In this document: positions 1 through 32,833 of the stretch, one piece after another
Position numbering within the stretch: position 1 is the first letter of the stretch
Layout: every line of letters begins with the position of its first letter
Source of the DNA: Tannerellaceae bacterium
Lineage (GTDB): Bacteria; Bacteroidota; Bacteroidia; Bacteroidales; Tannerellaceae
Assembly (NCBI GenBank): GCA_031285925.1
Contig: JAITVG010000272.1
Location: forward strand, 1-32,833
DNA length: 32,833 nucleotides
Direction of reading: 5' to 3'
Program-made: the position numbers and the translations under genes
Notes under the pieces: model-generated
What the model saw: the letters and a program-made list of their open reading frames with translations, nothing else
What the model was told of the DNA's origin: nothing
Database searches by the model: none

Positions 1-123
1 CTGCGCGACAGGAAGCTGGAAACCGGCGGAAAGACATTCAAGCTGTTAATTCCGCAACCGGAAGATATGTATTACCGGACTCCGAACACTTATGTGCATA
101 ATCCGGCGTGGACGAATAATTAA
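1..123 (+). CDS. 3' end of an unidentified protein (partial)
   Basis: The first 40 codons of the window are an open frame ending in TAA. The visible peptide ends in MYYRTPNTYVHNPAWTNN. The gene starts to the left of the window. The tail is rich in Tyr, Asn and Pro, as in many secreted or outer-membrane-associated Bacteroidales proteins, but it lacks the NPGY-type ending of a typical SusD protein, and I do not recognise the family. No terminator hairpin is evident after the stop. Confidence 0.6.
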   Translation: MRDRKLETGGKTFKLLIPQPEDMYYRTPNTYVHNPAWTNN

Positions 124-297
124 TTTGATTTTCGTCATTTGTAATTGATGAGTTGTTGTATTTGCGTGAAAATATCAAATATGATCGATGAAATCATAGA
201 ATTCATAGAGCATCTTGAAACGATAAAAGCCGAATCTCTAAAAACAGGTGAGTTCAACCTATAGAAAAGCCAAATACTATAAATTGCTTATTTTTCG

Positions 298-305
298 TAG
301 CTTTG
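298..305 (+). promoter_or_regulatory. Promoter -7 box of mfd
   Basis: TAGCTTTG matches the Bacteroidota -7 consensus TAnnTTTG and ends 22 bases before the mfd start codon. No good -33 TTTG lies at the usual 19-21 base spacing. The predicted leader is only about 15 bases, which agrees with the TTG start chosen for mfd. Confidence 0.5.
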
Positions 306-327
306 CACCTTTAAAATTCAGATAACG

Positions 328-3300
328 TTGAAAATACAGGAATTACTCCGTTTGTATGCCGCGCATCCGCAGGTTTCGGCACTGCAAACCCTGCTCCGGA
401 ACGGGACTGTCCGGAATATTTCCCTGAAAGGGCTTAACGGGTCGGCGGCGGCTATGACGATAGCTTCGCTTTTTTCCAAGAGGGAAGACAGTTTTGTTTG
501 CATGATGAATGATCAGGAAGAAGCCGGATATTTTTATCACGACCTGATGCAGATCACATCCGATCCTCATATTTATTTTTTCCCGTCGGCCTACCGCCGT
601 TCCATCAAATACGGGCATATCGACGCAGCGAACGAGATACTTCGCACGGAAGTGCTGAGCATGTTGCAGCATCCGGAAAGCCCTTTCGTGATCGTGACTT
701 ATCCCGATGCCATAGCGGAGAAGGTCGTTGCTCAAAATATATTGAAGGAAAACACATTGAAAATACATACAGGCGAACGGTTGGACAATATGTTTGTAGC
801 CGACGTGCTGGAAAGCTATGGTTTTGAACAGGCCGACTACGTGTATGAACCGGGGCAGTATGCGTTGCGGGGCAGCATTCTCGATGTTTTTTCCTACTCT
901 CACGAATATCCCTACCGCATCGACTTTTTCGGCGACGAAGTGGAAACCATACGCTCTTTCGATGTGGAAACCCAGTTGTCGAAAGACAAACTGGAGAGTA
1001 TTTACATTGTCCCTCGAATGAGCAAAAGCAAAGGAGTGGATGCGTCTTTGTTTCAATCCCTTCCGCCCGGCACGGTCCTCACGGTAAAAGATATTGCTTG
1101 GGTAAAGGAACGGATCGAAGGCCTGTGGCATGAGGAACCGGCGCAGGGAGATGAGGAATCATTTGCTTCGCAGGAGGATATGAGAGATAAACTTATTACA
1201 TCCGAAATCTTTTTGAAAAACGCTTTGGATTTCCGCCGTATCCATACCGGAGCGCATCCCGCGGGAGTGCCCGACGCTACCATTACTTTCCAAACCCGCG
1301 TGCAGCCGATTTATCATAAGAATTTCGACCGGGTGAGCGAGTCTTTCCACAATTATCTTGTTACAGGATATACGCTTTACATGCTGAGCGATACGGAGAA
1401 ACAAACGACACGCATCAAGGTGATCTTTGAAGACCGCGGCGATCAATTGCCGTTTACCCCCGTAGATAAAACCATACATGAAGGGTTTACGGACGAAACA
1501 TTAAAGATTTGCCTTTTTACCGATCATCAGTTGTTCGACCGCTTCCACAAATTCAATCTCAAAAGCGAAAAAGCGCGCAGCGGCAAAATAACTCTGTCGC
1601 TAAAAGAACTCAATCAGTTTGCTACCGGCGATTATATTGTTCATATCGATCATGGGGTCGGACAGTTCGGCGGCTTGGTGCGCATGGAGATGAACGGGAA
1701 AATGCAGGAAGTCATTAAATTGATCTATCAAAACAACGATGCGATCTTCGTCAGTATTCATTCACTCCACAAACTATCCAAATATAAAGGAAAAGATAGC
1801 GGAGAAGCACCGAAACTAAACAAACTCGGAACGGGCGCCTGGGAGCGGATGAAGGAGAAGACGAAAAAGAAAGTCAAGGATATTGCCCGCGACCTGATTA
1901 TTCTCTATTCCAAACGCAAGCAGGAGAAAGGATTTGGATATTCGCCAGACAGCTATCTTCAGGCGGAACTCGAAGCGAGTTTTATCTATGAAGATACGCC
2001 GGATCAGGTAAAGGCCACCACCGACGTGAAGGCCGATATGGAAGATATGCGCCCGATGGACAGGCTGATCTGCGGAGATGTAGGCTTCGGAAAAACCGAA
2101 GTCGCCATACGCGCCGCCTTTAAAGCCGTTACCGACAACAAGCAGGTGGCCATACTCGTACCGACAACCGTACTGGCTTTCCAGCATTATCAAACCTTCT
2201 CGGAGCGCTTGAAAGATTTCCCCTGCACAATAGAATATATCAGCCGTGCACGATCGGCGGCGCAAATCAAAGAAACGTTGGATAGAGTGAAGGAAGGAAA
2301 GGTAGACATACTGATCGGCACACACCGTATAGTGAGCAAAGACGTCCGCTTCAAAGACCTTGGCCTGCTGGTCATAGACGAAGAACAGAAGTTCGGCGTA
2401 TCGGTAAAAGAGAAACTGCGCCAAATGAAAATCAATGTGGACACATTGACCATGACAGCTACACCTATTCCGCGCACCCTGCAATTCTCCCTGATGGGAG
2501 CGCGCGATTTAAGCAATATTACAACCCCGCCACCTAACCGCTACCCGGTGCAAACGGAAGTGCAGCGTTTCAATCCGGATATTATCCGCGAAGCCATAAA
2601 CTTCGAGATGAGCCGGAACGGGCAGGTTTTCTTCATCAATAACCGGATACAGAATATTCATGAGATAGAAACGCTGGTTCGCCGGGAAGTACCCGACGCG
2701 CGAATAGCCGTAGGACACGGGCAGATGGATCCGGCGGTGTTGGAAAAAACACTTCTCGATTTTGTGAATTACGAATACGACGTACTGATTGCCACCAGCA
2801 TCATCGAAAGCGGAATAGACGTTCCCAACGCAAACACAATCATTGTAAACAATGCACAGCAGTTCGGCTTGTCCGATCTCCACCAGCTGCGCGGACGGGT
2901 AGGCAGAAGCAACCGGAAAGCTTTCTGTTACCTCCTCTCTCCTCCCCTTTCTTCCTTGAACCGGGAAGCCGTGCGGCGATTGCAGGCCATTGAGAATTTC
3001 TCCGAACTCGGAAGCGGTATGCACATTGCCATGCAGGATTTGGACATTCGCGGCGCCGGCAATCTTCTGGGCGCCGAACAAAGCGGCTTCATTGCCGACC
3101 TGGGATATGAAACGTATCAGAAAATACTGGAAGAAGCCGTTGCCGAACTGAGAGCGGAGGAGTTTTCCGGCCTTAACGATACGACAGAAGGAGAAAAGCG
3201 TGAAGCAGGCAATGATTACGTGTACGATACCCATATCGAAAGCGATCTGGAACTGATGTTCCCGCCAACGTATATTCCCAATGATTCGGAACGCATATCC

Positions 3301-3687
3301 CTCTACCGCGAGCTGGACAATATGACAGAAGAAAGGGACATCCTGTCATTTACCGAACGCCTGATAGACCGCTTCGGCAAGATACCGAAAGAAGGGAAAG
3401 AACTGATACGCATCGTCCGCCTGCGGCGAATGGCCAAGAATCTGGGTATGGAAAAATCAGTGCTGAAGCAAGACCGGATGAATATCTACCTTGTCGCCAA
3501 TCCCGAAAGCCGCTATTATCAAAGCGAAGCATTCGACAAACTACTTGCCTATATCCGGAAATATCCCCGCGACTGCAACCTGCGCGAACAAAACGGCAAG
3601 CGCAGCATTGTGATAAAGAATGTTCCGACCGTTGAAAAAGCAGTCGCCATTTTGGAAGAAGTAGAGAAAATGCCTTTATATTTGTAG
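328..3687 (+). CDS. mfd: Transcription-repair coupling factor Mfd
   Basis: Mfd is an ATP-driven translocase that pushes stalled RNA polymerase off damaged template and recruits UvrA/UvrB for nucleotide excision repair. At 1119 aa it is close to the usual family length. The N-terminal third has a UvrB-like region without helicase motifs. The RNA-polymerase-interacting, CarD-like domain begins near residue 432 (GDYIVHIDHGVGQF). The helicase core shows Walker A GDVGFGKTE at about 583-591, the DEEQ box at about 684, MTATPIPRT at about 710 and QLRGRVGR at about 855. The C-terminal TRCF domain fills roughly the last 150 residues. The start is TTG at 328: an in-frame TAG lies at 298-300 and no ATG occurs between them. 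A ligase gene follows after 34 bases, so the two may be co-transcribed. Identification is secure; only the start codon is unusual. Confidence 0.97.
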   Translation: MKIQELLRLYAAHPQVSALQTLLRNGTVRNISLKGLNGSAAAMTIASLFSKREDSFVCMMNDQEEAGYFYHDLMQITSDPHIYFFPSAYRRSIKYGHIDAANEILRTEVLSMLQHPESPFVIVTYPDAIAEKVVAQNILKENTLKIHTGERLDNMFVADVLESYGFEQADYVYEPGQYALRGSILDVFSYSHEYPYRIDFFGDEVETIRSFDVETQLSKDKLESIYIVPRMSKSKGVDASLFQSLPPGTVLTVKDIAWVKERIEGLWHEEPAQGDEESFASQEDMRDKLITSEIFLKNALDFRRIHTGAHPAGVPDATITFQTRVQPIYHKNFDRVSESFHNYLVTGYTLYMLSDTEKQTTRIKVIFEDRGDQLPFTPVDKTIHEGFTDETLKICLFTDHQLFDRFHKFNLKSEKARSGKITLSLKELNQFATGDYIVHIDHGVGQFGGLVRMEMNGKMQEVIKLIYQNNDAIFVSIHSLHKLSKYKGKDSGEAPKLNKLGTGAWERMKEKTKKKVKDIARDLIILYSKRKQEKGFGYSPDSYLQAELEASFIYEDTPDQVKATTDVKADMEDMRPMDRLICGDVGFGKTEVAIRAAFKAVTDNKQVAILVPTTVLAFQHYQTFSERLKDFPCTIEYISRARSAAQIKETLDRVKEGKVDILIGTHRIVSKDVRFKDLGLLVIDEEQKFGVSVKEKLRQMKINVDTLTMTATPIPRTLQFSLMGARDLSNITTPPPNRYPVQTEVQRFNPDIIREAINFEMSRNGQVFFINNRIQNIHEIETLVRREVPDARIAVGHGQMDPAVLEKTLLDFVNYEYDVLIATSIIESGIDVPNANTIIVNNAQQFGLSDLHQLRGRVGRSNRKAFCYLLSPPLSSLNREAVRRLQAIENFSELGSGMHIAMQDLDIRGAGNLLGAEQSGFIADLGYETYQKILEEAVAELRAEEFSGLNDTTEGEKREAGNDYVYDTHIESDLELMFPPTYIPNDSERISLYRELDNMTEERDILSFTERLIDRFGKIPKEGKELIRIVRLRRMAKNLGMEKSVLKQDRMNIYLVANPESRYYQSEAFDKLLAYIRKYPRDCNLREQNGKRSIVIKNVPTVEKAVAILEEVEKMPLYL

Positions 3688-3721
3688 AATTACTAAACAT
3701 CTAATATCTAATATCATTATC

Positions 3722-5623
3722 ATGAGTAATAACACAATTCTCGACCTGTTCGGTAATGCCGTGGAAGAATATGCCGACAATACTTTCCTTTTGGAGAAAA
3801 CAAATGACAGGTATGAACCGATGTCTTATATTGAAGTGGAGAAAGAAGTTCTTTCTATCGGGCTCGGATTAGCGCTGCTGGGCGTTAAAAAGGGGGACAG
3901 AATGGCGCTGCTTAGCGAAGGGCGAAGCACATGGATCATCGGGGAGCTGGCGATGTTTTATGCAGGAGCAGTCAATGTTCCCTTATCGGTCAAACTGGAA
4001 GAAGCGAACGATCTTCTTTTCCGCCTGACACATGCCGGGGTGAAATATATTATGGTGTCCGGTTCGCAGTTGAAGAAGATAAGAAATATCGTCGATCAGC
4101 TGCCTTTGCTGGAAAAGGTCATTATTTTCGATGAACAGGAAGTCTATCTGGAAAATGAAATATCCCTGTCGGAACTTGGCCGGATGACAACGGAAGGATA
4201 TACGGATGATCTCTTTGAAGATTTCATGAAAGCCGGCAGTACACTAAAGGGCGACGATTACGCAACGATCACCTACACATCCGGCACAACCGCCGACCCG
4301 AAAGGCGTGATCCTTACGCACCGGAACTATGCGGCCAATGTGGAGCAGGCGCTTTCCTGCGTGGATATAGATTCCACCTGGCGCACGCTTATCATTCTTC
4401 CCCTCGATCATTGCTTTGCGCACGTGGTCGGCTTTTATATCTTCATGTCCAAAGGAGCTACCGTGGCGTTCGTGCAGGCAGGCAAGACGGGAATGGAAAC
4501 GCTGAAGAACATCCCGCTTAATATCAAGGAGGTAAAACCGCATCTTATCCTCAGCGTACCGGCTTTGGCTAAGAATTTCAAGAAAAACATCGAACAGGGA
4601 ATCCGCGCCCAAGGCAAAATAGTGACCGCACTGTTCTATTCAGGCCTCCACGCGGCGATAGCATACTACGGAGAGAGCGACGACGAGCACGGACGCGGTT
4701 GGCGTTTCCTTTTGAAGCCTTATGTTTCGCTGATCGACAAACTTGTCTTCGCCAAAATTCGCCAAAACTTCGGCGGCGAACTCAAATTCTTTATCGGCGG
4801 CGGCGCTCTTTTGGACAAAGACCTGCAAAAGTTCTACTACGCACTCGGAATGCCCATGTATCAGGGATACGGATTAAGCGAAGCAACCCCGGTGATCTCA
4901 ACCAACGGGCCGCGCCGTTATCGCTTCGGAAGCAGCGGCGTGCCGGTTCAGCCGTTAGAATTGAAAATATGCGACAGCGACGGCAAAGTGCTTCCGGCAG
5001 GAGAAAAAGGCGAGATAGTGATCCGTGGCGAGAACGTGATGGCCGGCTATTGGAAAAATCCGGCATCTACGGCGGAAACCGTAAAGGACGGATGGCTCTA
5101 CACCGGAGATATGGGCTTTATGAAAGACGGACTGTTGCACGTGCTTGGCCGTTTCAAAAGCCTTCTGATCTCAAGCGACGGCGAGAAATACAGTCCGGAA
5201 GGGATCGAGGAAGCGTTGGTGGAGCACTGCTCTACGATCGAGCAGGTCATTCTTTACAACAATCAAAATCCGTACACTGTCGCTTTGATCGTTCCGAATA
5301 AAGAGGCGCTGAAGAAACATTTGTCACACGCCGGATTATCTTTGGACACCGAAGAAGGCAAAGCAGAAGCAATCAATCATATTCAAAATCAGATCGGACG
5401 CCTGCGTAAAGGCGGCGATCTGGCCGGCCTGTTCCCCGACCGCTGGTTGCCGACTACCTTTGCCGTATTGCCGGAGGCGTTCACGGAGCAAAACGGCATG
5501 GTGAACAGTACAATGAAAATAGTACGTGGGAAAGTGGAAAAACGCTACGCTGACCGCATCGAACATCTCTATACACCGGAAGGAAAGAACCCGCAAAACG
5601 GTAAAAACATAGAGTCTTTATAA
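3722..5623 (+). CDS. Long-chain fatty acid-CoA ligase (AMP-forming)
   Basis: This is an acyl-CoA synthetase of the adenylate-forming (ANL) superfamily. It activates a carboxylate with ATP to an acyl-AMP and transfers the acyl group to CoA. At 633 aa it is the size of bacterial FadD/FadD15-type long-chain ligases. Visible motifs are the phosphate loop YTSGTTADPKGV (about 181-193), YQGYGLSEATP (about 380-390) and YTGDMG (about 460). The C-terminal subdomain ends with the NSTMKIVRGKV segment, where long-chain ligases carry the adenylation lysine. There is no signal peptide, so it is probably cytosolic or peripherally membrane-bound. It starts 34 bases after mfd. No clear terminator follows its stop; about 180 bases then separate it from the convergent TerB gene. 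Chain-length specificity cannot be read from the sequence. Confidence 0.92.
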   Translation: MSNNTILDLFGNAVEEYADNTFLLEKTNDRYEPMSYIEVEKEVLSIGLGLALLGVKKGDRMALLSEGRSTWIIGELAMFYAGAVNVPLSVKLEEANDLLFRLTHAGVKYIMVSGSQLKKIRNIVDQLPLLEKVIIFDEQEVYLENEISLSELGRMTTEGYTDDLFEDFMKAGSTLKGDDYATITYTSGTTADPKGVILTHRNYAANVEQALSCVDIDSTWRTLIILPLDHCFAHVVGFYIFMSKGATVAFVQAGKTGMETLKNIPLNIKEVKPHLILSVPALAKNFKKNIEQGIRAQGKIVTALFYSGLHAAIAYYGESDDEHGRGWRFLLKPYVSLIDKLVFAKIRQNFGGELKFFIGGGALLDKDLQKFYYALGMPMYQGYGLSEATPVISTNGPRRYRFGSSGVPVQPLELKICDSDGKVLPAGEKGEIVIRGENVMAGYWKNPASTAETVKDGWLYTGDMGFMKDGLLHVLGRFKSLLISSDGEKYSPEGIEEALVEHCSTIEQVILYNNQNPYTVALIVPNKEALKKHLSHAGLSLDTEEGKAEAINHIQNQIGRLRKGGDLAGLFPDRWLPTTFAVLPEAFTEQNGMVNSTMKIVRGKVEKRYADRIEHLYTPEGKNPQNGKNIESL

Positions 5624-5804
5624 GTCAAAGACCACGTTACCCAATTCCCGGCCTTATTATTCAGGGATTAGTATATAAAAATAATTTCCTCTTCGAGTTC
5701 TTTGCTTCAGACGCAATTCCTTGCCAGAGTGCTTCTTTATACCAAGGAGCCAAAAGAGGTTGTGATCGGTATGAATAATACAGCTTCTCCCCTTTTGTTG
5801 CTTG
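5624..5804. other. Convergent intergenic region with repeat-like remnant
   Basis: This gap separates the convergent ligase and TerB genes. I see no clear terminator hairpin. On the minus strand the TerB frame stays open for 46 codons after its TGA, reading through a stretch that contains LLAPWYKEALWQGIASEAKN. Phrases of the IASEAKN type are, to my knowledge, typical translations of dispersed intergenic repeats, so I read this as a repeat remnant and not as a gene. Confidence 0.3.
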
Positions 5805-6317
5805 TCATTTTCCTCTATCTATAAAATCAAACAGAGGCAATTCGGCTATATCCAAATATTCCTTTGTTATTTTATCAAGAATTGAGCCTGTAATAATATC
5901 TTTTTCCAAAAACATTTCAATATCAGGAAATACTTCAGCAAACACTTCTACTATTCTTTCATCATCGATTCGAAGCCTGTATCTTATGTTTTTGAAGAAT
6001 TTAATTTCCGAATACTCCACTTGTTCGTCTGCGTATATTGTTTTAATCGCAAGTTCTATCAACATCAATTCTTCCTTTTCTGTAAGATCAGATTTGCCGA
6101 GCAAGTCGAAATAGTCTTGAATGAACTGTTTACCATTTCTGTTTATCTCATCCACCAGTTGATTGAATACTTCCTGAAAATCAAGTTCTTTGAATAATTC
6201 AGACTCCCGGCACAGGGATTGAATCATTTCAATTTCCCGCCGGTCGATATCTCCATCCGATGCCATACAGCAGAAAGCTGTTTTAAGCAATAATTTGTCA
6301 AATTCTGTTACGTTCAT
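5805..6317 (-). CDS. TerB-like helical protein, last gene of Hsp70 operon
   Basis: This 170-aa, all-helical, acidic, cytosolic protein has no signal peptide. Its two halves share the TerB pattern: an acidic loop followed by a helix. The first is MASDGDIDRREIEMI (about 18-32) and the second YADEQVEYSEIKFF (about 95-108). TerB-family domains (named from tellurite resistance) bind metal through such acidic loops and often accompany AAA+, kinase or membrane stress-response modules; their exact function is generally unknown. The gene starts 12 bases after the kinase-AAA+ stop and is the last gene of the five-gene minus-strand operon. A role as a partner or metal/Ca sensor for the kinase-AAA+ protein is inference. 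The family call is moderately sure. Confidence 0.75.
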   Translation of the reverse strand: MNVTEFDKLLLKTAFCCMASDGDIDRREIEMIQSLCRESELFKELDFQEVFNQLVDEINRNGKQFIQDYFDLLGKSDLTEKEELMLIELAIKTIYADEQVEYSEIKFFKNIRYRLRIDDERIVEVFAEVFPDIEMFLEKDIITGSILDKITKEYLDIAELPLFDFIDRGK

Positions 6318-6329
6318 ATTCTTATTTTT

Positions 6330-8132
6330 TTAAGTATAACCTATCCGCGGCCTGTCATTTTTCTTTTTAACGTTTTCTCCATCCATTTTCACTTTAATAC
6401 TTTCATATTTTTTGAGTTCATGCAAAGGGACGGATGGTTTGGTGTTTTTGATTACGCTTTTCAGCATATCCATTGAGATTCTGGATTTGGTTTTCAAAGC
6501 GAGTACTGAAGCCTCCTTTACTAAAAATTCAATGTCGGCCGAAACATAATTTTCCGTAAGTGTAGACAATTCTTCGTAATCCATCCCGAAATCCAGCGGG
6601 CGACTCTTTAGATACATCTCAAACATGGCTTTCCTTGCCTCAAAATCGGGTGGCGGCAAATAGAATTTCTTCTCCAAACGGCCGGCACGAAGCATTGCCG
6701 GATCAATCATATCAGGATAATTGGTTGCGCCAATGATGAAAATTCCCTTTTCGCCTGTCCTGTCCATCTGCGCCAACATTTCGTTTACGGCGCTTTTCGC
6801 CATTTCGTGGGCATCGCTGTCGCGCTTGGGCAACAGCTCATTTATTTCGTCAATGAAAATTATAGTCGGTGCATTCTTTTCGGCTTCCTCAAACATTTTC
6901 GCAATATTTTCCTGCGTTGCATTTATATAGCGGCTTTTCAATGTACTTGGTGTGGCCGGTATAAAATTGAATCCAACCTCTTCGGCAAAATGTTTGGCAA
7001 AAAAAGTTTTCCCACAGCCGGGCGGGCCATACAATAACATTCCGTTTGGAATTGTAACACCATATTTTGCGTATTCTTCGGGGTTATGTAAAGCGTCGAT
7101 CACATCCAATTGCAATTGTGCTTTCAATTCCTTCATTCCCGCTATCGCGTCAAAACCTTTCCCTACCGCCTTTCTGCCTTGTATTTTCTTTTCCGGCTTG
7201 TCATCCGATTTTATTTTTTGAACTTTATCTATATCCTCAATATCTATTTTCCCGTTTAATGCCTGAATAAATTCATCCGCACTTTGAAAACGGTTTTCCA
7301 TATCTCCGCTTAACGCCTTTTTCAAAAGCAAATTTATTACATCATCATAACCGATAAAATCCTTTGCAATTTCCGGAAACGACAAAGGCTTGCTTCTTTC
7401 CGTCAGAACGCTTTCTTCCGCATTTATCCGGTCTGCCCGGAATCTCGAAATATCCTTAAACCAGGGCGGCAAGCCGAAAAGCAGTTGATACATTACGGCA
7501 CCGATCGAAAAAATATCGCTCTGCGGCGAATACAAACCATTGAAACACTCCGAAGCCACATAGTTCAAGTTCAAACCGGCTTTGTTGTATGCCTTAGTCG
7601 ATGAATGAAACGACCGGGCAAAACCAAAGTCGATGATTTTCGCTTTTGGAATATCGCCCGACAAATCCAGCATAATGTTTTGCGGTGTGATTTCGTTGTG
7701 AATAATCGGTTCGGGCATTTTGTGCAGATAACTCAAACCTTTCAACACATCGGATATAATTTGCCGGATGTCGTAATAATTGGTAAACGATTCACGGCTT
7801 ATTCTTTCCGACAGCGTTTCGCCGACAATGAAATCCAAAACCAAATGGCCGAATTTCCTGTTCTCAAAAATCATTTCGCCACTGTCTTTCCAGGAAACAA
7901 TGTTCTCCTGTTTTATTTTTTTCAAAAACTCAATTTCCAGCAAATTGTTTTCGCTGTCAAAAGCCGAACGGTGTAATTTGGCATAATCAAACAACTTCAG
8001 GAAATACAATTTCCCGTCCGAACCTTTTACGCGATACGTTTCGGCATTGCTTCCCTGTTTGATGAAAAGTAAAACACTGTATTTTCCATCAATAGAAAAT
8101 CCTTTTGGTAATATGCCTTTGTAATTATTCAT
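6330..8132 (-). CDS. Protein kinase-like domain fused to AAA+ ATPase
   Basis: This 600-aa fusion has two parts. Residues about 14-290 form a Hanks-type kinase fold: a degenerate glycine loop (KQGSNAETY), ATP lysine in YFLKLF (K46), catalytic-loop position HNEITPQN (145-152), IDFGFAR (167-173) and SDIFSIG (205-211). Residues about 325-570 form a classical-clade AAA+ module: Walker A GPPGCGKT (369-376), Walker B IIFIDE (424-429), sensor GATN (468-471) and MLRAGR with candidate arginine fingers (R482, R485). The HRD aspartate is replaced by Glu and the usual catalytic-loop Lys by Thr. The kinase half may therefore be a pseudokinase or weakly active, while DFG and the AAA+ motifs look intact. The start codon overlaps the Hsp70 stop as TAATG, suggesting translational coupling. 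The AAA+ half may remodel or unfold clients of the neighbouring Hsp70; that role is inference. Confidence 0.88.
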   Translation of the reverse strand: MNNYKGILPKGFSIDGKYSVLLFIKQGSNAETYRVKGSDGKLYFLKLFDYAKLHRSAFDSENNLLEIEFLKKIKQENIVSWKDSGEMIFENRKFGHLVLDFIVGETLSERISRESFTNYYDIRQIISDVLKGLSYLHKMPEPIIHNEITPQNIMLDLSGDIPKAKIIDFGFARSFHSSTKAYNKAGLNLNYVASECFNGLYSPQSDIFSIGAVMYQLLFGLPPWFKDISRFRADRINAEESVLTERSKPLSFPEIAKDFIGYDDVINLLLKKALSGDMENRFQSADEFIQALNGKIDIEDIDKVQKIKSDDKPEKKIQGRKAVGKGFDAIAGMKELKAQLQLDVIDALHNPEEYAKYGVTIPNGMLLYGPPGCGKTFFAKHFAEEVGFNFIPATPSTLKSRYINATQENIAKMFEEAEKNAPTIIFIDEINELLPKRDSDAHEMAKSAVNEMLAQMDRTGEKGIFIIGATNYPDMIDPAMLRAGRLEKKFYLPPPDFEARKAMFEMYLKSRPLDFGMDYEELSTLTENYVSADIEFLVKEASVLALKTKSRISMDMLKSVIKNTKPSVPLHELKKYESIKVKMDGENVKKKNDRPRIGYT

Positions 8133-10663
8133 TAGCCTAATGTATTTGTCGGTCTTTCATTATCAGGCATTAAACCGATCACTTGAATGAGAATGTTGCG
8201 GATGCCCGAAGTGTTTCCGTTTGCCGCCATTTGCAAGCCTTGATTAAGCAGCTGTCTTGCTTTGTTGGCATCTTTCCAATGATAAGAGCCGAAACTGTCG
8301 TTTATGTGGCGCAGGAACTGAACGTCCATTGCGTTTCCTGTAACAAGATTGCGCAATTCAAAATCCAACTGTGCGATTTCTATTTTGAGTCCTTTCGCCT
8401 CTTTGATGTTTTTTTCTTTGATGGCATGTTCCACTTTCTTTCTGTATTCTTCCAAGTTATCTTCCACTTGCTTCATATTCACGCTATTGGCAGTGCCGAG
8501 TTGTTTGATTTTTCCAATTAAATTTTCCAACTCATAGAACGCATTCTTCAGTTCTTCCTCAACCTTTGGATATTCTGCCGATTTCTCTGCGCTGTCCAAC
8601 TTCAACAACTCTTTACGCAAACCGTCCAGTATCTTCATTTTGCCGTCGGCACTTCCTTTTTCGTTTTCAAGTTGATCTTCAAAAGCATTCAGTTTTTCCG
8701 CAATATTATCGGCTTTTACTTTTTGCGCTACCTGTTTTGCCTTTGAAATTTCGTTTGTCAAAAAATCTTCTGTCGGAGGTTCGGTTTGCTTTATTTCTAT
8801 TTTCAATTCTTCCGTGTGCTCTATTGTCGGAAACTCTGCCGTAAATTGCATTATTTGCGACCTGTCCACTTTGATTGTAATGTTTACATCGCTTCCTTCC
8901 GGCAACAGTTTCGGCAAACTTTCACCGCTAATGATAACTTCCTTTATCAAATTGTTCAGTACGGGATTTGTTCCCTCTGCATTATGATCGCCCTGATAAA
9001 TAGGAATACGAATAAAGTCGCTTGCCATTCCGGGGCGAATTGTCGTCCTTGTTTTCAAACCGTTTACTACGCCCGTAACCGGTACTTTTTTGTTCTTTTC
9101 CAATCCCTTTACCGGCAGGAACAAATCTTTTTCTTCGGTGTGGAAATACTTCGCTATACCAATGTGATACGGTAAAACCTGCATCCCATCCAGTCCGCCG
9201 ATACCTTGCAAAATACTGAACTTGTTGGGCTGACATTCCAGTTTGTTTCCGGACTCATCGTAAACGTTTACATCAAAAGCATTGGATTGTCCTTCATTCA
9301 AAACAACTTCCACAATCGACGATTTTTCGCCGATCTGCCTCTTTCCGCTACTCCAGGCACGGTCGGAACGTACCACATCGACATAAATCTTTTCGGGGAA
9401 AGAACCTTCCGTTTTTTCTTTCAGCACTTTGATATTTATCATTTCCTCCAACTCAACGCTTGTGGCTTCGTATTTAATATCCAACTGCAATTTTGTTTTA
9501 TCCCGCGTTTCTTCTTTCACTTCGTCGGAAACCGTAATTGTAGAAGCAAACAATGCCGCACCTTTTGAAACTACGGTCATCGGATCGACGGAAGCATCAA
9601 CGTTTTCCGTAATTTGTTCTTTCAGCATTCGTCGCAGGATCGGCGAAAAAGTCGGGCCGCCGACCAAAATCAAAGCGTCCAGATCAGAACCGTTCAGATT
9701 ATTGCGTTTCAACAAGTCCTTGGTTATGTCAATCGCCTTTTGAAAAATCGGCGCAACGGCATTTTCCATATCTTTTTGTGTAACTGCCACATCTATTTCA
9801 GGCTCTTCTCCGTTATCGTCTTCAAAAGGCAAATCGCCCAGATTGGAAAGAATATGGTGTGTGTCTTTAAACGATAACTGAATTTTCGCTTCTTCGGCAA
9901 AAGGTTTAACCGCATTACGCAGAATTTCCTTTTTTGTTGCGTTCCCCAAAATACTTTCGATGGCGTAACTTGCCCGCAAATTCGGAATGATCAATTGGTC
10001 AACGATTGCTTCATCCAAGTTTTTACCGCCCAGCCAATTATCTCCGTCCGTATCTTTTACCGACAAAATACCTTCTTCCGATTTTACCAAAGCGGCATCA
10101 AACGTTCCGCCTCCAAAATCGAATACACACCAGAAACCGTCTTTATTTTTTGCCGTCAAACCGTAGGCCGTTGCGGCAGCAACAGGTTCCTGTAATAATT
10201 GAACGTGTTTGAAACCTGCCATTTTTGCGGCTTTCATCGTGGCTTCGTTTTGTGGATTCAAGAATTTAGCAGGAACGGTAATAACGATTGAATAGATATT
10301 TTCGTCTTGAATATAGGATTTCAATTTTTTCAACACTTCGGCCGACAGTTCTTCCGGCGATAATGCCCTGCCCAAATTGGAACTTTCGTAAGTATGCGTC
10401 GTTCCCATGGTTCGCTTAAACTCGATAAACGTGTTTGTTTGTCCTGTTTCAAACGATTTCAACGCCCTTGTGTTGTCGTTTTTCATCACATTGAAAGCCG
10501 TGTCGCCAACTAAAACAGCCTTACGCTTGTTGAAATGAACACACGACGGTGTAGTGTCTTTCAATGTGTCGGACTTTTTAATGGTAGGCTGTCCGTTTTC
10601 CATTCTTGCAATTGCCGAATTGGTTGTCCCCAAGTCAATGCCGTAGTCAATTTTATTTCTCAT
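8132..10663 (-). CDS. Divergent Hsp70 (DnaK-like) chaperone, 843 aa
   Basis: The N-terminal 380 residues are a complete Hsp70 nucleotide-binding domain: phosphate-1 GIDLGTTNS (8-16), the EFKR lysine (about 83), connect-1 PAKFLNPQNEATMKAA (131-146), phosphate-2 FDFGGGTFDA (181-190) and adenosine motif LVGGPTFSPILRRM (333-346). After it comes LQLD (392-395), where DnaK has its hydrophobic linker. Next is an extra beta-rich segment (about 405-485), then a region resembling the DnaK substrate-binding beta-sandwich (about 497-625) and a long charged helical tail (about 635-843). At 843 aa it is some 200 longer than typical DnaK, so it is not the housekeeping copy. It follows the GrpE-like gene by 51 bases and overlaps the kinase-AAA+ start by one base. 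It probably acts in the cytosol with the two membrane-anchored partners upstream. Confidence 0.9.
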   Translation of the reverse strand: MRNKIDYGIDLGTTNSAIARMENGQPTIKKSDTLKDTTPSCVHFNKRKAVLVGDTAFNVMKNDNTRALKSFETGQTNTFIEFKRTMGTTHTYESSNLGRALSPEELSAEVLKKLKSYIQDENIYSIVITVPAKFLNPQNEATMKAAKMAGFKHVQLLQEPVAAATAYGLTAKNKDGFWCVFDFGGGTFDAALVKSEEGILSVKDTDGDNWLGGKNLDEAIVDQLIIPNLRASYAIESILGNATKKEILRNAVKPFAEEAKIQLSFKDTHHILSNLGDLPFEDDNGEEPEIDVAVTQKDMENAVAPIFQKAIDITKDLLKRNNLNGSDLDALILVGGPTFSPILRRMLKEQITENVDASVDPMTVVSKGAALFASTITVSDEVKEETRDKTKLQLDIKYEATSVELEEMINIKVLKEKTEGSFPEKIYVDVVRSDRAWSSGKRQIGEKSSIVEVVLNEGQSNAFDVNVYDESGNKLECQPNKFSILQGIGGLDGMQVLPYHIGIAKYFHTEEKDLFLPVKGLEKNKKVPVTGVVNGLKTRTTIRPGMASDFIRIPIYQGDHNAEGTNPVLNNLIKEVIISGESLPKLLPEGSDVNITIKVDRSQIMQFTAEFPTIEHTEELKIEIKQTEPPTEDFLTNEISKAKQVAQKVKADNIAEKLNAFEDQLENEKGSADGKMKILDGLRKELLKLDSAEKSAEYPKVEEELKNAFYELENLIGKIKQLGTANSVNMKQVEDNLEEYRKKVEHAIKEKNIKEAKGLKIEIAQLDFELRNLVTGNAMDVQFLRHINDSFGSYHWKDANKARQLLNQGLQMAANGNTSGIRNILIQVIGLMPDNERPTNTLG

Positions 10664-10714
10664 AACGTATGTATTTATATGTTTTCCTTGCTGATTTGAA
10701 TCCTTTGTGAATAA

Positions 10715-11581
10715 TCACATACCGACAGAAACCTCTATTTGTGCGGTTTGTATCATCTTATCGTTGAAATTCACCTGCGGTATCAATACTTTAGTAATGA
10801 CTTCCGATCCTTTCTCCAGGTTTTCGTCGGGAATGGAACTTGTAACGATTATTTTCATTCCCTGATGATACTGCTTACCCAAAAGTTCGGGTATTTCGTA
10901 ACCGTTTGCCGAAAGGTTGTCTTTCAATTTTCCGACGGAACGTTCCAATTGTTTCAATCCTTTCGTGCCTTTATCCATCAAATTAATGTTGCGTTCGATC
11001 AAATTGATTTCACTTGCAACTTTCAAGGCCAAAGAATGATCGGGTTCGACAAATTGAGGCGATGATCCGGGCATTTGTGACAATACTTCCAGCACTTCCG
11101 TGCTTTTCGCAAATTCATTCACCAATTTCTCGTCTATCGATTGCTTGGTTTGGCTCAACTGTGCGACAATATCCGTTTTGTCTTCCTGCTGCTTTCTGCG
11201 AAGCAGCAAATACAGAACGCCTGAAATAATAACGGCAAAGAGCAATCCGATAATCACCCAAAGAGTTCTTTTACCGAGCAATTTATCTATTTCGGCAATT
11301 TGCTTTTCGGCGTTGGTGCGGGTATTGCTTATTTGTGCATCGAGCCTGTCCGCACGAGCCACAATCGCTTCTTTTTCGCTTTCTACTTCTGTTTGCAACT
11401 CTTCGATAGCGTCATTTACCGTTTTGATTTGTTTCTCCAACTCATTTTTCTGATTTTTTAATTCACTTTGCAACTTCCCGACTTGCTGTTGCAGTTGAAC
11501 GAAAGCAATACTGTCGGGCGTTTGCGAAAATACGGTCAGCGAAAACAGTATCAGGCTGATTGTGAAGATTGATGGTTTCAT
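10715..11581 (-). CDS. Transmembrane coiled-coil protein with GrpE-like C-terminal domain
   Basis: I place the start at 11581 (288 aa), not at the track start 11686. The ATG then overlaps the upstream stop as ATGA and opens a clean signal peptide (MKPSIFTISLILFSLTVFSQ). Residues about 24-103 are a coiled coil, 106-127 a transmembrane helix (TLWVIIGLLFAVIISGVLYLLL) followed by RRK, and 181-288 a soluble domain. A cleaved signal peptide plus positive residues after the helix predict a periplasmic coiled coil and a cytosolic C-terminus. That C-terminus has GrpE-like order: a helix (GLKQLERSVGKLKDNLSANG), then LLGKQYHQGM at the place of GrpE's LHEAM, then ITKVLIPQVNFNDKMIQTA at the place of VLQKGYxLNGRxLRPA. 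With Hsp70 next door it could be a nucleotide-exchange factor. The GrpE link is motif reading only and would need a structure prediction. Confidence 0.7.
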   Translation of the reverse strand: MKPSIFTISLILFSLTVFSQTPDSIAFVQLQQQVGKLQSELKNQKNELEKQIKTVNDAIEELQTEVESEKEAIVARADRLDAQISNTRTNAEKQIAEIDKLLGKRTLWVIIGLLFAVIISGVLYLLLRRKQQEDKTDIVAQLSQTKQSIDEKLVNEFAKSTEVLEVLSQMPGSSPQFVEPDHSLALKVASEINLIERNINLMDKGTKGLKQLERSVGKLKDNLSANGYEIPELLGKQYHQGMKIIVTSSIPDENLEKGSEVITKVLIPQVNFNDKMIQTAQIEVSVGM

Positions 11582-13050
11582 ATATAAGACAATATAATAT
11601 TTACAAGTATGATTATTCCGATTATTCCGATTGTCCACAATATCGCAGCAGCACATCCTTTGTTTTTTGTTTGTGTAGGCGTCCAATAGTCCAAATATTG
11701 AATCTTGGACTTTTGTGCATATCCTACTTTCCCCATCAGGAAATTGACCAGGTTTTTGTATTCATTTATTTTCGTTTGATCTTCAACTGCCTTGATTTTA
11801 TCAATATAAGTCGGTGGTATTGCCTGTTTGATTAAATCTGCGACTTTACTCCAGTCGATAGAATTGTCAATCATTTCATTGACCTTGACCCAATTGATCG
11901 TTTGTCCCCAGGGCAATGATCTTTCCTGTATTCTGACCTGTGCCGTAATTTTTTCCTTATTGGCTTCATACGCTTCCTTTACTGATTTCAACAACGCTAT
12001 TGCTTGCGAAATCTCTTTATCCTTCATTGATCTGATCGTACTGAGGTTGTCTTTGATCCTGCCTTTTACAAGATTTCCGATAGCGACAGTTTCCGCTTTT
12101 TGGGCTAATTTTATTGCTGCCTCAACATAATCGGTATTACTGTTCTTTTCCACGTTGTCATTAAAGTACTCGATGCTGCATTGCAGGATTTCGTTGGCAA
12201 CCTTGTCTGCTATTGATGAATATTTTAAATCGCCTGTGCCAACAATATCTTTAAGTTGCGACAGGTCGTTTGCTGTTTCCACAAACAATTCTTCGCCTGC
12301 CTTTAGTGCATTGGTTTTGTCGGTTTTACGTTTGTTTTTGGTCGATTCTATTTTTTGTTCAATTTGTGTAATCGGCTTCCGGACTAAGTTCTTTAAGAAA
12401 TCCTGCTTTGCCGCAAAATCGTAATTATTCAAATACTTTACAAGTTCAGCCGTTTTTTGGTTGTCGATATTGTCGGAAATTGCTTTTAGAAAATCCAGTT
12501 CGATATCCCCCTTTACTACCTTATATGTTTCATCAACAATACCTTTTATAAAGTTTTCAAAGTAATCACATTCTATAAATTTGATATTTGCCAATACCGC
12601 ATCGGGGAATGATCTTTCAGCCGTAATTAAGGAAAGAACCGCGCTGTTGTGGAAAGCTGAAAAATTCTTCTTTGTAACATCATTCCATAATCTATTTCCC
12701 GATTCATCGGTCGTGCCGGTCAATTTGTCCCAAATTTGGTATGCTGCTTCAATATTTCCTTCTTTCAACGCCTCGAATGCAACTTCGTCGGTAATTGGGC
12801 TTCCGGCCCAAAACCAAAACAACGCTGCATTTATCCTGTCGCTGTCAAGATTGATTTTTGAAGCAGCTTCTTCAACACTCTCAAGCGTTCTGTGTAAATT
12901 TCCAAGTGCGGGGAAACTGAAGTCGCCCTGTGGCTCTTGCTCGGCTTCAATGAATTGTTTGAGTCGCTTTATTTGCCGGGCTTGTTCTCTTGCGGTTGTA
13001 CCGGCAAGTATTCCGACGATTCTGTACGGGTTGTTTTTGACTGTATTCAT
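11578..13050 (-). CDS. Tail-anchored protein with degenerate J-like N-terminus
   Basis: This 490-aa first gene of the operon begins NNPYRIVGILAGTTAREQA. That looks like a J-domain opening (N/D-PY-x-x-LG followed by a helix with alternating basic residues), and a second helix follows (LHRTLESVEEAASKI, about 52-66). The HPD tripeptide that J proteins use to stimulate Hsp70 is absent: the loop reads EAEQEPQGDFSF. Next is NAALFWFW and a helical segment with GNIEAAYQIWDKL (about 98-110), then a long helical, partly coiled-coil body (about 130-450). A single C-terminal membrane helix (about 465-488) leaves the rest in the cytosol. Its gene position beside Hsp70 supports a co-chaperone role. I do not recognise a named family; the J-like reading is inference. 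Confidence 0.75.
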   Translation of the reverse strand: MNTVKNNPYRIVGILAGTTAREQARQIKRLKQFIEAEQEPQGDFSFPALGNLHRTLESVEEAASKINLDSDRINAALFWFWAGSPITDEVAFEALKEGNIEAAYQIWDKLTGTTDESGNRLWNDVTKKNFSAFHNSAVLSLITAERSFPDAVLANIKFIECDYFENFIKGIVDETYKVVKGDIELDFLKAISDNIDNQKTAELVKYLNNYDFAAKQDFLKNLVRKPITQIEQKIESTKNKRKTDKTNALKAGEELFVETANDLSQLKDIVGTGDLKYSSIADKVANEILQCSIEYFNDNVEKNSNTDYVEAAIKLAQKAETVAIGNLVKGRIKDNLSTIRSMKDKEISQAIALLKSVKEAYEANKEKITAQVRIQERSLPWGQTINWVKVNEMIDNSIDWSKVADLIKQAIPPTYIDKIKAVEDQTKINEYKNLVNFLMGKVGYAQKSKIQYLDYWTPTQTKNKGCAAAILWTIGIIGIIILVNIILSYI

Positions 13051-13109
13051 AATGTTTTAGAAATTTCCACAGAAAGTAATTTAAATTTAAAACAGCTTCT
13101 AATAATTCA

Positions 13110-13140
13110 CAAAATTACTCCTGCCATCCATGCGTGTCAA
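13110..13140 (-). promoter_or_regulatory. Promoter of the Hsp70 operon
   Basis: Read on the minus strand, TTGAC (-33 side, CAA at 13138-13140 on plus) is separated by 20 bases from TAATTTTG (plus 13110-13117). This matches the Bacteroidota consensus TTTG-N19-21-TAnnTTTG closely. It would start transcription about 50 bases before the ATG at 13050 and serve all five genes. Confidence 0.65.
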
Positions 13141-13258
13141 TCCCCCAAAAGGGTACTTTTTCAGATAAAAAAGCAAGTTCGGCAGGGTTAAGGAAGAAAT
13201 AACCCTAACAAACAAAGGCTCAACGTATTAATCAATCGTTAAAAAGTGTTTCTATATA

Positions 13259-13327
13259 TAGTACGAGCGCGTAGTACCTATTCAACGGCGTCGTACTATA
13301 GGTAGTACGCGCTCGTACTACCTATAG
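13259..13327. repeat. Nested long inverted repeats in divergent intergenic region
   Basis: Two 22-base arms (13259-13280 and 13299-13320) are inverted copies with one mismatch around an 18-base spacer. The right arm is also part of a perfect hairpin, 13296-13327: 14-base arms (CTATAGGTAGTACG and its exact complement) around a CGCT loop. The two hairpins share the right arm, so they exclude each other. No T-run follows, so this is not a simple terminator. Confidence 0.85.
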
Positions 13328-13343
13328 AAAATCCGGATACTAT

Positions 13344-13424
13344 TTTGGGGTGATATACCGGGGCGACCGCTTTGGGATGATATACCGGGGCGACCGCTTT
13401 GGGGTGATATACCGGGGCGACCGC
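13344..13424. repeat. Three tandem 27-bp repeats
   Basis: The units are 13344-13370, 13371-13397 and 13398-13424. They are identical except for one base in unit 2 (TTTGGGAT for TTTGGGGT). Each ends in GGGGCGACCGC. Because 27 is a multiple of three, the minus-strand frame translates as repeated VAPVYHPKA, which creates the spurious 74-aa ORF in the track. Confidence 0.9.
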
Positions 13425-13436
13425 AAGGGTCGCCCC
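13414..13436. repeat. REP-like hairpin GGGGCGACC / GGTCGCCCC
   Basis: A perfect 9-bp stem (13414-13422 with 13428-13436) closes a GCAAG loop, overlapping the last tandem unit and ending the array. GC-rich palindromes of this sequence type are common dispersed extragenic elements in Bacteroidota and other genomes (recalled from general knowledge, not checked). It could also act as a transcription barrier between the divergent operons. Confidence 0.75.
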
Positions 13437-13450
13437 TACGCAAATCAATA

Positions 13451-13523
13451 TTGCTTCAAAAAATACCACATTTGCTTCAATACCTGTATTCTGCGCGTCA
13501 AAATACTTCAAATGCTTCAAATG
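13451..13523 (+). repeat. Four CTTCAA motifs upstream of the PUL
   Basis: TTGCTTCAAA (13451), TTTGCTTCAA (13471) and two abutting copies of CTTCAAATG (13506-13514 and 13515-13523) lie 50-120 bases upstream of the PUL -7 box. They may be regulator-binding repeats or chance low-complexity sequence. Confidence 0.35.
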
Positions 13524-13571
13524 TGTTAATTATTGCAGAATTTGCGCCTGTCCGATTAGAGGTATTCCTCA

Positions 13572-13579
13572 TAGTTTTG
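13572..13579 (+). promoter_or_regulatory. Promoter -7 box of the PUL operon
   Basis: TAGTTTTG matches TAnnTTTG and lies 32 bases before the ATG at 13612. The nearest upstream TTTG (13541-13544) is 27 bases away, too far for the consensus, so the promoter may depend on an activator or an alternative sigma factor. Confidence 0.5.
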
Positions 13580-13611
13580 CAGTATATAAAAAATCTAATA
13601 ATACCATAACC

Positions 13612-15648
13612 ATGGGAAATCTATCTATTATTAAAACATTCGCCGCTGCATTCGCGTTTGTTGTCGCCGGAAACCTGTTTTCGGGATGCGTACCCGGCAG
13701 TAAACAACTGGATGCGGGACACTGGTCGCTGTCTTATGATGTAGAGGCAAACGCTATCGACATCCGCAAAGACACGCTTCTTGTATACAATAATATATAT
13801 GCAACATTCCGGCTTTCCGCCCATGCGGAGCAAACTGTCCGCAGTTGCAACTATCCCAAACCCAAGATCACCGTAGCCCCCCTGTCGGATGCTTTCGGAA
13901 ACGGGTTTATCTATACGGCGGTCTATACGGCGGACAATCTGCCCAAACTTACTCAAGTATTTTATGTATACCCGGAAAGGGATTACGTGCTGACGGACTT
14001 CATGCTGGAAAGCGAAACGGAAATAGCTTCCAACTACATGGCTCCCCTGAACGTGGATCAAACACCGAAGCTCTTTGCTGAGAACGGAAGCAGCCGGGCG
14101 CTGTTCGTTCCGTTCGACAACGACAAATGGATCAGGTACCAGTCGCATCCGCTGGATTTCAACAGCCTGACGAGCTACGAGGTAACCGCCATATTCAACA
14201 ATCAGGATCGCAACGCACTGGTTATCGGCTCGGTGGAGCACGATAACTGGAAAACAGCCGTAACAATAGGTAAAGGCAATTCACATAATGTAGGTTCGTT
14301 GGTGTGCTACGGTGGAGCCGCCGACGAACTTACCCGCGACTCGAAGCCGCACGGCGCACTGAAAGGCACGAAAGTGAAGTCGCCTAAAATTCTGCTGGCC
14401 TACATGCCCGACTGGCGGAAAGGCCTAGAAAACTACGCCGCCGCAAATGCCATCGTCGCCCCTCCCAAAACGTGGAACAAGGCTGTTCCGTTCGGCTGGA
14501 ACAGTTGGGGCGTACTCAAGTTCGGCCTCACCTACCCCAAAGCCCTTGAGGTTTCCGATTACTTCAAGGCCAAACTGCAGAACAATCATTTTCTCAATCC
14601 TGACCGGACGCTGTATGTCGGGCTTGATTCCGGCTGGAACAGCTTCACGGAAGAGGAGTTGAAGTCGTTCGCCGACCGCTGCAAAGCCAACGGGCAGGTT
14701 GCCGGCGTATACTGGACGCCGTTCACGGATTGGGGAAAGAAGCCGGAACGCGAAATCAAGGATGCGCCCGGATACAAGTACAGTGACGTTTACCTCTATG
14801 CCAACGGCAAACCACAGGAACTGGACGGCGCTTATGCCTTAGACCCCACCCACCCTGCCGTTGAAACCATGATGCAGAAAATATCCGCCCTGTTCCGCCG
14901 GGCAGGATTCGAATACGTGAAGATGGACTTCATGACCCACGGCGCCATGGAGGCCGACAAATGGCACAACCCTGCCATCCAAACCGGTATTCAGGGCTAC
15001 AATTACGGTATGCAGTTGCTGAACAAGTATTTTGGCGATATGTACATCAACCTGTCGATCTCTCCGGTGTTTCCCGCCCACTACGCACAGTCGCGCCGCA
15101 TTGCCTGCGATGCGTGGAACAAGATAAAGGATACGGAATATACGCTGAACGCCACTTCCTACGGCTGGTGGCAGGACAGGGTGTACCAATTTAACGATGC
15201 CGACCACGTAGTGCTCGGCGGCGGCGCAACCGAAGGAGAAAACCGGGCGCGGATCACCTCGGCGGTCATTACCGGTATATTTATTACCGGCGACGATTAC
15301 AGCCTCGCCGGCCCGGCCGAAGGCAAAGCGCGTTCGGAACGGTTCCTGACCAATGCCGATGTGAATGGCATAGCCAACGGCAAAGCGTTCCGTCCGGTAG
15401 AAGGCAACGGCAAACATTCGGAGAATGTGTTCGTACGCTTTGAGGCAGACGGAACGTGCCACCTCGCCGTGTTCAACTATTCGGACAGCGAACAGGCCTT
15501 TAGCCTTTCCCTCGACCGTTTGGGGTTGAATGCAACAGATTCCCGCTCCGTCCGCGAGCTGTGGCGGGGAACGGAAACCACCGCAGGAAAGACGCTCGAC
15601 TTCAGCGTGCCGGCCAAAGATGCAATGCTATTTCGCATTTCAAAATAA
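13612..15648 (+). CDS. Clan GH-D alpha-galactosidase-like lipoprotein (GH36/GH27 type)
   Basis: This 678-aa secreted glycoside hydrolase starts with a lipoprotein signal (lipobox LFSGC, Cys26), so it is probably anchored in the outer membrane or periplasm. A beta-sandwich-like N-terminal region (about 35-270) precedes a TIM barrel with clan GH-D landmarks: PFGWNSWG near 290, a WTPF segment, the nucleophile motif YVKMDFMTHG (Asp about 439) and RRIACDAWN (Asp about 500), which would be the acid/base. The 61-residue gap between the two aspartates is typical of these enzymes. A small C-terminal beta domain (about 600-678) follows. It would release terminal alpha-galactosyl or alpha-N-acetylgalactosaminyl units; exact specificity is not visible. 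It is the first gene of the PUL, 49 bases ahead of susC. Confidence 0.85.
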   Translation: MGNLSIIKTFAAAFAFVVAGNLFSGCVPGSKQLDAGHWSLSYDVEANAIDIRKDTLLVYNNIYATFRLSAHAEQTVRSCNYPKPKITVAPLSDAFGNGFIYTAVYTADNLPKLTQVFYVYPERDYVLTDFMLESETEIASNYMAPLNVDQTPKLFAENGSSRALFVPFDNDKWIRYQSHPLDFNSLTSYEVTAIFNNQDRNALVIGSVEHDNWKTAVTIGKGNSHNVGSLVCYGGAADELTRDSKPHGALKGTKVKSPKILLAYMPDWRKGLENYAAANAIVAPPKTWNKAVPFGWNSWGVLKFGLTYPKALEVSDYFKAKLQNNHFLNPDRTLYVGLDSGWNSFTEEELKSFADRCKANGQVAGVYWTPFTDWGKKPEREIKDAPGYKYSDVYLYANGKPQELDGAYALDPTHPAVETMMQKISALFRRAGFEYVKMDFMTHGAMEADKWHNPAIQTGIQGYNYGMQLLNKYFGDMYINLSISPVFPAHYAQSRRIACDAWNKIKDTEYTLNATSYGWWQDRVYQFNDADHVVLGGGATEGENRARITSAVITGIFITGDDYSLAGPAEGKARSERFLTNADVNGIANGKAFRPVEGNGKHSENVFVRFEADGTCHLAVFNYSDSEQAFSLSLDRLGLNATDSRSVRELWRGTETTAGKTLDFSVPAKDAMLFRISK

Positions 15649-15697
15649 ACACTATTAATAAATTATATAAATACACACATGTTTAATCTTTAGAATT

Positions 15698-18600
15698 ATG
15701 AGAAAATTCAAATTAATCAATTTGATCCTCTTGCTGTTTTGCTGCTGCAAACTAATGGCGCAAGACATGACAATGACTAATGTTGTATCCGGGAAGGTCA
15801 CGGATACGGCTTCGGAACCGATTATCGGCGCCAATGTTCTGGTAAAGGGAACGACGAACGGTACGGTAAGTGACTTTGACGGAAACTTTACGCTGAAAGC
15901 CGTCAAAGGGGATGTGATCGTGGTTTCCTACATCGGTTACACCACGCAGGAAATCACAGTGGGCGATGCCGCTACCCTGTCGATCGTATTGCGTGAAGAC
16001 AGCGAAATGCTGGAAGAAGTTATTATCGTCGGTGTTTCCATGAGCAAAAGCGACCTGACCGGCGCCGTAGGCAGCGTCAGCAGCAAGGTGCTTCAGGAAA
16101 GGCCGGTGACGAACATCAACCAGGCACTGCAAGGCCGCGTGGCCGGTGTGAACATCAGTTCGGCCGCTCGCCCCGACCAGTCGGCCAGTATCAAAATCCG
16201 CGGTATCAACACCATCAACGGAGCAACCGATCCTATCTATGTAGTGGACGGTTTGGTTGTGGACAACTACGGCGGCGGCTTCAATGCCGTGAACCTGAAC
16301 GACGTGGCAAGCGTCGAAATCCTGAAGGATGCGTCGGCAACTGCACTCTACGGTTCGCGGGCGTCTAATGGTGTCGTGCTTATCACCACCAAGAAGGGGC
16401 AGAAAGGCGAAGGTAAAGTAAGCTACGACGGCTGGGTAGGTTTCCATACGTATGCCAAGACGCCCGAAAAGATGAACTCGCGCCAGTTGTTTGAACTGCG
16501 CAGGGACGCCGCAATGAACTATTACGATGCTGCCATCGCTCCGCTCGACCCGTCGAACAGCAAGTATATGACGCGGGAAAACTTCCTGAACAACCGCGTA
16601 ATGACGGCCTATAACCCCACAGGTGGCGGCGGATATGTGTTCGGCCAGTACGAGCTGGACGCTTATGCCAATCCCAACTTTCAGGATGTGGACTGGCTCG
16701 GCGAAGTTACCCAAAACGGCATGGAGCATAACCATTCCGTAGGCTTCTCAGGCGGGAACGAGAACGGAGCATATTTCCTTAGCTTCAATTATTCGCAGCA
16801 GGAAGGTATGGTGAAGAAGTTGAGCAACGAAATGATTTCGGGACGTATCAACGCAGACTACAACATCAAGCCATGGTTGAAGGTAGGTACCAACACCACA
16901 TTCAGCAAGACGCAATCGGAAATGTTCGACAACGACGATGTGTTCGACAAGGCACGCGGCGCCAACCCGATGTTGCCCATCAGCGACAGGCTGGTGCTGA
17001 ACTACCGCGATGTGTTCGACAATAACTATTTCAACCCCATCAACACTTTGCGGATCGATAATGATCGTGCGCGCCACCGTATCATATCAACCAACTTCCT
17101 TTCCATTAACCTGATGAAAGGATTGACGTTCCGTACGACCTACTCGCTGAACCATCTCGAAGAGTCGCGTTTCCGCTACACTCCCAACGATATTCAGCAG
17201 GCCGACCGTTATGATCACAACGGCGAGGCCAACCACAACCGCGACCAGCGCACCGTATGGCAATGGGACAACACGTTGGCCTACGACAATACTTTTGGCC
17301 TGCACCGCATCAATGCCATGATCGGTACAAGTGCATCGAAAGTGAGCCGCAACTATACCAGCGCCACCGGACAGAGCTACGACAGCAACGTGTTTGGCTA
17401 TCACCACTTGGGCGCATCCAACTTCATACAAAGCCGCAGCATCGGTTCTGATTTCTCGGGATCGTCGCTGATGTCGTATCTGCTGCGCGCCAACTACGTC
17501 TATGCCGGCAAATATTCGGCTACGGCAACAGCCCGCTACGACGGCTCGTCCAAATTCGCCAAAGGCAACCGCTGGGGGCTTTTCCCCTCATTCGCATTGG
17601 CATGGAACATGGCCGAAGAAGATTTTATGAAGGAACAGAACATATTCGATCAGTTGAAGGTGCGCCTCGGCTTCGGTATGGTAGGTAATCAGGAAATCTC
17701 AGACTATGCCTACATGACACTCTACTCGGCCAACGTTACGCAGGGCAGTACGACCTACACCGCCGATTCCAGAAGAGGCAATCCCGACATTGCATGGGAA
17801 TCGCAGCGGCAGTGGAACCTGGGTGTGGATATGGGCTTTATGAACAACCGCCTGCGGGCTTCGGTAGACCTCTTCCACATCACCAACGACAACTTGCTGC
17901 TGACCCGCGACCTCAACAGCTCATCGGGTTTCCGCACGATGGTTGAAAATATCGGAGCTATCGAAAACAAAGGGTTGGAGCTTACGCTCGACTTCCGCGC
18001 CATAGAAGCGAAAGACTTTGAATGGAACATCTCGGCAAACATCTCGGCCGACAGGAACAAGGTTACGAAGCTGTATGGCGAGAACGAACAGATATTGAAC
18101 TACGACGGCGACCAGAACCTGCAAAAGACAGGTAACCTGTTTATCGGACAGCCGCGCAATACAATATATATATGGCGAACAGGCGGCATCGCACAGGTTG
18201 TGAACGCAGGATACAGCGACATGAACTGGGCAGGACGCAACGTTAATCCCGGCGACCTCTATCCGCTCGACCTGTCAGGCCCCGAAGGAACCCCCGACAA
18301 CCGCATGGACGACTACGACCGCGTGGTGATTGGTTCCAGCGACCCCAAATTCTACGGTGGTTTCTCTACCGACGTCAATTGGAAAGGCCTTTCGCTCGGC
18401 GTGGTGTTCAACTATTCCGTCGGCGCCCAAAAATTGAGTTCGCTCTACGAAAGCATGATACAGAGCAACGGAGTGGGGCTTGCCTCGGCAGACCTTACCG
18501 ACCGCTGGACAACGGAAAACACCGATGCCAAGTTCCCGCGCCCGATACTCGGCGACCCGAGCGGAAGCGCTTACAACACCTTCTCGGCAAGTAACATGGA

Positions 18601-18823
18601 TCATTCCGTGCAGGATGCTTCTTTCCTCCGCCTGTCTACGGCAACGTTGGCCTACAACTTCCCGAAGACGATCGCCAACAGCCTCAAGCTGGATGCACTG
18701 CGCCTGTATGCCACCGGCACCAACCTCTTCTGCCTGACACCCTACAAGGGATATGATCCGGAATACGGCGACTGGTATCCACCTACGCGCATGTTCGTAC
18801 TCGGCGTAAATCTTTCGTTCTAA
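15698..18823 (+). CDS. SusC-like TonB-dependent outer-membrane transporter
   Basis: This 1041-aa SusC/RagA-family protein imports oligosaccharides across the outer membrane, using energy passed on by TonB-ExbB-ExbD. A signal peptide ends near residue 22 (KLMAQ). A carboxypeptidase-D regulatory-like domain follows (about 29-98, SGKVTDTASEPIIGANVLVKG), then a TonB-box-like stretch (EEVIIVGV, about 106-113). The plug carries the family signatures LQGRVAGVNI, IRGINTING and LYGSRASNGVVLITTKKG. The rest is a 22-strand barrel ending in the aromatic terminus LGVNLSF. SusD starts 34 bases downstream, and the pair should form a lidded importer. There is no N-terminal sigma-factor-interaction extension, so an ECF sigma/anti-sigma relay is not suggested. 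Confidence 0.96.
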   Translation: MRKFKLINLILLLFCCCKLMAQDMTMTNVVSGKVTDTASEPIIGANVLVKGTTNGTVSDFDGNFTLKAVKGDVIVVSYIGYTTQEITVGDAATLSIVLREDSEMLEEVIIVGVSMSKSDLTGAVGSVSSKVLQERPVTNINQALQGRVAGVNISSAARPDQSASIKIRGINTINGATDPIYVVDGLVVDNYGGGFNAVNLNDVASVEILKDASATALYGSRASNGVVLITTKKGQKGEGKVSYDGWVGFHTYAKTPEKMNSRQLFELRRDAAMNYYDAAIAPLDPSNSKYMTRENFLNNRVMTAYNPTGGGGYVFGQYELDAYANPNFQDVDWLGEVTQNGMEHNHSVGFSGGNENGAYFLSFNYSQQEGMVKKLSNEMISGRINADYNIKPWLKVGTNTTFSKTQSEMFDNDDVFDKARGANPMLPISDRLVLNYRDVFDNNYFNPINTLRIDNDRARHRIISTNFLSINLMKGLTFRTTYSLNHLEESRFRYTPNDIQQADRYDHNGEANHNRDQRTVWQWDNTLAYDNTFGLHRINAMIGTSASKVSRNYTSATGQSYDSNVFGYHHLGASNFIQSRSIGSDFSGSSLMSYLLRANYVYAGKYSATATARYDGSSKFAKGNRWGLFPSFALAWNMAEEDFMKEQNIFDQLKVRLGFGMVGNQEISDYAYMTLYSANVTQGSTTYTADSRRGNPDIAWESQRQWNLGVDMGFMNNRLRASVDLFHITNDNLLLTRDLNSSSGFRTMVENIGAIENKGLELTLDFRAIEAKDFEWNISANISADRNKVTKLYGENEQILNYDGDQNLQKTGNLFIGQPRNTIYIWRTGGIAQVVNAGYSDMNWAGRNVNPGDLYPLDLSGPEGTPDNRMDDYDRVVIGSSDPKFYGGFSTDVNWKGLSLGVVFNYSVGAQKLSSLYESMIQSNGVGLASADLTDRWTTENTDAKFPRPILGDPSGSAYNTFSASNMDHSVQDASFLRLSTATLAYNFPKTIANSLKLDALRLYATGTNLFCLTPYKGYDPEYGDWYPPTRMFVLGVNLSF

Positions 18824-18857
18824 CATGTCCTATTCATCAATTAATATAGATAAACAC

Positions 18858-20537
18858 ATGAAAACTATCAAATATATATTGGCAGTAACATGCTGCTACC
18901 TGTTGGTGGCGAGCACCACCTCGTGTTCCGACTTTCTGGACGAAATGCCCACCAGCAAGATGACTTCCGAGCAGATCAACACCGATCTATCGCTGCTTGA
19001 ACCTGCCGTAGACGGCCTCTATACCTCGTGGCGGGGATCAAAGACCAGCCGCCCCGGTTTTGTACTCAACATGTGCGGGATCGACGAAACCAAGCAGGGC
19101 ATGGTGCAAATGACCAACGCCAGCCAGGCCGGTCTGGACAAATACGACGGAGCGCTCAACGGCACATCGCCGCAGGTCAGCGAATCCTGGTATTCACGCT
19201 GGCCGGTGATCAACAGTGCGGCACGCTCCATTCGCGGGCTGGAGATGCTGGCCGAACAGGAAACCGATGAGGCGCAACTGAAAAAGCTCAACCTGCTCCG
19301 CGCACATGCCTGCTTCGTACGCGCCGTGATGTCGTTTGAAACAACGATGCTCTGGGGCGAAGTTCCGGTGATCGAAATCGAAGACTTCAACGCCAGGATC
19401 AACATGGCCAGGCAGCCACTCGACGTGGTATGGAAACAAATCTTCGACGACCTCACCTTTGCTGCCGCCAATCTGGAAGACGGACGGCAAACAGACGACC
19501 GCGCCCGCAAAGGGGCTGCCATCGCCATGCTGGGGAAAATCCACATGTATGCGCCCGTCGAAAGCGGATACCGCGATTTCGCCAAGGCGATCACCTACTT
19601 CGACCAGATCAAAAGCACTTACTCGCTGCACGGCAACTTCGCACAGTTGTTCGATGAGTTCGGCTGGCTCGACTTCAACTCGGATGAATCCATCTTCGAG
19701 ATCGACTACGATCCCAACAATGCACGCCGGAGCGGTTGGATGTGGGACTTCGGTTCACGCACGCTTGCCGATCGTCGTGGCGGAATAGGTACTGATCCCG
19801 ACGGTAACAGAAATCCGGGCTGGGGTGGCGGCGAAGGCTGCTACATGGGCGGCTACGAAGTGGTAGTACCCACCGAATACGCGCATAAGATGAAAGACGC
19901 CGGCGGTGTGTGGGAAGAAGGCGACCTGCGCAGGGCTGCCAGCATCCGCGAAGACTACACGTATTACACCGACGTCAATGACCTCACCAAGTTTATCCCC
20001 GCTCCTACCTCACCGGCATGGATGGCCGACGAACTCGAACCACACGTAAAGAAGTGGGAAGACCGCCGCATCGACCAGTTTGCTCCGAACGATCTGGCTG
20101 TTGAAGCCACCAACGGAAGGAGCATGTACCGTAGCGGCAAGAATTACATGTACCTGCGCTACGGCGACATCCTGCTGTGCTATGCCGAATGTCTGAACGA
20201 AACCGGCAAATCCGCCGAAGCGATGGCTATGGTCAATCAGGTACGCGCCCGCGCATGGGGCGGAACACTTCCGGCAGATAAACAATGGAGCGGCCTGTCG
20301 CAGGAACAGTTCCGCGTACAGATCATGGACGAGCGTATCCGCGAACTCTGCTTTGAGAACTGGCGCCGCATGGATCTTATCCGCACCGGCATGTATGTGC
20401 AGTTAGTGAAGGAACGCAACCCGTGGACAAAAGAAAGCGGCCTTATCAAGGAGCACCACGTGCGCTGGCCGATACCCGAAGACGAGATCAAGAACAATCC
20501 GGACATGGAAATGACCGATCAGAACCCGGGGTATTAA
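18858..20537 (+). CDS. SusD-like glycan-binding lipoprotein
   Basis: This SusD/RagB-family surface lipoprotein forms the lid of the adjacent SusC and binds the incoming glycan. I start it at ATG 18858 (559 aa), the second Met of the track ORF. That gives a normal lipoprotein signal, MKTIKYILAVTCC..., with lipobox STTSC and lipidated Cys23; the first Met would add 11 polar residues. Typical features are SDFLDEMPTSK after the Cys, helical TPR-like segments (e.g. KLNLLRAHACFVRAVMSF), YGDILLCYAECLNETG, and the family ending RWPIPEDEIKNNPDM...QNPGY. The binding-site residues cannot be named from sequence alone. It lies 34 bases after susC and 11 bases before the GH97 gene. Confidence 0.95.
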   Translation: MKTIKYILAVTCCYLLVASTTSCSDFLDEMPTSKMTSEQINTDLSLLEPAVDGLYTSWRGSKTSRPGFVLNMCGIDETKQGMVQMTNASQAGLDKYDGALNGTSPQVSESWYSRWPVINSAARSIRGLEMLAEQETDEAQLKKLNLLRAHACFVRAVMSFETTMLWGEVPVIEIEDFNARINMARQPLDVVWKQIFDDLTFAAANLEDGRQTDDRARKGAAIAMLGKIHMYAPVESGYRDFAKAITYFDQIKSTYSLHGNFAQLFDEFGWLDFNSDESIFEIDYDPNNARRSGWMWDFGSRTLADRRGGIGTDPDGNRNPGWGGGEGCYMGGYEVVVPTEYAHKMKDAGGVWEEGDLRRAASIREDYTYYTDVNDLTKFIPAPTSPAWMADELEPHVKKWEDRRIDQFAPNDLAVEATNGRSMYRSGKNYMYLRYGDILLCYAECLNETGKSAEAMAMVNQVRARAWGGTLPADKQWSGLSQEQFRVQIMDERIRELCFENWRRMDLIRTGMYVQLVKERNPWTKESGLIKEHHVRWPIPEDEIKNNPDMEMTDQNPGY

Positions 20538-20548
20538 TAGAAACAAAC

Positions 20549-22558
20549 ATGAAAGCAAAATCAATCAACCTGAGAAGGATCGTTGCCCTGTCGGCAATGA
20601 TCCTGTTCGGCTTCGGCGCACGTGCACAGGAAAAGGAAGCCACATTGAAGTCGCCCGACGGCAATCTGGAAATCACATTCCGCACGGAAATCGTCAAGCC
20701 AAGAGGCAACGCCTCGGAAACATCGACACTGAAATATGAAGTCAAGTTCGGCGGCAAGCCCCTCATCGCACCCTCGGCTATGGGGCTGGAACTGGAAGGA
20801 AATCGCGTGCTGGGCGCGGATGTGCGCATCGCCGACAATATCGTGGCCACGGAAGGCGAAGATAACTACCGCCTCATCACCGGGCGCACCGGCGCAGTGA
20901 ATGAAAAATACAAGGCCGTAAAGATCGAAATAACCGACCGCCGCGACAACGGGCGCAAGATGTTTATCGAAGCCCGCGCCTACAACGATGCAGTGGCTTT
21001 CCGCTACCTCGTTCCCGAGCAGCGGGGCATGACAGAGTTTCGCCTGAAGAGCGAAAAGACCGAGTTTCGCCTGCCCATGGATGCCACCGTCTGGGCGCAG
21101 ACGTTGCCCAACTACCGGTCGGGCTACGAGAGCGAGTTCCACCAAATGCCCGTTTCCGCACTCGGCAATCAAGGCGGCGTAGGCAGTCATCACCTCGTGG
21201 GGCTGCCCCTGTTGATGGAGATGCCCGGCACCGGCTGGCTGGCTATCTCCGAAGCCGATATTGAAGGCAACCCCTCCATGTATCTGATGAATCCCGGCGC
21301 GGGATGGACAGGCTACCGTTTCGATGCCATGCTGGCTCCCGGCCGCACCGAACCCGAACTGACAACCGTTGCACCGCTTCCGCACAAAACGGCATGGCGC
21401 GTAATCATGGCGGCAAACAATCCCGGCCATTTCTCACAGGCCAACACGCTCACGAACCTGAACCCCGAATGCAGAATCGACGACACGTCGTGGATCAAAG
21501 CAGGCAAGTCGGCGTGGGACTGGTGGAACGGAAGCCTCAACAAGGAAGGCGAGAAAGCGTATACTACCGAAACGATGAAATACTACGTGGATTTCGCCGC
21601 CGAATCAGGCCTCGAATACATGACCATCGACGCAGGATGGAATACGGGCGACATCACCGAATGCCGCGAGCATCTCAACGTGCCCGAAGTGGTGGCCTAC
21701 GCCAAAACAAAGGGCGTAAAGGTGTTCATCTGGCTATATTCCACACACGTGTGGAACCAGATGGCCGAAGCCTTCCCGCTGTACGAAAAGTGGGGCGTGG
21801 CCGGTATGAAGATCGACTTCGTTGAACGCGACGATCAGGCGGCCATCGACTGGTATTATCGCGTAGCCGAACTTGCTGCTAAACACAAGCTGATGGTCGA
21901 TTTCCACGGATGCACCAAACCGTGGGGACTGCAACGCACCTGGCCGAACGTGGTAGGATTTGAAGGCATCATCGGCATGGAGCAGTCGAAAGCCGGACGG
22001 CGCGACAGCCCCTACAATCGCTTGGTGATACCCTTCACCCGCATGATCGGCGGCCTGGCCGACTATACGCCGGGCGGATTCGAGAACGTGACCGAAGAGG
22101 AATTTGTCGCCCGCATGGAAAGCCCGATGGTACGCGGCACACGGGCACATCATCTGGCCATATACGTGGTGTACGAATCACCCTTCCAGATGGTTTCGGA
22201 CTGGCCGGAAACCTACCGCAAGGAGGCCGCCTCGTTTGCCTTCATAAAGAAAGTACCCGCCTCGTGGGACATCACCAAAGTGCTCAACGGCTACCCCGGT
22301 AAATACATCACCATCGCCCGCAAGAGCGGCAACGACTGGTATCTGGGCGCCATGACCGACGATGCGCGCAGCTACGAAATAACGCTCGACTTCCTCGAAC
22401 CCGGCAATTACTCGGCCGAAATCTATGCCGATGCCCCCGATTCGGGAACGTCGCCGAAGAAGATCAATATAAAAACCGTAAAAGTAAAGAATGGGAGTAA
22501 GTTCAAAATTGATATGGCGAAAGCCGGCGGCGTAGCCGTCCATTTCAAGCGCATGTAG
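20549..22558 (+). CDS. GH97 glycoside hydrolase, probable retaining alpha-galactosidase
   Basis: This GH97 enzyme is 669 aa from ATG 20549, which opens a signal peptide ending GARAQ. The track ORF starts inside susD and is too long. The N-terminal beta-sandwich (about 25-300, SPDGNLEITF) is followed by the barrel: SAWDWWNG, MTIDAGWN, GVAGMKIDFVERDDQ, VDFHGCTKPWG and GMEQSK. GH97 includes inverting alpha-glucosidases (SusB type, with glutamate bases) and retaining alpha-galactosidases whose nucleophile is an Asp in the KxDF strand. Here Asp423 sits in that strand and Glu478 (GMEQ) lies 55 residues later as candidate acid/base. This favours retaining alpha-galactosidase. A conserved C-terminal beta domain closes the protein. 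It is the last PUL gene, 11 bases after susD, and a strong terminator follows. Confidence 0.92.
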   Translation: MKAKSINLRRIVALSAMILFGFGARAQEKEATLKSPDGNLEITFRTEIVKPRGNASETSTLKYEVKFGGKPLIAPSAMGLELEGNRVLGADVRIADNIVATEGEDNYRLITGRTGAVNEKYKAVKIEITDRRDNGRKMFIEARAYNDAVAFRYLVPEQRGMTEFRLKSEKTEFRLPMDATVWAQTLPNYRSGYESEFHQMPVSALGNQGGVGSHHLVGLPLLMEMPGTGWLAISEADIEGNPSMYLMNPGAGWTGYRFDAMLAPGRTEPELTTVAPLPHKTAWRVIMAANNPGHFSQANTLTNLNPECRIDDTSWIKAGKSAWDWWNGSLNKEGEKAYTTETMKYYVDFAAESGLEYMTIDAGWNTGDITECREHLNVPEVVAYAKTKGVKVFIWLYSTHVWNQMAEAFPLYEKWGVAGMKIDFVERDDQAAIDWYYRVAELAAKHKLMVDFHGCTKPWGLQRTWPNVVGFEGIIGMEQSKAGRRDSPYNRLVIPFTRMIGGLADYTPGGFENVTEEEFVARMESPMVRGTRAHHLAIYVVYESPFQMVSDWPETYRKEAASFAFIKKVPASWDITKVLNGYPGKYITIARKSGNDWYLGAMTDDARSYEITLDFLEPGNYSAEIYADAPDSGTSPKKINIKTVKVKNGSKFKIDMAKAGGVAVHFKRM

Positions 22559-22616
22559 ACGTAGTAGCTTGAGATTATTCGCTGAAACTATACATTAGAA
22601 AAAGTTAGCACCCTCC

Positions 22617-22655
22617 CCTGTGCCGGATATCCCTTATCCGGCACAGGTTTTTTTT
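22617..22655 (+). terminator. Rho-independent terminator after the PUL
   Basis: A perfect 13-bp stem (CCTGTGCCGGATA, 22617-22629, with 22635-22647) closes a 5-base loop and is followed directly by eight T residues. It ends the PUL transcript and separates it from the hexokinase gene. Confidence 0.93.
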
Positions 22656-22755
22656 ATTCCTGCCTTGTTTTCTATTGCACAATTAAAAAATACTTTAGAT
22701 ATTTGGCGCTTCAACAGAATTGTTGGATTTATCTAATATTTTAAAACACATATTT

Positions 22756-23967
22756 ATGAAGAAAAATGTATTTGAGTTGAGCACACAGCAATTGAAAGAG
22801 ATTGCCGAAGCGTTGCAAAGAGAAGTGGAAAAAGGCTTGGAACGGCCGAACTGCCAGATCAAGTGTTTGCCTACCTACATCTCTCCCAAAGCACCGCAAG
22901 AAAAGGACAAGGCCGTGGTGCTCGACCTTGGGGGGACGAATTACCGGGTAGCCACTGTTGATTTCTCCGAAAAGAAAGCGGCTATACATCCGCAAAACGG
23001 ATGGAAAAAAGATCTTTCCGTGATGAAAACCGAAGGTTTTACGCAGGACGACCTGTTTAAGGAGCTTGCCGACCCGATTTTGGAGATCAAGCGGGAGGAC
23101 GAAATGCCGATCGGCTATTGTTTCTCCTACGCGGCCGAGTCGATGACGGATGGCGACGGTGTTTTGCTGCACTGGACGAAAGGGGTGAACATAAATGAAA
23201 TGATCGGCAAACCCGTCGGCAAGCCCCTGTTGGAGTATTTGAACGAAAAAAGCCCCAAGGTGCCTTTCACGGGGATAAAAGTGATCAACGACACGGTTGC
23301 CAGCCTGTTTGCCGGCTACGAAGGCGAGAAGTTCGATGCATACATCGGGCTGATCGTAGGTACGGGAACGAATATGGCCACGTTCATTCATTCCGAAAAG
23401 ATCGGCAAACTGAACGAGGCCGACAAGAACTTCGGTGCGATGCCGATCAACCTGGAATCGGGAAACTTCTGCCCTCCCCACCTCACATCCATAGACAATA
23501 CGGTAGACGCGCTGTCGGACAGCAGGGGCAAACAGCGGTTTGAAAAAGCCATCTCCGGCATGTATTTGGGAGAAATCCTCAAAGCCGTGTTCCCACTGGA
23601 AGAGTTTGAAAAGAAATTTGACGCCGAGCGGCTGACCAGCATGATCAGTTATCCGGATATATATAAGGAAGACCATGTACAGGTGGCGAACCAAATCTAT
23701 GTCCGTTCGGCCAAATTGGTAGCCGCTTCGCTGGCAGGACTGGTCAAAGTGTTGATCGCGCATAATCCGAAAGTAAAGAAAGTATGCCTCACGGCCGAAG
23801 GAAGCCTCTTCTGGAGCAGCGTGCGATTCGGAAGAAACTACAAGGACATGTGCATGGAAGAACTTCAGAACCTGCTGAATGAATTCGGCTATCCCGACGT
23901 TCGCGTATACGTTGAACCGGTTGAAAATGCCAACCTGATCGGAACGGCGATAGCGGCCATCAGCTAA
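22756..23967 (+). CDS. Hexokinase (hexokinase I/II family)
   Basis: This 403-aa cytosolic enzyme phosphorylates hexoses, most likely glucose and possibly other hexoses, with ATP at the entry to glycolysis. It belongs to the eukaryote-like hexokinase family found in Bacteroidota, not to the small bacterial glucokinases. Motifs are the phosphate loop LDLGGTNYRVATVDF (about 55-69), the sugar/catalytic segments TKGVNI and KVINDTVASL with the catalytic Asp, GTGTNMATF, INLESGNF, and the C-terminal adenosine motif CLTAEGSLFW. I take ATG 22756 as the start: the track Met at 22720 would add 12 residues from an AT-rich leader. It has its own transcript, since a terminator precedes it, but its place after an alpha-galactoside PUL fits use of sugars released there. 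A long antisense ORF across it is a shadow. Confidence 0.93.
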   Translation: MKKNVFELSTQQLKEIAEALQREVEKGLERPNCQIKCLPTYISPKAPQEKDKAVVLDLGGTNYRVATVDFSEKKAAIHPQNGWKKDLSVMKTEGFTQDDLFKELADPILEIKREDEMPIGYCFSYAAESMTDGDGVLLHWTKGVNINEMIGKPVGKPLLEYLNEKSPKVPFTGIKVINDTVASLFAGYEGEKFDAYIGLIVGTGTNMATFIHSEKIGKLNEADKNFGAMPINLESGNFCPPHLTSIDNTVDALSDSRGKQRFEKAISGMYLGEILKAVFPLEEFEKKFDAERLTSMISYPDIYKEDHVQVANQIYVRSAKLVAASLAGLVKVLIAHNPKVKKVCLTAEGSLFWSSVRFGRNYKDMCMEELQNLLNEFGYPDVRVYVEPVENANLIGTAIAAIS

Positions 23968-24027
23968 ACATCGAAACAGCAGCCTGCACAAGGTAATGGT
24001 GTGAAAAAAGTAAATAATTTTCAAATA

Positions 24028-24059
24028 TTTTGCGTGTGTTCAAAATGTTCGTATATTTG
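24028..24059 (+). promoter_or_regulatory. Promoter of the exbB operon (full consensus)
   Basis: TTTTG (24028-24032), a 19-base spacer and TATATTTG (24052-24059) match the Bacteroidota housekeeping sigma consensus TTTG-N19-TAnnTTTG exactly. The predicted leader to the ATG at 24162 is about 95 bases and very AT-rich, as in highly translated Bacteroidota genes. Confidence 0.85.
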
Positions 24060-24161
24060 AACCCGAAAAATAGCATCAAAAGCGACATGCAGGATGTGAA
24101 CAACAAATCAACAATAACAAACAAATAAATAAAAGTATTAATCTTAAAAATTAAACACACA

Positions 24162-24893
24162 ATGAAAAAGTTATTTACAAGAGCATTCTTGGGTTTGTGC
24201 GCCCTTGGAACTTCTACAACTGTAGCCTTCGCGCAGGAAGCTGTAATCGAAGCCGGTTTTCATCAGGAATTAAAAAGATACTTCATCGAAGGTAGTGCAA
24301 ACTTCATGAGTTTGGTTGCTATCGCTTTGGTTCTTGGTTTGGCTTTCTGTCTGGAAAGAATCATTTATCTTAACTTGGCGGATGTTGATCCTACCAAATT
24401 ATTAAATGGTATAGAAGACGCGTTGGAAAAAGGGGATGTAGAAGGAGCTAAAGCTATCGCTCGCGATACAAGAGGCCCGATCGCTTCTATCGCATACCAG
24501 GGTTTGATGAGACTTGACCAGGGCGTAGACATCGTGGAAAAATCAATTGTTTCCTATGGTGGCGTACAAAGTGGTTTGCTTGAAAAGAACTTATCATGGG
24601 TAACTCTGTTTATCGCAATGGCCCCGTCGTTGGGATTCCTTGGAACTGTAGTAGGGATGGTAATGGCATTCGACAAAATCGAACAGGTAGGTGATATTAG
24701 CCCGACGGTTGTTGCCGGTGGTATGAAAGTAGCCTTGATTACAACGATCTTCGGTCTTGTTGTTGCGTTGATCCTGCAAGTATTTTACAACTATCTGCTG
24801 AGTAAGCTGGAAGGCATCCTGAACAAAATGGAAGATGCATCTATTACTTTGGTGGATACCGCTATAAAATACTATGTAAAATTCAAAAAATAA
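24162..24893 (+). CDS. exbB: ExbB/TolQ-family proton channel subunit
   Basis: This 243-aa member of the MotA/TolQ/ExbB family forms the inner-membrane proton channel that powers TonB. An N-terminal hydrophobic segment ending in AFAQ looks like a signal peptide or extra membrane helix, as in many Bacteroidales ExbB proteins. A membrane helix at about 46-65 (MSLVAIALVLGLAFCLERII), a cytosolic loop, and the conserved pair of helices follow: MAPSLGFLGTVVGMVMAFDKI (about 150-170) and VVAGGMKVALITTIFGLVVALIL (about 184-206). It is the first gene of a four-gene operon. No tonB lies in the window. TolQ is the alternative, but the two downstream ExbD genes and the species group favour ExbB. Confidence 0.9.
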   Translation: MKKLFTRAFLGLCALGTSTTVAFAQEAVIEAGFHQELKRYFIEGSANFMSLVAIALVLGLAFCLERIIYLNLADVDPTKLLNGIEDALEKGDVEGAKAIARDTRGPIASIAYQGLMRLDQGVDIVEKSIVSYGGVQSGLLEKNLSWVTLFIAMAPSLGFLGTVVGMVMAFDKIEQVGDISPTVVAGGMKVALITTIFGLVVALILQVFYNYLLSKLEGILNKMEDASITLVDTAIKYYVKFKK

Positions 24894-24902
24894 CTCCCGA
24901 TT

Positions 24903-25379
24903 ATGGCTGTAACTAAAATAAGAAAATTTTCAAGCTGGGTTCTGATCCTTTGCACCATCGTTACGCTGGCTGTATTGGGATTGTTCTTCTTCGGAGGAGA
25001 TCTTGAACTGTACAAGGGAGATATGTGGAATCCTAAATACATTGACGTTTTGCTTTACTGGCAATACATTTTGTTTGGATTGACCGTATTCGCAGCAATT
25101 GTTCTTGGCCTCTACCAATTCGCGGCTTCTTTCAAGAGTAATCCGAAAGGAGGTGTGATGGGATTGGTTGTGCTCTTACTGTTCTTTGCTTTGTTGTTCC
25201 TTACCTATTCATTCGGAGATGCAACTCCTTTGAATATATTGAACGTCGATGCACAGGCATTTAATGTTCCTTTCTGGTTGAAAATAACCGATATGTGGTT
25301 GTATACCACCTATACTCTTACCGGACTGGTTATTCTCGCTATTATCGGAGGAAGCATAAAAAGAATCTTTGACAAGTAA
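24903..25379 (+). CDS. Small polytopic membrane protein of the exb operon
   Basis: This 158-aa protein has four predicted membrane helices: about 11-31 (WVLILCTIVTLAVLGLFFF), 50-72 (YWQYILFGLTVFAAIVLGLY), 84-102 (GVMGLVVLLLFFALLFLTY) and 131-152 (WLYTTYTLTGLVILAIIGGSI). It lies 9 bases after exbB and 12 before exbD, so it is clearly co-transcribed. I recall an unnamed membrane protein at this position in other Bacteroidales exbB-exbD-exbD operons. Its function is not known to me; an accessory or assembly subunit of the TonB motor is an inference from position. Confidence 0.85.
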   Translation: MAVTKIRKFSSWVLILCTIVTLAVLGLFFFGGDLELYKGDMWNPKYIDVLLYWQYILFGLTVFAAIVLGLYQFAASFKSNPKGGVMGLVVLLLFFALLFLTYSFGDATPLNILNVDAQAFNVPFWLKITDMWLYTTYTLTGLVILAIIGGSIKRIFDK

Positions 25380-25391
25380 ATAAAAAGCAAA

Positions 25392-25976
25392 ATGGGTAAA
25401 AAGAGAAAAGCACCGGGTATTAATGCTACTTCTTCAGCCGACATTGCTTTCATGTTGCTTCTTTTCTTCCTATTGACTTCATCAATGGATACCGACCGTG
25501 GTTTGGCAAGACGCTTGCCGCAACCGGTGCCTAAAGATCAGGAAAAGGAAGATACTGACATTAAGAAAAGAAACCTGATGGTTGTTCTTATCAACAGCTC
25601 GAATCAAATTCTGGCAAATGGCGCGCCTATCGAGTTGAGAAACATGAAAGAGATGGTTAAGGAGTTCATTGAGAACGCTACTAACGATGCGAGTAAACCT
25701 GAAAAAATAGAAGTGGATGTTCCTTTCTTTGGCGCCATGCAGGTGACCAAGAACCATGTAATATCATTGCAAAATGACCGTGGTACGGAATATCAGGCTT
25801 ATATCGATGTTCAGAATGAGCTGGCAGCAGCTTACAAAGAACTGAGAGATGTGGTTTCAAACAGGAAATTCGGAAAAGCTTTTATGGATTTGGAGCCTGA
25901 GCAACAGGAAGCTGTTCAGATGATCTATCCGCAACATGTTTCCGAAGCTGAACCTAAAAATTATGGAGATAAATAG
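25392..25976 (+). CDS. exbD: ExbD-family TonB energy-transducing protein (first copy)
   Basis: This 194-aa ExbD/TolR-family protein has one N-terminal membrane helix (about 14-33, SSADIAFMLLLFFLLTSSM) carrying the conserved proton-path aspartate (Asp17), and a periplasmic C-terminal domain. The periplasmic part is longer than the E. coli ExbD (141 aa) and begins with a charged linker. It should work with ExbB to harness the proton gradient for TonB. It lies 12 bases after the small membrane protein and 2 bases before the second exbD. Confidence 0.9.
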   Translation: MGKKRKAPGINATSSADIAFMLLLFFLLTSSMDTDRGLARRLPQPVPKDQEKEDTDIKKRNLMVVLINSSNQILANGAPIELRNMKEMVKEFIENATNDASKPEKIEVDVPFFGAMQVTKNHVISLQNDRGTEYQAYIDVQNELAAAYKELRDVVSNRKFGKAFMDLEPEQQEAVQMIYPQHVSEAEPKNYGDK

Positions 25977-25978
25977 TA

Positions 25979-26446
25979 ATGGGAAAATTTAACAAAACAG
26001 GCGGCCGTGAGATGCCCGAATTGAATACATCGTCATTACCTGACTTGGTGTTTGCTTTCCTGTTCTTTATCATGATGGTAACTACCATGCGTGAGGTAAC
26101 GCTGAAAGTTGTTTTCAGAGCTCCTCAGGCAACGGAACTTCAGAAACTGGAAAAGAAATCATTGGTTACATTTATCTATGTGGGAGAACCGATGCAGGAA
26201 TTTCAGGCACAGATGGGTACTTCAACCCGTCTTCAATTAAATGATCAATTTGCTGAAGTTTCCGAGATACAGGATTACATCGCCCAGGAAAAATCGAGTA
26301 TGAAAGAAGAAGACGCTCCGTATATGACAGTATCCATTAAAGCCGACAGGCAAACTACTATGGGTATAATTACTGACGTAAAACAAGCGCTTCGTGAAGC
26401 TTACGCATTAAAAATCAGCTATTCGGCTCAACCAAGAATCAATTAG
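25979..26446 (+). CDS. exbD: ExbD-family TonB energy-transducing protein (second copy)
   Basis: This second ExbD is 155 aa. Its single membrane helix (about 20-40, LPDLVFAFLFFIMMVTTM) includes the conserved aspartate (Asp22), and a periplasmic domain follows. It starts 2 bases after the first exbD, implying coupled translation. Two different ExbD proteins per ExbB operon are usual in Bacteroidales and suggest a heteromeric motor. A terminator follows 25 bases after the stop. Confidence 0.9.
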   Translation: MGKFNKTGGREMPELNTSSLPDLVFAFLFFIMMVTTMREVTLKVVFRAPQATELQKLEKKSLVTFIYVGEPMQEFQAQMGTSTRLQLNDQFAEVSEIQDYIAQEKSSMKEEDAPYMTVSIKADRQTTMGIITDVKQALREAYALKISYSAQPRIN

Positions 26447-26471
26447 TTGTTTTAAGCACAATAACAAAAAG

Positions 26472-26502
26472 AGGGGATGCCGAACGGTATTCCCCTTTTT
26501 TT
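26472..26502. terminator. Bidirectional terminator between exbD and the efflux operon
   Basis: A hairpin (AGGGGATGCC, loop GAAC, GGTATTCCCCT, with one bulged base and one G-T pair) is flanked by A-rich sequence on the left and seven T residues on the right. On the minus strand it is followed by TCTTTTTG. It can end both the exb transcript and the convergent RND operon. Confidence 0.85.
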
Positions 26503-26510
26503 GTGTATAC

Positions 26511-27854
26511 TTAATTATTCGCATCTTCCGGGTCGGAAGTGAAGTAAGAGAGGATTTGCCCGCTCAATTGAAGAAGTGATATTTCACAAAGTTTTGTATT
26601 GTATTCAGCTATCGAACGCCTTTCTTCTGCATCAAGCAACTGATTTTGAGCTTCCCGCAGTTCAATACCCGACAATTCCCTTAGCCGGTAGCGGTCTATA
26701 GCCACGTTGTAATATTCCTGGGCGACAACTACGTTTTCCTTTTCCAAAGCCCACAGGCCAAGATTATTCTTATAAGCCATCCAAAGTGTGCTCAGGTCTG
26801 CCCGCAGGGACAATTCCAATTCCTGCGCCTGCAAGTTTCTGTTTTCGATTTCCAGGCGGGCATTCCGCTGTTCACGACGACGGCTAAATCCGTCGAAAAG
26901 GTTAAAACCGACAGTTACTCCGTAGTTCAATCCCAACCTTTTTTGCAGTTCGGTCGTGCCGGATTCATACAGGTTTGCCGTGTAGCCATAGCCGGCATTT
27001 AAGCGGACATAAGGGTAATTACGACTTTTCGCTTTTTTGTAATCCAGTTCGGAGAGCGTTCTGTTCTTTTGTGCGATCAACAAAGACGAGTTGGCCGCAA
27101 GTGTATTTTTCCAAATATCGACTTCATCGAGGAATGAGTTGGGAGAAATCGCCGAGTCGCGCACATGGATTTCTTCTTCCACATTATCCAAAGCCATCAA
27201 TTCGTTCAGGCTGATGCGGGTACGATGTACGGTTTCCAGTTGATTGAGCACATTCGAACTGTCCGCATTGAAGTCTACCTGCGCCTGCTGAAGGTCAAGA
27301 CGCGACATCGCCCCGATGAAATAACTCTGTTCCACAATACGCACACGCTCCCTGGACAGTTCCAGTGAAGCGCGAAGATTCCTAAGGCGGATATTCTGGC
27401 GGATCATATTAAAATACTCCGCCGACAATTGGGCGACAAAATCCTCAATAGTCATCCGGGTGTTTAATTCTCCCATCCGTTCCAACTCTTTCAGGCTCTC
27501 ATAAGTTGCCTGTATGCCGAAGCCGTCAAAGACAGTCCAGTTCATGTCCACTCCGATATTGGCCGTTTCGGAATTTACGGCGGACAGTTTTTCCGTACCT
27601 CCTTCACGCAAGTTGTTTTCCGTGTCGTAAACAGTGCCGCTGAAACCTCCGTTTAAATCGAATGTAGGCAAATAACCCGCATTGCCCGGTATGGCATTGT
27701 TTTCACTTATTTTTTGTTCATTCCTGATGATCCGGATGGAATAGTTGCGTTCCAGTCCTTTTTCTATACAGTCTTTCAAACTGAAGACCTCTTGAGCGTT
27801 CAGGGAAAAAGAGGTTAATCCGATCACAGAGAGGAGATATATTCTTTCTTTCAT
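26511..27854 (-). CDS. TolC-family outer-membrane efflux protein
   Basis: This 447-aa outer-membrane factor of the TolC/OEP family forms the exit duct of the RND pump encoded upstream. I start it at ATG 27854, one base after the pump's stop codon; this Met opens a signal peptide ending SFSLNAQ, while the track start lies inside the pump gene. The coding region shows the family's two-fold repeat of long helices, with LKDCIEKGLERNYSIRI at the start, several AEYFNMIRQN-type helices and the second-half YYNVAIDRYRLRELSGIEL segment. It is the last gene of the operon, facing the bidirectional terminator. Confidence 0.92.
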   Translation of the reverse strand: MKERIYLLSVIGLTSFSLNAQEVFSLKDCIEKGLERNYSIRIIRNEQKISENNAIPGNAGYLPTFDLNGGFSGTVYDTENNLREGGTEKLSAVNSETANIGVDMNWTVFDGFGIQATYESLKELERMGELNTRMTIEDFVAQLSAEYFNMIRQNIRLRNLRASLELSRERVRIVEQSYFIGAMSRLDLQQAQVDFNADSSNVLNQLETVHRTRISLNELMALDNVEEEIHVRDSAISPNSFLDEVDIWKNTLAANSSLLIAQKNRTLSELDYKKAKSRNYPYVRLNAGYGYTANLYESGTTELQKRLGLNYGVTVGFNLFDGFSRRREQRNARLEIENRNLQAQELELSLRADLSTLWMAYKNNLGLWALEKENVVVAQEYYNVAIDRYRLRELSGIELREAQNQLLDAEERRSIAEYNTKLCEISLLQLSGQILSYFTSDPEDANN

Positions 27855-27855
27855 A

Positions 27856-30800
27856 TTATACATTATTCTCTTTCGATTCAATTAAATCAGCAGGTGAAGC
27901 AAGCTGTTCTCTTTTGCTTCTGTCGGTTGAAATATAGGAATACATGGCAGGCACGATAAAAAGAGTAAGGAACGTGGAAACGAGCATCCCTCCTACTACT
28001 GCAGTACCCATCGCTATACGCTGGTTAGCCCCTTCGGCCGAAGCAAAAACGAGCGGAATAAGCCCCAGTATCGTAGAAGTGCTGGTCATTAGGATCGGGC
28101 GCAGACGCTGGAGCGAAGCCATACGGATCGCTTTCGAAAGCGACAGTCCGGCCTCCTGCCTCTGATTGGCAAACTCTACAATCAATATCCCGTTTTTAGC
28201 CACCAATCCGATCAACATAATGATACCGATCTGACTGAAAATATTCATTGTAATGTCTGCCATGTGCATAAATAGCAAGGCTCCTGCGATTGCCAGCGGA
28301 ACTGTAAACATAACGATCAGCGGATCCTTAAAACTTTCGAACTGGGCGGCCAGCACAAGGTAGATCATCACTAATGCCAAGACAAGAGCGAACATCAAAC
28401 TGTCGGAACTTTCGCGAAACTCTTTCGATTCACCCGATAAGGCAGTACGGAAAGTGTCGTCGAGCACTTCTTCGGCAATCCTGTCCATCTCATTCAATCC
28501 ATCCCCCAAAGTATATCCTCTGTTCAAACCACTGGATACCGTGGCGGCAATAAACCGGTTATAGCGATAAAGCTGTGGCGGAGCTACCTCTTCCCGAAGG
28601 GTAACCAGATTGTCGAGCTGGATCATAGCGCCGGATTCACTTCGCACATAGATCGACTTCAGGTTTAGCGGAGTGTTTCTCTGCTGCCTGTTAATTTCTC
28701 CCAATATTTGATATTGTTTTCCGTTCAAATAGAAATAACCCATACGCTGGCCGCTCAACGCATATTGCAGCGTTTGGGCAATATTGCGCGTACTTACTCC
28801 AAGAAGCGAAGCCTTATCACGGTCGATTTCAATGCGGGTTTCCGGCTTGGTGAACTTCAAATTCACATCGGCCATCTGGAAAACAGGACTTTCGTTCACT
28901 TTTTGCATAAACTCAGGAAGGAACTCACGCAGTCTTTCAATATCATTCGCCTGCAATACATACTGCACAGGCATACCTGCACGACGGCCGCCAAAGGTGG
29001 ACTGTTGCTGAACGAAAGCACGCGCCTGCGTTTCCTTACTGACAGCCTCCGAAAGCACTTCGGCTATTTCCATCTGTGAGCGTTCACGCTCCCGAATATC
29101 CGGCAGGAATACATTCATAAACCCGGCGCTTCCAAACGAACGTGTCATAACAGACTGCCGTTCGGGCACCAGCGAATCGGAAACAAATTCAATCCGGTCG
29201 GAAAAATCGCGGATAAACTCGAAAGTCGTGCCTTCCGGGCCACGCATATTGACTGTCAGTATCGAGCGGTCTTCCAGCGGAGCAAGTTCCGACGGTATAT
29301 TGTTCCATAAATACCCAATCGCCCCTGCCAGTACAACCACCACGCAGATTGCCATCCATCTCCGGTTCAGGAAGAAGTTGAGTCCTGTTTCATAGATATG
29401 ATTGAGCCACACGAAGAACGGTTCGGTCTTGCGGTAGAACCAGTTTTGCTGTTCTCTTTTCTTCAACAGTTTGGTTGCCAGCATCGGAGTAAAGGTTAGA
29501 GCCACAAAAGCAGAAATGGCCACCGACCCGGCGATCACGATACTGAATTCGTTAAACAACCGGCCGGTCATTCCCTCCATAAAGACGATAGGTATAAACA
29601 CGGCGATAAGCGTGATCGTGGTAGATATTACCGCGAAGAATATTTCTATCGCTCCTTCTATACCCGCCTCTTTGGGATTCATTCCGTTCTCGATGCGGAC
29701 ATAGATGTTTTCCGTAACCACAATCGCGTCGTCCACCACCAGACCGACCGATAGCACAACGGCCAGCAGAGAAAGTACATTTATGGAGAATCCGGCAATA
29801 TACATCACAAAGAATGCACCGACAAGTGAAACCGGAATAACCATTATCGGAACCAGCGTTACGCGCCAGTCGCGCAGGAAGAGGAAGATTATAAGCACCA
29901 CCAGCAGGAAAGCCACATAAATCGTTTCCTCAACCTCGGCAATGGAAGCGCGGATAAAACGGGTATTGTCGTATACCATTTCGATTTCCACATCTTCCGG
30001 CAAATCTTTCCGGAGTTGTTCGATACGCTTATAGGCTTCGTCGGCAATTTCGATATGATTGGCTCCCGGTTGAGGGATAATAATGTCGATAACCATCGGT
30101 TCGCCGTTCCTTTTGAGAACGCTCCGCAGGTCTTCGGGTGCAAGTTCAGCCCGGCCTACATCCTGAAAACGGACAATACGTCCCTTGTTTTCCTTGATGA
30201 TCAGGTTGTTAAATTCCTGTGCGGTAGTCATCAATCCCATCGTACGGATGGAGAGGTCTACCGTATTCCCTTCGATACTGCCCGAAGGAAGTTCCACGTT
30301 CTCGGCCGTAACCGCGTCGAGCACATCTATCGGAGTAACTCCATATCCTCCCATCTTGGTCGGATCGAGCCACAGACGCATGGAATAGCGCTTTTGTCCC
30401 CATATTTCCACTCCGCTCACATTCGGGATAGTCTGCAAACGCTCTTTTACGATAATTTCCGCGAGTTCACTCAGTTCCATCAACGAGCGTGTTTGGCTGC
30501 GAATACCGATCTGCATGATCGGTGTGGCGTCGGCGTCGGCTTTGGATACGGTCGGCGGGTCGCAGTCGCGCGGCAGGTAACGCTGGGCGCGGGATACTTT
30601 GTCGCGCACATCATTGGCAGCCGTTTCCAGATCGACCGAAAGTTCAAATTCAACCGTGATGCGGCTGTTTCCTACACTACTGCTACTGGTCAGGGATCGG
30701 ATACCCGGAATACCATTGACGTTCTGTTCCAGCGGTTCGGTAATCTGATTCATGATCACTTCCGCATTCGCTCCCGGATAGGTAGTGGTTACCGTAATGA

Positions 30801-30933
30801 TAGGCCGGTCTACGCTGGGAAATTCCCGTACTCCCAACGACTGGTATCCTATAAAGCCGAACAAAAGGATAACGATCACCATTACGGTGGAAAGAACGGG
30901 ACGTTTTATGCTAAGTTCTGAAATATTGGCCAT
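27856..30933 (-). CDS. RND-family efflux pump, inner-membrane transporter (HAE1/AcrB type)
   Basis: This 1025-aa proton-driven RND pump exports hydrophobic compounds from the inner membrane and periplasm. It starts with the family's first helix (SIKRPVLSTVMVIVILLFGFIGYQSLG) and has the expected two-fold layout of 12 membrane helices and two large periplasmic loops. The proton-relay pair sits in GLVVDDAIVVTENIY near residue 400. Other signatures are GIRSLTSSSSVGNS, GVEIWGQKRYSMRLWLDP and the second-half GLVAKNGILIVEFANQ. It starts 9 bases after the fusion-protein gene. Substrates cannot be read from sequence; HAE1-type architecture argues against a metal (CusA) pump. Confidence 0.95.
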   Translation of the reverse strand: MANISELSIKRPVLSTVMVIVILLFGFIGYQSLGVREFPSVDRPIITVTTTYPGANAEVIMNQITEPLEQNVNGIPGIRSLTSSSSVGNSRITVEFELSVDLETAANDVRDKVSRAQRYLPRDCDPPTVSKADADATPIMQIGIRSQTRSLMELSELAEIIVKERLQTIPNVSGVEIWGQKRYSMRLWLDPTKMGGYGVTPIDVLDAVTAENVELPSGSIEGNTVDLSIRTMGLMTTAQEFNNLIIKENKGRIVRFQDVGRAELAPEDLRSVLKRNGEPMVIDIIIPQPGANHIEIADEAYKRIEQLRKDLPEDVEIEMVYDNTRFIRASIAEVEETIYVAFLLVVLIIFLFLRDWRVTLVPIMVIPVSLVGAFFVMYIAGFSINVLSLLAVVLSVGLVVDDAIVVTENIYVRIENGMNPKEAGIEGAIEIFFAVISTTITLIAVFIPIVFMEGMTGRLFNEFSIVIAGSVAISAFVALTFTPMLATKLLKKREQQNWFYRKTEPFFVWLNHIYETGLNFFLNRRWMAICVVVVLAGAIGYLWNNIPSELAPLEDRSILTVNMRGPEGTTFEFIRDFSDRIEFVSDSLVPERQSVMTRSFGSAGFMNVFLPDIRERERSQMEIAEVLSEAVSKETQARAFVQQQSTFGGRRAGMPVQYVLQANDIERLREFLPEFMQKVNESPVFQMADVNLKFTKPETRIEIDRDKASLLGVSTRNIAQTLQYALSGQRMGYFYLNGKQYQILGEINRQQRNTPLNLKSIYVRSESGAMIQLDNLVTLREEVAPPQLYRYNRFIAATVSSGLNRGYTLGDGLNEMDRIAEEVLDDTFRTALSGESKEFRESSDSLMFALVLALVMIYLVLAAQFESFKDPLIVMFTVPLAIAGALLFMHMADITMNIFSQIGIIMLIGLVAKNGILIVEFANQRQEAGLSLSKAIRMASLQRLRPILMTSTSTILGLIPLVFASAEGANQRIAMGTAVVGGMLVSTFLTLFIVPAMYSYISTDRSKREQLASPADLIESKENNV

Positions 30934-30942
30934 AAGGATCGA

Positions 30943-32037
30943 TTAGTTGATATTATCAATGGAAACTTTCATCCCGGTTCGAAGCTGCATCACGCCGGTA
31001 GTGATCAGCGTATCCCCCACACTAAGCCCTTCCAGTATCTGAACCCTTTCCGGCGTTCGCATTCCGAGAAGCACTTCCACCGGGTGGGCTATTCCGTTTT
31101 CATACCTGTATACCAGGTTTTTCCCCATCTCCGGGATAACCGCTTCACTTGGAATAGCCAAAGCCTCTTTGATCTCATCGCGCGCTACTTCAATAGACAC
31201 ATAGCGACCCGGGACAATATGTTCGTTCGGATTGGGATAATAAGCGCGCGCCGTCAGGGTCATAGTTTCCTGTTCCACCTTGCTTTCCAGCGCGTATACG
31301 GTTGCCTGATAAGAGAGATTCATTCCTTCGGAATCCATCAGGCTGAAGGTGATCCGGGTGCCGTTGCGCATGTCGAAACTATATTTTTCGGGAACGGAAA
31401 ACTCGATCTTCAGCGGAGTAATCTTGGTCAGCTTCACGATCATGGTCGTCGTGGTGACGTAAGCCCCTTCGCTAACCGTACGCAAGCCGATGATTCCGTC
31501 AAAGGGAGCACGCAATTCGGTTTGGGCGATGTTGGCTTTTACCAGATCGATGTCGGCCATCAACTTTTCATATTCGGTGGTCACCTGCTCGTAAGCTTCC
31601 TGGCTGACTGCATCACGCTCCAAAAGCGCATGTTGGCGATACACCCGGTCGCGCGCCAGCGGAATTTGCGCTTCGAGTTTCTTCAATTGCGCCTGTAAAG
31701 GTTTATCGTTGATTTTCGCCAGCAGATCGCCTTCCTTTACATGAGTACCTTCCGTAAAGTAGATAGCCACGACCTTGCCCGACGATTCAAAGGAAAGGTC
31801 TACCTCTTCATCCGGAATTGTGGTGCCCAACACGATCCCCTTATCCGTTAGTGTTTGATATTTTAATACTTCCGCATTGATGTTCAACACTTGATTTATT
31901 GCCGCCACATTGGTTGGAGTGGGAGATTCATCCTGTTCCGGTGTCATAAACTTGCTTTTCAGTTTAGGAAAAGCGATTATACCGATTATCACTAAAACGA
32001 TAATCACCATCAATCCCCATCGTACTTGTTTTGTCAT
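30943..32037 (-). CDS. RND efflux periplasmic adaptor (membrane fusion protein)
   Basis: This HlyD/AcrA-family adaptor bridges the inner-membrane pump and TolC-like duct. I prefer ATG 32037 (364 aa): MTKQVRWGLMVIIVLVIIGIIAF gives a short positive start and membrane anchor. The track start at 32082 would add 15 residues and is also possible, because the predicted promoter lies upstream of both. The anchor has no lipobox Cys. A Ser/Pro/Thr-rich linker precedes the lipoyl-like halves (KVVAIYFTEGTHVKEGDLLAKIND and LRAPFDGIIGLRTVSEGAYV) that flank an alpha-hairpin (KKLEAQIPLARDRVYRQHALLERDAVSQEAYEQ region). The beta-barrel and membrane-proximal domains follow. It is the first gene of the three-gene efflux operon. 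Confidence 0.9.
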   Translation of the reverse strand: MTKQVRWGLMVIIVLVIIGIIAFPKLKSKFMTPEQDESPTPTNVAAINQVLNINAEVLKYQTLTDKGIVLGTTIPDEEVDLSFESSGKVVAIYFTEGTHVKEGDLLAKINDKPLQAQLKKLEAQIPLARDRVYRQHALLERDAVSQEAYEQVTTEYEKLMADIDLVKANIAQTELRAPFDGIIGLRTVSEGAYVTTTTMIVKLTKITPLKIEFSVPEKYSFDMRNGTRITFSLMDSEGMNLSYQATVYALESKVEQETMTLTARAYYPNPNEHIVPGRYVSIEVARDEIKEALAIPSEAVIPEMGKNLVYRYENGIAHPVEVLLGMRTPERVQILEGLSVGDTLITTGVMQLRTGMKVSIDNIN

Positions 32038-32146
32038 CTTATTTCCGGTTTTTACTTGTATTTCGAAGCTCATGTTTAACACAATACAGGAAACGATCAG
32101 ACTATTTTAATGCAAAAAAGTTTAATCCTCGTTCCATCGTATTAGG

Positions 32147-32154
32147 CAAATATA
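32147..32154 (-). promoter_or_regulatory. Promoter -7 box of the efflux operon
   Basis: On the minus strand TATATTTG matches TAnnTTTG, 65 bases before the longer possible start (32082) and 110 bases before the preferred one. No -33 TTTG sits at consensus spacing. No TetR- or AraC-type regulator gene is present nearby. Confidence 0.5.
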
Positions 32155-32276
32155 AGGAATTCAGGCCTAACCCGGTCGGTTATTTAGACAATTTAACAAA
32201 AAATATTGCGCCGACAGGAGTTTTTTTTTCTCCCTTCGGGGGATGCAAGGAAACGGATTATGTGCTTTCCAAAAAT

Positions 32277-32391
32277 CATCTAATTGCCTTTGGAAAGTCA
32301 TCTAAACGGTTTTAAAAATCATCTAAATGGTTTCGGAAAACCATCTAAATAAATTTCGGGAAAGCATCTAAATGGTTTTCGTAAAACCATC
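32277..32391. repeat. Degenerate tandem repeats of about 22 bp
   Basis: Six copies of CATCTAAA-type units begin at 32277, 32299, 32320, 32342, 32365 and 32388, spaced 22, 21, 22, 23 and 23 bases. The best consensus is roughly CATCTAAATGGTTTTCGGAA. The last copy degrades to CATCACAC. The spacing is close to two helical turns. Confidence 0.8.
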
Positions 32392-32405
32392 ACACCTCTC
32401 CCAAA

Positions 32406-32471
32406 CCCTCCCCACAAGGGAGGGCTTAGATACCTAAGAGGGGATTTCTTTCACCCTTCTCTTGAGAGGGG
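32406..32471. repeat. Two GC-rich hairpins in the right intergenic region
   Basis: CCCTCCC (32406-32412) pairs perfectly with GGGAGGG (32418-32424) around a CACAA loop. CCCTTCTC (32454-32461) pairs with GAGAGGGG (32464-32471) with one T-G pair. The rest of 32472-32571 has no gene that I can see. The block resembles common dispersed extragenic repeat sequence; no T-run follows either hairpin, so terminator function is doubtful. Confidence 0.6.
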
Positions 32472-32571
32472 ACGGGGGACAGGTGACGGCAAAAGACAGG
32501 CTTGCGGCCACTCGCTACGCTCGCTTCAGGAGATGTGTATAGAGAGTTGCTTTGTTTTATGGGAAAGATGA

Positions 32572-32833
32572 TCAATGATTGATAATAATCTTATGCGATT
32601 CCGGTTTTGCACCGTTTCCGGCATCTATCAACAGATAATAAATTCCGTTAGGCAATCCCGACACATCGAGCCGCACTTCCCCGCCTTGCCGGGAAACAGC
32701 CTGCTTCACAACTGCTCCGCCTGCGTTATACAGGTAAACCGTATAATTGTTGGTCGCTGCTCCGCTTGAAGGCAAAAGAGGTGATAATTGCGAAACCGAC
32801 GTATCCGGGGTTACCGTCAATTCATTGGATGCG
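32572..32833 (-). CDS. C-terminal end of a T9SS-exported protein (sorting domain, partial)
   Basis: The last 87 codons of a minus-strand gene enter from the right edge. The frame is open beyond the track's Met at 32820, so that Met is internal. The C-terminal 60 residues have the type A T9SS sorting-domain pattern: TVYLYNAGGAVVKQ, then LDVSGLPNGIYYLLID, then a short basic strand ending HKIIINH. Such domains direct proteins through the type IX secretion system and are removed when the protein is attached to the cell surface. The linker before it is rich in Ser, Pro and Thr. The functional part of the protein lies outside the window. Confidence 0.85.
   Translation of the reverse strand, partial: ASNELTVTPDTSVSQLSPLLPSSGAATNNYTVYLYNAGGAVVKQAVSRQGGEVRLDVSGLPNGIYYLLIDAGNGAKPESHKIIINH

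Follow-up and report, generated by a model that had tools for sequence, protein, structure and literature searches.

The question raised by this locus, an intergenic region of a Tannerellaceae genome (contig JAITVG010000272.1; the whole 32,833-nucleotide stretch analyzed is referred to as the window), is what kind of element gives rise to two long hairpins competing for the same sequence. Both inverted repeats are exactly as the first-pass annotation had described them. An inverted-repeat search returns a perfect 32-nt hairpin at 13296..13327 with 14-bp arms at 13296-13309 (CTATAGGTAGTACG) and 13314-13327 and the loop CGCT, representing the sole perfect 14-bp stem with a loop of 3-20 nt in the whole window, while none is found in 10 Markov shuffles. 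The competing upstream 22-base arm at 13259-13280 pairs with 13299-13320 at 21 of 22 positions, and the inverted-repeat search together with RNA and DNA folding extends this pairing to a long alternative hairpin at 13249..13330 with 33-nt arms (13249-13281 and 13298-13330; 30/33 paired). The RNA fold of positions 13245-13335 has a predicted energy of -48.9 kcal/mol (z -9.0; DNA fold z -9.3), and the long fold is stronger than the short hairpin alone (-48.1 vs -19.8 kcal/mol). The feature had been placed at 13259-13327, where it is indeed present, but this extent is too narrow as core and repeat array together occupy 13238-13341 and are preceded by a leader. The left neighbor had been given as Hsp70. 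Open reading frame (ORF) calls combined with Pfam searches instead identify the immediate left gene as encoding a 490-aa protein without Pfam match (11578-13050, minus strand), with Hsp70 lying two genes beyond it on the same side. Besides Hsp70, the minus strand at 6330-13050 encodes a protein kinase-AAA fusion and a pair of proteins lacking a Pfam match above the cut-off, possibly all in one operon.

The conserved part of the element is GTTAAAAARTGTTWCT followed by an array with a period of 22 nt, as seen in an alignment of 96 own-genome copies and copies from congeners. At the locus, copy alignments define a 16-nt core GTTAAAAAGTGTTTCT (13238..13253, plus strand) that is near-invariant in the own genome and three congeners. 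The core is followed on the same strand by unit 1 ATATATAGTACGAGCGCGTAGT (13254..13275), assigned by lag-22/44 autocorrelation and unit splitting, unit 2 ACCTATTCAACGGCGTCGTACT (13276..13297) and unit 3 ATAGGTAGTACGCGCTCGTACT (13298..13319), both assigned by unit splitting, and unit 4 ACCTATAGAAAATCCGGATACT (13320..13341), which copy comparison shows to be like unit 4 of a longer family, termed family B. Upstream of the core, a leader-like segment (AAAAAAGCAAGT..GGGTTAAGGAAGAAATAACCCTAAC..CAACGTATTAATCAATC; 13164..13237, plus strand) represents a sub-family feature, with the same segment found before the core in L002, L011, L016, L019, L029 and other copies. Overall, the layout consists of an optional leader, the 16-nt core, three or four direct 22-nt units and a variable tail, with element sizes of about 100-650 nt. 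Three units are found in 75 copies, four in 15 and one in a single copy, and in a column-wise unit split every 22-nt unit ends in W-A-S-T. The top autocorrelation lag is 22 or 44 in 7/8 family sets and lag 22 exceeds the 95% null in 8/8, where two sets from the own genome were partly mixed in this test and were re-sorted for the unit split. The 22-nt periodicity is weaker in one sub-class of the congener G078.

This unit organization accounts for the hairpins. Units in the own species contain the palindromic word GTACGMGCKCGTA, which lets units 1 and 3 pair with each other and likewise the end of unit 2 with the start of unit 4. These two pairings yield the two mutually exclusive hairpins, of which the perfect 32-nt one runs from the end of unit 2 through unit 3 into the start of unit 4. 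The inverted repeats are thus real and exact, yet they are a by-product of palindromic 22-nt units. The hairpins result from the own species' palindromic bricks and probably do not represent the conserved working part of the element. More generally, tandem palindromic units can yield strong hairpins in raw sequence as side effects, which calls for caution.

Several further repeats were observed in association with the element. Family B is a second, ~650-nt non-coding repeat in the own genome with ~15 near-full copies plus fragments (L056, L059, L069, L140, L144, L149 and others), carrying the same core and four 22-nt units within a long leader and tail. Among the genus's five genomes, family B is matched at full length only in the own genome. 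One family B copy (L069) is located upstream of a gene resembling a FecR-type anti-sigma factor, and the family B tail is also present alone elsewhere. A further class, represented by G078 C3:167699 and nine more copies, carries the core GTTAACAAATACTAAC replacing GTTAAAAARTGTTTCT, with the array after the core unchanged. Directly downstream of the array at the locus, a 27-nt unit TTTGGGGTGATATACCGGGGCGACCGC occurs three times in tandem over positions 13344-13440, with a GTAG-tagged REP (GTAGGGGCGACCCTTGCGGTCGCCCC, minus strand) at the end of the run. GGGCGA... repeats similar to these units come after many other element copies.

The locus is one of ~100 dispersed copies in its own genome (G000; 2.82 Mb, 293 contigs, 80% complete). 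Allowing ≤3 mismatches, the 19-nt anchor AAAAGTGTTTCTATATATA matches at 104 places compared with 1 for the reversed control, while the 18-nt palindrome has 149 matches per strand vs 1 for its reversed control. Full-length matches of ~87 nt number 40. One of the options initially offered, a dispersed palindromic element, is therefore borne out by ~100 copies at unrelated intergenic sites. Such multiplicity had also been taken in advance as the mark of an ordinary REP element, and here the copies are present but the label does not fit, the conserved part being the core with its 22-nt tandem array.

Five genomes from the genus were compared. The core is common to G076 (Parabacteroides sp. PF5-6; 8 copies), G077 and G078, and G075 is without any. 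G077 and G078 contain the core in many copies with other bricks; for G078 the number is at least 92 in 1.59 Mb. Unit sequences are species-specific; core and 22-nt phasing are kept in the three congeners. The strong hairpin is limited to the own species and to that congener whose units resemble its own most closely. Median RNA folding z is -6.9 in the own genome vs 0.06 in G077, where the array folds no better than shuffles. An order-wide scan of 393 genomes returned, outside the genus, only scattered matches with 1-2 mismatches that were as rare as those of the reversed control. GTDB r220 contains 2 exact stretches, one of which is PF5-6, and no element matches were found in viral contigs. 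A one-unit version of the element is present in a Tannerella MAG contig (TD116_bin54, L077:1-112) with a flank 97% identical to the own-genome copy L008, which probably represents bin contamination or transfer. Across the genomes searched, the repeat thus appears confined to one genus of gut Bacteroidales.

Comparison of copy positions indicates that the repeat is not static. Between the own genome and G078, orthologous genes carry an element on the same side in 6/34 cases vs 12.7% in control genes, which corresponds to chance (p 0.43). A conserved cis-element at orthologous sites was considered on account of a few suggestive shared flanks and was rejected on this systematic test. In the closer pair G077/G078, about half of the compared sites are shared in the same orientation. 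Sharing at chance level between distant species and at about half of sites between close ones points to spread and turnover of the copies. One site (L118) is shared by G077 and G078 but occupied by different element classes in the two species, which could mean gene conversion and not jumping. Transposition itself is suggested by copy number and turnover. No signal of target-site duplications (TSDs) is seen in 61 aligned G078 copies, and filled/empty pairs of G077/G078 show no clean boundary, with length differences that include other repeats. Inverted-repeat-like ends are found in G076 (TGACA..TGTCA) and in G078 class 2 (AAATGTTAA) and are not clear in the own genome. A search of the Y1 transposase family identified no autonomous parent element or transposase for the repeat.

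The closest known counterpart is BrickBuilt, a MITE of Porphyromonas gingivalis consisting of a leader, tandem 23-nt repeats and a tail that is intergenic, and forms stem-loops (Klein et al. 2015, PMC4596501). BrickBuilt is also known from the relative P. gulae. Both repeats are intergenic, lack coding capacity and have a limited host range within Bacteroidales, and both combine a leader, spacer-less tandem short direct units of variable number and a tail. Long stem-loops are predicted for both, and BrickBuilt loci are likewise shared or lost between strains. However, the unit length is 23 nt in BrickBuilt and 22 nt in the genus repeat, and BrickBuilt is present in 19 copies with up to 22.8 units in contrast to ~100 copies with 3-4 units. 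The BrickBuilt terminal repeat GAGACCTTYGCA, which is like that of ISPg1/ISPg9 (IS5 family), differs from the ends of the genus repeat and is found near 1/131 copies (-300..+400, ≤1 mismatch; control 0). TSDs were reported for BrickBuilt (PMC4596501) whereas none were detected here, and, unlike BrickBuilt, the genus repeat retains its core from species to species and varies its bricks. The repeat is consequently BrickBuilt-like but is not filed as BrickBuilt because its ends differ, its unit is 22 nt long and no TSD is seen. It also resembles MITEs in general in being short, non-coding and multi-copy, with inverted-repeat-like ends in some species, and differs from them in showing no TSD and no identified parent transposon.

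Based on simple, uncurated ORF calls, copies in the own genome are intergenic and favor the upstream side of genes, with orientation relative to genes not fixed. Only 3/96 copies lie inside an ORF call, probably due to ORF-calling errors. Where both neighbors were called, divergent gaps hold 43/74 copies and convergent gaps 3/74. In a 425-kb sample, the element occupies 10/38 divergent, 9/225 tandem and 0/42 convergent gaps (Fisher p 0.0003 for divergent vs convergent). This distribution raises the possibility of a dispersed cis-regulatory element, a mobile operator or promoter where a regulator binds phased 22-nt sites at divergent promoters and controls many genes. The two-helical-turn phasing of the units is in line with such a function, as is the finding that BrickBuilt acts as a bidirectional promoter in E. 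coli (PMC4596501). We nevertheless consider it a doubtful primary explanation, given that orientation relative to genes is variable, positions are not conserved between the own genome and G078, one congener lacks the element and the divergent bias, strong in the own genome, is weaker in G078 (29/146 vs 7/100) and could equally reflect insertion preference or loss elsewhere.

Other readings start from the palindromes themselves. REP/REPIN elements are palindromic repeats mobilized by RAYT, a Y1 transposase, with GTAG- and CGTC-tagged repeats as described examples (PMC3733652). The genus repeat shares with them its ~100 extragenic palindromic copies, Y1 transposases are encoded in all five genomes and an element copy lies within ~1 kb of three RAYT loci in G077/G078 (L187, L188, L191). 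Nonetheless, the RAYT genes inspected are flanked by their own palindromes, different from those of the genus repeat, leading us to reject RAYT as the mobilizer. Moreover, the conserved neighbor of the hairpin is the core GTTAAAAAGTGTTTCT instead of a GTAG/CGTC tag, the composite body of the elements, ~100-650 nt long and including a 22-nt array, exceeds that of REPs, G077 lacks the strong palindrome and G075 possesses a Y1 gene but no element, making a REP/REPIN identity quite unlikely. An intrinsic terminator is more improbable still. The first-pass annotation had noted no T-run, which is correct for the plus strand but wrong for the minus strand, where five T follow the stem (CACTTTTTAAC). 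Yet genes reading into the stem in that direction are under-represented (19/74, p 3e-5), the stem at the locus lies upstream of both neighbors and it is not conserved in G077. The least credible option, also among those proposed at first, is a switch working by inversion or a site for site-specific recombination. In its favor are long inverted arms that enclose a short middle. These arms, however, arise from repeated palindromic units, and the orientation of the middle relative to the core is forward in 55 copies, symmetric in 3 and inverted in 0/58. A structured RNA was rejected as folding strength is not conserved (the G077 median again) and base-pair support is barely above shuffles; Rfam returned no match above the curated gathering threshold in the window, and weak miRNA matches represent chance matches to hairpins.

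We therefore favor, as the probable explanation, that the locus is one copy of a dispersed intergenic repeat of the genus, MITE-like and non-autonomous, and that a protein acting in trans would read its core and phased units. This protein, presumably encoded elsewhere, may be a transposase or a regulator. The units, spaced by two helical turns, would face it from one side of the DNA, and its reading of core and units may drive spread of the copies, their homogenization or both. Copies would persist for the most part on the upstream side of genes and may serve there as portable regulatory DNA or as spacers. More tentatively, the repeat could exemplify a Bacteroidales class that combines a constant core and a helically phased 22-bp array with bricks replaced per species, as if a dedicated DNA-binding or mobilizing protein co-evolved with the bricks and re-wrote or re-seeded them genome-wide at promoter regions.

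A BrickBuilt-like layout is hence also found in another Bacteroidales genus, at ~100 copies per genome, and four related species, with a constant core and changing bricks, allow a natural comparison. Two questions thereby become testable: the identity of the protein that reads an array phased at 22 bp, and whether promoters are provided by such elements. If the co-evolution of protein and bricks is true, the repeat would be more than a passive sequence and would represent an unknown mobile or regulatory system.
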